Source: Histidinibacterium aquaticum (lineage in GTDB: Bacteria; Pseudomonadota; Alphaproteobacteria; Rhodobacterales; Rhodobacteraceae). Taken from it: DNA of 64,000 nucleotides. Both the position numbers and the translations under genes were made by a program. A model generated the notes under the pieces. That model made no database searches. It had not been told where the DNA came from and was given only the letters and a program-made list of their open reading frames with translations. Below, in pieces: positions 1 to 64,000 of this stretch (the first letter of the stretch is position 1; every line of letters starts with the position of its first letter). The DNA lies in NCBI RefSeq assembly GCF_008710275.1, contig NZ_VYQE01000003.1:496001-560000 (forward strand), written 5' to 3'.

Positions 1-1
1 C

Positions 2-301
2 GAGGCGCTCACCGACGCCCCCGCATGGGAGGAACTTCCCCGCCCAGAGCGCAAGCGCCTGCAGGCCGGGCACATGCCCGAGGCTCCCTCCGAGGCGCGG
101 CGGATCAAGATCGCCGACCAGCTCTCGAACCTGCGCGACATCGCCCGCGAGCCCGAGGCCTGGTCGCCAGACGACGCGGCGACCTACATCGACGGCGCCG
201 AGCATGTCGTCGCCGCCTGCCGCGGCGTCTCGCCCGGTCTCGAAGCCGCCTTCGACGCCGTGCTGGCCGAGGCCATGCAGAAGATCGGAGGCGCGCCGTG
301 A
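2..301 (+). CDS. HD-domain (p)ppGpp hydrolase-like protein, MESH1 type, 3' part only
   Basis: The reading frame is open from the window edge, so the N-terminus with the HD metal site lies upstream; the methionine codon at 74 is probably internal. The visible 99 residues match by eye the C-terminal half of MESH1/HDDC3-type hydrolases: an ERKRLQ helix, a [12 protein letters not shown] segment and an RGV.P.LE..FD tail. Known members hydrolyse the 3' pyrophosphate of (p)ppGpp, and the animal enzyme also uses NADPH. The gene ends 28 bases before ureB, so it appears to be part of the urease operon. Substrate is unknown here and the catalytic residues are not visible. Confidence 0.7.
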
Positions 302-329
302 CCCGACCGACCCCAAAGGAGCTGCAGCC

Positions 330-998
330 ATGATCCCCGGAGAGATCATCACCGCCCCCGGCGACATCACCCTCAACGAGGGGCGCGAGCCGATCACGCT
401 CATGGTCGCCAACACCGGCGACCGCCCGGTGCAGGTGGGCTCGCACTTCCACTTCCACGAGGCCAACCCGGCCCTCGACTTCGACCGGGATGCGGCGCGC
501 GGCTACCGTCTCGACATCGCGCCGGGCTCGGCGGTGCGCTTCGAACCAGGCCAGCGGCGCGAGGTGCAGTTGATCCCCTACGCCGGGGACCGCCAGGTCG
601 TGGGCTTCAACGGCAAGATCATGGGGCCCCTGGCCCTGGCGCTAGCGCTCTTCCTCTGCGCGCCCGATCCCGCCGCCGCGCAGAAGCTCGACTGCAATCG
701 CGACGATCTCGCGCAGGTCGAGATGAACGCCTGCGCGGCGCGCGACTACGAGGCGGCGGACACCATGCTCAACGCCGTCTGGGGCGAGGCCATAGCCGCC
801 GCGCGGTCGGGCGGCCTGGGAGACGAGCTGCTTGACGCCCAGCGCGCCTGGCTCCCCTTCCGCGACGCCGCCTGCGAGGCGGAAGCCGCCCTCTTCGCCG
901 GCGGCTCGATGGCGCCGATGGTCCGGAGCTTCTGCCTCGCCCGGCTGACCGAGCAGCGCACCGAGGACCTGCGCCTCTTCGCGGATCTCGAAGGATAG
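330..998 (+). CDS. ureB: urease subunit beta in frame with a C-terminal LprI/DUF1311 domain
   Basis: Residues 1-97 are a normal urease beta subunit (MIPGEII start, [28 protein letters not shown]), a structural subunit of the nickel urease with UreA and UreC. Family members usually stop after about 101 residues at a GFNGK.MG tail. Here no stop follows, and the frame continues into about 125 residues resembling lysozyme-inhibitor LprI (DUF1311): four cysteines, D.AL-type helix and AQRAWL..RDA..EAEA. The junction holds an ATG at 621 followed by a signal-peptide-like stretch ([17 protein letters not shown]), so the second part may also be made separately as a secreted protein. The start at 330 has AAAGGAG upstream. 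Either a true fusion or loss of the ureB stop codon. Confidence 0.85.
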
Positions 999-1005
999 AC
1001 AACCG

Positions 1006-1314
1006 ATGATCCACCCCACAGCCTTCGTCACCGACGCCACGCGTCTCGGCACCGCCTGGTGGCGGCTCTGGGCCGAGAGCCAGGAGGTCGTCGCCTATCG
1101 CATGCTCGGCGCGATTGGCCTGGCGAAGTCGACGCCGACCGAGCTTGCACGGATGATCGCCGAGAAGCCCGCCGCCTTCGCCGAGGCCACGATCGCCGCC
1201 TCGCAGGAGGTGCTGCGCGGCCACCGGCCCGACCAGGTGGCCACCGCCGCACTCGAGGCGCTGGGCCGCCGCACCCGCGCCAACTCGCAACGTCTGAGGC
1301 GGAGGGGCACATGA
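1006..1314 (+). CDS. small conserved protein of the urease cluster, function unknown
   Basis: A 102-residue, mostly helical, alanine-rich soluble protein with an R-rich tail. It sits 7 bases after the ureB-lprI frame and overlaps the next gene by an ATGA (1311-1314), so it is co-translated with the urease operon. Similar small proteins occur beside ureC in other Rhodobacteraceae and are often labelled 'antifreeze protein' in databases; that label comes from alanine-rich composition and says little about function. The pattern W..L..ESQEVV.YRMLG..GL with a TRANSQRL-rich end is vaguely phasin-like, but I do not assign a function. Confidence 0.75.
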   Translation: MIHPTAFVTDATRLGTAWWRLWAESQEVVAYRMLGAIGLAKSTPTELARMIAEKPAAFAEATIAASQEVLRGHRPDQVATAALEALGRRTRANSQRLRRRGT

Positions 1315-1637
1315 CCGTCGAGACTCCCGTCATCAGCACCGATCACGCGTCAGCCAAGAGCCGCACGCCGCTCCGCCGGGGCCTGCTCGCCCTGCCGCTC
1401 CTCCTCTCGGCCTGCGCCACCGCGCCCGCCGCGACCGAGGGCACGCGCGGCTTCTTCTGGGGGCTGCTCGACGGGGCTCTCGCGCCCTTCGCCTTCGTGA
1501 TCTCGCTCTTCTCCGACACCGTCGCGATGTACGCCGTCCCAAACTCGGGCGGCTGGTACGACTTCGGCTTCCTCCTCGGCCTCGCCGTCGTCTGGGGCGG
1601 GGCCGGAGGCGCCGCCGGCCGCCGCCGCAAGAGATGA
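1311..1637 (+). CDS. small predicted lipoprotein/membrane protein in the urease cluster
   Basis: 108 residues. Residues ~20-34 look like a signal peptide ending in a lipobox-like LLLSAC (Cys ~33), followed by two hydrophobic segments (FFWGLLDGALAPFAFVIS and a C-terminal FGFLLGLAVVWGG) and a basic RRRKR end. This suggests a membrane-attached protein with the tail in the cytoplasm. It starts within the stop of the previous gene (ATGA) and ends 51 bases before ureC. The family resembles small YtxH-like or 'hypothetical' proteins found in urease clusters of this order. No enzymatic motif was seen. Confidence 0.7.
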   Translation: MTVETPVISTDHASAKSRTPLRRGLLALPLLLSACATAPAATEGTRGFFWGLLDGALAPFAFVISLFSDTVAMYAVPNSGGWYDFGFLLGLAVVWGGAGGAAGRRRKR

Positions 1638-1688
1638 CCGAAACGCCGTCCGCCCGCCCCGCCCGGATGCCAGAAAGGACCTGAGACC

Positions 1689-3398
1689 ATGCCCGCCACG
1701 ATCTCCCGCGCCGACTACGCCGCGATGTTCGGCCCCACCACCGGCGACAAGGTGCGGCTCGCCGACACCGACCTCGTGATCGAGGTCGAGAGCGACCGCA
1801 CGGTCTACGGCGAGGAGGTCAAGTTCGGCGGAGGCAAGGTGATCCGCGACGGCATGGGCCAGAGCCAGACGACACGGGCCGAGGGCGCCATGGACACCGT
1901 GATCACCAACGCGCTGATCGTGGACGCCACCGGCATCTACAAGGCCGACGTGGGCCTCCGGGACGGGCGCATCGCCGCCATCGGCAAGGCCGGCAACCCC
2001 GACGTCCAGCCCGGCGTCGACATCGTCATCGGCCCGGGCACCGAGGCCATCGCGGGCGAGGGCAAGATCCTGACCGCGGGCGGCTTCGACAGCCACATCC
2101 ACTTCATCTGCCCCCAGCAGATCGACGACGCCCTGCACTCGGGCCTGACCACGATGCTGGGCGGCGGCACCGGCCCCGCCCACGGCACGCTGGCGACCAC
2201 CTGCACCCCGGGCCCCTGGCACATCGGCCGGATGCTCCAGGCCATCGACGCAGTGCCCGTGAACATCGGCCTCTCCGGCAAGGGCAACGCCTCCCGCCCC
2301 GACGCGCTGGTCGAGATGGTCGAGGCCGGCGCCTGCGCGCTGAAGCTGCACGAGGACTGGGGCACCACGCCCGCCGCCATCGACTGCTGCCTCTCGGTGG
2401 CCGACGACATGGACGTCCAGGTGATGATCCACACCGACACCCTGAACGAGAGCGGCTTCGTCGAGAATACCGTCGCCGCCATGAAGGGCCGGACCATCCA
2501 CGCCTTCCACACCGAGGGCGCGGGCGGCGGCCACGCCCCCGACATCATCAAGATCTGCGGCGAGGAGCATGTCATCCCCTCCTCGACCAATCCCACGCGC
2601 CCCTTCACGGTGAACACCATCGAGGAGCACCTCGACATGCTGATGGTCTGCCATCACCTGTCGAAGTCGATCCCCGAGGACGTGGCCTTCGCCGAGAGCC
2701 GCATCCGGCGCGAGACCATCGCCGCCGAGGACATCCTGCACGACATGGGCGCCTTCAGCATCATCGCGTCCGACAGCCAGGCCATGGGCCGGGTGGGCGA
2801 GGTGCTGATCCGCACCTGGCAGACCGCCGACAAGATGAAGAAGCAGCGCGGCCGCCTGCCCGAGGAGACCGGCGACAACGACAACCTGCGCGTCCGCCGC
2901 TACATCGCCAAGTACACCATCAACCCCGCCATCGCCCACGGCATGAGCCACGAGATCGGCTCCATCGAGGTCGGCAAGCGCGCGGACCTGGTGCTCTGGG
3001 ACCCGGCCTTCTTCGGGGTGAAGCCCATGATGGTCCTCGTCGGCGGCTCCATCGTGCTGGCGCAGATGGGCGACCCCAACGCCTCGATCCCCACGCCCCA
3101 GCCGGTCCACTCGCGCCCGATGTTCGGCGCCATGGGCCGCGCGGTCGAGCAGTCCGCCGTGACCTTCATCAGCCAGGCCGCCCAGGCCGCCGGCATCGGC
3201 GCCGCCCTCGGGCTCGCCAAGCAGACCGTCGCCGTCCACCGCACCAGGGGCATCGGCAAGCGCGACCTGGTGCTGAACGACGCCCTGCCGAAGATCGAGG
3301 TGAACCCCGAAACCTACGAGGTCCGCGCCGACGGAGAGCTGCTGACCTGCGAACCCGCCGAGGTGCTGCCCATGGCGCAGCGCTACTTCCTGTTCTGA
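1689..3398 (+). CDS. ureC: urease subunit alpha
   Basis: The catalytic subunit, hydrolysing urea to ammonia and carbamate in the cytoplasm. The 569 residues match the usual length. The nickel ligands and active site are all visible: His136 and His138 (SHIHF), the carbamylated Lys219 with His221 (ALKLHEDWG), His248 (VMIHTDT), His274 in [12 protein letters not shown], the flap with Cys and His in MVCHHL (~318-323), and Asp in the SDSQAMGR loop (~362). The start at 1689 has an AAAGGA upstream. The ureB, ureC, ureE, ureF, ureG order on one strand is standard for Rhodobacteraceae. Appears intact. Confidence 0.97.
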
Positions 3399-3411
3399 GC
3401 GTCCGCGTGAG

Positions 3412-3428
3412 TGCAATGCCGCATTGCA
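3412..3428. promoter_or_regulatory. 17-bp perfect inverted repeat upstream of the DUF1127 gene
   Basis: Arms TGCAATGC and GCATTGCA with one central base, 14 bases after the ureC stop and about 85 bases before the DUF1127 start. The position fits an operator for a promoter inside the urease operon. A second, weaker dyad (GATCCC at 3454-3459, GGGATC at 3468-3473) lies between it and the gene and could be a weak ureC terminator. The binding protein is unknown. Confidence 0.4.
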
Positions 3429-3512
3429 GAATATCCGCTACACATGCCGGCCCGATCCCTTATTTTCGGGATCAAGGGAGGAAACCAGCACTGAACACCG
3501 CAGAGGTTTCCA

Positions 3513-3719
3513 ATGGCACACTTTTCCGAAACCGCCCGTCACCCGGGCCGCAGCATCCTCGATATCGTCAGCGCCTTCTTCACCGGCTGGATGGAAAACA
3601 TGTCCCGCCACCAGGAAGTCGAGAAGCTGAACCGCATGTCCGACCGCCAGCTTGCCGACATGGGCATCGCGCGCCAGGACATCGTCCGTCACGTCTTCCG
3701 CGACCGCGTGGGCTTCTGA
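3513..3719 (+). CDS. DUF1127 domain-containing small protein
   Basis: 68 residues with the typical DUF1127 C-terminal signature (LNRMSDRQLADMGIARQDI..HVFRDRVGF, residues ~39-68). Such proteins are widespread in Rhodobacteraceae; in other Alphaproteobacteria small DUF1127 proteins have been linked to RNA turnover, phosphate and carbon metabolism. It lies between ureC and ureE with 114 bases of its own 5' region, which holds inverted repeats, so it may be expressed independently of the urease genes. Confidence 0.85.
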   Translation: MAHFSETARHPGRSILDIVSAFFTGWMENMSRHQEVEKLNRMSDRQLADMGIARQDIVRHVFRDRVGF

Positions 3720-3771
3720 TCCCGCGCGGATCCGGTTCCGGCCGGACCGCACCGATCGCGGGGGCGAGGCC

Positions 3772-4281
3772 ATGACCGGCCTGCCCCCCGCCACGGCGCT
3801 CCTGCGCGCCGCCGAGGCCGGGGACACCGGCCCCGTCGCCAGTGTCGCGCTCACCTACGACGCCCGGCTGCTCCGCCGGAAGCGGCTTTTTACGACCGAC
3901 GGCACGCCCGTCCTCGTGGACCTGCCGCAGACCGTCTCCCTCGACGCCGGCGACCGGCTCGTGCTGGAGGACGGCACCCAGGTCGAGGTCCTGGCCGCCG
4001 AGGAGGCGCTCCTCGAAATCCGCGCCACGGCCGCCGACCTCCCCCGCCTCGCCTGGCACATCGGCAACCGCCATGCGCCCGCCTGCATCGAGGCCGATCC
4101 GCCCCGCATCCTGATCCAGCGCGACCCGGTGATCCGCCGCATGCTGGAGGGCCTTGGCGCCTCCGTCACCGAGGTCACCGAGCCCTTCACACCCGAGGGC
4201 GGCGCCTACGGCCACGGTCGCACCATGGGCCACAGCCACGGCGACCATGACCACCACCACGCGCATTCCCATGACCACTGA
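3772..4281 (+). CDS. ureE: urease accessory protein UreE (nickel carrier)
   Basis: 169 residues. UreE binds nickel and hands it to the UreG-containing activation complex. The N-terminal domain (LTYDARLLRRKRL, LPQTVSLDAGDRLVLEDG) and the middle metal-binding domain (HIGNRHAPACIE, R.LIQRDPVI..ML..LGA) are clear. The C-terminus is a His/Asp-rich nickel-binding tail (residues ~147-169) with about ten histidines. The start at 3772 is chosen because upstream in-frame residues do not resemble the family. The gene overlaps ureF by 11 bases. Confidence 0.95.
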   Translation: MTGLPPATALLRAAEAGDTGPVASVALTYDARLLRRKRLFTTDGTPVLVDLPQTVSLDAGDRLVLEDGTQVEVLAAEEALLEIRATAADLPRLAWHIGNRHAPACIEADPPRILIQRDPVIRRMLEGLGASVTEVTEPFTPEGGAYGHGRTMGHSHGDHDHHHAHSHDH

Positions 4282-4918
4282 GGGCGCCGGCCTCCTGCTG
4301 ACCCAATGGCTCAGCCCGGCCTTCCCGCTGGGCGGTTTCGCCTGGTCGCAGGGGCTCGAGGAAGCCGTGGCCGAGGGCAGCGTCACCGGTGCCGCCTCGC
4401 TGGCCCGCTGGTTCGACACCACGTTGCACCACGGGGCCGGCCGCAGCGACACCCTGCTCCTCGCCGCCGCCTGGCGCGCGGAGACGCCCGAGGAGGTCCA
4501 CGACATCGCCGATCTCGCCCGGGCCCTCGCCCCCTCGGCCGAGCGCCGGGCCGAGACGCTCCAGCAGGGCGCGGCCTTCGCCCGCCTCGGGCGCGAGGTC
4601 TGGGACCTCGACCTGCCGGACATGGCGCTCCCCGTCGCCGTCGGCCGCGCCGCGCGCCTGGCCGGGCAACCGCTCCCGCCCACCGCCACGCTCTACCTCC
4701 AGAGCCTCTTCGCCACCCTGGCCCAGGCCGCCCAGAGGCTCCTGCCGCTGGGCCAGACCGAGGCCCAGCGCCTGCTCGCGGAGGTGACCGGGGCGATCCC
4801 CGCCCACGTCGGGCCGCTCCTCACGCAGGACCTCTCCGCGCTTGGCGCCTTCACCCCGGCGCTCGACGCCGCCTCCATGCGCCACGAGACGCGCGAGCCG
4901 CGGATCTTCCGCTCGTGA
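4271..4918 (+). CDS. ureF: urease accessory protein UreF
   Basis: 215 residues, all-helical urease maturation factor that, with UreD and UreG, loads nickel into the apo-enzyme. Family signatures are LLLTQWLSPAFPLGGFAWSQGLE near the N-terminus, a middle helix bundle (TLHHGAGRSDTLLL) and the C-terminal SMRHETREPRIFRS that contacts UreG. The start at 4271 lies inside the His tail coding region of ureE, so the two genes are translationally coupled. ureD is not in this window; it is likely upstream with ureA. Confidence 0.95.
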   Translation: MTTEGAGLLLTQWLSPAFPLGGFAWSQGLEEAVAEGSVTGAASLARWFDTTLHHGAGRSDTLLLAAAWRAETPEEVHDIADLARALAPSAERRAETLQQGAAFARLGREVWDLDLPDMALPVAVGRAARLAGQPLPPTATLYLQSLFATLAQAAQRLLPLGQTEAQRLLAEVTGAIPAHVGPLLTQDLSALGAFTPALDAASMRHETREPRIFRS

Positions 4919-4922
4919 CCCC

Positions 4923-4984
4923 TCTCCTGGGGCCAGATAGTCCCGGGGGAGTCGCGGCCCCGCCGCGACGGGGGCAGCGCCCCC
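4923..4984 (+). repeat. dispersed two-hairpin repeat, copy A
   Basis: Begins 5 bases after the ureF stop. A leader resembling CTGGGGCCAGATAGTCCC precedes hairpin 1 (GTCGCGG 4951-4957, CCGCGAC 4963-4969, loop CCCCG) and hairpin 2 (GGGGGC 4970-4975, GCCCCC 4979-4984, loop AGC). It lies inside the operon between ureF and ureG, so if it terminates transcription it would lower ureG expression. Related copies: 7961-8022, 19177-19238, 35736-35801 and a degenerate one at 33216-33265. Confidence 0.8.
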
Positions 4985-5012
4985 CGCCCCGGCCGAAGGA
5001 AAGGACAGACCC

Positions 5013-5681
5013 ATGACAGCCTCTCCCAACGGTCCCCTCCGCGTCGGCATCGGCGGCCCGGTCGGCGCCGGCAAGACAACGTTGACCGCCGGGCTGGCCC
5101 GCGCCCTCAAGGGCCGCCTGAGCCTCGCGGTCATCACCAACGACATCTACACGCGCGAGGACGCCGAGGCCCTGATGCGCCTGCAGATCCTACCCGAGGA
5201 CCGGGTCATGGGCGTTGAGACGGGAGGATGCCCACATACGGCGATCCGCGAGGACGCCTCGATCAACCTCGCCGCGGTCGCCGAGCTCAACGCCCGCCAC
5301 CCCGACCTCGACCTGATCCTGATCGAGTCCGGCGGCGACAATCTCTCGGCCACCTTCTCGCCCGAGCTCGCCGACGTGACGCTCTATGTCATCGACGTGG
5401 CCGCCGGAGAGGAGATCCCCCGCAAGGGCGGCCCCGCGATCACCCGCTCGGACCTGCTCGTGATCAACAAGACCGACCTCGCCCCTCACGTCGGCGCCTC
5501 TCTCGACGTCATGGCCCGCGACGCCGCCCGGATGCGCGGCCCCCTGCCCACCGTCTTCGCCAGCCTGCGCCGCGGCGAGGGCATCGACGAGATCATCGCC
5601 CACCTCGCCCAAATCGGCGGCCTCCCGCTCCCCCCGAGCGAAGAGGCCCGCCGGGCCGATGAGCGCCTCCCCCAGGAGTGA
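5013..5681 (+). CDS. ureG: urease accessory GTPase UreG
   Basis: 222 residues; a SIMIBI-class GTPase that drives nickel insertion into urease. The P-loop [10 protein letters not shown] is at residues ~14-23, the metal-binding [13 protein letters not shown] segment (conserved Cys-Pro-His) at ~70-82, [11 protein letters not shown] as the switch region, and [12 protein letters not shown] as the G4 NKXD motif at ~151-154. Separated from ureF by a 94-base gap that contains repeat copy A, unlike the other tightly packed ure genes. Last recognisable member of the operon. Confidence 0.97.
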
Positions 5682-5781
5682 CCCGGGCCCCGCACGCGAC
5701 GAGGCCCGAAGGGCCGAGACGCAGCACCTCATGCGGCCCGAGAGCGAATCCCCGGAAAATACATATTTGTCATATACTTAA

Positions 5782-5807
5782 CCCTCCGTCCAAATTTGGA
5801 CGGAGGG
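5782..5807. terminator. 26-bp perfect palindrome between convergent ureG and the dehydrogenase gene
   Basis: Two 13-base arms (CCCTCCGTCCAAA and TTTGGACGGAGGG) with no spacer. It ends 1 base from the stop codon of the leftward dehydrogenase gene and is followed on that strand by TTAAGTATATGAC, so it most likely folds as a terminator for that gene and may serve ureG from the other side. It lies in a locally AT-rich stretch (5755-5800), unusual for this window. Confidence 0.6.
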
Positions 5808-5808
5808 C

Positions 5809-6756
5809 TCACACCGCCTGCGGCAGCGCCCGTTCCTCGGCCCAGGCCTTCGCGTTCTCCACCGCGACGAGCCCCATGGCGATCCGGGTCTCCCAGGTCG
5901 CCGAGCCCAGGTGCGGCAGCAGGAAGCAGTTGTCGAGCGCCCGGAGGCGCGCCGGCACGTCGGGCTCGTTCTCGTAGACGTCGAGCCCCGCCGCCCGGAT
6001 CCGCCCGGCCTCCAGCGCATCGATCAGCGCGGCCTCGTCCACCACCTCTCCGCGGGCGATGTTGACGAGGATCCCCTCGGGTTTCATCGCCGCGATGGCC
6101 TGCCGGCTCACCAGCCCCGCGTTGGCGGGCCCGCCCGGAACCGTCACCACCACGAAGTCGCAGGCCCCCATGAGCTCCTCGAGACTTTCCACCTGCCGCG
6201 CCGGCAGATCGACCTCCTTCCGCGAGCGGTTGAAGTAGAGCACCTCCATGCCGAAGCCCGCATGACCCCGCTTCGCCACCGCCTGGCCGATCCGGCCCAT
6301 GCCGACGATGCCCAGCGTCTTGCCGCTCACGTCGACCCCGAGCATCTCCTTCGGCCCGAAGCCCGACCAGGTGCCCGAGCGCACCAGCCGCTCGCCCTCG
6401 CTCGCCCGCCGGGCGGCGCCCAGCATGAGCAGAACCCCGATGTCGGCCGTGGCGTCGGTCAGCACGTCCGGCGTGTTCGAGACCGCAACCCCGTGCGCCC
6501 GTGCCGCCTCGGCATCGATATGCGAATACCCGACCCCGAGGTTCGCGAGCACCCCGCAGCGGATCTCGCCCGCCCGCTCGAAGGCCTCCGCCCGGAAGTC
6601 GTCGCCCAGCGTCGGGATCATCGCGTCGTAGTCCCGCAGCGCCTGCGCCGCCTCCTCCAACGAAAGCGGCGCGCTCCCCACGGTCACCTCGAAGCTCTCG
6701 CGCAGCGCCTCAAGAACCGGGTCGAGCGGCTCGCGCGTGATCAGGCAGGTCTTCAT
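5809..6756 (-). CDS. NAD(P)-dependent D-2-hydroxyacid dehydrogenase (glyoxylate/hydroxypyruvate reductase-like)
   Basis: 315 residues. Oxidises or reduces 2-hydroxy/2-oxo acids such as glycolate-glyoxylate or glycerate-hydroxypyruvate in the cytoplasm. The nucleotide-binding motif is GIVGMGRIGQAVA (~150-162). The catalytic triad is visible as Arg in NIARGEVVDE (~234), Glu in DVYENEPDVP (~263) and His in LLPHLGSAT (~281). The substrate-binding loop NLGVGYSHID matches the D-glycerate dehydrogenase/glyoxylate reductase group. It overlaps the upstream csaA-like gene by an ATGA, so the two are co-translated with proC further upstream. Exact substrate not resolved. Confidence 0.88.
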   Translation of the reverse strand: MKTCLITREPLDPVLEALRESFEVTVGSAPLSLEEAAQALRDYDAMIPTLGDDFRAEAFERAGEIRCGVLANLGVGYSHIDAEAARAHGVAVSNTPDVLTDATADIGVLLMLGAARRASEGERLVRSGTWSGFGPKEMLGVDVSGKTLGIVGMGRIGQAVAKRGHAGFGMEVLYFNRSRKEVDLPARQVESLEELMGACDFVVVTVPGGPANAGLVSRQAIAAMKPEGILVNIARGEVVDEAALIDALEAGRIRAAGLDVYENEPDVPARLRALDNCFLLPHLGSATWETRIAMGLVAVENAKAWAEERALPQAV

Positions 6757-7094
6757 TCCAGTCGCCCTCCCGGGGGCACGTCCTTGTCCGGCGCCACCAG
6801 CACCACGCCGCCCTCGGCGTCATGCACTCCCAGCACCAGCACCTCCGACCGGACAGGCCCGATCTGCCGGGGCGGGAAGTTCACCACCCCCATGACCATC
6901 CGCCCCACCAGGTCTTCCGGCGAATAATGCGCGGTGATCTGCGCCGAGCTCTTCCGCTCGCCGATCTCCGGCCCGAAATCCACCCAGAGCTTGATCGCCG
7001 GCTTGCGCGCCTCCGGAAAGGGCTCGGCCCGGGTCACGCGCCCCGCACGGATCTCGACCTTGAGGAAGTCCTCGATCCCGATCTCCTCAGCCAC
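6753..7094 (-). CDS. tRNA-binding domain protein, CsaA-like
   Basis: 113 residues forming a single OB-fold tRNA-binding domain, as in CsaA chaperones and the C-terminus of MetRS. Seen: IGIEDFLKVEIRAGRV at the start, ARKPAIKLWVDFG, ERKSSAQIT..Y, VVNFPPRQIG..RSEVLVLG and the GG..LVAPD end. I choose the GTG at 7094 because it has GGGAG seven bases upstream and gives the usual CsaA length; a longer frame exists but its added residues look like shadow sequence. The gene starts inside the 3' end of proC (8-base overlap). Confidence 0.85.
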   Translation of the reverse strand: MAEEIGIEDFLKVEIRAGRVTRAEPFPEARKPAIKLWVDFGPEIGERKSSAQITAHYSPEDLVGRMVMGVVNFPPRQIGPVRSEVLVLGVHDAEGGVVLVAPDKDVPPGGRLE

Positions 7095-7902
7095 GGCCCA
7101 GCTCCCGGCTCCGCTCCGCCGCCGCGTGGACGGCACGCTTCAGCAGCGCGGGAAAGCCGCTCTCCTCGTCCATCAGCACCTCGAGCGCCGCCTGCGTGGT
7201 CCCGTTGGGCGAGGTCACGTTGACCCTGAGCTGGCCCGGATCCTCGCCTGAATCCTCGGCGAGCTGCCCCGCCCCGCCCACGGTCGCCTTCGCCAGCGCC
7301 AGCGCGAGCTCGGGCGGGAGCCCCTCGGCCTCGCCCGCCGCGGCAAGCGTCTCGATCAGGTGAAACACATAGGCCGGCCCCGAGCCCGAGACCGCCGTGA
7401 CCGCGTCCATCTGGTCCTCGCCCTCGAGCCGCACCACCTGGCCCACCGCCTTCAGAAGCGTCTCGGCGAGGTCGAGATGATCGCTCCCCGCCTCCGCGTT
7501 GCCGACGATGGAGGTGATCCCCCGCCCGATCGCGGCCGGGGTGTTGGGCATCGCCCGCACCACCGGCGTACCGTCCCCGAAACTCTTCTCGAACCGCGCG
7601 AGCGATGTCCCCGCGGCGACGGAAACGACGAGCGTCCCGCCACCGCCGAGATCGGCCGCGCCCGGGAGAGCTTCGTCCATCATCTGCGGCTTCACCGCCA
7701 CCAGCAGCACCGCCGGGTCCTCGGGCAAATCCTCGTTGAGATGCACCCCCGTCCCCTGCAGCCACTCCGAGGGCTTGGGGTCGCGGACCCAGACCGATCC
7801 CGGCGGCAGCCCCCCCGAGAGCCATCCGGCCAGCATCGCCGATCCCATCTTGCCGCAACCCAGAAGGACCAGTCCGCGGCGCTCGATATCGCTCATGTCC
7901 AT
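7087..7902 (-). CDS. proC: pyrroline-5-carboxylate reductase
   Basis: 271 residues; the last step of proline biosynthesis, reducing 1-pyrroline-5-carboxylate with NAD(P)H. The N-terminal Rossmann motif LLGCGKMGSAMLAGW is at ~13-27, VAVKPQ at ~68-73, MPNTPAAIG.GIT at ~117-129, and the C-terminal dimer domain AVSGSGPAYVFHLIETLAAAGEAEGLP is typical, with the NVTSPNGTTQAALEVL segment near the end. The start may be two codons later. First gene of a three-gene overlapping leftward group with csaA and the dehydrogenase. Confidence 0.93.
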   Translation of the reverse strand: MDMSDIERRGLVLLGCGKMGSAMLAGWLSGGLPPGSVWVRDPKPSEWLQGTGVHLNEDLPEDPAVLLVAVKPQMMDEALPGAADLGGGGTLVVSVAAGTSLARFEKSFGDGTPVVRAMPNTPAAIGRGITSIVGNAEAGSDHLDLAETLLKAVGQVVRLEGEDQMDAVTAVSGSGPAYVFHLIETLAAAGEAEGLPPELALALAKATVGGAGQLAEDSGEDPGQLRVNVTSPNGTTQAALEVLMDEESGFPALLKRAVHAAAERSRELGRG

Positions 7903-7960
7903 GCCGGCACTCTCGCCAAGCCCCCGGGGGAAGGCAAGCCGTCCGCCTCCTGATCCCGTT

Positions 7961-8022
7961 CTTCTGGGGTGAAATATCCCGGGGCAGTCCGCGGCCCCGC
8001 CGCGGACGGGGGCAGCGCCCCC
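7961..8022 (+). repeat. dispersed two-hairpin repeat, copy B
   Basis: Leader CTTCTGGGGTGAAATATCCC, then hairpin 1 (GTCCGCGG 7987-7994, CCGCGGAC 8000-8007) and hairpin 2 (GGGGGC 8008-8013, GCCCCC 8017-8022, loop AGC). It lies between leftward ybjN-like and proC but is oriented rightward, the only copy not directly 3' of a same-strand gene. A further hairpin GCGGCC...GGCCGC (8067-8082) follows it, as it does in copy E. Confidence 0.8.
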
Positions 8023-8128
8023 TCACCTGCCCGGAGCCGCCGGAGGCGGACCCGGGCGTGCCCTGCGCGGCCGAAAGGCCGCACCGCTGCGTGCCCCGGG
8101 TCGACGCGCGGCAGCGCGGCGAACCCTC

Positions 8129-8629
8129 TCAGGCGGTGCCGTAGGCCCCGGCGATGGCGATCTGGATCGCGTCCTTGGGCTCCCGCTCGCCCCAGGTCAC
8201 GAGCTGGAAGGCGGGGTAGAACCGCTCGGCCGCCGTCACGGCGGCGCCAATCAGCGTATCGATCTGCTCGGGCCCCGCAACCTGCTCGCCGGCGAGCACG
8301 AGACCGTAGCGCCAGACCATGAGCTTCTGCTCGGACCACCAGCTGAAGGCGCCGGTCCAGACCAGGTCGTTGGCCCGGTTCAGCACTTCGTAGAGCGCCG
8401 CTTCGCGATCTTCCGGCGGCTCCATCTCGAAGGTCGAGATCAGGCGGAGGGTCTCGTCGTAGGCCGACCAGGCCAGCGTGATCGAATAGGTCCGCCACTG
8501 GCCCTCGACCGCCATTGCGATCTGGTCGTCGGCGATACGGTCGAACTCCCAGTCGTAGTGCTCGGCGATATGCTCGACGAGGTCGATGGGGTGGATGTCG
8601 TCGCTCGGGATCTGCTCGGTCAGCGCCAT
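8129..8629 (-). CDS. YbjN domain-containing protein
   Basis: 166 residues, cytoplasmic, with the YbjN/type III secretion chaperone-like fold: YDWEFDRIADDQIAMAVEGQW (strand-rich N-terminus), LRLISTFEMEPP, and YEVLNRANDLVWTGAFSWWSEQKLMVWRYGLVL in the middle. Such proteins are common near proC in Rhodobacteraceae; YbjN in E. coli affects stress and motility phenotypes, but its molecular role is unclear. Its own promoter is likely in 8630-8700, where a nested dyad (CTAGCGC 8648, GCGCTAG 8677) lies upstream of the start. Confidence 0.85.
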   Translation of the reverse strand: MALTEQIPSDDIHPIDLVEHIAEHYDWEFDRIADDQIAMAVEGQWRTYSITLAWSAYDETLRLISTFEMEPPEDREAALYEVLNRANDLVWTGAFSWWSEQKLMVWRYGLVLAGEQVAGPEQIDTLIGAAVTAAERFYPAFQLVTWGEREPKDAIQIAIAGAYGTA

Positions 8630-8923
8630 GCTCGGGCCTCCTGTAAGCTAGCGCCGGGCCTTGGGCAGCGCCCCAAGCGCTAGTTTCCTGCTCTAGGGAA
8701 CGGGTCCGTTGCCCGACCCCTTACAACATATCGTCGCGGGCCTAATGCGCGCTGTCCAGCGAATTCTTGGGGATATCCACCGCATTTTGGGGCTGTGGCG
8801 AAAACCGGCCCGCGATCTGGGCACGTCGTGACCGCGACGCGACGCCCAGGCGACCGCCGCGTGACGCCTTGACCCTCGCCCCTGCGGGTGCACCTTTGCC
8901 GCCGAACCAAGGAGGCCCCGACC

Positions 8924-9952
8924 ATGAACATCGACCTGCTGAAACGGCTCTGCGAAACTCCCGGCGTCCCGGGCAACGAGGAGCGCGTGCGCGCGCTGAT
9001 CGAGACCGAGGTCGAGGGGCTCTTCGACAGCGTCGAGACCGACGCGATGGGCTCGCTCCACTGCGTGCGAAAAGCCGACAAGGACGACGCCCCGCGGATC
9101 ATGCTGCTCTGCCACATGGACGAGATCGGCTTTCTCGTGAGCCACATCACCGACAAGGGCTTTCTCTACCTCCAGCCCGTCGGCGGCTTCGACCCGCGCA
9201 ATCTCTTCTCGCGCCGCGTGCTGGTCTGCACCGAGGGTGGCGACCTGAAGGCGGTGATGAACCCCGGCGGCAAGCCGGTCCACATCTCCAGTCCCGAAGA
9301 GCGCAAGAAGATCCCCGAGATCTCCGACTTCTTCGTGGACACCGGCCTCGGCGAGGCGGCGAAGGAGAAGGTCAAGGTCGGCGACTACGTCGTGATGGAC
9401 GAGCCCTTCCTCGAGATGGGCGACAAGGTCGTGTCCAAGGCGCTCGACAACCGGATCGCCTGCTGGCTGGGCATCGAATCCGTCCGGGCCATGGGCGAGA
9501 GCCGGGGCGCCGAGATCCACGTGGTCTTCACCACGCAGGAAGAGGTCGGCTTGCGCGGCGCGCGCACCGCAGCCTACAAGGTGAAGCCCGACATCGGCAT
9601 CGGGATCGACGTGACCCTGGCCTGCGACACGCCCGGCGTCCCCGAGCAGGATCGCACGACCGAGCAGGGCAAGGGCGCGGGCCTGCACATCCGCGACGGC
9701 TCCTTCATCTCGGACAAGGCGCTGGTCGGCCAGATCGAGAAGATCGCCGCGGACAAGAACATCCCCCTTCAGCGCACCATGCTCCGCGCCGGCGGGCAGG
9801 ACGGCGCGGCGGCCCAGCAGGCCGCGGCAGGCGCCCGGGCCGTGGGGATCGTGGTGGGCACCCGCTACATCCACACGGTCACCGAGATGGCCGACAAGAC
9901 CGACCTCGGCGCCGCGCGGGACGTGCTGGCCGCCTACCTCGGCTCTCTCTAG
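8924..9952 (+). CDS. M42 family metallopeptidase (glutamyl/leucyl aminopeptidase-like)
   Basis: 342 residues; a cytoplasmic dinuclear-metal aminopeptidase of the PepA/FrvX/TET type that forms large oligomers in studied members. Metal and catalytic residues seen: His-Asp in LLCHMDEIGF (~63-68), Asp in ALDNRIACW (~178), the Glu-Glu pair in TTQEEVGLRGA (~209-211), Asp in GIDVTLACDTPG (~232) and His in GTRYIHTVTE (~310). The start at 8924 has a strong AAGGAGG eight bases upstream; the 12 residues coded before it are not family-like. It converges on the response-regulator gene with 3 bases between stops. Confidence 0.9.
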   Translation: MNIDLLKRLCETPGVPGNEERVRALIETEVEGLFDSVETDAMGSLHCVRKADKDDAPRIMLLCHMDEIGFLVSHITDKGFLYLQPVGGFDPRNLFSRRVLVCTEGGDLKAVMNPGGKPVHISSPEERKKIPEISDFFVDTGLGEAAKEKVKVGDYVVMDEPFLEMGDKVVSKALDNRIACWLGIESVRAMGESRGAEIHVVFTTQEEVGLRGARTAAYKVKPDIGIGIDVTLACDTPGVPEQDRTTEQGKGAGLHIRDGSFISDKALVGQIEKIAADKNIPLQRTMLRAGGQDGAAAQQAAAGARAVGIVVGTRYIHTVTEMADKTDLGAARDVLAAYLGSL

Positions 9953-9955
9953 AGC

Positions 9956-10642
9956 TTAGGCGCTTTCCCTGATCGGCGTGGCGAGGCGGAAGCCCTCGCC
10001 GCGCCGCGTCTGGAAGATGCCGGGATCTCCGCCCACCGCGCGGACCCGGCGGCGGATATCGTGCAGGAAGGTGTCGAGCACGCGGCCCCCGGGCTCGTTC
10101 TCCCACCCGTAAAGGGCATCGAGCAGCGCCTCCCGGCTGACCGCCCTGCCCCGGTTGAGAACCAGCCGTTCGACGATCTGGTATTGCAGGGGCGACAGGG
10201 CGAGCCGGTCGCGCCCCAGGCGCACCTCCCGCGCGATGACGTCGACGCCGACCCCGGAGGCCCGGGCGACCGGCGGCGCATGACCGGCCGCGCGCAGAAC
10301 CGCGGCCTTGAGCCGCGCGGAGAGCAGGCGACTGTCCTCTCCCGGCCCCGAGACGAGGTCGGCACCGGCCGCCAGCGACTCTTCCGAGGACAGCCGGTCA
10401 CCCCGCGCCGCCAGCACGAGCCCCGGCCGTTCTCGTGAGAGGAGCCGCAGCGCCGCCGACACTCCACCGAGGGGGCAATCCGGCACATCGTCCGCCAGCA
10501 GGACGGCGTCGAAGGTCGCCGTGCGAACCAGGTGCTGCAGGTCGTCCCAGCTGTCCACCCGTGTCACGAAAAGGCCATCGGCCTGGAGATCATGTGCGAG
10601 CTGTACCGCGGCCCAGCTCGCCGTCGTGGCGAGAATGCGCAT
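9956..10642 (-). CDS. OmpR/PhoB-type transcriptional regulator with degenerate receiver domain
   Basis: 228 residues: an N-terminal receiver-like domain (~1-115) and a C-terminal winged helix (~128-225; LSPLQYQIVERLVLNRGRAVSREALLDALYG, VDTFLHDIRRRV, RRGEGFRL). In the receiver the phosphoacceptor aspartate at the end of beta-3 reads FDAVLLADDVPD, with Ala where Asp is expected by eye, and the conserved Lys near beta-5 is missing (LVSGPGED). It may act without phosphorylation, as a pseudo-receiver regulator. No histidine kinase is adjacent. Target genes unknown. Confidence 0.8.
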   Translation of the reverse strand: MRILATTASWAAVQLAHDLQADGLFVTRVDSWDDLQHLVRTATFDAVLLADDVPDCPLGGVSAALRLLSRERPGLVLAARGDRLSSEESLAAGADLVSGPGEDSRLLSARLKAAVLRAAGHAPPVARASGVGVDVIAREVRLGRDRLALSPLQYQIVERLVLNRGRAVSREALLDALYGWENEPGGRVLDTFLHDIRRRVRAVGGDPGIFQTRRGEGFRLATPIRESA

Positions 10643-10811
10643 CCGTTGCCTCCGTCGCGCGGACCGTCACGCCTCGCGCACCGACGCGCCCGAGGCGACG
10701 GGACACGCCGTCTGAGATTGAAGACTGGTGAGAAGATCCATTCAGGACCTCCCTGCCGCGCGGGCGTGGCGCGCCGGATCGGCAGGGGCGGGCGCGAGTC
10801 CTTCGCGCCGG

Positions 10812-10858
10812 GGCAAGGATGCGCCTTGCCTACCGCCCGGTCAAGAAAACCGGGGCGG
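10812..10858 (-). terminator. tandem hairpins downstream of ubiK
   Basis: Two stem-loops lie 3' of the leftward ubiK-like gene: CCGCCCGGT (10833-10841) with ACCGGGGCGG (10849-10858, one bulged base), and GGCAAGG (10812-10818) with CCTTGCC (10824-10830, loop of five). The first has a TTTCTTG loop on the minus strand. They separate ubiK from the downstream response-regulator gene, so the two are probably separate transcripts. Confidence 0.5.
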
Positions 10859-10877
10859 CTTGGTTAAGAGGGCCGGC

Positions 10878-11120
10878 TCAGGCCTTGCCCTCGAGCGCGT
10901 CGATCCGGGCCTTGAGGGCCTCGTTCTCTTCGCGGGCCTTCTGGGCCATGGCGCGGACCGCCTCGAACTCTTCCCGGGTGACCAGGTCGCGGTCGGCGAT
11001 CCAGCGGTCCATCCAGGATTTCATCGCGGTCTCGGCCTCTTCCCGCGCGCCCTGCGCCACGCCCATGGCATTGGTCGCGAGCTGCGAGATGTCGTCGAAG
11101 ATCTTGTTGCGCGTCTGCAT
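10878..11120 (-). CDS. UbiK/BMFP-type accessory factor (DUF526)
   Basis: 80 residues. A short N-terminal amphipathic region (MQTRNKIFDDISQLATNAMGVAQGAREEAE) is followed by a C-terminal coiled coil (LVTREEFEAVRAMAQKAREENEALKARIDALE), the membrane fusogenic/UbiK layout. UbiK helps the aerobic ubiquinone biosynthesis complex in E. coli; Brucella BMFP is a trimeric coiled coil. The start at 11120 is used because the 24 residues coded before it are not family-like. Divergent from lgt, sharing a 101-base intergenic region. Confidence 0.85.
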   Translation of the reverse strand: MQTRNKIFDDISQLATNAMGVAQGAREEAETAMKSWMDRWIADRDLVTREEFEAVRAMAQKAREENEALKARIDALEGKA

Positions 11121-11221
11121 TATCGGGCCTCCGTCATGCCTCGCCCCTATATGGGCCCCGTGGCGCCGGTCCTCAAGCCGCGGCATTGACAAAGCGCCGC
11201 CCCCTCCGCACCAGAGGCTCC

Positions 11222-12127
11222 ATGTCGACCGGCATCCTTTTCCCCGAATGGCTTTCGCCCGAGATCGTGACGATCCCGGTCGGCGGCATCGAGTTCGCGC
11301 TGCGCTGGTACGCGATGGCCTACATCGTGGGCATCCTCATCGGCTGGCGCCTGATCGTGGCCGCCGTGTCCCGCCCGGGCCTCTGGACCGGCGGCGCCGC
11401 GCCGATGACGCGCGAGCAGGTGGAGGACATGGTCACCTGGCTCATCGTCGGCATCATCGTCGGCGGGCGGCTGGGCTTCGTCTTCTTCTACCAGCCGGCC
11501 TACTACCTGCAGAATCCTTTGCAGATCCCGGCGATCTGGCAGGGCGGGATGTCGTTCCACGGCGGGTTTCTCGGCGTGGTGCTGGCGGTCATACTCTGCG
11601 CGCGCAAGTACGGCTCGCCGCTGGGCTCGGTCGCCGACCTGCTGGCCCTCGCCACGCCGCCCGCGCTCTTTCTCGGGCGGCTCGCCAATTTCGTGAACGC
11701 CGAGCTCTGGGGCCGGCCAACCGAGATGCCCTGGGGCGTGGTCTTTCCCGGCGAACTCGCGCAGGCCTGCCCGGGCGTCGAGGGGCTCTGCGCCCGCCAT
11801 CCGAGCCAGATCTACGAGGCCCTGCTGGAGGGCGTCCTGCTGGGGACGATCCTCCTCGTCGGCGCGTTCAGGGCCGGCTGGCTCAAGCGGCCCTGGCTGA
11901 CCACGGGCGTCTTCCTGCTCGGCTACGGCCTCTCGCGCTTCGTGGTGGAGTTCTACCGCCAGGCCGACGCGCAGTTCGTCACGCCGGAGAACCCCTGGGG
12001 CCACGTCCTGAGCCTGGGCGACTGGGGGATCACCATGGGCCAGCTGCTGTCGCTGCCGATGGTGGCCGCGGGACTCCTGGCGCTGGCGCTCTCCGCGCGG
12101 GGACGGCGCGCCCGGGGGGCTGCATGA
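11222..12127 (+). CDS. lgt: prolipoprotein diacylglyceryl transferase
   Basis: 301 residues; inner-membrane enzyme that transfers diacylglycerol from phosphatidylglycerol to the lipobox cysteine of prelipoproteins. About seven membrane segments are visible. Key motifs: ALRWYAMAYIVGILIGW near the N-terminus, GGRLGFVFFYQP (~80-91), MSFHGGFLGV (catalytic His region, ~110), the Lgt signature GRLANFVNAELWGRPTEMPWGVVFP (~155-180) and RHPSQIYEALLEG (~193). The start at 11222 gives the family N-terminus STGILFPEW. It overlaps the next gene by ATGA. Confidence 0.95.
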   Translation: MSTGILFPEWLSPEIVTIPVGGIEFALRWYAMAYIVGILIGWRLIVAAVSRPGLWTGGAAPMTREQVEDMVTWLIVGIIVGGRLGFVFFYQPAYYLQNPLQIPAIWQGGMSFHGGFLGVVLAVILCARKYGSPLGSVADLLALATPPALFLGRLANFVNAELWGRPTEMPWGVVFPGELAQACPGVEGLCARHPSQIYEALLEGVLLGTILLVGAFRAGWLKRPWLTTGVFLLGYGLSRFVVEFYRQADAQFVTPENPWGHVLSLGDWGITMGQLLSLPMVAAGLLALALSARGRRARGAA

Positions 12128-13182
12128 CGCCGCTGAAGCGACTGCTGCTCGACCAGATCGCCCGGACCGGCCCGATGCCGCTCAACGACTACATGGGGGC
12201 CTGCCTCTTCCACCCCGAGCACGGCGTCTATGCGGCGGCGGACCCCCTGGGCGCCGCCGGTCACTTCACGACCTCGCCCGAGATCAGCCAGATGTTCGGG
12301 GAGTTGCTGGGCCTCGCCCTCGGGCAGGCCTGGATGGACCAGGGCGCCCCGCCGCGCATCGTGCTGGCAGAGCTGGGGCCGGGGCGCGGCACGCTCATGG
12401 AAGACGCGCTGCGCGCGCTTTCCCGTGTGCCCGGTTTTCTCGACGCGGCCGAACTGCACCTGGTCGAGGCCTCTCCCGCCCTTCGCGCCGAACAGGAGCG
12501 CCGGCTCGGGCAGGCCACATGGCACGAAAGCGTCGGCGACCTGCCGGAGGCGCCGCTCTTCCTCGTCGCCAACGAGTTCTTCGACGCGCTGCCCATCCGC
12601 CAGTTCCAACGCCAGGGCGGCGGCTGGGCCGAGCGGGTGGTCGGCGCCGAGGGCGACCGCCTGGCCCTCGGCCTCACGCCCCCCGCCCCGCTCGCCGGGA
12701 TGGAAGAGCGGCTCGAGGACACGGCCGAGGGCGATGTCGTCGAGCTCTGCCCCTCCCTGCCCGCGATCACCGGGGAGATCGGCCGCCGCGTCGCGGCCCA
12801 CGGCGGTGCGGCGCTGATCGTCGACTACGGCGACTGGCGCAGCCAGGGCGACACGCTCCAGGCGCTCTCCCGGCACGAGCGCGCCGATCCCTTCGAGGCC
12901 CCCGGCACCGCCGATCTGACGGCACACGTCGACTTCGAGCAGATTGCCCGCGCCGCCTCTCCCGCCCGGCACAGCCGGCTGACGTGGCAGGGCACCTTTC
13001 TCGACCGCTTGGGCATCGGGCCGCGCGCCAAGCAGCTCGCCGCGAAACTGGAGGGCGAGGCGCTCGACCGCCACCTCGCCGCGCTCCGCCGCTTGACCCA
13101 CCCCGACGAGATGGGTCACCTCTTCAAGGTGATCGGGCTCCATCCACCGGAGTCCGCACCGCCCCCGGGGCTGGAGCCATGA
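12124..13182 (+). CDS. class I SAM-dependent methyltransferase, MidA/NDUFAF7 family (DUF185)
   Basis: 352 residues. The mitochondrial homologue NDUFAF7/MidA methylates an arginine of complex I subunit NDUFS2; the bacterial role is not established. Family motifs seen: MPLNDYMGACLFHPEHGVYA, TSPEISQMFGELLG, VLAELGPGRGTLMEDALRAL (SAM-binding GxG, ~84-92), LVANEFFDALPIRQF (~150-164), ALIVDYGDWRSQGDTLQAL (~220-238) and LTAHVDFEQIARAA. It is the middle gene of lgt-midA-pgeF, with ATGA overlaps at both ends, an arrangement conserved in many Alphaproteobacteria. Confidence 0.9.
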   Translation: MTPLKRLLLDQIARTGPMPLNDYMGACLFHPEHGVYAAADPLGAAGHFTTSPEISQMFGELLGLALGQAWMDQGAPPRIVLAELGPGRGTLMEDALRALSRVPGFLDAAELHLVEASPALRAEQERRLGQATWHESVGDLPEAPLFLVANEFFDALPIRQFQRQGGGWAERVVGAEGDRLALGLTPPAPLAGMEERLEDTAEGDVVELCPSLPAITGEIGRRVAAHGGAALIVDYGDWRSQGDTLQALSRHERADPFEAPGTADLTAHVDFEQIARAASPARHSRLTWQGTFLDRLGIGPRAKQLAAKLEGEALDRHLAALRRLTHPDEMGHLFKVIGLHPPESAPPPGLEP

Positions 13183-13934
13183 CGCTGGACATCATCACCT
13201 CGCCCCTGCTCGAACCCGTCCAGCACGGGTTCTTCGGGCGTCGTGGCGGGGCCTCCTCGGGCGTCTTCCGGGGCTTGAACTGCGGCTATGGCAGCTCCGA
13301 CCAGCACGAGGCGGTGACGATCAACCGCACCCGCGCGGCCCGGGCGCTCGACCTCTCTCTCGATGCCCTGACCGGCGTGCACCAGGTGCATTCGGCGCGG
13401 GTCGTCACCGTGTCCTCCTCCGACTCGCCCATCGCCGAGGCCGACGGGATGGTGACCCGCGAGCCCGGAATCGCGCTCTCGGTGCTGACCGCCGACTGCC
13501 AGCCCGTCCTGTTCCACGACCCGGAGGCGGGCGTCATCGGCGCCGCCCATGCGGGCTGGCGCGGCGCACTCGACGGCGTTCTCGAAGCCACCGTCGACGC
13601 GATGGAGGAGATCGGCGCTCGGCGCGACCGGATCGTCGCGGCGATCGGTCCCTCGATCAGCCAGCGGGCCTACGAGGTCGGGCCCGAGTTCCTCGACGCC
13701 TTCCTGGCCGAAGACGATGGCTACGCCCGCTTCTTCGCGCAGGGCGAGGGCGACCGGATGCAGTTCGACCTGCCGGGATTCGGGCTCCACCTGCTGCGCG
13801 AGGCGGGGCTGGCAGAGGCCGAGTGGACCCGGCACTGCACCTATTCGGATCCAGAACGGTTCTACAGCTACCGCCGCAGCGTCCATGCCCGAGAGGCCGA
13901 CTACGGCCGACTGATCGCGGCGATTCGGCTCTAG
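13179..13934 (+). CDS. pgeF: polyphenol oxidase/peptidoglycan editing factor PgeF (YfiH family)
   Basis: 251 residues. Family members were described as multicopper laccase-like oxidases and, in E. coli, as an editing factor removing L-Ser wrongly inserted in peptidoglycan precursors; human FAMIN has purine nucleoside activities. Zinc/catalytic residues visible: HQVHSARV (~68-75), LTADCQPVLF (Cys ~107), AAHAGWRGALDGVL (His ~122-124) and the C-terminal HCTYSDPERFYSYRR. Translation is coupled to the upstream methyltransferase by ATGA. Confidence 0.92.
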   Translation: MTLDIITSPLLEPVQHGFFGRRGGASSGVFRGLNCGYGSSDQHEAVTINRTRAARALDLSLDALTGVHQVHSARVVTVSSSDSPIAEADGMVTREPGIALSVLTADCQPVLFHDPEAGVIGAAHAGWRGALDGVLEATVDAMEEIGARRDRIVAAIGPSISQRAYEVGPEFLDAFLAEDDGYARFFAQGEGDRMQFDLPGFGLHLLREAGLAEAEWTRHCTYSDPERFYSYRRSVHAREADYGRLIAAIRL

Positions 13935-14039
13935 CCTCCTCCGACCAGCGCAAAACCGCCGCCGGGCTGCCCTATTTCGGCCCCTCCCAGGCGGTTCACT
14001 CGGTCAACGACCCGAGACTGCCACCCGGAGGGGCGCCCC

Positions 14040-14198
14040 ATGAAACGCCAGACCAGCGTCATCAAACACCTGCGAAAGGCCGCGGAAGAGGATCTCCGGA
14101 CCCCGCTGCCCTGGGCCCGGGGCGCGCGCCGCGCGCAGATGATCGCCCGGCGCAAGGAGACGACCCGGAAGGACGAGCGCCGGACCTCCGCGCGCTGA
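14040..14198 (+). CDS. small basic protein, 52 residues, function unknown
   Basis: Preceded by GGAGGGG nine bases before the ATG. The product is strongly basic (about 15 Arg/Lys) and predicted helical, starting MKRQTSVIKHLRKAAEEDL and ending in KDERRTSAR. It follows pgeF by 105 bases on the same strand. No known domain was recognised. The good ribosome-binding site, codon use like its neighbours and compact charge pattern argue for a real gene; nucleic-acid or ribosome association is possible but only a guess. Confidence 0.5.
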   Translation: MKRQTSVIKHLRKAAEEDLRTPLPWARGARRAQMIARRKETTRKDERRTSAR

Positions 14199-14373
14199 CG
14201 CGAATGACCGGACCCGCGCGTCTGCCGCGCGCGGGCCCCGGTGACCAGACGACCCCGCGGTCCGACCTGCTCTCGCCACCGCGGAAGACCGAAGAGAAAG
14301 AGATTGTAACGACCGTCCTCGGACGTCGTCGGTGGGGGCCGACGGACGATGTGACCAACCGCAAGGTGTTCGC

Positions 14374-15123
14374 ATGACGATGTCCCACCGCCCGCCGGTG
14401 CCTCCGGTTCCCGCCCAGGCCCAGCGCCCGCGCCCGCTGATGCGCAAGTACGAGATGATCTGGCTCGACGAGGAGGGCCAGATCCAGGAGGCCTCGCGCA
14501 TCGCGCCCGCCCTTCCGGCCTTCGAGGACGCGGTCTCTGCCTTCGCCCGTGGGACGCTGATCTCCACCGAACAGGGCCCGGTCGCGGTCGAGGACCTCCT
14601 GCCCGGCGACGGGATTCGCACGGTCGACGCCGGCATCCAGCCCCTGCTGTGGCGCGGGACCACGACGCTCGTGCCCGGTGCGCCGAACCAGTCGCCCCAG
14701 ATGGGCAGCCTGACGCGGGTCGCCGCGGATTCGCTCGGGATCGGCCGGCCGATGCCGGACCTCGTTCTCGGACCCAAGGCGCGGGTCTACCACCGATCCG
14801 AACCGGTCCAGCGCGCGACGCGTGCCGACGGGGCCTTCGTCCCGGTCCGGGACTTCATCGACGCCTGCAACGTGATCGAGCTCACGCCCATGTCCCCGGT
14901 CCAGGTCTTCCAGCTGGACCTTCCGGGTCATCATAGGGTGCTGGCCCACGGGGTGGAGCTGGAGAGCCACCATCCGGGCACGCCGAGTGATCTGGAGATC
15001 AAGGGCGAGACGCTGGAGCTCTATCTCTCGCTCTTCCCGCATCGCGCGGACCTGGCGTCCTTCGGACCGCCACGCTACGCCCGCCTGCGCGTCGCGGACC
15101 TGAAACTCATGGGGGTCGCCTGA
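14374..15123 (+). CDS. Hint-domain-containing protein lacking the nucleophilic cysteine
   Basis: 249 residues. A Hedgehog/intein (Hint) module spans ~55-200: FARGTLISTEQGPVAVEDLLPGDGIRTVD, LLWRG, RVAADSLG.G.P..DLVLGPKARVY and VFQLDLPGHHRVLAHGVELES. In splicing-active Hint domains the first residue of this block is Cys; here the position reads Ala in SAFARGT, so autoprocessing is unlikely. Single-domain Hint proteins are abundant in Rhodobacteraceae, often tied to calcium-binding secreted proteins, but their role is unknown. The start at 14374 has AAGGTG six bases upstream; an in-frame earlier start at 14332 is less supported. Confidence 0.8.
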   Translation: MTMSHRPPVPPVPAQAQRPRPLMRKYEMIWLDEEGQIQEASRIAPALPAFEDAVSAFARGTLISTEQGPVAVEDLLPGDGIRTVDAGIQPLLWRGTTTLVPGAPNQSPQMGSLTRVAADSLGIGRPMPDLVLGPKARVYHRSEPVQRATRADGAFVPVRDFIDACNVIELTPMSPVQVFQLDLPGHHRVLAHGVELESHHPGTPSDLEIKGETLELYLSLFPHRADLASFGPPRYARLRVADLKLMGVA

Positions 15124-15138
15124 CCCCGGGGGCAGACC

Positions 15139-15642
15139 TCAGGCCCGCCGCGCGAGCCGTTCCTCGAGCACGTCGAAGGGCACGCCCGGCTCACCCTTGC
15201 CCTGCCGGATGACCAGCGAGGTCTTGACCGAGCCGACATTCGGCGCGGCGGTAAGATGCTCCGTCAGGAAGGTCTGAAAGGTCCGCAGGTCGGGCGAAAC
15301 GCACTTGAGGATGAAGTCCACCTCGCCGTTGAGCATGTGGCACTCCCGAACGAGCGGCCAGTCGCGGCACCGCGCCTCGAAGGCGGAGAGGTCCGACTCG
15401 GCCTGGCTCTGAAGACCGACCATCGCGAAGACCTGAACCTCGAAGCCGAGTTCCCGCGGTTCGACGTCGGCGTGGTATCCGCGGATGTAGCCCTGCTCCT
15501 CGAGCGTGCGGACCCGGCGCAGGCAGGGCGGCGCCGAGATGCCGACGCGGCGGGCCAGCTCGACATTCGTCATCCGGCCGTCGGCCTGAAGCTCTTTCAG
15601 AATCATCCGGTCGATCGCATCGAGACGGCTGCCGGGCATCAT
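15139..15642 (-). CDS. lrp: Lrp/AsnC family transcriptional regulator
   Basis: 167 residues: an N-terminal helix-turn-helix (LDAIDRMILKELQADGRMTNVELARRVGISAPPCLRRVRTLEEQGYIRGY, ~6-55) and a C-terminal RAM/AsnC ligand-binding domain (VFAMVGLQSQ.....FE..C..WPLVRECHMLNGEVDFILKCV). Such regulators respond to amino acids. GAGGAG lies upstream on this strand; ATG at 15642 or 15639 may be used. It is divergent from trxB, a pairing common in this family of bacteria, and the 164-base AT-richer spacer probably holds both promoters. Confidence 0.92.
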   Translation of the reverse strand: MMPGSRLDAIDRMILKELQADGRMTNVELARRVGISAPPCLRRVRTLEEQGYIRGYHADVEPRELGFEVQVFAMVGLQSQAESDLSAFEARCRDWPLVRECHMLNGEVDFILKCVSPDLRTFQTFLTEHLTAAPNVGSVKTSLVIRQGKGEPGVPFDVLEERLARRA

Positions 15643-15806
15643 GGTGCTCCTCTTTTTATGAACTATATGCGACAACGTCGATTTGCGCAACAATGTTTCA
15701 CCACTGCGCAACTTCGTTAACGACCATCCCGGCTGGCCGCCGGGGTTTCGTCCCGGCGCGGCAGGCCCTATATGCCATGGCCTGAGACAGGCAAAGGGGG
15801 TTCGCC

Positions 15807-16811
15807 ATGTCCGGCACGCGCCATACCAAGGTTCTGATCATCGGCTCCGGCCCGGCGGGCTACACCGCGGGCGTCTACGCCAGCCGCGCCATGCTCGAGC
15901 CGCTGCTCGTGCAAGGGCTCGAGCCCGGCGGCCAGCTGACCACGACCACCGAGGTCGAGAACTGGCCCGGCGATACCGAGGTGCAGGGCCCCGACCTGAT
16001 GGTCCGGATGGAAGCCCACGCCCGCGCCATGGGCACCGAGATCGTCGGCGATATCATCACCTCGCTCGACCTGTCCAAGCGCCCCTTCACCGCCCAGTCC
16101 GACAGCGGCACGGTCTATACCGCCGACAGCGTGATCCTCGCCACAGGCGCCCGCGCCAAGTGGCTGGGTCTCGACAGCGAGGAGGCCTTCAAGGGCTTCG
16201 GCGTCTCCGCCTGCGCCACCTGCGACGGCTTCTTCTACCGGGGCCAGGAGATCGTGGTGATCGGCGGCGGCAACACCGCCGTGGAAGAGGCGCTCTTCCT
16301 CACCAACTTCGCCTCCAAGGTCACGCTGATCCACCGCCGTGACGAGCTGCGCGCCGAGAAGATCCTGCAGGACCGGATGGCCAAGAACCCCAAGATCGAA
16401 CCGCTCTGGTTCCACGAGCTCGAAGAGGTCGAGGGCGAGGACAATCCCAAGGGCGTCACCGGCGTGAAGGTGCGCAACGTGAAGACCGGCGAGGTTTCCC
16501 GGATCGATGCCAAGGGCGTCTTCATCGCCATCGGCCACGCCCCGTCCAACGAGCTGGTGAAGGACCAGCTCGAGACGCACATGGGCGGCTACGTGAAGAC
16601 CAAGCCGGGCTCCACCGAAACCGAGATCCCCGGGGTCTTCGCCGCGGGCGACATCACCGACTGGAAGTACCGCCAGGCGGTCACCTCCGCCGGGATGGGC
16701 TGCATGGCGGCGCTCGAAGCCGAGCGCTTCCTCGCCGAGGTCGGCGAGGATTCCGGCAAGGACGAAACCCCGCCCCTTGGCTACGGTGCCCCGGTCGACG
16801 CCGCCGAGTGA
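15807..16811 (+). CDS. trxB: thioredoxin-disulfide reductase
   Basis: 334 residues; FAD enzyme passing electrons from NADPH to thioredoxin. FAD-binding [16 protein letters not shown] at ~13-28, redox-active Cys136 and Cys139 in [15 protein letters not shown]-binding [15 protein letters not shown] at ~150-164, and C-terminal [28 protein letters not shown]. Length and motifs are complete. An AAAGGGG stretch lies upstream of the start. The trailing 20 residues are acidic and variable. The stop overlaps the start of the decayed RES gene. Confidence 0.95.
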
Positions 16812-17265
16812 TCGCCTGGAGCGGTCCGGTCTGGCGCCTGCTGCGCGCCGACCTGGCCGATGATCCCCTTTCCGGCGCCACGGCGCCGGAGGGACGCTTC
16901 CACCACTCCGGTCAGCCCGCCCTCTAGGCGTCGCTTTCCGAAGTGGGCGTCGGCGTCGCGATCCGGCGCTACCTCGGGCCTGACGACCCGCCGCGGATGA
17001 TGCTGCACTACCGCCTCGAGATCGCCGGCCTCAGGGACTGCCGCGCAGAGGCGGAGGAGGCCGGGTCTGGCAGGAGATCCGAGCCACGGGCGCCCCCTCC
17101 CCGACCTGGGAAATCTCCGACGCGGCGCGGGCCGAGGGCGCCCGCGGCCTGCTCTACCGCTCGCGTTCGCGGCCCGATCTGACCCACGTCGTGCTCTTCG
17201 ACTTGATCGGAGCGCTCGTGCCCGACGGGCCGCCCCTCCCCTGGACGCCGCCCGCGCCGCCCTAG
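16808..17265 (+). pseudogene. degenerate RES-domain (toxin-like) gene
   Basis: A GTG overlapping the trxB stop opens a frame reading AWSGPVWRLLRADLADDPLSG...GRFHHSGQPAL, then an in-frame TAG at 16925-16927 where RES proteins have Tyr (QPALYTS). The same frame resumes with ASLSEVGVGVAIRRYLG..PPRMMLHYRLEI. After about 17075 the homology shifts frame to PTWEISDAARAEGARGLLYRS, RPDLTHVVLF and a WTPPAPP end at the TAG 17263-17265. So there is one nonsense change and one frameshift, possibly with a small deletion. RES-domain proteins are often NAD-degrading toxins paired with an Xre/DUF2384 antitoxin; no antitoxin gene was seen nearby. Confidence 0.75.
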
Positions 17266-17407
17266 AGCGACTATCGCGACCAGCCGTCCCGCCCGGCACC
17301 TATCCGCCATGCGCCCGCGAAAAACCGCCCCGGACGGCTTGAACCCACCGTCAGGGCGGGTCTAGGAGGCCGCGGAACCCGAAGTCAGCAAGAGTGTACC
17401 GGCCGAC

Positions 17408-19126
17408 ATGTCCTCCCTCGCCAATCTCGCCCCGATCCCCGAGCTCTACGTCTCCCACGAGAGCGCCCAGAAGATGAAGGTCGAGGCGGCGAACCTGACC
17501 TCCTGGGACCTCTCGCCCCGCCAGATCTGCGACCTGGAGCTGCTGATGAACGGCGGCTTCTTCCCGCTGAAGGGCTTCCTGGGCCAGGAGGACTACGACA
17601 GCGTGGTCGACACCATGCGGCTCAAGGACGGCACGCTCTGGCCGATGCCGATCACGCTCGACGTCACGGAGGCCTTCGCCGAGACCATCGAAGAAGGTCA
17701 GGACATCGCCCTCCGCGACCAAGAGGGCGTGATCCTCGCCACGATGACCGTCACCGACAAGTGGTCCCCCGACAAGGCGCGCGAGGCCGAGCAGGTCTAC
17801 GGCGCCGACGACCAGGCGCACCCGGCGGTCTACGCGCTGCACAACCAGATGGGCAAGGTCTACCTCGGCGGCCCGGTGACCGGCATCCAGCAGCCCGTGC
17901 ACTACGACTTCCGCGGCCGCCGCGACACGCCGAACGAGCTGCGCGCCTATTTCCGCAAGCTCGGATGGCGGCGCGTCGTGGCCTTCCAGACCCGCAACCC
18001 GCTGCACCGCGCCCACCAGGAGCTGACCTTCCGCGCCGCGAAGGAGGCTCAGGCCAACCTGCTGATCCACCCCGTCGTCGGCATGACGAAGCCGGGCGAC
18101 GTGGATCACTTCACCCGCGTGCGCTGCTACGAGGCGGTGCTCGACAAGTACCCGGGCTCGACCACCCACATGAGCCTGCTGAACCTCGCCATGCGCATGG
18201 CCGGCCCGCGCGAGGCGGTCTGGCACGGCATCATCCGCCGCAACCACGGCTGCACCCACATGATCGTCGGGCGCGACCACGCTGGCCCCGGCAAGAATTC
18301 CGCGGGCGAGGATTTCTACGGCCCCTACGACGCGCAGGAGCTCTTCCGTCAGCACCAGGACGAGATCGGCCTCGAGATGGTGCCCTTCAAGCACATGGTC
18401 TACGTGCAGGAGCGCGCCCAGTACGAGCCGGCCGACGAGATCGAGGATCACGACAGCGTCACGATCCTCAACATCTCGGGCACCGAGCTGCGCCGCCGCC
18501 TGCAGGAGGGCCTCGAGATCCCCGAGTGGTTCTCCTTCCCCGAGGTGGTCAAGGAGCTCCGCCGCACCCGTCCGCCGCGGTCCCAGCAGGGCTTCACCGT
18601 GTTCTTCACCGGCTTCTCCGGATCGGGCAAGTCGACCATCGCCAACGCGCTCATGGTCAAGCTGATGGAGATGGGCGGCCGCCCGGTGACGCTCCTCGAC
18701 GGCGACATCGTCCGCAAGAACCTCTCCTCGGAGCTCGGCTTCTCCAAGGAGCACCGGGATCTCAACATCCGCCGGATCGGCTACGTGGCCTCCGAGATCA
18801 CCAAGAACGGCGGCATCGCCATCTGCGCGCCCATCGCGCCCTACGCGGCCACCCGTCGCGCCGTGCGCGAGGAGATCGAGCAGTACGGCGCCTTCTGCGA
18901 GATCCACGTCGCGACCTCCATCGAGGAGTGCGAGCGCCGTGACCGCAAGGGCCTCTACAAGCTGGCCCGCGAGGGCAAGATCAAGGAGTTCACCGGCATC
19001 TCCGACCCCTATGACGAGCCGCAGAACCCCGAGCTTCGCCTCGAGACCGAGCACACCGACGTCGACAACTGCGCGCACCAGGTGGTGCTGAAGCTCGAGC
19101 AGATGGGCCTGATCGCAGGCCAGTGA
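17408..19126 (+). CDS. bifunctional sulfate adenylyltransferase / adenylylsulfate kinase
   Basis: 572 residues; makes PAPS from sulfate in two steps for assimilation or sulfation. The N-terminal ~390 residues are ATP sulfurylase: FFPLKGFLGQEDY, QTRNPLHRAHQELTFRAA (~197-214), LLIHPVVGMTKPGD, GRDHAGPG.NS and the SGTELRRRL(QEGLEIPEWFSF) element. The C-terminal ~180 residues are APS kinase with P-loop FTGFSGSGKST (~400-410), LLDGDIVRKNL, RRIGYVASEI and GISDPYDEPQNPEL. This Sat-CysC fusion is typical of marine Alphaproteobacteria and removes the need for CysD/CysN. Repeat copy C follows 50 bases later. Confidence 0.95.
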   Translation: MSSLANLAPIPELYVSHESAQKMKVEAANLTSWDLSPRQICDLELLMNGGFFPLKGFLGQEDYDSVVDTMRLKDGTLWPMPITLDVTEAFAETIEEGQDIALRDQEGVILATMTVTDKWSPDKAREAEQVYGADDQAHPAVYALHNQMGKVYLGGPVTGIQQPVHYDFRGRRDTPNELRAYFRKLGWRRVVAFQTRNPLHRAHQELTFRAAKEAQANLLIHPVVGMTKPGDVDHFTRVRCYEAVLDKYPGSTTHMSLLNLAMRMAGPREAVWHGIIRRNHGCTHMIVGRDHAGPGKNSAGEDFYGPYDAQELFRQHQDEIGLEMVPFKHMVYVQERAQYEPADEIEDHDSVTILNISGTELRRRLQEGLEIPEWFSFPEVVKELRRTRPPRSQQGFTVFFTGFSGSGKSTIANALMVKLMEMGGRPVTLLDGDIVRKNLSSELGFSKEHRDLNIRRIGYVASEITKNGGIAICAPIAPYAATRRAVREEIEQYGAFCEIHVATSIEECERRDRKGLYKLAREGKIKEFTGISDPYDEPQNPELRLETEHTDVDNCAHQVVLKLEQMGLIAGQ

Positions 19127-19176
19127 TCCGGACCGCCGCCGCGGTCACACGGACCGGCGGCGGCCTCCCCTGCCCT

Positions 19177-19238
19177 CTTCTGGGACCAAATATCCCGGGG
19201 GAATCGGTCCCGGCGGGACCGATGGGGGCAGAGCCCCC
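19177..19238 (+). repeat. dispersed two-hairpin repeat, copy C
   Basis: Leader CTTCTGGGACCAAATATCCC, then hairpin 1 (ATCGGTCCC 19203-19211, GGGACCGAT 19215-19223) and hairpin 2 (GGGGGC 19224-19229, GCCCCC 19233-19238, loop AGA). Hairpin 1 has a completely different sequence from copies A, B and D but pairs perfectly, which is the key sign of selection for structure. It lies between the convergent sat-cysC and GNAT genes, oriented with sat-cysC. Confidence 0.8.
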
Positions 19239-19265
19239 GGCCCAGCAATCACCGGGCGCGGCGGT

Positions 19266-20015
19266 TCAGGGAGCAGGAGCCCCGTCGCCCGTCGGCCCGT
19301 CGCCTAGCGCCGGATCGCGCGCCACGAGGATCGGCGCGGTCATCTCCCTCAGACTGCGCATCTGCCGGCCGTTGGCATCGAAATTCGCGGGCTCCAGCCA
19401 GCTTTCGAAGGCCTGTCTCAGCGCGGGAAACTCGCCGTCGATCGCCGCGAACCATGCCGTGTCGCGGTTGCGGCCCTTCACCACCGCCGCCTGTCGGAAG
19501 ACGCCCTCGTAGCACAGGCCGAACCGCTGCGCCGCTCGCCGCGAGGCGAGGTTCGCCGCGTCGCATTTCCATTCGAAGCGGCGGTACCCCGCCTCGAAGG
19601 CCCATTTCATGTGAAGCCAGACCGCCTCGGTCGCCTCGATTGTCCGCTGCAGCCGCGGCGCGAAGGCGAGCCAGCCCGTCTCGACCGTCCCGGCCTCGGG
19701 CGTGATCCGCATCAGGCTCATGGTCCCGCCGAGCCGTCCGTCGCGCATCCTCACGGCGAACTGCAGCGGATCATGGGTCAGCCGGGCCCGGTCGACCCAA
19801 GCCGCATAGTCCGCCTCGCTGTCGAATGGACCGACCGGGAGATAGCGCCACATGCCTCCCTCGGCGTCCTCCAGGTGTGCCTCGCGGAGCTCAGCGACGT
19901 GATCCGAGGAGAGCGGCTCCAGCGTCACCCAGCGGCCGCGCATCTCCACCCGCGGGGGCAGCGGCGGCGCGCGCCAGTCCTTCAAATCCTGCTCGGTCAC
20001 AGCGCCCTCCCTCAC
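19266..20015 (-). CDS. GNAT family N-acetyltransferase, RimJ/RimL-like
   Basis: 249 residues. A GNAT fold with VTLEPLSSDHVAELREAH at ~29-46, FAVRMRDGRLGGTMSLMRI (beta-4 region), VETGWLAFAPRLQRTIEATEAVWLHMKWAFEAGYRRFEWKCDAANLASRRAAQRFGL..EGVFRQAAVVKGRNRDTAW toward the C-terminus, the pattern of RimJ-type and spermidine-acetyltransferase-like enzymes. Acetyl acceptor unknown. A GTG five codons into the frame could be the true start. A 40-residue acidic/variable tail follows the domain. Confidence 0.85.
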   Translation of the reverse strand: MREGAVTEQDLKDWRAPPLPPRVEMRGRWVTLEPLSSDHVAELREAHLEDAEGGMWRYLPVGPFDSEADYAAWVDRARLTHDPLQFAVRMRDGRLGGTMSLMRITPEAGTVETGWLAFAPRLQRTIEATEAVWLHMKWAFEAGYRRFEWKCDAANLASRRAAQRFGLCYEGVFRQAAVVKGRNRDTAWFAAIDGEFPALRQAFESWLEPANFDANGRQMRSLREMTAPILVARDPALGDGPTGDGAPAP

Positions 20016-20123
20016 CCGTGAACGGAGGCGTTCTGACCGCCGCCTGCGCCCGCGTCAACGCCGGAACCGCGGGTCGGGCCCAGGGGTTTCTCCCTTGCAG
20101 TTAGCGAGTACGGAGGAGCCGCC

Positions 20124-20603
20124 ATGCCCGATCTCTACACCGCCATCAGAGACGACCACGACGAACATCGCGCGCTCCTGAGCTCGATCGCCGACACGTG
20201 GGAAGATCCCGCCCGCCGAAAGGCCTGGGTGCGGTTCTATACCGAGGTGAAAAGCCATACCGTGGCCGAGGAGGAGGCGCTTTACTCCCGCCTGCTCGCG
20301 GCGACCGAGGATTCGACGGCGCGCGAGACCGCACGCGAGCACGAGGCCCTCGACGCCCTCATGGAAGAGCTCAACGGCACGGAGATGAATTCGCTCGCCT
20401 GGGCCACGAAGTTCAAGAAGCTGCAGGAGGACTACCTCCACCACATCGAGGCGGAGGAACACGACATCTTTCCGCGCGCCCGCCGCGAAATTCCCGCCGG
20501 CGAGATCGGCGTCGCGGGGGACCAGTTCGTGCAGCGAAAGGCCGAAGCCCGGAGGCTCGCGATGCCGGCCCGGCGCGGCGACCTCGAGGAACTCGAGGAC
20601 TGA
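20124..20603 (+). CDS. hemerythrin HHE domain protein
   Basis: 159 residues, a four-helix bundle likely binding a di-iron site. Candidate ligands are His in RDDHDEHR (~13, 16), His-Glu in VKSHTVAEEEALY (~45-50), His-Glu in EHEALD (~72) and HHIEAEEHDIF (~111-119). Such proteins bind or sense O2/NO or store iron in the cytoplasm. GGAGG sits before the start. Stands alone on the + strand between a GNAT gene and the minus-strand mini-gene at 20622. Confidence 0.88.
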   Translation: MPDLYTAIRDDHDEHRALLSSIADTWEDPARRKAWVRFYTEVKSHTVAEEEALYSRLLAATEDSTARETAREHEALDALMEELNGTEMNSLAWATKFKKLQEDYLHHIEAEEHDIFPRARREIPAGEIGVAGDQFVQRKAEARRLAMPARRGDLEELED

Positions 20604-20621
20604 CCGCGCCGGCCGGGGACG

Positions 20622-20687
20622 TCACATCCGCCGGAAGACGCGGCGGACGAGCTTCCAGATGGCGAAATACTTGACGAACTTGCGCAT
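20622..20687 (-). CDS. 21-residue cationic amphipathic peptide, putative
   Basis: A very short frame with an ideal Shine-Dalgarno (CAGGAGGTGA, ending 4-6 bases before ATG). The peptide starts MRKFVKYFAIWKLV and ends in RRVFRRM: about eight Lys/Arg and seven aromatic/aliphatic residues, able to form a membrane-binding helix. Too short for domain assignment. The quality of the ribosome-binding site and the biased composition argue for translation; alternatively it is the 5' part of a regulatory leader. Confidence 0.45.
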   Translation of the reverse strand: MRKFVKYFAIWKLVRRVFRRM

Positions 20688-20778
20688 GGGTCACCTCCTG
20701 CCGGTCAAGCCGGGAGGAGCCAGAGAGTTCCGCCTTGCCTTCAGGCCTCTTTAAGCTCTATGTTCCCACAATGTTCGC

Positions 20779-21447
20779 ATGACAGGGCGGGGCGATTTCT
20801 TCAATATGTTGGGCATGTCCTCACAAGCCTCTCAAGACCTGACGGAGTTCCTGGGCGGCGGCCGGTTCGGCTGCGTACTCGCGGATCCGCCCTGGCGTTT
20901 CACCAACCGGACCGGAAAGGTCGCGCCGGAGCACAAGAGGCTCGCGCGCTACCCGACGATGACGCTGGACGAGATCTGCGATCTGCCAGTGGCGGCGCAC
21001 CTGCAGGACCGGGCGCATTGCTACCTCTGGGTGCCCAATGCGCTGCTGCCAGAGGGGCTCGCGGTGATGCAGGCCTGGGGGTTCGAGTACAAGTCGAACA
21101 TCGTCTGGCACAAGGTACGCAAGGACGGCGGTTCGGACGGGCGCGGCGTCGGGTTCTACTTCCGCAACGTGACGGAACTGCTGCTCTTCGGCACCCGCGG
21201 GCGGGACGTGCGCACCCTGCCGCCTGGCCGGCGCCAGGTGAACATGGTGCAGACCCGCAAGCGGGAGCATTCGCGCAAGCCCGACGAGCAGTACGAATTG
21301 ATCGAGGGCTGTTCCTGGGGTCCCTATCTGGAGCTCTTCGGCCGCGGCATCCGCGAGAACTGGACGGTCTGGGGCAACCAGGCCGACGCGGACTACAAGC
21401 CCTCCTGGAAGACCTACGCCTACAATTCAGGGATGGCGGCGGAGTAG
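20779..21447 (+). CDS. MT-A70 family adenine-specific DNA methyltransferase (type II R-M)
   Basis: 222 residues. MT-A70-type N6-adenine methyltransferase: catalytic DPPW at ~38-41 (CVLADPPWRF), YPTMTLDEICDLPV, HCYLWVPNALLPEGLAVMQAWGFEYKSNIVWHK, then LLLFGTRG, RKREHSRKPDEQYELIEG and LELFGRGIRENWTVWGNQ. It converges on a BglII-like nuclease gene 120 bases away, which makes it the protecting methyltransferase of a type II restriction-modification system. ATG at 20779 follows a short leader; a second ATG lies eight codons on. The recognition sequence cannot be read from the protein. Confidence 0.9.
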   Translation: MTGRGDFFNMLGMSSQASQDLTEFLGGGRFGCVLADPPWRFTNRTGKVAPEHKRLARYPTMTLDEICDLPVAAHLQDRAHCYLWVPNALLPEGLAVMQAWGFEYKSNIVWHKVRKDGGSDGRGVGFYFRNVTELLLFGTRGRDVRTLPPGRRQVNMVQTRKREHSRKPDEQYELIEGCSWGPYLELFGRGIRENWTVWGNQADADYKPSWKTYAYNSGMAAE

Positions 21448-21470
21448 TCTCACGCCCCAAACCGACGAGA

Positions 21471-21563
21471 GACGGCGCTTCGAAGCGCCGTCCCACAACG
21501 CCCGTCGACGGGCGTTGAGACGCGCATTCGAAGGCGCGTCGAAAAGGGCCTTCGAAGGCCCTT
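21471..21563. repeat. four tandem palindromes between the R-M genes
   Basis: Four consecutive stem-loops of 20-22 bases: 21471-21492 (arm GACGGCGCTT), 21496-21517 (arm CAACGCCCGT), 21519-21540 (arm GACGCGC, one mismatched pair next to the centre) and 21544-21563 (arm AAGGGCCTT). Starts are spaced 25, 23 and 25 bases. All have a TCGA centre (TTCGAA three times, GTCGAC once) but different arms, so they are alike in shape, not sequence. Located exactly between the convergent methyltransferase and nuclease genes. Likely a bidirectional terminator array or mRNA end-protecting structure. Confidence 0.8.
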
Positions 21564-21567
21564 CCGC

Positions 21568-22296
21568 CTAGCGCAGGATGCGGTCGGGCAGACCGATGAG
21601 GAGCAATGGACAGGGGTTGCCCACCCCGCGTCTGACGCGGTCCTCCAGCTTCTGCCAGTGCGTCGTCGCCTGGCCGAACTTGCTGGCAAAGAAGGTCCGG
21701 GTGAAGGCCTCGGCGAAGGGCACGCCGCGCGCGACGAGGCTCTCGACCGAGCGGCGCTGCGCCGCGGTCCGGTCGCCGAGCCCGAGCCGGTCGAGGTCAT
21801 CCTCGGACCCAAGCCCCTGCCCCGTCAGCCAGTCCGCGATCCGGTCCTTGAGCGCCTCCTGCATCGACCGGCCGCGCGTGACGATGATGCCGAGCGAGAT
21901 GGCGGACAACGCGTGCAGCCGCTGGAAATTCTCCAGGTCGCGGTCGAAGAACGGATCCTTGTTGTTCCACTCGATCTCGAGCGCCAGGGTTCCGTTTTCG
22001 CCGAAGCGGACGTGGTCGACCTCGTGGCTGATGCTGTCCTGCTCGCGACCGTCGACGACGACCTGCACCGAGAAGTTGTGCTTTCGCCAGTTCCGGTCGG
22101 AGAGGTTGTGCCGCAGCCGCCGGGTCTGGCCGCTTTCGCCCCCGCCGCCGCCCACGATCTCGGCGATCTCGATGGAGAAGCCCTGGAGCTCCTCCACCAA
22201 CTCGTCAGTCTCGCGCGGGAAGTCGTGAGCGAGGATCGCCTCGGCGTGGTTGCGGGTGAGCACGTCGAACCCGGACTCCCGCAACCGCTCCAGCAT
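21568..22296 (-). CDS. type II restriction endonuclease, BglII/BstYI-like
   Basis: 242 residues. The block TLALEIEWNNKDPFFDRDLENFQRLHALSAISLGIIVTRG (~114-153) is the hallmark of the BglII/BstYI nuclease family; LRHNLSDRNWRKHNF upstream and FFASKFGQATTHWQKLEDRV downstream also fit. BglII and BstYI cut AGATCT and RGATCY; the site here is not determined. The ATG at 22296 overlaps the aspS stop by one base (TGATG), so the nuclease is translated from the aspartyl-tRNA synthetase mRNA; a GTG one codon earlier is also possible. The cognate MT-A70 methyltransferase converges on it. Confidence 0.88.
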   Translation of the reverse strand: MLERLRESGFDVLTRNHAEAILAHDFPRETDELVEELQGFSIEIAEIVGGGGGESGQTRRLRHNLSDRNWRKHNFSVQVVVDGREQDSISHEVDHVRFGENGTLALEIEWNNKDPFFDRDLENFQRLHALSAISLGIIVTRGRSMQEALKDRIADWLTGQGLGSEDDLDRLGLGDRTAAQRRSVESLVARGVPFAEAFTRTFFASKFGQATTHWQKLEDRVRRGVGNPCPLLLIGLPDRILR

Positions 22297-24074
22297 CACT
22301 CCTCCGGCGGCAGGACCCGCAGCCTCAGCTCGCGGAGCTGCTCGTTGGTGGGCTCCGACGGGGCCCCCATCATCAGGTCCTCGGCGCGCTGGGTCATCGG
22401 GAACATGATGACCTCGCGGATGTTTTCCTCGTCTGCCAGCAGCATGACCATCCGGTCGATGCCCGCGGCGCAGCCGCCGTGCGGGGGTGCGCCGTACTGG
22501 AAGGCGTTGACCATGCCACCGAAGCGCTTCCGGACCTCGTCCTCGTCATAGCCCGCGAGTTCGAAGGCCTTGATCATGATGTCGAGCTTGTGGTTCCGGA
22601 TCGCGCCCGAGATCAGCTCGTAGCCGTTGCAGGCAAGGTCGTACTGGAAGCCCAGGACCTCGAGCGGATCGCCGTCGAGCGCCTCGCGCCCGCCCTGGGG
22701 CATGGAGAAGGGGTTGTGGCTGAAGTCGATCTCGCCGCTCTCCTCGTCCTTCTCGTACATCGGGAAGTCGACGATCCAGGCGAAGGCGAAGCGGTCCTGC
22801 TCGGTCAGGCCCAGCTCCTCGCCGATGACATCGCGGGCCCGGCCCGCGACGCGCTCGAAGCTGGCGGGCTTGCCGCCGAGGAAGAAGGCGGCGTCCCCGG
22901 TGCCGAGGCCCAGCTGCTGACGGATCGCCTCGGTGCGCTCGGGGCCGATGTTCTTGGCCAGCGGACCGGCGGCCTCCATGCCGTCGTTCCCGTCCCGCCA
23001 GAAGATGTAGCCCATCCCCGGCAGGCCTTCCTTCTGGGCGAAGGCGTTCATCCGGTCGCAGAACTTGCGCGAGCCGCCGCCCGGGGCGGGGATGGCGCGA
23101 ACCTCGGTCCCGTCCTGCTCCAGCAGTTGCGCGAAGATCTTGAAGCCGGAGCCGCGGAAGTGCTCGCTCACCATGTCCATCTTGATCGGGTTGCGCAGGT
23201 CCGGCTTGTCGGTGCCGTACCAAAGCGCGGCGTCCCGGTAGGAGATGCGCGGCCAGACCTCGTCGACCTTGCGGCCGCCGCCGAACTCCTCGAACAGGCC
23301 CTTGATGACCGGCTCCACCGTGGTGAAGACGTCTTCCTGCTCGACGAAGCTCATCTCCATGTCGAGCTGGTAGAAATCCGTCGGCGAACGGTCGGCGCGC
23401 GGATCCTCGTCGCGGAAACAGGGCGCGATCTGGAAATACTTGTCGAAGCCCGAGACCATGATCAGCTGCTTGAAGAGCTGCGGCGCCTGGGGCAGCGCGT
23501 AGAACTTGCCCGGGTGGAGGCGGGAGGGCACGAGGAAGTCGCGCGCGCCCTCGGGGCTGGACGCGGTGATGATCGGCGTCTGGTACTCGCGGAAGTTCTG
23601 GTCCCACATCCGCTTGCGCAGGCTCGCCACCACGTCCGACCGCAGGGTCATGTTCCTCTGCATCGCCTCGCGGCGCAGGTCGAGGTAGCGATACCGCAGG
23701 CGGGTCTCCTCGGGGTACTCCTGGTCGCCGAAGACGATGAGCGGCAGCTCCTTCGCGGCGCCCAGAACCTCGATGTCTCGGATGTAGACCTCGATCTCGC
23801 CGGTGGGGATGCGCGGGTTCACCAGCTCGGGGTCGCGCGCCTTCACCTCGCCGTCGATGCGGATGCACCACTCCGAGCGGACCTTCTCGACCTCGGCGAA
23901 GACCTGGCTGTCGGGATCGCAGAGGACCTGCGTCATGCCATAGTGGTCGCGCAGGTCGATGAAGAGGACGCCGCCGTGATCTCGCACCCGGTGGACCCAG
24001 CCGGAGAGGCGGACGGTCTGGCCGACCTCGTTCGCCGTGAGCGCGGCGCAGGTATGGGTGCGAAAGGCGTGCAT
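22296..24074 (-). CDS. aspS: aspartate--tRNA ligase
   Basis: 592 residues; charges tRNA-Asp (and, in the non-discriminating forms common in Alphaproteobacteria, perhaps tRNA-Asn). N-terminal OB anticodon-binding domain with [26 protein letters not shown] (~18-43), class II motif 2 ([24 protein letters not shown], ~218-241), the bacterial GAD insertion (~285-420) and motif 3 [22 protein letters not shown] near the C-terminus. The start at 24074 gives the family N-terminus MHAFRTHTC. It runs directly into the restriction nuclease gene. Confidence 0.95.
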
Positions 24075-24282
24075 GTCTGGTCCTTTTCGGGGGCAATCGA
24101 TCCGCGCCGATTGACCAACCCGCGGCTGCGAAGTCAACCCGGCACGGCATCCGGCCCCCGGCCGGGGGTCGAAGCGCTGCTGCGCGGCGACTTGTTCGAA
24201 AGAGGACCAACCGGGGGCTGGAAGTCTGAATTCGTTAATTTATTCTAAACGGGATGTGAGTTGACAACGCGGGAGTCGCGTC

Positions 24283-25482
24283 ATGTGGACACGAGCTCTG
24301 GATCAGGCCCTGAAGCAGCTCTTTCAGGTGGGCGCGCTCGAACTGACCTTCGCGGACGGCACGACCCGCCGCTACGGCGAACCCGGCGTGGAGCCCGTGC
24401 GTGTCTCGACCAACGATCCGACCCTTCCCCGCAAGCTTCTGCTGGCGCCGGACCTGGCACTCGGCGAGGCCTACATGGACGGCCGCATCACCATCGCCCA
24501 GGACGATCTGCGCGGCCTGCTCGAGGTCGCCGTGCGGAACAGGAACGTGGGCAACGACCCCGCGATCATGCGGATGGGTGACCGCCTCGCCCGGCCGGTC
24601 CAGCGCTACCTTTCCCAGAACCCCGTCCTGCGCTCTCGCCAGAACATCGCCCATCACTACGACCTGTCGGGCGAGCTCTACGATCTCTTCCTCGACGAGG
24701 ACCGGCAGTATTCCTGCGCCTATTTCGCCGACCCCGAGATGACCCTCGACGAGGCGCAGCGCGCGAAGAAGCACCACATCGCGAAGAAGCTCTGCATCAG
24801 GCCGGGCGACAAGGTGCTCGACATCGGCTGCGGATGGGGCGGCATGGCGCTGACCCTGGCGCAGGACTACGACGCCGAGGTCGTGGGCATCACCCTCTCG
24901 GACGAGCAGTACCGCATCGCCAAGGACCGCGCGCAGAAGGCGGGTCTCGAGGACCGGGTGACATTCCTCAAGGAAGACTACCGCAACGTGCGCGACAGCT
25001 TCGACCGGATCGTCTCGGTGGGCATGTTCGAGCACGTCGGCGCCGCGCATTACCGCGAGTACTTCGACACGGTGAGCGACCTGCTGAAGCCCGAGGGCGT
25101 GGCGCTGATCCACACCATCGGCAGCGCCGCGCCGCCGCGGGCGACCTCGTCCTGGGTTCGCAAGTACATCTTCCCCGGAGGCTACCTGCCCTCGATGTCC
25201 GAAGTGCTCGCCACGGTCGAGAAGGTCGGGCTGCACGTGGCCGATGTGGAAGTCTGGCGGATGCACTACGCCCGCACGCTGCGGCACTGGCATGATCGCT
25301 TCATGTCGCAGATCGACCGGGCACGCGAGCTCTACGACGAGCGCTTCACCCGGATGTGGCGCTACTACCTGACGGCGGCGGAGACCTCCTTCGCCCACGA
25401 GAAGCTGGCGGTGTTCCAGTTCCAGCTGTCGCACGACAAGACCGCGGTGCCGCTGACAAGAGACTACCTCTACACGGACTGA
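24283..25482 (+). CDS. cfa: cyclopropane-fatty-acyl-phospholipid synthase family protein
   Basis: 399 residues. Adds a methylene group from SAM across a double bond of membrane acyl chains. N-terminal ~100 residues are the lipid-binding part (LALGEAYMDGRITI), then NIAHHYDLSGELYDLFLDEDRQYSCAYF (~122-149), the SAM site VLDIGCGWGGMALTLA (~173-188), GITLSDEQ, VSVGMFEHVG..HY..YF and the C-terminal MWRYYLTAAE..F......FQFQL. The upstream 208 bases hold a locally AT-rich stretch (24226-24250), a likely promoter region. Complete length. Confidence 0.93.
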   Translation: MWTRALDQALKQLFQVGALELTFADGTTRRYGEPGVEPVRVSTNDPTLPRKLLLAPDLALGEAYMDGRITIAQDDLRGLLEVAVRNRNVGNDPAIMRMGDRLARPVQRYLSQNPVLRSRQNIAHHYDLSGELYDLFLDEDRQYSCAYFADPEMTLDEAQRAKKHHIAKKLCIRPGDKVLDIGCGWGGMALTLAQDYDAEVVGITLSDEQYRIAKDRAQKAGLEDRVTFLKEDYRNVRDSFDRIVSVGMFEHVGAAHYREYFDTVSDLLKPEGVALIHTIGSAAPPRATSSWVRKYIFPGGYLPSMSEVLATVEKVGLHVADVEVWRMHYARTLRHWHDRFMSQIDRARELYDERFTRMWRYYLTAAETSFAHEKLAVFQFQLSHDKTAVPLTRDYLYTD

Positions 25483-25612
25483 GAGTGCCTCGCTCCCGCC
25501 TGTCTCTCTTCTGCCGCGGCCGTCGCCAGGCCGGAGGCCGGTGTAGCCTGCCGCGTCGACCGCGGGGCGTGCCCGGCCTATAAGAACCGAAACAAGCGTC
25601 GAGCAGAGGGGC

Positions 25613-26896
25613 ATGCAGCACCCCGCCTACTATACCTGGATCGTGTTCGCGGGCGTGATGGCCGTGTCGTGGTGGGCCTTCGCGGGCGATCCCTCGCCCG
25701 ACCTCATGGCCACCTGGCTCGCCGGCTACTTCTTCGAGCAGGGCGCGGTCTATCCCGGGAGCGAGGGCGTCTTCACCATGCAGCCGCCCGACGCCTGGAT
25801 CGCCGAGCTCGACGCAGCCGGGCATGAGGGCGTGGTCTACCCCTACGTTTACCCCCCGCTTTGGGCCGCACTGGCGTCTCGTGTCGTGGGGGTTCTGCCC
25901 TTCCCGCTCGTCGAGATCGTCGCGACGCTGGTCAATCCGCTCCTGCTCTGCGGCATGGTCTGGCTGGCCGCGCGAACCGCGCGCGACAGCGACGTCTCGG
26001 TCCCGCTGATGACCCTCGCCGGATCATTGCTCCTGCTGGCGACGCTGCCGGGCGCGGCGGCGCTGGAGCAGAACCAGCCGCAGATCATCGTTAGCTTCCT
26101 CGTGGTGGCCGCGATCGAACGCTCGCGGGCCGGGGCGCCCGTGACCGCCGGTCTCGCCCTTGCCGTGGCCGCCGCGATCAAGGTTTCCCCCGCCCTGCTC
26201 GTCGTCGCCTGGCTCGGCGCGGGCCGCTACCGCGAGAGTCTCGTCTTCGCCATCGCGGGTCTCTGCCTCGCGCTGGCCTCCGTCCTGCTGGCGGGCTGGC
26301 CGATGCACGCGGCCTTCCTGGCGGAGCTGGACGCAATCCGGAACACCGTGCTCGCCACCTTCTTCACCTACGGCGTCGATCCGGTCGTCGCGGGGCTCGT
26401 TCCAGCCGGGGAGAGCCAGTTCATACTCGGGCGCGGCGGCGAGACGGCCTGGCACGTCGTGGAGAAACCCGCCGTCTGGAGCATGCTCTCCACCCTCGCG
26501 ATGGTGACGATCCTCGCGGTGGCCGCCGTCCGCTTCCACGCCGCGAGCCGCGACGGGCGCGAGCCCGACGTGCTGGGCTACCCGGTGTTCCTCGTGGCGG
26601 TCACCCTGGTCTCGCCGCTGGCCTGGGGCTACCACTACCTCGCGCCCATGGCGTTCCTGCCGCATCTACTGGCGGTCTTCGGGCTGCGGACCGGCCTTCT
26701 GGCGCTGCTGGCGGTCCTGATCCCGCTCACGCCCCAAAGCTTCGACCTGGTGCGGAGCCTGCCTGTCGTCTCGCAGATGCCGGCCGCGCTCGGGACGGCG
26801 ACGATGATCCTCGTCGGCCTTCTGTTGCACCTCGCCGGACGGCGGCGGGCGGGGCGGCCGTCGGGCCACTTGCAGAGGCCCCCCGTCTCTCTATAA
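25613..26896 (+). CDS. GT87-like (DUF2029) integral membrane glycosyltransferase
   Basis: 427 residues with about ten hydrophobic segments and a periplasmic loop (AWIAELDAAGHEGVVYPYVYPPLWA, ~60-85) typical of DUF2029 mannosyl/arabinosyl-transferase-like proteins that use polyprenyl-phosphate sugars. LEQNQPQIIVSFLVVAAIE and AAIKVSPALLVVAWL (the GQ/K.xP motifs of this family) and a late WGYHYL.P are visible. The sugar is unknown. Stands alone between cfa and carB. It could instead be described only as a polytopic membrane protein. Confidence 0.75.
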   Translation: MQHPAYYTWIVFAGVMAVSWWAFAGDPSPDLMATWLAGYFFEQGAVYPGSEGVFTMQPPDAWIAELDAAGHEGVVYPYVYPPLWAALASRVVGVLPFPLVEIVATLVNPLLLCGMVWLAARTARDSDVSVPLMTLAGSLLLLATLPGAAALEQNQPQIIVSFLVVAAIERSRAGAPVTAGLALAVAAAIKVSPALLVVAWLGAGRYRESLVFAIAGLCLALASVLLAGWPMHAAFLAELDAIRNTVLATFFTYGVDPVVAGLVPAGESQFILGRGGETAWHVVEKPAVWSMLSTLAMVTILAVAAVRFHAASRDGREPDVLGYPVFLVAVTLVSPLAWGYHYLAPMAFLPHLLAVFGLRTGLLALLAVLIPLTPQSFDLVRSLPVVSQMPAALGTATMILVGLLLHLAGRRRAGRPSGHLQRPPVSL

Positions 26897-26964
26897 GCCG
26901 CAGGCAATTTGCCCCGCCCCATAGCTGACTCGGGACGGGGCGCACGGGCTTGAGGGGACGGGCG

Positions 26965-30333
<3,369 letters not shown>

Positions 30334-30335
30334 GC

Positions 30336-31664
30336 TCATGCGATCACCGTCTCGGGGCCGATCACCGATCCGGCCCCGATCTCGGCCAGCTCCGGCGGCG
30401 GGACGTGCCGCGCGATCAGGAGGTCGGCGGCCTCCAGCCCCATGAGTCGCAGCGCCGAGCCGGAGAGATGCAGCGCGTCCCCGGGCGAACGCGGCTCGGG
30501 CTTGGTGGCATCACCCCGGTCCAAGTCCCAACCCAGGTAGGTGACGCCCGGCACGGCCGCCGGCGCACCGCTTTCCGCATCGAGCGTGGCGACTGCCGCA
30601 AGCCACTCCGCCGGCAGGGTGGCCGGGTTGCCGCCCAGAACCGCGACGGGCAGCTCCGGCAGGTTCAGAGCCGCGCGGAGTGCGGGAACGAAGACCGCCC
30701 CTAGCGCCCCGGCATAGGCCGAGGCGCTCGCCCCGCTCGCCCTCTCCTCGACGCCCCCGGCCCAGAGCGCGGCGAGGATGCGGTTCTCGGGATGGCGCGC
30801 CGGAGCCTCCAGCGCCGCCGCGACCGCCGACCCGAACAGGTCGGCCGCGCCGCCGAGGCCGGAGCCGGGATGCCACCCCGCGCCCGCCGTCTCCTCCGGG
30901 CGAGTTGCCCCCTCCGCCACAAGCCGCCCCGTCTCGGACGCAAGCGGCAACAGCAGCACCCTCCGTCCCGGCGCAAGCCTCCGCTCCGCGTAGCGCCGCG
31001 CGAAGGCGAGAGCCGGCCCCGGCCCCAGGCTCCCTTGCCGATGGCGCAGGGGCTCCACGGCGATCGCCTCGCCCGCGTCGACACGCAGGTCCGGCACGTC
31101 GACGAGGGGCTCAGGCCCCTCCCCGCACCACATCCCGGCCATGGGCGCTCCGCCCAGCAGCAGAACGATGTCGTGCGCCGGCGTCTCCGGCAGCGCCACA
31201 AGCGCCACCTCCCGCAGCGCGCCGCCCGTGGGGCGGCCCGTGACCTCGATCCGGTCCGCAGGCGCCGACAGCACGATGTCCGCCGACTGCCAGCCGTCGC
31301 CCTCCCGGATCCATGGCGCCTCGGCCCCCAAACTGAGAGCCAGGGCCCCCTCCTGCCGCCAGACGAGCCCGACCCGCGTCCCGGGCGCCAGCATCGACCC
31401 CAGCGGACGGCTAACGCGCCCGCCGTGCACCGACGGCGGAAACACCACCCCCGACGCACCGATCACCGGTGACCCAGCCAGAACCTGCCACCCCGAGAGA
31501 TCGGCGAACCGACCCGCCTCGCCGGAGAGAAGAGCAGGATCGCCCGCCACCGGCCCCGGCAACGCGCCCGCCTGCGCCGCAAACTCCGCGAGGAACCCGG
31601 CGGCAGGCGGGAGCGAGCGGCCACTCGCGTCGCCCCCCGAAAGCCCTCCCGTGAGACCGATCAT
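30336..31664 (-). CDS. gene transfer agent head-spike protein, GhsB-like
   Basis: 442 residues, no signal peptide. It directly follows, with a TGATG overlap, a gene of the RCAP_Rcc01079 spike-base family, the same order as ghsA-ghsB (rcc01079-rcc01080) in Rhodobacter capsulatus, where both are needed for RcGTA head spikes and are unlinked to the main GTA cluster. The identification of this gene rests on that context. A segment VLLLGGAPMAGM followed by AEWLAAVATL and a late DALHLSGSALRLMGL resembles a sialate-acetylesterase (SGNH) fold in which the serine of GGQSNM is absent, so any enzyme activity is doubtful. Product would be incorporated in GTA particles. Confidence 0.6.
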   Translation of the reverse strand: MIGLTGGLSGGDASGRSLPPAAGFLAEFAAQAGALPGPVAGDPALLSGEAGRFADLSGWQVLAGSPVIGASGVVFPPSVHGGRVSRPLGSMLAPGTRVGLVWRQEGALALSLGAEAPWIREGDGWQSADIVLSAPADRIEVTGRPTGGALREVALVALPETPAHDIVLLLGGAPMAGMWCGEGPEPLVDVPDLRVDAGEAIAVEPLRHRQGSLGPGPALAFARRYAERRLAPGRRVLLLPLASETGRLVAEGATRPEETAGAGWHPGSGLGGAADLFGSAVAAALEAPARHPENRILAALWAGGVEERASGASASAYAGALGAVFVPALRAALNLPELPVAVLGGNPATLPAEWLAAVATLDAESGAPAAVPGVTYLGWDLDRGDATKPEPRSPGDALHLSGSALRLMGLEAADLLIARHVPPPELAEIGAGSVIGPETVIA

Positions 31665-31921
31665 CAGTAGAGCCCCGCGAGACCCGCGGCATCGGTCCCC
31701 GTGGCCCAGACCCGGCGCGCCCTGATCGGGAAGACCGTGCCGGCCGCCACGAAGACGGTCCCGACCGTGCCGTCCACCGTCGTCAACCGCAGGTAGCCCG
31801 AGACGGCGGCATTGATCCCGCGGGTCGCGACCGGGAGATCCTGCGCGTCGTCCGGCACGAGGGCGAAGACGCCCGAGGCCGGGGACTCGAGGCCCGGCTG
31901 AGAGGTTCTGAACTGGTCCAT
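31664..31921 (-). CDS. ghsA: spike base protein, RCAP_Rcc01079 family (GhsA-like)
   Basis: 85 residues. The pattern QPGLESPASGVFALVPDDAQDLP.ATR....VSGYLRLTTVDG....VFVAAGTVFPIRARRVWATGT.AAGL.GLY is that of the small spike base proteins of gene transfer agents and related tailed phages. It anchors the head spike (GhsB) on the capsid. GAGGAG sits before the ATG. It is divergent from the KAS III gene, with 168 bases in between. The presence of this pair suggests that the genome encodes, or once encoded, an RcGTA-like element elsewhere. Confidence 0.75.
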   Translation of the reverse strand: MDQFRTSQPGLESPASGVFALVPDDAQDLPVATRGINAAVSGYLRLTTVDGTVGTVFVAAGTVFPIRARRVWATGTDAAGLAGLY

Positions 31922-32089
31922 GTGTGGCTCCTCGGCCTTGTCCGCTCGGGCGGGGAGTCCTGCCGGTCCGTGGTAAACATCCGGTTACCCCACCGCCCGG
32001 AGCGGGCTCCGGCGTGCAACGGACCCGGCGTCCGGCTGGACTTCCCCGCCCCGTCCGGCCAGTGTCGCGCCCCGGAAGAGGAGCCTCCC

Positions 32090-33208
<1,119 letters not shown>

Positions 33209-33215
33209 CCCCGCC

Positions 33216-33265
33216 CTTCATCTAGCCCGAAATACCTCGGATCCCGGCCCGCCGCGGTCCCCCCG
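33216..33265 (+). repeat. degenerate copy E of the dispersed two-hairpin repeat
   Basis: Leader CTTCATCTAGCCCGAAATACC is recognisable 8 bases after the KAS III stop, followed by a partial GCCCGCCGCGG stem region; hairpin 2 is lost. The downstream hairpin GCGGCCGCAGGCCGC (33328-33342) followed by ACCGC matches a segment after copy B. The remaining sequence to 33411 is GC-rich and holds no ORF I can support. Confidence 0.5.
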
Positions 33266-33411
33266 CATGTCATTCCGGGCGCCCATCCGGCGCCGGCCCG
33301 CCCCCGGCGGACGGCGCCTCACGATGAGCGGCCGCAGGCCGCACCGCCGGATCGCTCCACCGCCTGCCGGCGCTTGCACCGCCCGGGTCTCCGGGGCTAG
33401 GTCGGGGCGTC

Positions 33412-34002
33412 ATGGCCAAGCTCTATTTCCACTACTCCACGATGAACGCCGGCAAGTCGACGGTCCTGCTGCAGGCCTCGCACAACTACCTCGAGCGGGG
33501 GATGCAGACGCTGCTTCTGACCGCCGGCCTCGACACCCGGGCGGGGACGGGCCGGATCGCGAGCCGGATCGGCATCGGCGCCGAGGCTACGCCCTTCGGC
33601 CCCGAGGACGACCTGCTGGCGCGCATCGCCGCCCGGCTGGCCGAGGGGCCCTGCGCCTGTGTCTTCGTCGACGAGGCCCAGTTCCTGACCGAAGAGCAGG
33701 TCTGGCAGCTCGCCCGCGCCGTGGACGATCTCGGCGTGCCGGTCATGTGCTACGGCCTGCGGGTGGACTTCATGGGCAAGCTCTTTCCGGGCTCGGCCAC
33801 GCTGCTCGCGCTCGCCGACGAGATGCGTGAGGTCCGCACCATCTGCCACTGCGGGCGCAAGGCCACGATGGTCGTCCGGCTCGGTCCAGACGGCACCGCC
33901 CTGCGCGAGGGAGAGCAGGTGCAAGTCGGCGGCAACGAGACCTATGTCTCCCTCTGCCGTCGCCACTGGCGCCGCGAGATGGGCGAGCCTGTCGCGGGCT
34001 AG
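33412..34002 (+). CDS. tdk: thymidine kinase
   Basis: 196 residues; phosphorylates thymidine in the salvage pathway. The P-loop YSTMNAGKSTVLLQA is at ~8-22, the catalytic VFVDEAQFL at ~84-92, and MCYGLRVDFMGKLFPGS, typical for this family, at ~110-126. A zinc site is formed by Cys residues in TICHCGRKATM (~141-145) and C..H in LCRRHW near the end. The stop codon shares CTAG with the convergent SDR gene, so the two genes overlap by four bases. Confidence 0.95.
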   Translation: MAKLYFHYSTMNAGKSTVLLQASHNYLERGMQTLLLTAGLDTRAGTGRIASRIGIGAEATPFGPEDDLLARIAARLAEGPCACVFVDEAQFLTEEQVWQLARAVDDLGVPVMCYGLRVDFMGKLFPGSATLLALADEMREVRTICHCGRKATMVVRLGPDGTALREGEQVQVGGNETYVSLCRRHWRREMGEPVAG

Positions 34003-34733
34003 AGCGTCACGCCGCCGTCGACGTTCACCGCCTGCCCCGTGACGAAGCTCGCCTCGTCCGACGCCAGCCAGAGCACGAGGTTCGCCACCTCCTCTGCCGT
34101 GCCGAAACGCCCCGACGGCTGGCGCTGCATGAAGAAGCGGTGCGCCGCCTCGGCGCTGCCGAACTCGCCCTCCAGCGCGGCGAGGCGCTCGTGAAGGGAG
34201 GGCGTGTCGATGGTGCCGGGGCAGACCGCGTTGGCGCGGATGCCCTGCTCGAGGAAATCGGTGGCGACCGACCGCGTGAGCCCGATCAGGCCGGACTTCA
34301 TCGCGCTGTAGGCCGCCCGTCTGGGCAGCGCCTTGATGACGCCCGCGACCGAAGCGACCGTGACGATGCTGCTGCCCGCGCCCATCTTCGGCAGCGCGGC
34401 CCGCAGGACATTGTAGGCACTGTCCAAAGTCACGCTGGCCGACTTGCGCCACTCCTCCGCCGAGCACTCCAGGATGGTGCCCTGGTGCACGTAGCCCACC
34501 GCGTGAACCAGCACGTCGACCCGGTCCAGCGCGTCGAAATAGGTGGCGACGGCCGCTGCGTCGGTCGCGTCGAGGACCCGGCATTCGGCGCCCTCCAGCG
34601 TGGCGAGCGTCTCGGGGTTGAGGTCGGAGGCATGGACCTCCGCCCCCTCCTCCACCAGCGCCTCGGCCACGGCGCGGCCGATTCCCTGCCCCGCGGCGGT
34701 CACCACCGCGCGGCGGGTGGCGAAGCGGCTCAC
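33999..34733 (-). CDS. SDR oxidoreductase, DHRS6 / 2-keto-3-deoxy-L-fuconate dehydrogenase-like
   Basis: 244 residues. NAD-binding TAAGQGIGRAVAEAL (~11-25), DVLVHAVGYVHQGTILEC, catalytic Ser in VASVAGV and Tyr-Lys in YSAMKSG, and CPGTIDTPSLHERL..RQPSGRFGTAEEVA. These segments match human DHRS6 (BDH2) and the Xanthomonas enzyme oxidising 2-keto-3-deoxy-L-fuconate. The GTG start at 34733 overlaps the stop of the FAH-family gene (GTGA), so the two are co-translated. Paired with the FAH hydrolase, it likely acts in L-fucose or a related deoxy-sugar-acid catabolism. Confidence 0.85.
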   Translation of the reverse strand: MSRFATRRAVVTAAGQGIGRAVAEALVEEGAEVHASDLNPETLATLEGAECRVLDATDAAAVATYFDALDRVDVLVHAVGYVHQGTILECSAEEWRKSASVTLDSAYNVLRAALPKMGAGSSIVTVASVAGVIKALPRRAAYSAMKSGLIGLTRSVATDFLEQGIRANAVCPGTIDTPSLHERLAALEGEFGSAEAAHRFFMQRQPSGRFGTAEEVANLVLWLASDEASFVTGQAVNVDGGVTL

Positions 34734-35578
34734 CGACCCTCGGCCGCGGAAACCACCGGCGTCTCCTGCCCTCCGAGCCCCTCGACCGAGAGCCGGACGG
34801 TATCGCCGACATCGAGGTAGCGCGGAGGTTTCATCCCCATGCCCACGCCCGGCGGCGTGCCGGTGCAGATCAGGTCGCCGGGTTCCAGAAGCACGAACTG
34901 GCTGAGGTAATGCACGATATGGGCCACCCCGTAGACCATTGTATCGGTCGAGCCGCGTTGCATGGTCTCGCCGTTGACGCTGAGGTCCATCGAGAGCGCC
35001 TGGGGGTCCGGGACCTCGTCGGCGGTCACCAGCCAGGGGCCGGTCGGGCAGAAGTTCGGGTAGGACTTCCCCTTGATCCAGGTGCCGCCCCGCTCGGCCT
35101 GCCAGGCGCGCTCCGAGACGTCGTTGACGGCACAGTAGCCAAGGACATGGTCCAGCGCCTCTTCCGGAGCGATTTCGAGAGCGGCGCGACCGATGACCAC
35201 GCCGAGCTCGACCTCCCAGTCGAGCTTGGTCATCTGCGCGGACTTCAGGATCGGGTCGGTCGGGCCGCAGACCGCGGCGCCCGACTTGGAGAAGAGAATG
35301 GGCTCGGCGGGCACGTCCATGCCGGATTCGGCAGCGTGGTCGGAGTAGTTGAGCCCGATGCACCAGACGTTGCGCGGCCGCGCGATGGGCGCGCCCAGTC
35401 GGCCCTCCGGAACGGCTGGGAGCCTGGCGAGGTCGGCCCCTGCGAGGGACTCCGTCAGGTGCGGGATCGTCTCCGGCGAGATGTCCGGCACCAGCGAGGA
35501 GATGTCCCGCGCCTGCCCGTCCTCATCCATCACGCATGGGATTTCGGCCCCCGGCGGACCGATACGGAGAAACTTCAT
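34730..35578 (-). CDS. fumarylacetoacetate hydrolase family protein (putative 2,4-diketo-3-deoxyfuconate hydrolase)
   Basis: 282 residues. FAH fold with NVWCIGLNYSDHAAESGMDVPAEPILFSK, metal-binding Glu-Glu in LDWEVELGVVIGR (~122-126), Asp in VNDVSERAWQ, GKSYPNFCPTGPWLVT and DLICTGTPPGVGMG.KPPRYL. Members cleave carbon-carbon bonds of diketo acids. Next to a KDF-dehydrogenase-like SDR, the best guess is the hydrolase that splits 2,4-diketo-3-deoxy-L-fuconate into pyruvate and lactate; other FAH activities (e.g. acylpyruvate hydrolase) are possible. First gene of the two-gene unit. Confidence 0.85.
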   Translation of the reverse strand: MKFLRIGPPGAEIPCVMDEDGQARDISSLVPDISPETIPHLTESLAGADLARLPAVPEGRLGAPIARPRNVWCIGLNYSDHAAESGMDVPAEPILFSKSGAAVCGPTDPILKSAQMTKLDWEVELGVVIGRAALEIAPEEALDHVLGYCAVNDVSERAWQAERGGTWIKGKSYPNFCPTGPWLVTADEVPDPQALSMDLSVNGETMQRGSTDTMVYGVAHIVHYLSQFVLLEPGDLICTGTPPGVGMGMKPPRYLDVGDTVRLSVEGLGGQETPVVSAAEGR

Positions 35579-35735
35579 GCCTGGCCTCCCTTTGGCGTTT
35601 GCCCCTGCCTAGGCCGGGGCCGCGGCGTGGGCAAGGTGGCAGGCCTTCGTCACCGGGGAACGCCCCGCGCGGGGCGTTCGCGGGTGGCGGGCGTGGGAAG
35701 TCCAACCGGATGGTGGTGCCGCCGGAGACCTGTCT

Positions 35736-35801
35736 GGGGGCGCTGCCCCCGTCCGCGGCGCGGCCGCGGACTCCCCCGAGGGTATTTGGGGCCAGATGAA
35801 G
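35736..35801 (-). repeat. dispersed two-hairpin repeat, copy D
   Basis: On the minus strand, starting 50 bases after the dppF stop: leader CTTCATCTGGCCCCAAATAC (from 35801), hairpin 1 (GTCCGCGG/CCGCGGAC, 35751-35758 with 35764-35771) and hairpin 2 (GGGGGC 35736-35741, GCCCCC 35745-35750). Placed as a 3'-end element of the Dpp operon. The rest of 35579-35850 shows no ORF or other signal I can support. Confidence 0.8.
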
Positions 35802-35850
35802 GGGAGTGGGTTGGCTCACTCCCTTGCTCCGCGTGCGCCTCCGGGTGGGG

Positions 35851-36807
35851 CTAGGCCTCTGGGAAGTGGCAGGCGGCCGGGTGGGGCTGGCCTTCGAGCC
35901 GGGGCCGGTCGCTCCGGCAGATGTCCTCGGCCTTCCAGCAGCGCGGCGCGAAGGGACAGCCCGGCGGGACATTGAGCGGCGAGGGCAGCTCGCCCTGCAG
36001 CTTGATCCTCTGCCGGCCGCCACCAGGTTCGGCCCGCGGCGTCGCCGAGAGCAGGGCCTTGGTATAGGGATGGCGCGGCGCGTCGAAGACCTCGTCCTTC
36101 GGCCCGGTCTCCACTGGCCGGCCGAGGTACATCACCACGACATCGTCGGCCACGTGGCGGACGACGGAAAGGTCGTGCGAGATGAAGAGGTAGGCCAGCT
36201 GAAGCCGCTCCTGCAGGTCGAGCAGGAGGTTCAGGATCTGGCTCTGGATCGAGAGGTCGAGGGCCGAGACGGGTTCGTCCAGCACCAGCAGCTTGGGCTC
36301 CAGCATCAGCGCGCGGGCGATGGCGATCCGCTGGCGCTGGCCGCCGGAGAACATGTGCGGGTAGCGGTCGTAGTGTTCCTCTCGCAGGCCTACGAGGCGC
36401 ATCATCTCGCGCCCCTTGGCCTGCCGCTCGGCCTTCGACATCTCGGGCCGGTTGATCTTGAGCGGCTCCTCGAGCATCGCGCCGACCTTCTGGCGCAGGT
36501 TGAGCGAGCCGTAGGGATCCTGGAAGACGATCTGCACGTCGGTGCGCAGCTTCTTCCAGTTCTCCGGCGTCGCCTCGGTGTCGCCGATGCGCAGGTGGCC
36601 CGCCGTGGGCTCTTCGATCAGGGTCACGAGCCGCGCCAGCGTGGACTTGCCGCAGCCGGACTCGCCCACGACGGCAAGCGTCTTGCCGGCCTCGATGGAG
36701 AAGGAGGTCTCGGTCACGGCCCGCACGATGCCGGGCTTGGAGAAGAGGCCGCCGCCGACCTCGTAGTCGCGGCCGAGGTTCTCGGCCAGAACGATGGGCT
36801 GGCTCAT
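35851..36807 (-). CDS. oligopeptide/dipeptide ABC transporter ATP-binding protein (DppF type)
   Basis: 318 residues; cytoplasmic ATPase of a peptide importer. Walker A GESGCGKSTLARLV (~48-61), signature FSGGQRQRIAIARAL (~153-167), Walker B LLVLDEPVSALD, and the C-terminal oligopeptide-transporter extension with Cys-rich GCPFAPRCWKAEDICRSDRP (~285-304), which in related proteins binds an iron-sulfur cluster. Last gene of the operon SBP, M24 peptidase, DppB, DppC, DppD, DppF; it overlaps the DppD gene by ATGA. Confidence 0.93.
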   Translation of the reverse strand: MSQPIVLAENLGRDYEVGGGLFSKPGIVRAVTETSFSIEAGKTLAVVGESGCGKSTLARLVTLIEEPTAGHLRIGDTEATPENWKKLRTDVQIVFQDPYGSLNLRQKVGAMLEEPLKINRPEMSKAERQAKGREMMRLVGLREEHYDRYPHMFSGGQRQRIAIARALMLEPKLLVLDEPVSALDLSIQSQILNLLLDLQERLQLAYLFISHDLSVVRHVADDVVVMYLGRPVETGPKDEVFDAPRHPYTKALLSATPRAEPGGGRQRIKLQGELPSPLNVPPGCPFAPRCWKAEDICRSDRPRLEGQPHPAACHFPEA

Positions 36808-37784
36808 GCCACCTCCTCTCCGGCGGGGACGTTCAGCGGGTAGTGACAGCGCGCGCGCCCGATGGGTGCGGGCTGGACCGGCGGGGGCACAGTGCGGCAG
36901 CGCTCGTCGGCGTACTGGCAGCGCGGCGAGAAGAGGCAGCCCTCCGGCCGGTCGTGCTGGCCGGGCACCACGCCCGGGATCGTCGCCAGGCGCCGCTCGG
37001 TGGCGCGCTCGGGCAGCGCGGCGAGCAGCGCCGATGTGTAGGGATGGTGCGGCGTCGCGAAGAGATCGGCGACCGGCTGGTCTTCGACCTTCTGGCCCGC
37101 GTATTGCACCGCGACCCGCTCGGCGGTCTCGGCGACCACGCCCATGTCGTGGGTGATGAGGATCAGCCCCATCCCGGTCTCCTTCTGGAGCCCGGTCAGC
37201 AGGTCGAGGATCTGCGCCTGGATCGTCACGTCGAGCGCCGTCGTCGGTTCGTCGGCGATGAGCAGGCGCGGCCGGCAGGCGATGGCCATGGCGATCATCA
37301 CCCGCTGGTTCATGCCGCCCGAGAGCTGGTGCGGGAAGGCCTTGAGCCGGCGCGAGGGATCGGGGATGCCGACCATCTCCATCAGCTCCACCGCGCGGTC
37401 CTTGCGCTGGCTCCGGTTGAGGTCGGTGTGCTGGCGCAGCGCCTCGGTGATCTGGAAGCCGGTGGTGAAGCAGGGGTTCAGCGAGGACATCGGCTCCTGG
37501 AAGATCATCGACAGGTCCTTGCCGATGATCCGCCGCCGGGCGCGGCCCGAGAGCTCGCGCAGGTCCTGGCCGTCGAAGCTCATCTCGTCGGCGGTGATGG
37601 TCGCCGTCCAGGGCAGCAGGCCCATGGTGGCCAGCATGGAGACCGACTTGCCCGAGCCGCTTTCGCCTACGATGGCGAGGATCTCGCCGGCCTCGACGTC
37701 GACATCCACCTGGTCGACGGCGCGGAACGGTCCGGAGGCCGTACTGAACTCGACCGAGAGGTTGCGGATTTTCAGGAGGCTCAT
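36804..37784 (-). CDS. oligopeptide/dipeptide ABC transporter ATP-binding protein (DppD type)
   Basis: 326 residues. Walker A GESGSGKSVSMLATMGL (~39-55), Q-loop MIFQEPMSSLNP, signature LSGGMNQRVMIAMAIAC and Walker B LLIADEPTTALDVTIQAQILDLL, then the oligopeptide-family C-terminus with GCLFSPRCQYADERC..V (three or four cysteines). It pairs with DppF as the ATPase heterodimer driving uptake. Starts 60 bases after the DppC gene and runs into DppF by ATGA overlap. Confidence 0.93.
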   Translation of the reverse strand: MSLLKIRNLSVEFSTASGPFRAVDQVDVDVEAGEILAIVGESGSGKSVSMLATMGLLPWTATITADEMSFDGQDLRELSGRARRRIIGKDLSMIFQEPMSSLNPCFTTGFQITEALRQHTDLNRSQRKDRAVELMEMVGIPDPSRRLKAFPHQLSGGMNQRVMIAMAIACRPRLLIADEPTTALDVTIQAQILDLLTGLQKETGMGLILITHDMGVVAETAERVAVQYAGQKVEDQPVADLFATPHHPYTSALLAALPERATERRLATIPGVVPGQHDRPEGCLFSPRCQYADERCRTVPPPVQPAPIGRARCHYPLNVPAGEEVA

Positions 37785-37844
37785 GACGTTCCCTCCGGCT
37801 TTGGCAGGCGCGGGGCGCGGGGCGTGGCGGGCAAAGGCATCATC

Positions 37845-38753
37845 TCAGCTCCGCTTCAGCTTGGGGTCGAGGGCATCGCGCAGCCCGTCGCCCATCAGGT
37901 TGATGGCGAGCACGGTCACCAGGATGGCGAGGCCGGGGAAGGTCACGACCCACCAGGCGCGGAGCACGAACTCGCGCGCGTCGGCCAGCATGGTGCCCCA
38001 CTCGGGCGTGGGCGGCTGGGCGCCCATGCCGAGGAAGCCCAGGGCAGCGGCGTCGAGGATCGCGGTGGAAAAGCTCAGCGCCGCCTGGACGATGATCGGC
38101 GCGAGGCAGTTCGGCAGAACGGTGACGAACATGGTCCGCAGGTAGCCCGCCCCGGCGACGCGGGCGGCGGTGACGTAGTCCTTGGTGCGTTCATTGATGA
38201 CGCTGGCGCGGGTCAGTCGGACGTAGTGCGGCTGCAGCACCAGGGCGATGGCGATCATCGCGTTGAGCAGCGTCGGTCCCAGGATCGCCACAAGCACCAG
38301 CGCGAGCAGCAGCGAGGGGAAGGCGAGGATGATGTCCATCAGCCGCATGATGAGCGTGTCGAGCCACTTCGGCGCGAAGCCCGCGATGAGGCCCAGGAGA
38401 ATGCCGCCGGTCGCCGCGACCACGACCACGACGATGCCGACGAAGAACGAGAACCGCGCGCCGTGGATGAGGCGCGAGAGCATGTCGCGGCCCACGGCGT
38501 CGGTGCCCAGCGGGAAGGCCCATTCGCCGCCCTCCTGCCAGAACGGCGGGATCAGCTCGCTACCGCGGAACTGGGTCGTCGGATCGTAGGGTGCCAGGAA
38601 ATCGGCGAAGATCGCGACCATTGCGAAGGCGGCGAAGACGTAGAGCCCGATGACGGCGCCGCGGTTCTCGGAGAAATACTTCCAGAACTCGCGCAGGCGG
38701 CCGGCGCGGCGTGTCGGAACGGTGCGGGCGATCTGGGAGGATGCGTCGGCCAT
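37845..38753 (-). CDS. dipeptide/oligopeptide ABC transporter permease (DppC type)
   Basis: 302 residues, about six membrane helices, with an N-terminal cytoplasmic tail (RRAGRLREFWKYFSENRGAVIGL) of the DppC/OppC N-domain. PLGTDAVGRDMLSRLIHGARFSFFVGIVVV (~97-126) and the EAA coupling loop YVTAARVAGAGYLRTMFVTVLPNCLAPIIV (~194-223) are characteristic. It lies one base from the dppB stop, so the two permease genes are coupled. Confidence 0.93.
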   Translation of the reverse strand: MADASSQIARTVPTRRAGRLREFWKYFSENRGAVIGLYVFAAFAMVAIFADFLAPYDPTTQFRGSELIPPFWQEGGEWAFPLGTDAVGRDMLSRLIHGARFSFFVGIVVVVVAATGGILLGLIAGFAPKWLDTLIMRLMDIILAFPSLLLALVLVAILGPTLLNAMIAIALVLQPHYVRLTRASVINERTKDYVTAARVAGAGYLRTMFVTVLPNCLAPIIVQAALSFSTAILDAAALGFLGMGAQPPTPEWGTMLADAREFVLRAWWVVTFPGLAILVTVLAINLMGDGLRDALDPKLKRS

Positions 38754-38754
38754 C

Positions 38755-39762
38755 TCAGCGCTTCCGGATCTTGGGGTTGATGAGGCCGTAGAGGATGTCG
38801 ACCGTCAGGTTCACGATCATCACCATCAGGGCGATGAGCAGCAGGCCGCCCTGCACGACCGGGTAGTCGCGGCGGAAGATGCTGTCGACCATCCACTTGC
38901 CGATACCGGGCCAGGAGAAGATCGTCTCGGTCAGGATCGCGCCGGCCAGCAGCGTGCCCACCGACAGGCCGATGACCGTGATGACCGGGATCAGCGCGTT
39001 CCTCAGGGCGTGCAGGCCGTTGACGCGCGCGGGCCGCAGGCCCTTGGCGCGAGCCGTGCGGATGTAGTCCTCGGACAGGACTTCGAGCATGGCGGAGCGG
39101 GTCTGCCGTGCGATGACCGCGAGCGGGATCGTCCCCAGCACGATCGACGGCAGGATCAGGTGCTGGACGGCGGACCAGAAGGCGCCCTCCTGCCCGGAGA
39201 TCAGCGAGTCGATCAGCATGAAGCCGGTCACGTCGTCGAAGAAGTACATCAGTCCTATGCGGCCCGAGACCGGCGTCCAGCCGAGGTTGCCCGAGAAGAC
39301 GATGATGAGCAGCAGCGCCCACCAGAAGATCGGCATGGAGTAGCCCACCAGCGCCGTCGACATCAGCGCGCGGTCGAAGAACTTGCCCCGGTAGACGGCG
39401 GCGATCACGCCCGCGGGCAGGCCGACGAGGACCGAGAAGATGATCGCGCAGAGCGAAAGCTCCAGCGTCGCCGGGAAGAGCGTGAAGAACTCGTCCCAGA
39501 CGTTGCGGTTGGTGACGAAACTCTGGCCCAGGTCGCCCTGCAGGACGCCGGTCAGGTAGTCCCAGAACTGCTTCCAGAGCGGTTGATCGAAGCCGAAGCG
39601 TTCGACGTATTCCTGGTAGCGCTCCTCGCTCAGGCCGCGCTCCCCGGCCATCACGATGATCGGGTCGCCGGGAAGAACCCGGATGAAGCCGAAGGAGACG
39701 ATCGTCACCCCGATGAAAGTCGGGATGAACGTCAGGAGGCGGGCGAGAACGTAGCGCAGCAT
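38755..39762 (-). CDS. dipeptide/oligopeptide ABC transporter permease (DppB type)
   Basis: 335 residues. N-terminus MLRYVLARLLTFIPTFIGVTIVSFGFIRVLPGDPI is the DppB/OppB signature; six helices with the EAA loop IRTARAKGLRPARVNGLHALRNALIPVITVIG (~236-267). The start at 39762 is fixed by the TGATG overlap with the upstream M24 peptidase gene; a longer in-frame start is not family-like. A periplasmic loop (NRNVWDEFFTL..., residues ~110-125) and a DDVTGFMLIDSLIS loop are present. Confidence 0.93.
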   Translation of the reverse strand: MLRYVLARLLTFIPTFIGVTIVSFGFIRVLPGDPIIVMAGERGLSEERYQEYVERFGFDQPLWKQFWDYLTGVLQGDLGQSFVTNRNVWDEFFTLFPATLELSLCAIIFSVLVGLPAGVIAAVYRGKFFDRALMSTALVGYSMPIFWWALLLIIVFSGNLGWTPVSGRIGLMYFFDDVTGFMLIDSLISGQEGAFWSAVQHLILPSIVLGTIPLAVIARQTRSAMLEVLSEDYIRTARAKGLRPARVNGLHALRNALIPVITVIGLSVGTLLAGAILTETIFSWPGIGKWMVDSIFRRDYPVVQGGLLLIALMVMIVNLTVDILYGLINPKIRKR

Positions 39763-40856
39763 CAGCCGATCACCGTCAGGTCCGAGGTAAATGTCGTGAG
39801 GGAGCGGCACCCGTCATCGGTCACGAGGATATCGTCCTCGATCCGCACCCCGAAGGCCCCGAGCTTATAGAGGCCCGGTTCGTCGGTGAAAACCATTCCA
39901 GCCCCCAAAGCTTGGTGATTGCCCCGCATGACGTAGGGGCCTTCGTGCACGTCGCGGCCGAGTCCGTGCCCGGTCTTGGTGCGGATGCGGTCAGCGTAGG
40001 GCGAGGCCTCGAGATGGCCGGTGACGGCGTCGTCGATCTCGTGGGCCGTGACGCCAGGTCGCGTGATCTCGTGGCCGATCTGGTTGGCGCGGCGCACGGT
40101 CTCGTAGACCTCGGAGGCCTCGGCCGAAGGCTCACCGACGAAAACGGTCCGCGTGATGTCGGCGGCCATGCCCCGCGCCCGCGCGCCGAAGTCCAGCAGC
40201 AGCGGGTCGCCGGGCTTGATGCGGTAGTCCTCGCGCGCCTTGGCGTGAGGCTGCGCGGAGTTGTCGCCGGCCGCGACGATGGGCCCGAAGGCCATGTCCT
40301 CCGCACCGTGATGGAACAGAAGCCCGGTCAGGCGGCGCTCGATCTCGGCCTCGGTCTGGCCGACGGCGACCCCCGCGAGGAGTTCCGAGAGCGCGGTCTC
40401 GGAAATCCGGATCGCGGCTTCGAGGCCGGCGATCTCCTCGGGCGTCTTGCGGAGCCGCAGGCCGGAAATTTCGCGCTCGGCGTCGACGACGCGAAGGCCG
40501 GGCTGGCTGGAAACGAGTGCGTGGTGCACGAAAACCCGCATCACCTGCCCTTCGACCCCGAGGCTCGACAGGTGCATCCGGCGGGCCAGCGCCTCGAAGG
40601 CGGGCCGGTAGCCGTCCTGGTCGCGCCAGTCGAAAACCTCGCCCTCGAAGCCGACCTGCGCCCAGGAGCCCAGCTCGAGGTTCGGGACGATGGCGGCGGG
40701 TGCGCCCTCGGCTGGGACGACCACGACGAAGGGGCGTTCGTGGGAATGAAAGGCCCGGCCCATGACGCGCGTGAAGTTCGGACCGGGCACCAGGGCCACG
40801 GCATCGACTCCGAGCGCGGCGGCAATTCCGCGAAGGGGGGCGTATCTGTCGGTCAT
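39762..40856 (-). CDS. M24 family metallopeptidase (Xaa-Pro dipeptidase-like)
   Basis: 364 residues: N-terminal creatinase-like domain (~1-135) and C-terminal pita-bread peptidase domain. Metal ligands are visible: Asp in LLLDFGARARGMAADITRT (~219, 230), His in TGHGLGRDVHEGP (~292), Glu in FTDEPGLY and Glu in VRIEDDILV. It would release N-terminal residues from imported Xaa-Pro peptides or creatine-like compounds. It sits inside the transporter operon, between the binding protein and dppB (TGATG overlap with dppB), which ties the peptidase to the transported substrate. The start at 40856 follows the binding-protein gene by 67 bases with a hairpin. Confidence 0.88.
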   Translation of the reverse strand: MTDRYAPLRGIAAALGVDAVALVPGPNFTRVMGRAFHSHERPFVVVVPAEGAPAAIVPNLELGSWAQVGFEGEVFDWRDQDGYRPAFEALARRMHLSSLGVEGQVMRVFVHHALVSSQPGLRVVDAEREISGLRLRKTPEEIAGLEAAIRISETALSELLAGVAVGQTEAEIERRLTGLLFHHGAEDMAFGPIVAAGDNSAQPHAKAREDYRIKPGDPLLLDFGARARGMAADITRTVFVGEPSAEASEVYETVRRANQIGHEITRPGVTAHEIDDAVTGHLEASPYADRIRTKTGHGLGRDVHEGPYVMRGNHQALGAGMVFTDEPGLYKLGAFGVRIEDDILVTDDGCRSLTTFTSDLTVIG

Positions 40857-40877
40857 ATAATGGTGTCTCAACAAATC

Positions 40878-40899
40878 GGCGGGGCCCGAAGGCCCCGCC
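40878..40899 (-). terminator. intercistronic hairpin after the Dpp binding-protein gene
   Basis: Perfect 9-bp stem GGCGGGGCC / GGCCCCGCC with a four-base loop, between the binding-protein stop (40924) and the M24 peptidase start (40856). On the minus strand it is followed by GATTTGTTGAG rather than a T-run, so partial termination or mRNA 3'-end stabilisation of the binding-protein message is more likely than full termination. Confidence 0.55.
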
Positions 40900-40923
40900 T
40901 GTCTCACGTCGCCAGGGGCGACC

Positions 40924-42492
40924 TTACTCGTCGATGCCGACGTTGTCGAAGATGTGGCCGCCGAGCGGGTGCACGACGTAGCCGTCCACCTCGGGGCGCA
41001 CCGGCATGAAGACGACGGAGTGCGCGATGGTGGCCCAGGGCGCCTGCTCCTTGAAGATGACCTGCGCCTCTTCGTAGAGCGGGGTGCGCTCTTCCTGGGT
41101 GCCGGTCTTGGCTTCTTGGATCAGGTCCTCGAAGGGCTGGTAGCACCACTGCGCACGGTTCGAGTTCTCGACACCGTCGCAGCCGAGCAGCACGGCGAGG
41201 AAGTTGTCCGGGTCGCCGTTGTCGCCGGTCCAGCCGAGCAGCACCGCACCGTCACGGTCGAGCGCGCTGGAGCGGTCGAGGTATTCGCCCCACTCGTAGC
41301 TGACGATCTCGACGTCCACGCCGATCTCCGAGAAGTCCTCCTGGATCAGCTCGGCCATGCGGCGGGCGTTCGGGTTGTAGGGACGCTGCACCGGCATCGC
41401 CCAGATCCGCATCGAGAGGTCCTCGACACCGGCATCGGCGAGCATCTGGCGCGCCGCTTCCGGATCATAGGGGTCGTCTTCGACCGCCTCGTTGTAGGAC
41501 CACATGGTCGGCGGGATCGGGTTCTTCGCGACCTGGCCGGAGCCCTGGAACACGACGTCGATGATGGCTTCCTTGTCGATCGCCATGTTCAGCGCGCGAC
41601 GGACCTCGGGGTTGTCGAAGGGCTCCATCTGCGTGTTGTAGGCGAGGTAGCCGACGTTGAGGCCTTCCTGCTCCAGCACGTTGATGTCGGGGTTTTCCTG
41701 CATCGCCTCGACGTCGGCGGGGGCCGGATAGGGCATCACGTGGCATTCGCCGGCCTGCAGGCGCTGGTAGCGCACGGAAGCGTCGGGCGTGATCGCGAAG
41801 ACCAGGTTGTCGACGCGCGGAACGCCCTCGACCCAGTAGTCCTCGTTGGCCTCGTAGCGGATGACCGCGTCCGTCTGGTAGTCGACGAACTCGAAGGGAC
41901 CGGTGCCGATGGGCTGCTGGTTCACCATCTCGGGCGTCCCGGCCTCTTCCATCGCGTCGTAGTATTCCTTCGACACGATCGAGGCGAAGTCCATCGCGAG
42001 GTTCGCGACGAAGGGCGCCTCGGCGCGGGTGAGGTTGAAGCGGACGGTCATGTCGTCGACCTTCTCGATCGACTCGATGAGGTCGCCCATGCCCATGGCG
42101 TTGAAGTACTCGCCGGTCCAGCCTTCCACGTCCTGACGCTCGAAGGTGTGGATCACGTCATCGGCGTTCAGCTCGCGCGTGGGCTCGAACTGGTCGTTGG
42201 AGTGGAACGTCACGCCGGGGCGCAGCGTGAAGGTGTAGGAGGTCCCGTCCTCGTTGCTCTCCCAGCTCTCGGCCAGGCCGGGGACGACGTTGGTCGTGCC
42301 GGTCTCGAACTCGACGAGCTGGTTGTAGACCGTGTGCGACGAGGCGTCGAAGGTCGTACCGGAGGTGTAGAGCGCGGGGTCGAAGCCCTCGGGCGAGGCC
42401 TCCGAGCAATAGACGAGCGTCTGGGCGGCGGCGGCGCCGGCCGTGAGCGCGAGGCCCAGGGCGGCGGTGCCGAACAGTCGGGCAGTTTTCAT
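40924..42492 (-). CDS. periplasmic peptide-binding protein of the Dpp-type ABC transporter (SBP family 5)
   Basis: 522 residues with a Sec signal peptide (MKTARLFGTAALGLALTAGAAA, cleavage near AAA-Q). The mature protein begins LVYCSEASPEGFDPALYTSGTT, then VYNQLVEF, PGLAESWE, YTFTLRPGVTFH, GTGPFEFV and IWAMPVQRPYNPN, the DppA/OppA family layout. The ATG at 42492 has AGGGAG upstream; an upstream in-frame extension lacks a signal peptide. First gene of the operon, promoter expected in the 203 bases before it. Substrate probably di- or oligopeptides. Confidence 0.93.
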   Translation of the reverse strand: MKTARLFGTAALGLALTAGAAAAQTLVYCSEASPEGFDPALYTSGTTFDASSHTVYNQLVEFETGTTNVVPGLAESWESNEDGTSYTFTLRPGVTFHSNDQFEPTRELNADDVIHTFERQDVEGWTGEYFNAMGMGDLIESIEKVDDMTVRFNLTRAEAPFVANLAMDFASIVSKEYYDAMEEAGTPEMVNQQPIGTGPFEFVDYQTDAVIRYEANEDYWVEGVPRVDNLVFAITPDASVRYQRLQAGECHVMPYPAPADVEAMQENPDINVLEQEGLNVGYLAYNTQMEPFDNPEVRRALNMAIDKEAIIDVVFQGSGQVAKNPIPPTMWSYNEAVEDDPYDPEAARQMLADAGVEDLSMRIWAMPVQRPYNPNARRMAELIQEDFSEIGVDVEIVSYEWGEYLDRSSALDRDGAVLLGWTGDNGDPDNFLAVLLGCDGVENSNRAQWCYQPFEDLIQEAKTGTQEERTPLYEEAQVIFKEQAPWATIAHSVVFMPVRPEVDGYVVHPLGGHIFDNVGIDE

Positions 42493-42695
42493 TATCAGCT
42501 CCCTGATGGTTCTTGGAAGTCGTCGCCGCAGGCTGCGGGCACGACAGCCCCGCCTCTTTTGGGGCGGCAACTTTGCCCAGACTATCGGCAGATGCTTCAT
42601 TGGCAACCCGAAGACGCGCGATCTGACCTCATGTCACGAGCAGAGATTGCGCCGGATGTCCGTCCGGCTAGTGTCGCGCGCAGCAAGGAGGTGCC

Positions 42696-43559
42696 ATGAC
42701 AGATCGTTCCGACCCGGGCCTCGAGGGTGTGCGGCCGGAAGGCCCGGCCCGGTCGACCCGTGCCTTCGTGACCCTTGTCACCAAGGACGACTTCGCCGTC
42801 GGAGCGCGTGCGCTCCTCCGCTCGCTGCGGCTGGCCGGGACCGACGCGGATTTCGTCGTGATGCACACCGGGCGGCTCTCTCACGACTCGCTCGACATGC
42901 TGCGAGCACAGGGCGCGCGCCTCGTGGAGACCGACCTGCTGCCAACCTCGGCGGAGTTCGACGCGGCGCACGCCCGGGACGCGCTTCACGGCCGGGCGCC
43001 CTTCACCAAGGGGACCAAGCCCGATTTCCACACCCCGCTCGACAACTTCGCCAAGCTGCGGCTCTGGCAGCTCGACTACGAGAGGGCGGTCTTCCTCGAC
43101 GCCGACACCATCGCGCTCCGCCCGCTGGACGTGCTCTTCGACTACCCCGAGCTCTGCGCCGCACCAAATGTCTACGAGAGCCTCGCAGACTTTCACCGGA
43201 TGAACTCCGGCGTCTTCACCGCGCGGCCCTCGTCCGAAACCTTCGACCGGCTGATGGAGAAACTCGACCGGCCCGGCGCCTTCTGGCGGAGGACCGACCA
43301 GACCTTTCTGCAGGACGCCTTCCCCGGCTGGCACGGCCTGCCGGTCTACTACAACATGCTCCAGCTCGTCTGGGTGAACCTGCCCGGGCTCTGGCACTGG
43401 CCCTCGGTCAAGCTGGTGCACTACCAGTACGCCAAGCCCTGGACCCGCGACGCGGAGAAGATGCCCGAACTCGCCCCGCTGGTGGAGCTCTGGGAGGCCT
43501 ACGCCGGAGACGGCCCCGTCCCCGACCTCGACACCCTGCCCGCCCCGCCCGGCGCATGA
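42696..43559 (+). CDS. glycogenin/GT8-like glycosyltransferase
   Basis: 287 residues. AFVTLVTKDDFAVGARALLRSLR at the start, NFAKLRLWQL.YERAVFLDADTIAL with the DxD metal motif (Asp-Ala-Asp, ~136-138), then NSGVFTARPS and DQTFLQDAF, as in GT8 glycogenin-like transferases that use UDP-sugars. The acceptor is unknown. AAGGAGG lies before the ATG. It overlaps the following epimerase gene by ATGA (43556-43559), so both probably act on the same glycan or nucleotide sugar. Confidence 0.88.
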   Translation: MTDRSDPGLEGVRPEGPARSTRAFVTLVTKDDFAVGARALLRSLRLAGTDADFVVMHTGRLSHDSLDMLRAQGARLVETDLLPTSAEFDAAHARDALHGRAPFTKGTKPDFHTPLDNFAKLRLWQLDYERAVFLDADTIALRPLDVLFDYPELCAAPNVYESLADFHRMNSGVFTARPSSETFDRLMEKLDRPGAFWRRTDQTFLQDAFPGWHGLPVYYNMLQLVWVNLPGLWHWPSVKLVHYQYAKPWTRDAEKMPELAPLVELWEAYAGDGPVPDLDTLPAPPGA

Positions 43560-44395
43560 AGATCGGTGTCACGGGCGCGAGCGGTCTGGTGGGCCATCCC
43601 CTCGCCGCCGGTCTTCTGGCGCGAGGCCACGAGGTGGTGTCGCTTGGCCGCCGTCCACCGACAGGCCTCCGGACCGAACACAGGCCCTACACCCTCGACG
43701 CACCGCCGCCCGATCTGGCGGGGCTCGACGCGCTGGTCCATGCCGCGTTCTCGCATGTCCCCGGCCGCTATCGGGGCGGCGAAGGCGACGACCCCGAGGG
43801 ATTCCGCCGCCTCAACGAAATCGGCACCTTGCGCCTCTTCGAGGCCGCCGGTCGGGCCGGCTTGGGACGGGTGGTCTTCCTCTCGAGCCGGGCGGTCTAC
43901 GGCGACTACCCGCCCGGGACCGCCCTCTCGGAGGATCTGCCGCCCCGGCCCGACACGCTCTACGGCGAGGTGAAATGGCGGGTGGAAGGGGCCCTTGCCG
44001 CCCTGCCCCTGACCGGCGTCTCGCTGCGGGCGACCGGCGTCTACGGCCCCCCGCCCCCGGGAGCGCGGCACAAGTGGGCCGATCTCTTCGACCGCTTCGC
44101 GAGGGGAGAGGAAATCGCCCCGCGCGCCGGCACCGAGGTCCACGCGGACGACCTGGCCGAGGCCGTGCACCTCGTCCTCACCACCGGGGCCTCCGGTCCC
44201 TACAACGTCTCCGACCTCAGGCTCGACCGGCGGGATCTCCTTGCGCTCTATGCAGAGACACACGGCCTCGACCGGCCCCTGCCGCCCCGCGCCGGGGTGG
44301 AGGTGAGCGAAATGCGCACAGACCGGCTGCGCGCACTCGGGTGGTCTCCGCGTGGTTGGGAGGGATTGCGCGAGGTCGTCGCCACCCTGCCCTGA
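43556..44395 (+). CDS. NAD-dependent epimerase/dehydratase family protein
   Basis: 279 residues, extended SDR. NAD-binding GVTGASGLVGHPLAAGLL at ~4-21; VFLSSRAVYGDY with the catalytic Ser (~113) and YGEVKW with Tyr-Lys (~138-142), plus LRATGVYGPPPPG and HADDLAEAVHLVL. Acts on a nucleotide sugar or related substrate, not identifiable here. Co-translated with the GT8-like gene just upstream. Confidence 0.85.
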   Translation: MKIGVTGASGLVGHPLAAGLLARGHEVVSLGRRPPTGLRTEHRPYTLDAPPPDLAGLDALVHAAFSHVPGRYRGGEGDDPEGFRRLNEIGTLRLFEAAGRAGLGRVVFLSSRAVYGDYPPGTALSEDLPPRPDTLYGEVKWRVEGALAALPLTGVSLRATGVYGPPPPGARHKWADLFDRFARGEEIAPRAGTEVHADDLAEAVHLVLTTGASGPYNVSDLRLDRRDLLALYAETHGLDRPLPPRAGVEVSEMRTDRLRALGWSPRGWEGLREVVATLP

Positions 44396-44494
44396 CCGCA
44401 CCGCCGCGGACAGAACGACGCGACGCCTTTTCTCTCGCTCCGGCATGCGCCACCTTGCGCCGGATGGTGGGCCGGGCGCCCTTTGGAGTCCAAG

Positions 44495-45937
44495 ATGCGG
44501 TTCTGGATCACGATCGTCCTGATACTGGTGCTTTCCGCCGTCGGCCTCACCTACGAGATCGCGGCGGGCCGGGTCCTCGCCCCGTTCTTCGGCACGTCTC
44601 TCCTGACCTGGACCGCCGTCATCGCGACCGTCCTCGCCGGGTTTTCCCTGGGCAGCGCTCTCGGAGGCTTCGTGGCCGAGCGAGAGCGCCGCGCCGCCCT
44701 GGGCACGGTCCGCGCCGCGCTCGTGGCGACCGCTGTGCTCATGGCGCTGTCGCCGACGCTGCTCGGACTGCTGCACGCCTGGGGCGCTCGAGGCACCGGG
44801 GGCATGCTGCTGAGCGTCTTCCTGGCATTCTTCCCGGCCTCGGTCTGCGTCACCATCCCCTCGCCCTTCCTCGCGAAGGTCGCGATCGAGGCGCGCCCGG
44901 GGCGCGAGGGCTCCTCGCTGGGGCTGGTGCTGGCAGCGGGTTCGGTGGGCGCCATCGTCGGGGCGATCCTCGCCGGTTTCGTGGCGCTCCCCCTCGCCGG
45001 ATCGACCGCGACCTTCGCCGGGTGCGGGGTGGTGGCCCTGCTCTGCATTCCCCTGCTTCGGGACACTGACCCCTCGGACCGGAACCCGGTCGTGCTGCTC
45101 TCCGCTGGCGGCTTCATCGCCTTTGCCGGCCTCGCCGGGGGACAGGCCTGCATGTACGAATCCGGCCTCTCCTGCCTGCACGTCGTGCGGGAGGACGCCG
45201 AGGTGCGCCTGTTCTCCGACCGAACCATCCAGGCCGCCGAACCCGTGGGACGGTCGGAGACTCCCGAATTCGCGCTCAGCTACGCCCGGTGGCTCTGGGA
45301 GCGGATGGACCGCGACCTGGGTCCGGATCCGGAGGTGCTCTTCGTCGGTGGCGGCGGCTACACGCTGCCCACGGCCCTGCTGGAGTCCCGCCCCGAGGCG
45401 CGGGCCGTCGCGGTGGAGATCGACCCGCTCGTGACCCGCGTCGTCGAACGGCACTTGCCGCAGGCCGGCGCGATGATCGAGGAGACGGGATACGATGCGA
45501 CCGGGGCCGAAGGCGAACCCGAGGGGCGGCTCGGAATCGTCCACGCCGACGGGAGGGTCTACCTGAACGAGACCGACCGGCGCTTCGACGCGGCGGTCAT
45601 GGACGCTTTCTCATCGAGTTCGGTCCCGGCTCACCTCGTGACGCTCGAGACCTTCGCTCGGCTGCGCGAGATCGTGGAAGGTCCAGTCTACGTCAACCTG
45701 ATCGACCGCCCCGACGGCCCTCTCGCGCGCGGCGTCCACGCGATCCTGACCGAACTCTATCCGCATGTTCAGGCGTCGCAGGGAAGCGTCGGCGAACGCG
45801 GGCGCGCCAATATCGTGCTCGCGGCATCGGCAGAGCCCTTCGCCCCGCTCGACAGGGCTGAGGACGCCTACGAGCCCGTCCGCATTTCGGAGGCCCGACC
45901 CTTCACCGACGACCGGGGATGGGTCGGGCACAGGTAG
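44495..45937 (+). CDS. membrane-anchored spermidine synthase-like (fused) protein
   Basis: 480 residues. The N-terminal ~200 residues form six or seven membrane helices (e.g. ITIVLILVLSAVGLTYEIAAGRVLAPFFG), and the C-terminal ~250 form a polyamine-synthase-like methyltransferase fold: VLFVGGGGYTLPTALLESRPEARAVAVEIDPLVTRVVERHL (~285-325), LGIVHADGRVYL and FDAAVMDAFSSSSVPAHLVTLETF. Known as 'fused MFS/spermidine synthase'. The catalytic Asp of DAF is present. ATG at 44495 preferred over an upstream TTG. Product and location of chemistry uncertain. Confidence 0.82.
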   Translation: MRFWITIVLILVLSAVGLTYEIAAGRVLAPFFGTSLLTWTAVIATVLAGFSLGSALGGFVAERERRAALGTVRAALVATAVLMALSPTLLGLLHAWGARGTGGMLLSVFLAFFPASVCVTIPSPFLAKVAIEARPGREGSSLGLVLAAGSVGAIVGAILAGFVALPLAGSTATFAGCGVVALLCIPLLRDTDPSDRNPVVLLSAGGFIAFAGLAGGQACMYESGLSCLHVVREDAEVRLFSDRTIQAAEPVGRSETPEFALSYARWLWERMDRDLGPDPEVLFVGGGGYTLPTALLESRPEARAVAVEIDPLVTRVVERHLPQAGAMIEETGYDATGAEGEPEGRLGIVHADGRVYLNETDRRFDAAVMDAFSSSSVPAHLVTLETFARLREIVEGPVYVNLIDRPDGPLARGVHAILTELYPHVQASQGSVGERGRANIVLAASAEPFAPLDRAEDAYEPVRISEARPFTDDRGWVGHR

Positions 45938-45943
45938 TCCCGC

Positions 45944-46396
45944 CTACTTCGGGTAGACCGCGATCATCTCCAGTTCGATCCGCGCGCCCGGCGTGGACAG
46001 CTGGTTGATGCAGAGCGCCGTGCTCGCCGGGGTCCAGTCGCCGAAATACTCCTTCAGCGCGAAGGTCATCTCCTCGAGGTCGCGCATGTCGGTCAGGTAC
46101 TTGTTGACCTTGATGATGTCCGTCCAGGTCAGCCCCTCGTGGTCGAGGATGTCCTTGATGTTCTTCATCGCGAGGTGGACCTGCTTGCGGATGTCCGTCG
46201 GATGATCGTGCTCGGAAAAGTCATGCGGGTGCTTGTGGTAGAGCTTCGCCGGCGTCGCCCCCGAAATGAAGAGCATGTCCGACCCCGCCGTCACCCGCAT
46301 CGCGGGGGCGTAGGGCATATCCGAGATCCGGTCGGGCTCGGTCTGGATTTCCCCGATGGCTGGATTGGTGGGCGAGGTCCTGTACGGCTCAGTCAT
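45944..46396 (-). CDS. Rid-family (RidA-like) protein, probably noncanonical
   Basis: 150 residues, one YjgF/YER057c/UK114 domain. The N-terminus (AMRVTAGSDMLFISGATPAKLYHKHP) and middle (VHLAMKNIKDILDHEGLTWTDIIKVNKYLTDMRD) fit the family. The catalytic arginine of canonical RidA, which sits in the VEVARL segment near the C-terminus, corresponds by eye to Gln in LCINQLSTPG, so this probably belongs to a Rid group lacking 2-aminoacrylate deaminase activity. Last gene of the TRAP operon (29 bases after the permease). It may process the transported compound. Confidence 0.82.
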   Translation of the reverse strand: MTEPYRTSPTNPAIGEIQTEPDRISDMPYAPAMRVTAGSDMLFISGATPAKLYHKHPHDFSEHDHPTDIRKQVHLAMKNIKDILDHEGLTWTDIIKVNKYLTDMRDLEEMTFALKEYFGDWTPASTALCINQLSTPGARIELEMIAVYPK

Positions 46397-46425
46397 GGTC
46401 TGGGTCCTTCCTTGGTCAACGGTTT

Positions 46426-48372
46426 CTAGAGCAGGGCGAGGCTGATGGCCGGGAAGGCCATGAGGATCAGCACGACCGCCAGCATGGTCAGCACGAAGGG
46501 CGCGGCCCCCTTGAAGATGTCCCCGAGTGTCGCGGTACCGGGCGGCAGCGTCCCCTTCACCACGTAGACGGCCAGTCCGAATGGCGGCGTCAGCAGGCCG
46601 ATCTCGACCGCGACGACCGTCACGATGCCGAACCAGACGAGGTCGCCTCCGAGCGACTGGACGATGGGCAGCATCAGCGGCAGCAGCACCAGCATGATCG
46701 ACACGGAGTCGAGGATCATGCCGAGCAGCACGACGATCACGAGGTAGAGCAGCAGGAAGGCCATCATCCCCAGTTCCGCCGCGATCACCCAGTCGGTGAT
46801 GCTCTGAGGGATGGCGCTGAGTGTCAGCATCCGGCTGTAGAGGTTGGCCGCCACGACAAGGAAGAGGATCGAGCCGGAGATCTCGGCGGTCTCCAGCAGG
46901 ATGGTCCGGAGGCGCTGCAGGCTCAGGCTCCGCCGTACGAGAGCGATGATGAAGGCCCCCGCCGCACCGACCGCGCCGGATTCCGTCGGCGTGAAGAAGC
47001 CGCCGTAGATGCCCCCCAGCACGAGCGCCACCAGCAGGACGATGGGCAGCAGCCGCCGGGCCACTTCGCCCAGCGTGACGGATTCCATGTCCTCGACCGG
47101 CATCGAGTTACCGACGAAATCTGGCGCGAACCATGACAGGCCGAGGACAAGCAGCGCGAAGGCCGAGGCGAGCAGCAGCCCGGGCAGGATCGCCGCGGTG
47201 AAGAGCGCCCCGATGGAGACCTCGGCAATCAGTCCGAAGATCAGCAGCAGGATGCTCGGCGGGATGAGCATGCCGAGCACCGAGGATCCCGCGACGACGC
47301 CGACCGCGAAGCGGCTCGTGTAGCCATTGGAGATCATCGGCGGCGCGGCCACGCGGGTGAAGACCGTCGCCGAGGCGATGGTGCTTCCGGTGATCGCCGC
47401 GAAGATTCCGTTCGCGAAGACAGTGGCGATCCCTAGCCCGCCCCGGATTCGTCGCAGAAGACGTGCGAGCACGGAGAAGGCATCGCGCCCCACGTCGGCC
47501 ACCTCGATGAAGAGGCCCATGAGAACGAAGAGCGGAATGACCGCGAAGGCGTAGGAATTGATCGACCCGGTCGTCGCGATGGCGAGGCTCCCCTCCGCCA
47601 CGGCGGCGGTACCCCTGATCATCCAGATCCCGAGGAATGACAGTACGATCAGGGCCGAGGCCAGGTGCATGCCCGACAGGACGAGGGCGAGCATCCCGAT
47701 GATCGAGAAGATACCGACGTCGACCCGGGACAGGTCTCCGGTCACGAGGTAGACGAGGCCCGCTCCGCAGACGACGAGGAACACGACGACGAGGGCGAAG
47801 ACCGTCGAGCCGTCGCGGTCGGTGGCGAGCGCCGAGCGGAAGTCGCGCGCCTCCTGCAGCGTCATCAGCGCGAACTGGAGCGCTGCAAGGACGGCGCCCA
47901 CGAGGATGCCCGTCGTGAAGGGCCAGACCGGCGCGGTGAAGGCCCCGATGGCGCCGAAGAACTCCGCCTCCTCGATCTGGTCGAGGAGCCGGGGCCAGAC
48001 GGTCTGCGTGATCTTGGCGAAGACGACGACGCCCACGGCGTTGAAGACCAGGTTGAGGAGCGCCCCGCCCCGGGGCGAGCGCGGCTCCAGCCTTTGCAGC
48101 AGGAAGTCGGCCCTCAGGAAACGGCCCGTCCGGATGCAGTAGGGCAGCGCCAGGAAAACGGTGGCGGGAACGGAGAACGAGACAACCTCCGCCACGCCGG
48201 CGATCGGTGAGTTCGCGAAGGCGCGCGACACCACGTCGGTGCAGACGAGCACCATGACGACGAAGATCCAGACTGAGCTGACCGTGGCGGCCAGCGCCGA
48301 GAGCCACTCGATCACTGTGCCCGGCGTGAAACGGCGGCCCGGGCCGGCCGCGGCAAGACTGTCTTGGTCCAA
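46426..48372 (-). CDS. TRAP transporter fused permease (DctQ-DctM)
   Basis: 648 residues. The N-terminal ~190 form the small four-helix DctQ unit (EWLSALAATVSSVWIFVVMVLVCTDVVSRAF, LPYCIRTGRFLRADFLL), the rest the large DctM unit of about 12 helices (GILVGAVLAAL..., GMHLASALIVLSFLGIWMIRG, GVVAGSSVLGMLIPPSILLLIFG, GGIYGGFFTPTESGAVGAAGAF, MILDSVSIMLVLLPLMLPI). The best start is a TTG at 48372 with AAAGGA upstream; no ATG is in range. Uses the Na+ gradient with the binding protein encoded 72 bases upstream. Confidence 0.9.
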   Translation of the reverse strand: MDQDSLAAAGPGRRFTPGTVIEWLSALAATVSSVWIFVVMVLVCTDVVSRAFANSPIAGVAEVVSFSVPATVFLALPYCIRTGRFLRADFLLQRLEPRSPRGGALLNLVFNAVGVVVFAKITQTVWPRLLDQIEEAEFFGAIGAFTAPVWPFTTGILVGAVLAALQFALMTLQEARDFRSALATDRDGSTVFALVVVFLVVCGAGLVYLVTGDLSRVDVGIFSIIGMLALVLSGMHLASALIVLSFLGIWMIRGTAAVAEGSLAIATTGSINSYAFAVIPLFVLMGLFIEVADVGRDAFSVLARLLRRIRGGLGIATVFANGIFAAITGSTIASATVFTRVAAPPMISNGYTSRFAVGVVAGSSVLGMLIPPSILLLIFGLIAEVSIGALFTAAILPGLLLASAFALLVLGLSWFAPDFVGNSMPVEDMESVTLGEVARRLLPIVLLVALVLGGIYGGFFTPTESGAVGAAGAFIIALVRRSLSLQRLRTILLETAEISGSILFLVVAANLYSRMLTLSAIPQSITDWVIAAELGMMAFLLLYLVIVVLLGMILDSVSIMLVLLPLMLPIVQSLGGDLVWFGIVTVVAVEIGLLTPPFGLAVYVVKGTLPPGTATLGDIFKGAAPFVLTMLAVVLILMAFPAISLALL

Positions 48373-48393
48373 GGAAAACGTCCTTTGAGGGCA

Positions 48394-48413
48394 CGAGGCG
48401 ATCAGACGCCTCG
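48394..48413 (-). terminator. intercistronic hairpin after the TRAP binding-protein gene
   Basis: CGAGGCG (48394-48400) pairs with CGCCTCG (48407-48413) with a six-base loop, 32 bases after the binding-protein stop and 22 before the fused permease start. Same placement as the hairpins after the other two binding-protein genes in this window. Confidence 0.5.
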
Positions 48414-48444
48414 CGCCCGTTGCACTAGGTCCGATGCGGCAGGG

Positions 48445-49503
48445 TCATTCCGACCAGTCGCGCATGGGCTCCGCGCCCTTCTCTTCCATCATGCTCATGT
48501 AGGTGCTCATGATTTCCTCACCGGGCAGCCCGTCCGCCGCGACGGTGGCGACCCACTCCTCGCCGAGATCGGGGAGACCCTCGACCCAGGCCGTGCGCTC
48601 TTCTTCCGGCAGCCGCGTGACGGTCGCGCCGTCGGCTTCCATCTGCTCCACGATCTGGTCGCTGGTCTCCTTCACCAGCTGGGCGTGGCCCATGCTGTAC
48701 TCGCGGCCGAGTTCCATGAGCACGGTCTGCACGTCCTCCGGGAAGCGCTCCCAGCTGTCGGCGTTCACAGCGAGGCCACCGATGGTCGTCACGCCGGTGT
48801 CGACGAGCGTCACGTACGGCGCGACCTCGTGGAGCCGCAGCGGGTAGGCGCCGGTCGGAATGATGATCGTCCCCTCGGCGACCCCGGTCTGGATCGTCTG
48901 GTACATGGTCGGAAGACCGCCCGCGACCGGGACGGCCCCGGTGCCGCCGAGCCAGGGCCCGAGCGCCGGCGCGCCGACGATGGTCCGGCCATCGAGGTCC
49001 GCGAGGCTCTCGACCGGGAAGGTCGTAAGCAGGTGGTAGGTGTCGTTCACCGAGGCCCCGAGGAAGACGAGGTTGTGCGAAGTCCACTCCTCCTGCATCT
49101 CGGGGATCGTATCGTTCATCTCGTTCAGCACTTCGACGGCGACCACGGGATCGCTGGTGACGAAGGGCGTGGAGAACATGATGTTCTGCAGCGGCATCTT
49201 CGAGCCTTCCCAGAGAGCGCCGACCCAGCCCATGTCGGTCAGGCCTTCCTCGACCGCCTCGAGCGTCTCGTTGAAGTCATAGAGCGAGCCGCCGAAGGCC
49301 TCCGTCCACTCGATGCGGTAGTCCGAGCCCATCTCCTCGAGCCGGGCATTCGCGGGTTCCACAACGTAGGTCTGCATGCTGCCGACCCACGGCACCGAGG
49401 TCGGGTGGCTGGAGGAAATGGTGATCGGGACCATCTCCTGAGCGAGACCGGCCGAGGGCAGCGCGAAGGCTGCGAGGGCGATGCTTTTAAGTGTGACGTT
49501 CAT
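48445..49503 (-). CDS. TRAP transporter periplasmic solute-binding protein (DctP type)
   Basis: 352 residues with a signal peptide (MNVTLKSIALAAFALPSAGLA, cleavage before Q). DctP-type features: the N-terminal strand PITISSSHPTSVPWV, FGGSLYDFNETLEAVEEGLTDMGWVG (~72-97), LADLDGRTIVGAPALGPWLGGTGAVPV and PTMYQTIQTGVAEGTIIIPTGAYPLRLHEVAPYVT. Solute unknown; the usual carboxylate-binding arginine is not obvious by eye. AGGAGAG precedes the ATG. The operator-like GCAATCGTTTGC is 38 bases upstream of the start. Confidence 0.92.
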   Translation of the reverse strand: MNVTLKSIALAAFALPSAGLAQEMVPITISSSHPTSVPWVGSMQTYVVEPANARLEEMGSDYRIEWTEAFGGSLYDFNETLEAVEEGLTDMGWVGALWEGSKMPLQNIMFSTPFVTSDPVVAVEVLNEMNDTIPEMQEEWTSHNLVFLGASVNDTYHLLTTFPVESLADLDGRTIVGAPALGPWLGGTGAVPVAGGLPTMYQTIQTGVAEGTIIIPTGAYPLRLHEVAPYVTLVDTGVTTIGGLAVNADSWERFPEDVQTVLMELGREYSMGHAQLVKETSDQIVEQMEADGATVTRLPEEERTAWVEGLPDLGEEWVATVAADGLPGEEIMSTYMSMMEEKGAEPMRDWSE

Positions 49504-49540
49504 ATCAGGCTCTCCTACTGTTGAACTCTGTCAGGTGGCT

Positions 49541-49552
49541 GCAATCGTTTGC
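49541..49552. promoter_or_regulatory. LacI-like operator upstream of the TRAP operon
   Basis: The 12-mer GCAATCGTTTGC, 38 bases before the TRAP binding-protein ATG. The half-sites GCAATC and GTTTGC are near-symmetric around a central CG, the form of LacI-family operators. The same 12-mer occurs upstream of the adjacent ABC operon at 53490-53501 and, as its complement with one change, at 53459-53470. A six-base-stem hairpin (GCCGTT 49574, AACGGC 49587) upstream may be the terminator of the ABC operon. Confidence 0.6.
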
Positions 49553-49698
49553 GGCCGCCAAGCGATGCGAGGGGCCGTTCCTGAAAAACGGCTCGATCCG
49601 GGGACCTCTGCCTGCGGTTTCGGCGCCTTGCCCACGAAACGGCAGCCTGCCGTCTTCCGGCGCCGCACGGCCTCGGCGCCGTCCGCCGCCCACCCGCG

Positions 49699-50586
49699 TC
49701 ATTTCGACGACGCCGCTTCGGTCTCGGGCGACTCATGGCCCCCGAACTTCGCCGCCCATCGCCGGGCTCGGGCGCGCGAAACAACCGACCGGCGCCCTTC
49801 GCGCCGCCAGAAGACGACGCGGTCGTCGAGAAATTCCATCGCGTAGAACAGCAGCAGTCCGATGAGGGTCATGCTCAGCAGCGTCGCGATGGAGGATCCC
49901 ATGTCGAGCTGGAAGGAGAAGCGGTTCATCAGAACGCCGACCCCGGCGGTGGCCTGCGCGAACTCCGCCACCACCGCCCCGATCAGCGCGGTCGTCAGGC
50001 CGATCTTCAGACCGGCGAAGACCAGCGGCAGCGAGGCCGGGACCCGGAGCTTCAGGAAGGCCTGCCGATCGCTCGCCCCGAGCGACCGGAACATCTCCTC
50101 GCTGTCCCGGTCGACCTGCAGCAGGCCGGTCAGGGCGTTCACGAAGATCGGGAAGAACGAGATGATCGCGGCCAGCGCCACCTTCGAGCCCATGCCGTAG
50201 CCGAACCAGGCGATGACCACGGGCGTCAGCGCGATGCCGGGAGTCACGTTGAGGACGATGGCATAGGGCGAGACGTAGCGCTTGAAGGTCTCCGAGAGCG
50301 CAGAGCAGACGGCCAGGGTAATCGCGACCGCAGCCCCGATGGCAAAGCCCGCGACCGTCTCGGTCAGGGTGATCAGGAAGTGGGGGTAGATCGTGCCGTC
50401 CAGCACGTAGAGCTCCCAGATCGACGCGATGATCTCGCTCGGCGGCGGCACCAGGATCGACGTGATGAAGCCGGTCGACACGGCCAGTTCCCAGACGGGC
50501 AGCAGGGCCAGAAGCAGCAGGAGGTGGGGAAGCGCGCGAAGGGCCCAGTAGGCCAGCGCGTAGCTCGAGGATCGCCGGTCGCTCAT
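49699..50586 (-). CDS. ABC transporter permease (SsuC/nitrate-sulfonate-bicarbonate type)
   Basis: 295 residues, six helices of the BPD transporter 1 class: LLLALLPVWELAVSTGFI, FLITLTETVAGFAIGAAVAI, VIAWFGYGMGSKVALAAIISFFPIFVNALTG with the coupling EEMFRSLGASDRQAFLKLRVPASLPLVFAGLKIG. The start at 50586 (MSDRRSSSYAL) overlaps the upstream permease by ATGA; a longer frame has an implausible N-terminus. Carries a C-terminal Arg/Ser-rich tail of ~35 residues. Second permease of a heteromeric pair. Confidence 0.9.
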   Translation of the reverse strand: MSDRRSSSYALAYWALRALPHLLLLLALLPVWELAVSTGFITSILVPPPSEIIASIWELYVLDGTIYPHFLITLTETVAGFAIGAAVAITLAVCSALSETFKRYVSPYAIVLNVTPGIALTPVVIAWFGYGMGSKVALAAIISFFPIFVNALTGLLQVDRDSEEMFRSLGASDRQAFLKLRVPASLPLVFAGLKIGLTTALIGAVVAEFAQATAGVGVLMNRFSFQLDMGSSIATLLSMTLIGLLLFYAMEFLDDRVVFWRREGRRSVVSRARARRWAAKFGGHESPETEAASSK

Positions 50587-51440
50587 GCGAGGCCCTCCAT
50601 CCGTTTGCGCCGCCGCGCGCCCACACGCTGGAGCCCCTCTTCCGAGTTCCAGAAGGCGATCCGGCGGTCGAGCCACTCCATGAACCGGAAGATCAGGAAG
50701 CCCAGGATCGTCAGCGTGAAGATGCAGGCGAAGGACGACGCCATGTTGAGGTTGCGCGTGTAGGTCATGATGAGCGCCCCGAGACCCTGGTCGCGCTGGA
50801 TGAACTCCGCCACGAGCGCCCCCGACAGGGCCGAGGTCATCGCCAGCCTCTCGCCGGCCATGATCACCGGCAGAGCATCGGGCAGCACCAGCTTGCGCAT
50901 CAGTTGCAGCTTCGAGGCTCCGAGCGACCGGAACAGCTCGAGCCGCTGCTCGTCCACGTTCACGACGCCCGACAGCGTGTTGATGAAAGGGGGGAAGAAG
51001 CAGACCAGCATGATGATCGCGATCTTCGAGGATGCGCCGAAGCCCAGGGCCGCGATCAGCAGCGGCGCCACCGCGATCCGCGGCGTCGCCTCCAGCACGA
51101 TGACGTAGGGCTTCACGAAGCGCCTCACCATTCCGTTCAGCCCGACGAGCGCACCCAGCGAGACGCCGAGGACCGAGCCCGCGACGAAACCCGACAGGAC
51201 GAGCGAGGCGGTCGAGTAGATCTCGGGCCAGATGTTTCCGTTCTCGATGTAGATCAGCCAGAACGAGCGCAGGATGTTCGAGGGCCGCGGGTAGAACAGC
51301 GGATCGAGCCAGCCCATCCGGCTGCCCAGCTCCCAGAGCCCCACGATGGTGAGGAAGATGGCCGCGTGGTTGAGAGCCCGGCGCTGCTGCAGGCCGAGAC
51401 CGCTGCGACGGTCGCCGCGATCTGCGTCCGCCGCGGGCAT
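50583..51440 (-). CDS. ABC transporter permease (SsuC type)
   Basis: 285 residues with six helices: AAIFLTIVGLWELGSRMGW, YSTASLVLSGFVAGSVLGVSLGALVG, LLIAALGFGASSKIAIIMLVCFFPPFINTLSGVV and the EAA loop LELFRSLGASKLQLMRKLVLPDALPVIMAGERLAMTSALSGALVAEF. A basic stretch (RRRKRMEGLA) ends the protein. The ATG overlaps the ATPase stop (TGATG). Together with the other permease it forms the membrane channel. Confidence 0.9.
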   Translation of the reverse strand: MPAADADRGDRRSGLGLQQRRALNHAAIFLTIVGLWELGSRMGWLDPLFYPRPSNILRSFWLIYIENGNIWPEIYSTASLVLSGFVAGSVLGVSLGALVGLNGMVRRFVKPYVIVLEATPRIAVAPLLIAALGFGASSKIAIIMLVCFFPPFINTLSGVVNVDEQRLELFRSLGASKLQLMRKLVLPDALPVIMAGERLAMTSALSGALVAEFIQRDQGLGALIMTYTRNLNMASSFACIFTLTILGFLIFRFMEWLDRRIAFWNSEEGLQRVGARRRKRMEGLA

Positions 51441-52261
51441 CAGTGATCCTCCCCGAGGATGTCGCGCACCTCGGCCACCACCTCGTTGAACTCCGGCGAT
51501 GTCTGTAGCGAAGGCGAACGCGGACGCTCGAAGGGCACCTCGACGATGGAGGCGATCCGCCCGGGCCGCGGGGTCATCACGAAGACCTGGTCGGCCAGGA
51601 AGATCGCCTCGGCGATGTTGTGCGTGACGAAGAGAGTGGTGGCGCCGACCTCGGCGACGATGCGCATGAGCTCGACGTTGAGCCTCTCGCGCGTGAACTC
51701 GTCGAGAGCGCCGAAGGGCTCGTCCAGAAGGAGCACGTCGGCCCCGGTCTGCAGCAGCCGCGCGAGCGCGACCCGCTGCTGCATGCCGCCAGAGAGCTGT
51801 GTCGGAAAGGAAAAGCGGAAGTCGTGAAGACCGACCATTCGCAGCAGTTCAGCCGCGTTGCGCCGATCCTCCTTCGTCAGGCTCCGCTTGATCTCGGTCG
51901 GCAGCAGGACGTTCTCGATCGCCGTCCGCCATTCCAGCAGCGTCGCACGCTGGAACATCATCCCGACGTCGGTTCGCGGCGCGTCGACCGGCTTGCCGTG
52001 GACCTTGAGATGCCCGGACGACTTGTCGATGAGCCCGGCGATCAGGCGAAGCAGCGTCGACTTTCCGCACCCCGAGGGCCCCACGAGCGAGACGAAGGAG
52101 CCCGGCGCGATATCGAAACTCGCGCCTTCGAGCGCGACGACAGTGCCGTCCGCGAAGGTCTTGCTCAGTCCGCGGGCGGCGACCACGGCATCTTTCGCGC
52201 CGGCATCGGCCGCCTGGTCCGCGGTATCGGCCTGCCCGGAATTCTGGGTCGGCATGTTCAT
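51440..52261 (-). CDS. ABC transporter ATP-binding protein (SsuB/TauB type)
   Basis: 273 residues. Walker A LVGPSGCGKSTLLRLIAGL (~60-78), MFQRATLLEWRTAIENVLLP, signature LSGGMQQRVALARLL, Walker B VLLLDEPFGALDEFTRE and H-loop LFVTHNIAEAIFLADQVFVMTPRPGRI. The TLLEWRT sequence after the Q-loop is the usual sulfonate/nitrate/pyrimidine-precursor importer type. The ATG at 52261 follows GGAG by five bases. 131 bases, including a strong hairpin, separate it from the binding-protein gene upstream. Confidence 0.92.
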   Translation of the reverse strand: MNMPTQNSGQADTADQAADAGAKDAVVAARGLSKTFADGTVVALEGASFDIAPGSFVSLVGPSGCGKSTLLRLIAGLIDKSSGHLKVHGKPVDAPRTDVGMMFQRATLLEWRTAIENVLLPTEIKRSLTKEDRRNAAELLRMVGLHDFRFSFPTQLSGGMQQRVALARLLQTGADVLLLDEPFGALDEFTRERLNVELMRIVAEVGATTLFVTHNIAEAIFLADQVFVMTPRPGRIASIVEVPFERPRSPSLQTSPEFNEVVAEVRDILGEDH

Positions 52262-52343
52262 TATTCTCCGCTCCGGCCTCGGTCTGACCTGTTCTTGTTC
52301 AGTCCGGCCGGACACGCGCGGTCACGGCCGGACTGAGGGGCCG

Positions 52344-52385
52344 GCGGCGGGGCGGACGGCCGGGAGGGACCGCCCGCCCCGCCGC
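52344..52385 (-). terminator. intercistronic hairpin after the ABC binding-protein gene
   Basis: A 12-bp perfect stem: GCGGCGGGGCGG (52344-52355) with CCGCCCCGCCGC (52374-52385), loop of 18 bases. It begins 7 bases after the binding-protein stop at 52393 and lies before the ATPase start at 52261. Likely raises binding-protein yield relative to the downstream genes by partial termination or by protecting the upstream message. Confidence 0.6.
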
Positions 52386-52392
52386 TGTCGGC

Positions 52393-53424
52393 TTACATGT
52401 TCTCGTCGGCCCAGGCCTGAAGCTCATCGGCGACCTCGTCCTTCGACCAGTCGTTGGCCGGCCCGACGAAGCTGTCGTCCAGGAAGGTGTCGACGGGCAC
52501 GACCTCGTCCATCGCGCCGATGGCGACGAGGCGTTCCTGCAGGGATTCCCAGACATCCGGCTGAAGCCCGCCGAATTGCTCTGTCTGCGGCAGTGTCACG
52601 TCGATGGCAGCGGCGAGGAAGTTCTGTCCGAACTCCTCGTTCTCCCATTCGGCCGGAACGGCCTGGCGCGAGATCTCGGCCAGCGCCTCCTCGTCGAGCT
52701 CACCAACGTAGGCGCCCTTCGACCAGGCGCGCAGGAAGCCCTCGACGGGTCCGCGCAGCTCGTCCATCCGCTCCTCGCTGATGACGAAGGAGCCGGCGGG
52801 GTTCAGCATGACCTCCTCTGGCGTGATCATCCGCACGTCGATGCCGTTGGCCTGAAGCGCCAGCCAGTCGGACGAGGCCCCCGAGATCGCCGAGACCGTC
52901 TGGTCGCGGAACGCCGCGGCGAGCGTCGGGCCGCCTTCGCCCACGACCACGGTCTCGACGTCGTCGAGCGACATGTCGACGGCGTAGAGCGCCTGGGCCA
53001 GGAAAGCCCGGTCGCGGTCGGTGACCAGTCCGACGGTGGTGCCGGCCAGTTCCTCGATGCTCTGCACGTCGCTGTCGGCCGAGACGGCGATGCCTTCGGG
53101 GGCGCGCTGGTTGGCCTCGTAGATCACCTGGATCCCGGTGCCTGCGCCGACGGCCGAGAGCGTCTCGCTCGCGTCGAGGATGGCGAGATCGGCCTGCCCG
53201 TTCTGGACGAAGGCGACATAGGGGATCGAGGTCTCGGACGGCAGCAGGTTCACCTCGACGCCTTCCTCCTCGAAGTAGCCGAGCGCCTCGCCCGCGATCA
53301 GCGGATAGAAGATCGTGGAGCGCGGAAGCGGGTTGATCACGTTGATCGTCGTCAGCTCCTGGGCCCAGCCTGCGGCGGGCAGGCTCATGGCCAGGACGAC
53401 GGTCATATTGCGGAATGTCTTCAT
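52393..53424 (-). CDS. ABC transporter substrate-binding protein (NMT1/SsuA-like)
   Basis: 343 residues, with signal peptide MKTFRNMTVVLAMSLPAAGWA. Mature N-terminus QELTTINVINPLPRSTIFYPLIAGEALGYFEEEGVEVNLLPSE, then NGQADLAILDASETLSAVGAG, IEELAGTTVGLVTDRDRAFLAQALYAVDMSLDDVETVVVGEGG, the family pattern of binding proteins for nitrate, sulfonate or thiamine-precursor pyrimidines. Substrate cannot be told. The start at 53424 gives a clean signal peptide. First gene of the four-gene operon; two operator-like 12-mers lie 35-77 bases upstream. Confidence 0.9.
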   Translation of the reverse strand: MKTFRNMTVVLAMSLPAAGWAQELTTINVINPLPRSTIFYPLIAGEALGYFEEEGVEVNLLPSETSIPYVAFVQNGQADLAILDASETLSAVGAGTGIQVIYEANQRAPEGIAVSADSDVQSIEELAGTTVGLVTDRDRAFLAQALYAVDMSLDDVETVVVGEGGPTLAAAFRDQTVSAISGASSDWLALQANGIDVRMITPEEVMLNPAGSFVISEERMDELRGPVEGFLRAWSKGAYVGELDEEALAEISRQAVPAEWENEEFGQNFLAAAIDVTLPQTEQFGGLQPDVWESLQERLVAIGAMDEVVPVDTFLDDSFVGPANDWSKDEVADELQAWADENM

Positions 53425-53458
53425 CGTGTCTCCTCCGAGAGGGGATGCAGGGCGACGG

Positions 53459-53501
53459 ACAAACGATTGCACCCCTCACGAGACGTGTAGCAATCGTTTG
53501 C
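53459..53501. promoter_or_regulatory. paired LacI-like operators upstream of the ABC operon
   Basis: CAAACGATTGC (53460-53470) and its exact complement GCAATCGTTTG (53490-53500) form an 11-bp inverted repeat with a 19-base spacer; centres are 30 bases apart, about three DNA turns, suiting two dimers. The right copy extends to the full 12-mer found upstream of the TRAP operon. On the minus strand a TTGACG -35-like hexamer (53537-53532) lies upstream, with a loose -10 region near 53514, putting the right operator at the transcription start, as expected for a repressor. Confidence 0.6.
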
Positions 53502-53770
53502 ATGTCGAGCATGGCAGCCAATTTAGCTTAACGTCAAGATAAATGGCCGACTGCCTTAAAGTCTTTGAAAGACGAGGGGTTATGACGAAATCGAAGGCGA
53601 CACCGATTCGTCTTCGGGCCAAATGATCGCTTCCGGACGGTCAGCTGCTCGACCGACCGGGCGCATCAGATAGGCGGCGGAGGGTACGGTCAAAACAGAC
53701 GTCCGGGCGGAAGTGACCGGCACTTTCGGGCCGCGCAGCGACTGCCGGTCCATGCGCTCATCGCATCTTC
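53502..53770. other. intergenic region upstream of the ABC operon
   Basis: Contains the probable promoter described for the ABC operon and an imperfect dyad CTTAACGTCAAG (53527-53538) overlapping its -35 part. A mini-ORF of 14 codons (53582-53626, MTKSKATPIRLRAK) has GAGGGG just upstream; it may be a leader peptide or the 5' remnant of a lost gene. From 53627 to 53770 I see no ORF, repeat or RNA I can support. Confidence 0.4.
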
Positions 53771-54448
53771 TTACGGTCGCTCGTAATCGAGAAGAACCTC
53801 GCCTCGGGCAATCTGACCAATGAAGGCATAAGGATCCTTGCGGTCCTGTAGGTGAAGCCAGGCCCGGTGAGCGAAGAGCTCAGGCGCCATCAACAACATG
53901 ACTTCGCTCAGCATGTCGCGGGAGATCGGCTCATCACCCGGCTTGGCCTCCTCGAAGGCGATCCGGTCGACCTCTGGCAGGAACCAGACCTGCATCGTGT
54001 AGGCGATGTATTCCTGCCCAACCGGGCAGGCCTCGAAAGGACACGGCAACGAGTCGAGCGCGGCATGGGTCATTTCGTGGCGGATCACGCTCTCGAAGAA
54101 GGCGTCGTCAGAGACCGTGGCGAAGGCGGACGCTTCACCTCTCTCTCGTAGAACCTCGTAGGCCGCGGGGGCGAGAATATCTATTCGGCCGGTGCCGCAG
54201 TGGTAGACGCCCAGGCAGTGATCTTCGAGTTCGGGGAGCACGGAAATCGTGACCGGCGCCGGAACGGAAAGATCGAAGCTCTTCAGCTGCTCCGTCGCGC
54301 GCGCCGCGTGGGCGCAGATGGTTTCCGCATCGTCCCCAGCTCCTTCGGTGAAGACACGTCCGCCCGGGCAGGCGACGGGCTCCGCCGCCAATACGTCCAT
54401 CGCCGAGATCAGCGCTGTCGCCGCTGCAAGACGTGAAATGGCGTGCAT
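53771..54448 (-). CDS. putative secreted zinc-metallopeptidase-like protein (DUF6639-like)
   Basis: 225 residues with a signal peptide (MHAISRLAAATALISAMDVLA). Conserved-looking features are several cysteines (ACPGGRVFTEG, DHCLGVYHCGTGRID, LPCPFEACPVGQEY) and an HEXXH zinc motif, HEMTH (~114-118, in FESVIRHEMTHAAL). The layout matches a Rhodobacteraceae protein group I recall as DUF6639. Peptidase activity is plausible but not proven; the third zinc ligand may be Glu in QEYIAY. It stands alone, with the BCCT gene upstream on the same strand. Confidence 0.65.
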   Translation of the reverse strand: MHAISRLAAATALISAMDVLAAEPVACPGGRVFTEGAGDDAETICAHAARATEQLKSFDLSVPAPVTISVLPELEDHCLGVYHCGTGRIDILAPAAYEVLRERGEASAFATVSDDAFFESVIRHEMTHAALDSLPCPFEACPVGQEYIAYTMQVWFLPEVDRIAFEEAKPGDEPISRDMLSEVMLLMAPELFAHRAWLHLQDRKDPYAFIGQIARGEVLLDYERP

Positions 54449-54557
54449 CGGGTGCTCCCGCGCCAGCTGGCTGCCCCTACCGTCTCATGGTGGCTTTTGC
54501 CCCCTCGCTGGTCAATCTTCTGGCACCGGCCGGGACCCTCATCCATCGCACCTCAAC

Positions 54558-56208
54558 TCATCTCGGTTCGCTGCGCAGCCCTTGAAGAATGGCCCAGCAG
54601 AGAAACAGCAGTACGATCGTGAAGATGATCCCCGTCGCGTTCACCATGGCCTGTAGGGCCGTCAGTCCACCCCCGATGAGCAGAACGATCGCCAGGATTC
54701 CCTCGGTGGTCGCCCAGAACACGCGCTGGGCCCTCGGAGAGTCCGTCTTGCCACCCGCGGTGATGGTATCGATGACGAGGCTACCCGAGTCAGACGAGGT
54801 GATGAAGAAGACCAGGACAAGGATGATCCCGAGCGTCGAGGTCACGTAGGTCAGGGGCATGTCGCCGAACATGGCGAACATGGCGAGGGAGTCGTTATAT
54901 TCCGCGATGACGTTCTGGTAGACGCCGCTTTCGGTGCCCAGTGTCGCGACCTGGGTGATCGCGGTGCCGCCGAAGGTCGCCATCCAGAAGACGGCCACCA
55001 GCGTGGGAACAAGCATGACACAGGTTATGAATTCGCGAACCGTCCGCCCCCGGCTGACGCGGGCGATGAACATGCCCACGAAGGGTGACCACGAAATCCA
55101 CCAGGCCCAGTAGAACGAGGTCCAGCTTTCCCGGAACGTGTCGTCCTCTCGGCCGATCGGGTTCGACAGCGGGATGATGTCCGCGGCGTAGGTCGAAAGG
55201 CCGTTCCATGTGTCCTTCAGTATCTGAAGGGTCGGCCCGGCGAAGAAGACGAAGAACAGCAGCAACACGGCAAAGCACATGTTGGCGTTCGACAGGACCT
55301 TCACCCCGCCATCGATACCCCTGATGACGGAGATGAGGGCCACCGCGGTCACGCCGATGATGACGACGATCTGCGTGTTCAGGGTCTCCGGCAGGCCGAA
55401 CACGTAGTGCAGCCCGGACGTGGCCTGTTGCGCGCCGAGCCCGAGCGACGTCGTAAGCCCGAACAGGGTCGCGAAGACCGCGATGATATCGATGATGTGG
55501 CCCGGCCAGCCCCATACGCGGTCACCTAGCAGCGGAAAGAAAGCGGAGCGGATCGAGAGCGGGAGCTGCTTGTTGTAGGTGAACAGCGCAAGGCTCAATG
55601 CGACGATGGTATAGGCGGCCCAGGGGTGCAGGCCGAAGTGGAAGATCGTAGCGGCGAGCCCGTGCCCCCGGGCATCGGCAAGCTGGGCCTGGTCGACTTC
55701 ACCCGTTTCCGTATTGATGGGGCCTTCCAACCCTAGCGGGCCCGAGACCTGCATGTGGTAGACCGGCTCCAACACCCCGAAGAACATGAGACCGATGCCC
55801 ATGCCTGCCGCGAAGAGCATCGCGAACCAGGAAAGGTAGCCGAAATCGGGAGTGGCCTCGGTCCCGCCAAGCTTCACCCTGCCCCATGGGCTGACGACGA
55901 GAAACAGGCAGAAGACGACGAAGATGTTCGCGGCCGACAGGAAAAGCCAGTCGAAGGTCTTCGTCACGAAATCGAAGAGCCAGTTGAAAACGGCCCCGGC
56001 CTGATCCTGGAATATCAGCGTGACCAAGACGAAGGTAACGATGGTCAACGAGGAGATGAAGAAGACCGGGTTGTGGATATCGAACGTGAGCGGCCCGATG
56101 GACCGCTGAATGTTATCCTGACCAACCCTGTAGTCGGTATCGATTGTATTGACCCTGCCGTCCGGTGACGGGATATCAAGGTCCTCGGATGACGTATCGG
56201 ACTTTCAC
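54558..56208 (-). CDS. BCCT family (betaine/carnitine/choline) transporter with suspected 5' frameshift
   Basis: About 550 residues if read from a GTG at 56208; Na+- or H+-coupled uptake of betaine-type compounds. Seen: FLFLVVSPWGRVKLGG, WFAMLFAAGMGIGLMFFGVLEPVYH (TM3), HFGLHPWAAYTIVALSLALF, TSFYWAWWISWSPFVGMFIARVSRGRTVREFI and SSDSGSLVIDTI. The frame reads clearly BCCT-like from position 56204 down (TDYRVGQDNIQRSIGPLTFDIHNPVFF), yet it has no ATG/GTG/TTG before a TTG at 56048, which would cut the first helix. An AGGGAGG-CCTTG-GTG start is present one base out of frame: GTGAAAG would be in frame as GTGAAG. So either a single A insertion or sequencing error, or a non-standard start. Confidence 0.8.
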
Positions 56209-56289
56209 CAAGGCCTCCCTTATTGTCTTTTTCACAAGTTCAGCGCGGTTGCGCTGCATGAACCGAGCAACTGGGACCGAGAAACTTTT

Positions 56290-56703
56290 CTAGCTCCGGA
56301 CGACGTAGACGGAACATCTCGCGTGAGCGACGACATGACTGGCCGTCGTTCCGAGGAGGTAGTCCTGCACCTTGGGGTTGGCGGCTTCCATGACGATCAC
56401 GTCGACCGATTTCGCGGCGGCGAGCCTGACGATCTCCCGATGAACCGCGCCCTTCTTCACGACGCGCTCGACCTCGACATCCCCGCTCGAATTCCTGGAT
56501 ATGAACTTGTCGAGCTCCTTGCCCCAGTATTCGGCAGGATCGAGGATATTCAGGTTTCTCTCGAACTCCGGGGCGACGCTTGCAACGATCAGCTTCGCCT
56601 TGTGCCGCTTCGCCATCTCCAGTGCTTCATCGAATGCATTCGTGCTTTCCACGACGTGCCGGATGTTCACCGGGCACAGTATCGTCTTCACAGTCATCGG
56701 CAT
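56290..56703 (-). CDS. universal stress protein (UspA family)
   Basis: 137 residues, one Usp domain. KTILCPVNIRHVVESTNAFDEALEMAKRHKAKLIVASVAP at the N-terminus and, at the C-terminus, VDVIVMEAANPKVQDYLLGTTASHVVAHARCSVYVVRS with the ATP-binding pattern G(2x)G(9x)G partly kept (GTTASHVV). A LacI- or stress-linked role cannot be told. It is 81 bases upstream of the BCCT gene on the same strand, an association seen often for osmolyte transporters and Usp proteins, so a shared transcript is likely. Confidence 0.88.
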   Translation of the reverse strand: MPMTVKTILCPVNIRHVVESTNAFDEALEMAKRHKAKLIVASVAPEFERNLNILDPAEYWGKELDKFISRNSSGDVEVERVVKKGAVHREIVRLAAAKSVDVIVMEAANPKVQDYLLGTTASHVVAHARCSVYVVRS

Positions 56704-56969
56704 GCGGCCCCCGATCGATGTTGAAACGGGAAAACTCGAAGATCGTTACCGGATGGCTGTCAGCCCTCAACTCCGGGGCGAGCTAGGCCGACCACAGCAT
56801 ATTTCAACCAACCAGTGGTTCGGCAGCCTCCGCAGCGGACCGTATGCAGCGAAGATTCGATCCAATCCCGGTCTCCGACAGTTCGCTTGGGTGGCGAGAG
56901 AATGTTCGGGACGGGACGAGGCCCTCGTCCGGTTCGCGGTCGTCTTCTCGCCTCACTCGATCGCGCAAC

Positions 56970-57647
56970 TCAGCCCGTCGGCATCACCGTCACCTCGGTG
57001 ACGTTTGCCCGCGCAGGCTGGTTCAATGCGAACATGACGGCACTGGCCACATCCTCGGGTTTCAGCTTGTCCGGCTTGGGCTCGGAGAAGAACGGCGTAT
57101 CGACCATGCCGGGGGCGACCACGGAGCAGCGCCCGCCCCATTCTCGCATCTCCTGGGCCATGTTCCCGGCGTAGCCATGCACGAACCACTTCGACGCCCC
57201 GTAGATCGAGCCGGGGATATGAATCTTGCCCGCGACCGAACCGGTCAGGACGAGATGCCCGCGTGTCTTGCGAAGCTCCGGCAGGCTTGCCCGCGCGGTA
57301 TAGAGCAGCGCCATGATGTTCAGGTCGATCATCCTGCGCCATTCCTCCGGGTCGCCGTTCTCGGTGCCCGGCGTGTCGAGGCCGGTTCCTGCATTGGCGA
57401 AGGCCGCGTTCAGTCCGCCGAACCGCTCTGCCGTTTCGGCGATGGCCCTCTGCTGCGCCGAAAGGTCGGTGGCGTCTCCGGGCACGCAGTGGCTCGCCTC
57501 ACCCAGTTCCTCGTGGAGCGCCTCGAGCTTGTCCTCTGAGCGAGCCATCAGTCCGACGGTCCAGCCTTCCGCGACGGCCGCGCGCGCCGTGGCCGCACCG
57601 ATGCCACTGGACGCGCCCGTTATGAAAAGTGTCCTGCGATCCGCCAT
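56970..57647 (-). CDS. SDR family oxidoreductase
   Basis: 225 residues, classical SDR: TGASSGIGAATARAAVAEGW (~10-29), NAAFANAGTGL, catalytic Ser in LTGSVAGKIHI and Tyr-Lys in YGASKWFVHGYAGNMAQEM, then VVAPGMVDTPFF. The C-terminus (ANVTEVTVMPTG) is typical for the clade of short NADP-dependent enzymes acting on small alcohols or 3-hydroxy acids. Substrate not determined. Upstream (57648-57904) no further ORF was supported; the gap 56704-56969 between this gene and usp also looks empty. Confidence 0.88.
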   Translation of the reverse strand: MADRRTLFITGASSGIGAATARAAVAEGWTVGLMARSEDKLEALHEELGEASHCVPGDATDLSAQQRAIAETAERFGGLNAAFANAGTGLDTPGTENGDPEEWRRMIDLNIMALLYTARASLPELRKTRGHLVLTGSVAGKIHIPGSIYGASKWFVHGYAGNMAQEMREWGGRCSVVAPGMVDTPFFSEPKPDKLKPEDVASAVMFALNQPARANVTEVTVMPTG

Positions 57648-57904
57648 GTGGTACCTCTCTGCAAACTGGTCGGTAGGTAATTCGGCTGATCCAGCGATCG
57701 ACCCCTCCCTGCACTGCGCTCATGTCAGATCGCGTCGGCGCCTCCGGCGATGGCTCTTCGGCGACTGCAATCCCGGCCGGCCGCGGGCGAATGAGAGGTC
57801 GATCCACGTCTTATTCGCGTCCTCGGGTGGAAGGCGACCACTCAGGTCCTTCAGCACCCACATTGACCCGCCAAAACTCCTATACTATGGAACGACGGTA
57901 CCGA

Positions 57905-57978
57905 GCGGGCATGGTGAAATGGTATCACACGAGCCTTCCAAGCTCTTGGTGCGGGTTCGATTCCCGCTGCCCGCTCCA
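57905..57978 (+). tRNA. tRNA-Gly (anticodon UCC)
   Basis: A full cloverleaf of 74 bases. Acceptor arms GCGGGCA (57905-57911) and TGCCCGC (57968-57974), discriminator T, encoded CCA (57976-57978). The anticodon arm GAGC-CTTCCAA-GCTC has TCC as anticodon, reading glycine GGA codons. The T arm GCGGG-TTCGATT-CCCGC is canonical. A candidate promoter stretch TATACTATGG lies just upstream (57881-57890). No duplicated 3' end was seen nearby, so no sign of use as an integration site. Confidence 0.95.
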
Positions 57979-57999
57979 ACCTCCCGACCTCGACCGCAC

Positions 58000-58953
58000 T
58001 CAGGCGCCCAGCGCCTCGTCGAGCCCGTCCTCGAAGCCGATCTTCGGACGCCAGCCCAGGCGGTCGGCCGCCCGGGTGATGTCGAGTGTCTGGCTGTAGG
58101 CCAGTGCGCCCACCGAGTATCGCGTCGCCCGGGGCTCGGAGCGGTAGCCCCCGAGCGCGGACAGACCGGTGAGAACGCGGGCCGCCGCCATGGCGAATGG
58201 GACCGGCATCGGGCGCCAGCGCAGCGGGAGACGGCGGCGCTCGCAGACCCGCTCGATCACTTCGCGGACAGACAACGGCGTGCCCCCGGAGATGTTGAAC
58301 ACGGGTGAGCCCTGCAGCTCCTTCGCGTCGAGGGCTGCGATGCAGGCCGCGACCGCGTCGTCGACATGCGTCAGGTCCGTCACCGCCCAGCCCCCGCGCA
58401 TCAGCGGCAACGGCCCCCGGCGGGCCGCGCGTTCGAGCCGCGGCAGGAGCGTGCGCTCTCCGCGTCCGTAGATCGCCCGCGGCCGCAGGACGACGGGACT
58501 GAGGTAGCGGGCCGAGAGCACCAGGGCCTCCGCCCGCCGCTTGGTCTCGGCGTAGCGGTTCACGGCCTGGGGCAGGCGCGTGTCCTCGCGCACCGCAACC
58601 TGGTCGGCCGCACGCCAGTAGACCGCCGGCGTCGAGACGAAGACGAACCGCTCCGCGCCCGATCGCCGCGCGAGGTCCAGCAGGACGCGCGTGGTCGCGA
58701 CGTTGGCGGTCTCGAATGCGGAGGCCGGGCCATAGGGGTCCGAGAGCCCGGCGCAGTGGATGATCGCGGTCGGGACGAGGTCTCCCGGAATCCCGGCAGA
58801 GAGGTCGGCCCGCATGACCGGGATGCCCTCCTGCTTCAGCCGGGCAAGCGGACGCGCCGCACGGCCCACGGCACAGACCTCCCGTCCCTGCCTGTGCAAC
58901 TCGCGGACGACGCGCCCGCCGAGGAATCCGGTGGCGCCGGTTACGAGGATCAC
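58000..58953 (-). CDS. NAD-dependent epimerase/dehydratase (3-beta-HSD/GalE-like extended SDR)
   Basis: 317 residues. VTGATGFLGGRVVRELHRQGREVCAVGR at ~4-31, FVSTPAVYWRA with the catalytic Ser/Tyr region, NRYAETKRRAEALVL (Tyr-x-x-x-Lys, ~150-154), LRPRAIYGRGERTLLPRL and DLTHVDDAVAACIAAL. Together with FNISGGTPLSVREVIERV it fits the 3-beta-hydroxysteroid dehydrogenase/epimerase group, acting on sterol-like or sugar substrates; not resolved. The GTG at 58953 has GGAG eight bases upstream; its frame does not extend credibly further. Confidence 0.85.
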   Translation of the reverse strand: MILVTGATGFLGGRVVRELHRQGREVCAVGRAARPLARLKQEGIPVMRADLSAGIPGDLVPTAIIHCAGLSDPYGPASAFETANVATTRVLLDLARRSGAERFVFVSTPAVYWRAADQVAVREDTRLPQAVNRYAETKRRAEALVLSARYLSPVVLRPRAIYGRGERTLLPRLERAARRGPLPLMRGGWAVTDLTHVDDAVAACIAALDAKELQGSPVFNISGGTPLSVREVIERVCERRRLPLRWRPMPVPFAMAAARVLTGLSALGGYRSEPRATRYSVGALAYSQTLDITRAADRLGWRPKIGFEDGLDEALGA

Positions 58954-59233
58954 GCTCTGTTCTCCAATGCCTGGGCCGATGTCGGGCGAACCGCGCCAGC
59001 ACCGCCCTTCAAGAGACAAGGTCCGCGAGGGGCCGGTCGGTTCCACCGGCCCGGACGATGGGCAGTGCCGCTGCGGCTGCATGCGTCCATCGCGCACCGC
59101 CTCAGTCCGTCCCGGTCCGGTCCGCCCATCGCTCAAACCCCAATCGCGGGGCTCACCGTGGGTGACGTAAGGGCAGATTGAAAGGTCTTCCGTACGTCCC
59201 GGCCCGACGGACCCGGGGCGTGACAAACAGGCC

Positions 59234-59977
59234 TCACCCGGAGGTGGGCAGCTCCATGTCGGGCAGCCGGTCGAAGGCCTGTTTCAGCGCGTCGCCCCAC
59301 CCTTCGCTGATCGTGCGGTAGTAGGCATCGTTGGCCTCCATCCGCCATGGCGTGCCGAGGCTGAGGCTCCCCTCTTCGTAGAGCGCCACGTCGAGCGGCA
59401 TGCCGACCGAGAGGTTGGCCTTGATCGTCGAGTCGAAGCTCACCACCAGCAGCTTCACCGCCGCTTCGAAGCTCATGGTACGTTCGAAGGCCCGCACGAG
59501 GATCGGACGGCCGTACTTCGTCTCGCCGATCTGGAAGAAGGGCGTGTCGTCCGAGGCTTCGATGAAATTGCCTTCCGGGTAGATCAGGAACAGCCGCACC
59601 GGCCCGCCCGCGATCTGCCCGCCGAGCAGCACCGTGGCGTTGAAGGCGGCGTCGGCCTTCTGCCCGCTGTCGGCCTGCCGGCCGATGACCTCGCGCAGGG
59701 TGTCGGCGACGATCCGGGCGACCTGGAACATCGAGGGCGCGGCGAAGATCGAGGGCTCGCGCTCCTCCGGGGCCTTCATCCGCTCGTCCAGGATCGAGAT
59801 CACGGCCTGGGTCGTCGCCAGGTTGCCCGCCGTCATCAGCGTCAGCACGCGCTCGCCGGGCTTTTCCCAGACGTGCATCTTGCGAAAGGTCGAGATGTTG
59901 TCGAGCCCGGCGTTCGTGCGGGTGTCCGACATCATGACCAGCCCGCGATCGAGCTTCAGCGCCACGCAATAGGTCAT
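59234..59977 (-). CDS. Anbu, proteasome-like peptidase (ancestral beta subunit)
   Basis: 247 residues, an Ntn-hydrolase relative of HslV and proteasome beta subunits. Starts MTYCVALKLDRGLVMMSDTRTNAGLDNISTFRKMHVW, the Anbu signature, with Thr2 as presumed nucleophile, plus GNLATTQAVISIL, ATVLLGGQIAGGPVRLFLIYPEGNFIEASDDTPFFQIGETKYGRPIL and LVVSFDSTIKANLSVGMPLDVALYEE. Last gene of the ATP-grasp, alpha-E, transglutaminase, Anbu set, the conserved Anbu cluster. Anbu forms helical oligomers in studied cases; its substrates are unknown. Confidence 0.92.
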   Translation of the reverse strand: MTYCVALKLDRGLVMMSDTRTNAGLDNISTFRKMHVWEKPGERVLTLMTAGNLATTQAVISILDERMKAPEEREPSIFAAPSMFQVARIVADTLREVIGRQADSGQKADAAFNATVLLGGQIAGGPVRLFLIYPEGNFIEASDDTPFFQIGETKYGRPILVRAFERTMSFEAAVKLLVVSFDSTIKANLSVGMPLDVALYEEGSLSLGTPWRMEANDAYYRTISEGWGDALKQAFDRLPDMELPTSG

Positions 59978-59999
59978 GCCCCGTCCCCGATCTGCGGCG

Positions 60000-60797
60000 C
60001 TACTGCTGCTGGACGGTGATGTCCACGCTGAGCCGTTCGCCGTCACCCCCGACCCTGGTGCCAGTTACAGGCGCGGCCTCGCCGTAGTCCAGTCCCGTCG
60101 CGACCCGGACGTAACGGATATCCGGCGACTGCCGGTTCGAGACGTCGAAGCCGACCCAGCCCAGACCGTCCACATGGGCCTCGGCCCAGGCGTGCGCGGC
60201 GTCCTGTTCGATCCGGTCGTCGAGCAGCAGGTAGCCCGAGACGTAACGCGCCGGGAAACCCATCTCCCGCGCGCAGGCCAGGAAGATGTGGGTATGGTCC
60301 TGGCAGACCCCCTTGCCCGCGACGGCGGCCTCCTCGGCGGTCCAGCCGGCGTGGGAGGCGCCGACCTCGTATGCCACCGCCTCGTTGATGATGCGACAGA
60401 GGCCGTGCAGCCGCTCGAGCTCTCCCTCGCCCTCGACCGCACGGATCAGCGCGCGGCACTCCTTGCCGGGCTTCGTGCGCGGCGTGACCTTCTCGTAGAG
60501 CCAGAGTGGGGCCGGCCCCCTGTGCGGGCCGATCACGCCGTGGGTCTCCTCCAGTTCGATCTGGCCCTGGCTCATGATCGTCAGCTCGGTGGTGTTCCGG
60601 TCGATGCTGATAAGCTCGACATGGTTGTTGTGATAGTCGTCGTACTCCAGCTCCTTCTTGCCGCCGGAGACGCCGGTCTGCCACTGGATCACGTTCTGCG
60701 CGCGGTTCGACTTGGGCACGAGGCGCAGCTGCTCCAGCCCGTGCCGGATCGGCTCGTCGAAGACGTAACGGGTGGTATGGCTGATCTGCAGGCGCAT
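60000..60797 (-). CDS. transglutaminase-like cysteine peptidase (Anbu cluster)
   Basis: 265 residues. N-terminal beta domain (ISHTTRYVFDEPIRHGLEQLRLVPKS) and a transglutaminase core with the catalytic triad Cys165 (GKGVCQDHTH), His202 (DAAHAWAEAH) and Asp218 (VGFDVSNRQ). Predicted cytoplasmic protease or amide-bond enzyme acting with the ATP-grasp and alpha-E proteins of the same set. Located 22 bases from Anbu and three bases from the alpha-E gene, so one operon. Confidence 0.92.
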   Translation of the reverse strand: MRLQISHTTRYVFDEPIRHGLEQLRLVPKSNRAQNVIQWQTGVSGGKKELEYDDYHNNHVELISIDRNTTELTIMSQGQIELEETHGVIGPHRGPAPLWLYEKVTPRTKPGKECRALIRAVEGEGELERLHGLCRIINEAVAYEVGASHAGWTAEEAAVAGKGVCQDHTHIFLACAREMGFPARYVSGYLLLDDRIEQDAAHAWAEAHVDGLGWVGFDVSNRQSPDIRYVRVATGLDYGEAAPVTGTRVGGDGERLSVDITVQQQ

Positions 60798-60800
60798 GGA

Positions 60801-61745
60801 TTACTCGTAGAAGCGGTAGTCGACTTCGACCTGGCGGCCGACGTCGGCGATCGAGCCGAGGAAGGACTGGATGTATTCGTGCAGTCCGTAGTCGAAGATG
60901 TCATCCACTTCCTGCGCACGCACCGAGCTCGCGAGGCGCTCCGCCATATCGGCGGACTCGGTCTGCTGGCCGTAGTCGTTGACCAGGTAGCGCAGGTTCT
61001 CGTGGATCTTGGAGCAGCAGAAATTCAGGCTGCGCGGCATCCGCTTGTCGAGGATCAGGAACTGCACGATCTCCTGCGGCCGCACCCGGCTGCCGTGGAC
61101 CATGCGGTACCCGCCCCGCGCCGAGACCGACTCCAGGATCGATTCCCACTGCACGTTGTCGAGGTCCGACCCCACCGCCGCGGCGGCGGGCAGCAGGATG
61201 TAGTACTTCACGTCGAGGATGCGCGCCGTGCTGTCGGCCCGCTCCAGGAAGGTCCCGATCCTCAGGAAGTCGTAGATGTCGTTGCGCAGCATGGTGCCGT
61301 GCGTGGCGCCGCGGACAAGCGCCGTGCGGCTCCGGATCAGCTGCAGGCACTCCGGCAGATCGCGCTCGCCGACCTTCCGGGCCAGCGCGTCCCGCACGGC
61401 CATGTAGCAGCCGTTCATCGCCTCCCACATCTCCTCGGTCAGCGCGGTGCGCACCATGCGGGCGTTCTGCCGCGCCGACTTGATCGATGAGAGGACCGAC
61501 GACGGGTTGTCCGGCGACCGCAGCATCCAGTCGATCGCGTCGTCGCGCGTCACCTCGCCGTGCCCCGCCATGTAGCCGTCCCAGCCGCCCGCGGCCTGCA
61601 GGATGGAGCCCCATTCGTCGTCCGCCCCGCTCAGGCGGGTGAGCGCGATGCGCTGGCCAGCGTCCGCCAGCCGCGCCGTGTTCTCCGCCCGCTCCAGCGA
61701 GCGCGACAGCCAGTAGAGACCGTTCGCCGTCTTGCCCAGCATCAC
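60801..61745 (-). CDS. alpha-E domain-containing protein (DUF403, Anbu cluster)
   Basis: 314 residues, all-helical. MLGKTANGLYWLSRSLERAENTARLADAGQRIALTR at the N-terminus and the C-terminal VDDIFDYGLHEYIQSFLGSIADVGRQVEVDYRF match the alpha-E family, which nearly always travels with a circularly permuted ATP-grasp enzyme. No enzymatic residues are known; a partner or scaffold role is assumed. One base separates its start from the ATP-grasp gene's stop region (2-base gap). Confidence 0.92.
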   Translation of the reverse strand: MMLGKTANGLYWLSRSLERAENTARLADAGQRIALTRLSGADDEWGSILQAAGGWDGYMAGHGEVTRDDAIDWMLRSPDNPSSVLSSIKSARQNARMVRTALTEEMWEAMNGCYMAVRDALARKVGERDLPECLQLIRSRTALVRGATHGTMLRNDIYDFLRIGTFLERADSTARILDVKYYILLPAAAAVGSDLDNVQWESILESVSARGGYRMVHGSRVRPQEIVQFLILDKRMPRSLNFCCSKIHENLRYLVNDYGQQTESADMAERLASSVRAQEVDDIFDYGLHEYIQSFLGSIADVGRQVEVDYRFYE

Positions 61746-61747
61746 CG

Positions 61748-63172
61748 TCAGTCCCCGAGCACCCAGGTGTCCTTGGTCCCGCCGCCCTGGCTCGAGTTGA
61801 CCACCAGCGAGCCCTTCTTGAGCGCCACGCGGGTCAGCCCGCCTGGCGTGATGTTCACCTTGTCAGGCGAGACCAGAACGAAGGGCCGCAGGTCGACGTG
61901 GCGCGGGGCCAGTCCCTTGCGGGTGAAGATCGGCACCGTCGAGAGCGAGAGCGTCGGCTGCGCGATGTAGTTGCCGGGACGCGCCTCGAGCTTCTTGCGG
62001 AACTCGGCCAGCTCCTTGCGCGACGCCGCGGGCCCGATCAGCATCCCGTAGCCGCCCGAGCCGTGGACCTCCTTGACCACCAGGTCCTTGAGGTTGTCGA
62101 GCACGTACTTCAGCGAGTCCGGCTCATTGCAGCGCCAGGTCGGCACGTTCTGCAGGATCGCCTTCTCGCCGGTGTAGAACTCGACGATCTCGGGCATGTA
62201 GCTGTAGATCGCCTTGTCGTCGGCGATCCCCGTGCCCGGCGCGTTGGCGATGGTGATGCCGCCCGCCCGGTAGACGTCCATGATCCCTGGCACGCCCAGC
62301 GCGCTGTCGGGATTGAAGTTCAGCGGGTCGAGGAAGTCGTCGTCGACCCTGCGGTAGAGCACGTCGATGGGCTGGTAGCCCTGCGTCGTCCGCATGGCGA
62401 CGCGGCCGTCCACCACCTGCAGGTCATGCCCCTCGACCAGCTCCACGCCCATCTGGTCGGCGAGGAAGGCGTGCTCGAAATAGGCCGAGTTGTAGATCCC
62501 CGGCGTCAGCACGGCGACGGTGGGATCCTCGCCCGCCCCGATCGGCGCGCAGGCGCCCAGCGAGCGGCGCAGGTCGCGCGGGTAGTTCTGGACCGGCTGC
62601 ACGCGCGTCCGGCTGAAGAGCTCGGGGAACATCTGCAGCATCGTCTCGCGGTTCTCGAGCATGTAGCTCACGCCCGAGGGGGTCCGCGCGTTGTCCTCCA
62701 GCACGAAGAACTCGTCGTCGCCCGTCCGCACGAGATCGATGCCCACGATATGCGTGTAGACGCCGCCCGGCGGGGTCACGCCGCACATCTGCGGCAGGAA
62801 GGCCGCGTTGCGCTTGAGCATGTCCAGCGGCACCCGCCCCGCCTTCACGATCTCCTGCCGGTTGTAGATGTCGTGAAGGAAGGCGTTGAGCGCCCTCACC
62901 CGCTGCTCGATCCCGCGCGAGAGGCGCTGCCATTCCTGCGCGGAGATGATCCGCGGGATGATGTCGAAGGGGATCAGCCGCTCCTCGGCCTCCGACCTCC
63001 CGTAGACGTTGAAGGTGATGCCGGTGAGGCGGAAGACATCCTCGGCTTCGCGCTGCTTGGCGCGCAGCCGGGAGTGATCCTCGCCGTCGAACCACTCCTG
63101 GAAGGCGGAGTAGGGACCGCGCAGCGAGTCCCCCTTGCCCCACATCTCGTCGAAAGGCGTCGTCTCGGTCAT
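61748..63172 (-). CDS. circularly permuted ATP-grasp protein (DUF404/407, Anbu cluster)
   Basis: 474 residues. Predicted ATP-dependent amide/peptide ligase. Typical segments: FDIIPRIISAQEWQRLSRGIEQRVRALNAFLHDIYNRQ (~72-110), VYTHIVGIDLVRTGDDEFFVLEDNARTPSGVSYMLENR (~137-174), DVLYRRVDDDFLDP, GGITIANAPGTGIADDKAIYSYMPEIV (~310-336) and VVKEVHGSGGYGMLIGP. ATG at 63172 gives the expected MTETTPFDEMWG N-terminus. First gene of the Anbu operon, divergent to nothing on its right (the SRAP gene upstream is on the same strand, 94 bases away). Confidence 0.93.
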   Translation of the reverse strand: MTETTPFDEMWGKGDSLRGPYSAFQEWFDGEDHSRLRAKQREAEDVFRLTGITFNVYGRSEAEERLIPFDIIPRIISAQEWQRLSRGIEQRVRALNAFLHDIYNRQEIVKAGRVPLDMLKRNAAFLPQMCGVTPPGGVYTHIVGIDLVRTGDDEFFVLEDNARTPSGVSYMLENRETMLQMFPELFSRTRVQPVQNYPRDLRRSLGACAPIGAGEDPTVAVLTPGIYNSAYFEHAFLADQMGVELVEGHDLQVVDGRVAMRTTQGYQPIDVLYRRVDDDFLDPLNFNPDSALGVPGIMDVYRAGGITIANAPGTGIADDKAIYSYMPEIVEFYTGEKAILQNVPTWRCNEPDSLKYVLDNLKDLVVKEVHGSGGYGMLIGPAASRKELAEFRKKLEARPGNYIAQPTLSLSTVPIFTRKGLAPRHVDLRPFVLVSPDKVNITPGGLTRVALKKGSLVVNSSQGGGTKDTWVLGD

Positions 63173-63266
63173 GACACCAGCTTTGCCCCGAAACCCGGCG
63201 AAGACAATGCGTTGCATCGGGGGCCTGCGCCTTTCCCGCGCAATCGCCTAAATTTCAGGCAGCCCG

Positions 63267-63932
63267 TCAGGCCTCGACCGGCTCGATCAGCTCCGGCCCG
63301 CTGGCGCGGTTGGAGTTCACGGCCCGGTCGACCCGGTGAAACCGGAGCGTGTCCTCGGGCGGCGCATGCATGAGCGTCGCCGCCCCGTGCCCGGCCTCTC
63401 CCAGCCAGAGCGGCCAGTCCGCCCGTTCCAGCACCACCGGCATCCGGGTGTGGATGCGGCTCATGGTGGCGTTCGCCCCTGTCGTCACCACCGCGCAGGT
63501 CACCAGCCGCTCGCCGCCCCGCTCCCAGATCTGCCAGACCCCGGCGAAGGCCATCGGATCGCCGTCCGCCCGGGTGATGTACCAGGGAAAGCGCGTGCCT
63601 TCGGCATCCTTGGTCCATTCGTAGAAGCCCGATGCCGGGATGATGCAGCGCCGTTCCTTCGCCGCTGTCCGGAAGGCCGGCTTCTCGACGATCGTCTCGG
63701 CGCGCGCATTGATGAGTAGCGGCCCGTCGGAAGGCGTCTTGTACCAGTGCGGCAGGAATCCCCACCGCATCGGCCCCAGCCGCCGGCTCCCCTCGGCCGA
63801 GACCACGGTGTGCACCGTATCGGTCGGGCAGACGTTGTAGTTCGGCACATCCGGCAGGTCGTTCGCCGGGACGGCGTCGAAGAGCTGCACCATGGCCTCA
63901 TGGGGCAGGGTTATGGCCATGCGTCCGCACAT
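63267..63932 (-). CDS. SOS response-associated peptidase (SRAP, YedK/HMCES family)
   Basis: 221 residues. Begins MCGRMAITLP; Cys2 becomes N-terminal after Met removal and forms a covalent crosslink with abasic sites in single-stranded DNA in YedK/HMCES. Also seen: NYNVCPTD, RWGFLPHWYK, LINARAETIVEKPAFR (Asn of the active site), RCIIPASGFYEWTK (Glu) and RMPVVLERADWPLWL. The start at 63932 is fixed by the need for Cys2. Involved in protection of damaged replication forks. The 45-base gap to the next gene probably holds two divergent promoters. Confidence 0.93.
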   Translation of the reverse strand: MCGRMAITLPHEAMVQLFDAVPANDLPDVPNYNVCPTDTVHTVVSAEGSRRLGPMRWGFLPHWYKTPSDGPLLINARAETIVEKPAFRTAAKERRCIIPASGFYEWTKDAEGTRFPWYITRADGDPMAFAGVWQIWERGGERLVTCAVVTTGANATMSRIHTRMPVVLERADWPLWLGEAGHGAATLMHAPPEDTLRFHRVDRAVNSNRASGPELIEPVEA

Positions 63933-63976
63933 GGGCCATAAGATGGGCCCGAACACAGCCGGAGTCATCCCCGCCC

Positions 63977-64000
63977 ATGCGCCTCTCCCTGCTTCTCGCC
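63977..64000 (+). CDS. 5' end of a gene running off the window, signal-peptide-like start
   Basis: ATG at 63977 opens a frame reading MRLSLLLA to the window end, consistent with the start of a signal peptide. Divergent from the SRAP gene. Too little is visible for any function. Confidence 0.35.

Follow-up and report, generated by a model that had tools for sequence, protein, structure and literature searches.

In the catalogue of Ravcheev et al. (2014, PMC4052901), local LacI regulons share an even palindrome with a central CG, sites 30 to 140 bp upstream of gene starts, and an autoregulated regulator that represses catabolic and transport genes. A system of the same kind appears to reach into a window of 64,000 nucleotides of the Histidinibacterium aquaticum genome (the whole stretch analyzed, contig C5, positions 496001 to 560000). 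An earlier note on this window had proposed that a LacI-like operator links two of its operons, and the proposal is strongly supported. A candidate regulator gene was located outside the window, and the same operator stands beside its orthologs in dozens of genomes. With a probability of about 0.87, the window sites are operators of one candidate LacI repressor, encoded at C6:130931-131956, that would control a scattered regulon of importers and catabolic enzymes.

Both operons lie on the minus strand, and their gene content is as previously described: a Rid-family protein, a fused TRAP permease and DctP in one, an SsuABC/NMT1-type ABC importer in the other (Table 1). The ABC operon resembles SsuABC/TauABC/NMT1-type importers in its NMT1 binding protein (Pfam), SsuC/TauC-like permeases, and SsuB/NtrCD-like ATPase; it differs in scoring below all equivalog cut-offs and in having two different permease genes. 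Elsewhere in the window (53771-54448), a predicted protein of 225 aa with a signal-like start had no Pfam or NCBIfam match.

The operator is a near-palindrome of even length, with the half-sites GCAAWC and GWTTGC and a central CG, near the starts of its target genes. A central CG is typical of LacI-family sites, and the reading of the words as LacI-like holds. The 12-mer GCAATCGTTTGC was found where it had been reported, in exact form before each operon. Before the ABC operon, it is accompanied by GCAATCGTTTGT, an inverted copy with one mismatch on the minus strand. These two contain a perfect 11-bp inverted pair, CAAACGATTGC (53460-53470) and GCAATCGTTTG (53490-53500), with centers 30 bases apart as claimed; counted as 12-bp operators, the centers are 31 apart. 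Placement of the sites near a transcription start is only plausible, because a simple scan of positions 48300 to 53800 gave no sigma-70-type promoter match near them. Since the scan found no terminator-like site between the two operons and the TRAP operon follows the ABC operon in the same direction after only 195 bp, the operators might be real and yet only the ABC operon truly controlled. Most TRAP-Rid transcripts would then come from read-through, and the operator at 49541 would act as a minor internal site or roadblock. We consider this unlikely, given that the TRAP site is exact, stands in a normal operator position, and has counterparts in paralogous TRAP operons, which have operators of their own.

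The words are rare. In the 3.9-Mb genome, pattern search found three exact copies of GCAATCGTTTGC, namely the two window sites and C6:153974, and all three stand upstream of genes; a second-order Markov model predicts 0.0014 copies per 64 kb and 0.085 per genome. With up to one mismatch, there were 23 strand-matches genome-wide, as opposed to 1 for the reversed control word. The general palindrome GCAAWCGWTTGC, in all its exact forms, occurred at nine places, whereas a second-order Markov model based on the window predicts about 0.18. The 12-mer is therefore not a common word unrelated to promoters. When two mismatches were allowed, it was no commoner than expected (6 matches in the window versus 3.6 in shuffles).

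Table 1. Window genes and operators, and operators elsewhere in the genome (positions without a contig prefix are those of the window)
Feature	Position	Strand	Remark
Rid-family (PF01042) protein	45944-46396	-	Ser replaces RidA catalytic Arg
Fused TRAP DctQ-DctM permease	46426-48372	-	
TRAP substrate-binding protein DctP	48445-49503	-	
LacI-type operator, GCAATCGTTTGC on +	49541-49552	-	37 bases upstream of dctP ATG (49503)
ABC permease B, SsuC/TauC-like	49699-50586	-	
ABC permease A, SsuC/TauC-like	50583-51440	-	
ABC ATP-binding subunit, SsuB/TauB/NtrCD-like	51440-52261	-	
ABC substrate-binding protein, PF09084 NMT1/SsuA-like	52393-53424	-	paralog in lacI cluster, C6:140329-141447
LacI-type operator, one mismatch, GCAATCGTTTGT	53459-53470	-	34 bases upstream of ABC binding-protein start
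LacI-type operator, exact	53490-53501	-	31 bp center to center from 53459-53470
Operator before lacI itself, ACAAACGTTTGC	C6:132014		
Operators at head of C6 cluster	C6:150362, 150416		
Operator before divergent TSUP gene	C6:150577		
Operator before molybdenum-hydroxylase pair	C6:153974		exact GCAATCGTTTGC
Operator before amidohydrolase	C6:163473		
Operators before oligopeptide-type ABC operon	C4:762557, 762656		
Operator before second TRAP operon with amidohydrolase	C1:325714		
Exact palindrome before pntAB	C1:135154		

Across the genome, operators of this type precede importers of at least four classes, catabolic enzymes, and pntAB, and the window pair is therefore part of a wider regulon. 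The earlier note had concluded from the pair that a single substrate family enters by two routes. With so many importer classes under a common operator, this is plausible but too narrow; the TRAP and ABC importers of the window may instead carry different compounds of one pathway. A further exact palindrome, GCAATCGATTGC at C1:179896, apparently falls within a coding frame and counts against the proposed regulon.

The regulator had been said to lie outside the window, and indeed none of the 11 LacI-domain genes of the genome maps to it. The strong candidate, on another contig, has both expected domains, a LacI HTH (PF00356, 34.7 bits against a cut-off of 27) and a ligand domain resembling periplasmic binding proteins (PF13377, 138.6 bits). 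It is the last gene of a 20-kb co-directional catabolic and transport cluster running down from C6:150172. In order, this cluster encodes a 3-hydroxyisobutyrate-dehydrogenase-like reductase, a LIV-type ABC importer, a second NMT1-type ABC importer, an alpha/beta hydrolase, an M24 hydrolase, an acetoin-dehydrogenase-type E1/E2 set, and an aldehyde dehydrogenase. The full-length domain match likens the C6 LacI to RbsR/PurR/CcpA-type regulators, but its target genes differ and it reaches none of the NCBIfam LacI equivalog cut-offs (RbsR, PurR, etc.), all of which lie far above its scores; the best model, RbsR NF047341, gave 203.7 bits against a cut-off of 382. We take GCAAACGTTTGC to resemble PurR/RbsR operators. 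With 11 LacI genes present and a central CG shared by LacI motifs in general, a different paralog might bind the window sites. We rejected this as very improbable: the other ten have different HTH sequences and recognition helices and other or no clear CG-centered palindromes upstream, the C6 gene alone having the GCAA/TTGC palindrome there, and the exact window 12-mer recurs in the C6 cluster and beside C6-LacI orthologs in many genomes.

Orthologs of the C6 LacI were present in 12 of the 198 genomes of the family (its own included), the closest in Histidinibacterium lentulum, of the window's own genus. Named relatives came from Rhodobacterales and Rhizobiales, with a few from Actinobacteria. 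Sixty-two lacI-ortholog loci of Rhodobacterales and Rhizobiales (1.13 Mb) contained 141 exact GCAAWCGWTTGC sites, as opposed to 0 to 2 for each of 11 permuted half-site controls. A site lay within 450 bp upstream of lacI in 56 of these loci, and in four of the six exceptions the contig ended within about 320 bp of the gene. The recognition helix, HVSTVSR, was invariant in 10 aligned orthologs. Paired sites were usually 54 to 57 bp apart; the 31-bp spacing of the window recurred before the amidohydrolase (AmidoH) ortholog in three Roseibium/Labrenzia loci, with the first site between TTGACC and an ATAAT-like element. Nine genomes with this LacI held 31 exact sites (control, 2), whereas 20 genomes without it held 17 (control, 12), which is background only. 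Regulator and motif are co-conserved across genomes, as is expected of a LacI regulon. Chance words or an unrelated repeat, which would suit the two-mismatch counts, can be dismissed in view of the exact and one-mismatch counts with their reversed and permuted controls, the clustering before genes, and this phylogenetic conservation. A contig filed as an Acidobacteria MAG carries an alphaproteobacterial-type lacI cluster with operators, through either mis-binning or transfer.

Sites before the Opp, HIBADH/LIV, molybdenum hydroxylase, and pntA genes recur in other genera, and Opp orthologs with sites adjoin lacI in several of them. The pntA ortholog with a site is that of Alexandriicola, where the pntAB palindrome is kept; the regulon may include the NADP transhydrogenase. 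In H. lentulum, the ortholog (81%) of the ABC binding protein of the window lies elsewhere in the genome yet retains an exact operator. There it stands alone (L079:8595-9728), with no permease genes; permeases of 78% identity lie elsewhere, in a GntR-family-linked operon. Relatives of the window ABC operon in LacI-lacking genomes adjoin a GntR-family gene instead.

TRAP orthologs with sites occur in Alexandriicola (G165) and HLUCCA08 (G080). Among the TRAP operons, it is the paralog at C1:325851, not the TRAP-Rid operon of the window, whose operators are conserved. Operators stand before window-type DctP homologs in just three relatives, G065, G165, and G080, whose LacI is the most similar (≥70% identity); no operator was found before >20 DctP homologs of other genomes or the C8 paralog of the same genome. 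Since the TRAP-Rid unit is not conserved, its membership in the regulon rests on one exact site. The C8 locus (C8:196001-212000), which carries this third window-type TRAP paralog, has transketolase-like and HIBADH-like genes and a GntR-like neighbor. The regulon region of HLUCCA08 contains a split galactarate/altronate-dehydratase-like pair, a CrtO-like FAD oxidoreductase, and a second M24-like hydrolase, it too between two operator-bearing operons.

The Rid protein is noncanonical, as the earlier note had recognized: it reads PAST where relatives read PAR, at what we take to be the position of E. coli RidA Arg105, and it lacks the catalytic arginine of RidA-type imine deaminases. None of the other 197 genomes of the family searched gave a Rid match at an E value of ≤1e-30, and the TRAP-Rid combination is lineage-specific. 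For both reasons, the protein adds little to the substrate inference and is weak evidence about the substrate. A second Rid without the arginine, reading PAS, is encoded at C4:760111-760500 (L035:6111-6500; also L082:8670-9059), directly before an NMT1-type binding protein; the arrangement is kept in H. lentulum. Beside the C4 locus lie the Opp operon with its operators and a MarR-like gene in divergent orientation.

We propose that the C6 LacI acts as a repressor whose dimer occupies GCAAWCGWTTGC just ahead of dctP in the TRAP-Rid operon, and likewise the two sites, 31 bp apart, that precede the gene for the ABC binding protein. The bound C6 LacI would block transcription until a pathway-derived inducer binds the repressor. 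Its regulon would include TRAP, SsuABC/NMT1-type ABC, LIV-type ABC, and Opp-type ABC importers. The catabolic set would comprise a C-C hydrolase of the 2,6-dihydroxypseudooxynicotine hydrolase type, an M24 hydrolase, an acetoin-dehydrogenase-type complex, an aldehyde dehydrogenase, a molybdenum hydroxylase, and an aromatic-decarboxylase-like amidohydrolase, together with a TSUP exporter.

The relationships of these enzymes suggest that the substrates are aromatic or heteroaromatic compounds or their acids, not sugars. The alpha/beta hydrolase of the C6 cluster is closest to 2,6-dihydroxypseudooxynicotine hydrolase (2jbw; E = 2.4e-49), the amidohydrolase to gamma-resorcylate and 5-carboxyvanillate decarboxylases, and the molybdenum hydroxylase is of the XDH type. 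Rhizobial lacI clusters contain a catechol-type intradiol dioxygenase, a GST, and a beta-keto acid cleavage enzyme. Sulfonate chemistry, considered on account of the TSUP exporters and SsuA-like binding proteins, is a possible alternative, although the lacI-cluster proteins that were scanned included no enzyme family specific to sulfonates. Among the window importers, no ligand can be transferred to the ABC binding protein, as it has no PDB relative by sequence at an E value of ≤0.001. The nearest solved relatives of the window DctP are 4pgn and 4nap, which we take to be indole-acid binders. In carboxylate-binding TRAP proteins of the DctP/SiaP type, according to PMC4646407, a conserved arginine holds the substrate carboxylate. 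Sequence alignment alone placed DGRTIVGAP of the window DctP against QGMEIRGAG of 4pgn; at the position of the 4pgn arginine, the window protein and its close relatives have none.

What began as two sites is now a testable regulon in which a single regulator and its operator would connect several orphan importers with a multienzyme pathway. The pathway substrate can now be searched for with the whole regulon set, and shared regulation serves as a substrate clue for four transporter types and the arginine-less Rid. We found no description of this LacI regulon in the open-licence literature. A more ambitious reading is possible, at slightly under even odds: that a so far undescribed LacI repressor is widespread in Alphaproteobacteria and has an aromatic or N-heteroaromatic breakdown product as its signal. 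From scattered loci it would govern at least four classes of importer, an entire peripheral pathway, and the supply of NADPH through pntAB, and individual lineages would have recruited additional importers, TRAP-Rid among them.

This is a conventional LacI regulon of a familiar type whose content is apparently undescribed. The word "aromatic" does not occur in the text of PMC4052901. Most characterized LacI regulators respond to sugars and govern carbohydrate genes, whereas the genes found here point to aromatic or heteroaromatic compounds: the C-C hydrolase, the aromatic-decarboxylase-like amidohydrolase, and the molybdenum hydroxylase in this genome and the intradiol dioxygenase in rhizobial relatives. 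In Alphaproteobacteria of marine and rhizosphere habitats, LacI-type control may thus cover aromatic-type catabolism as well as sugars.
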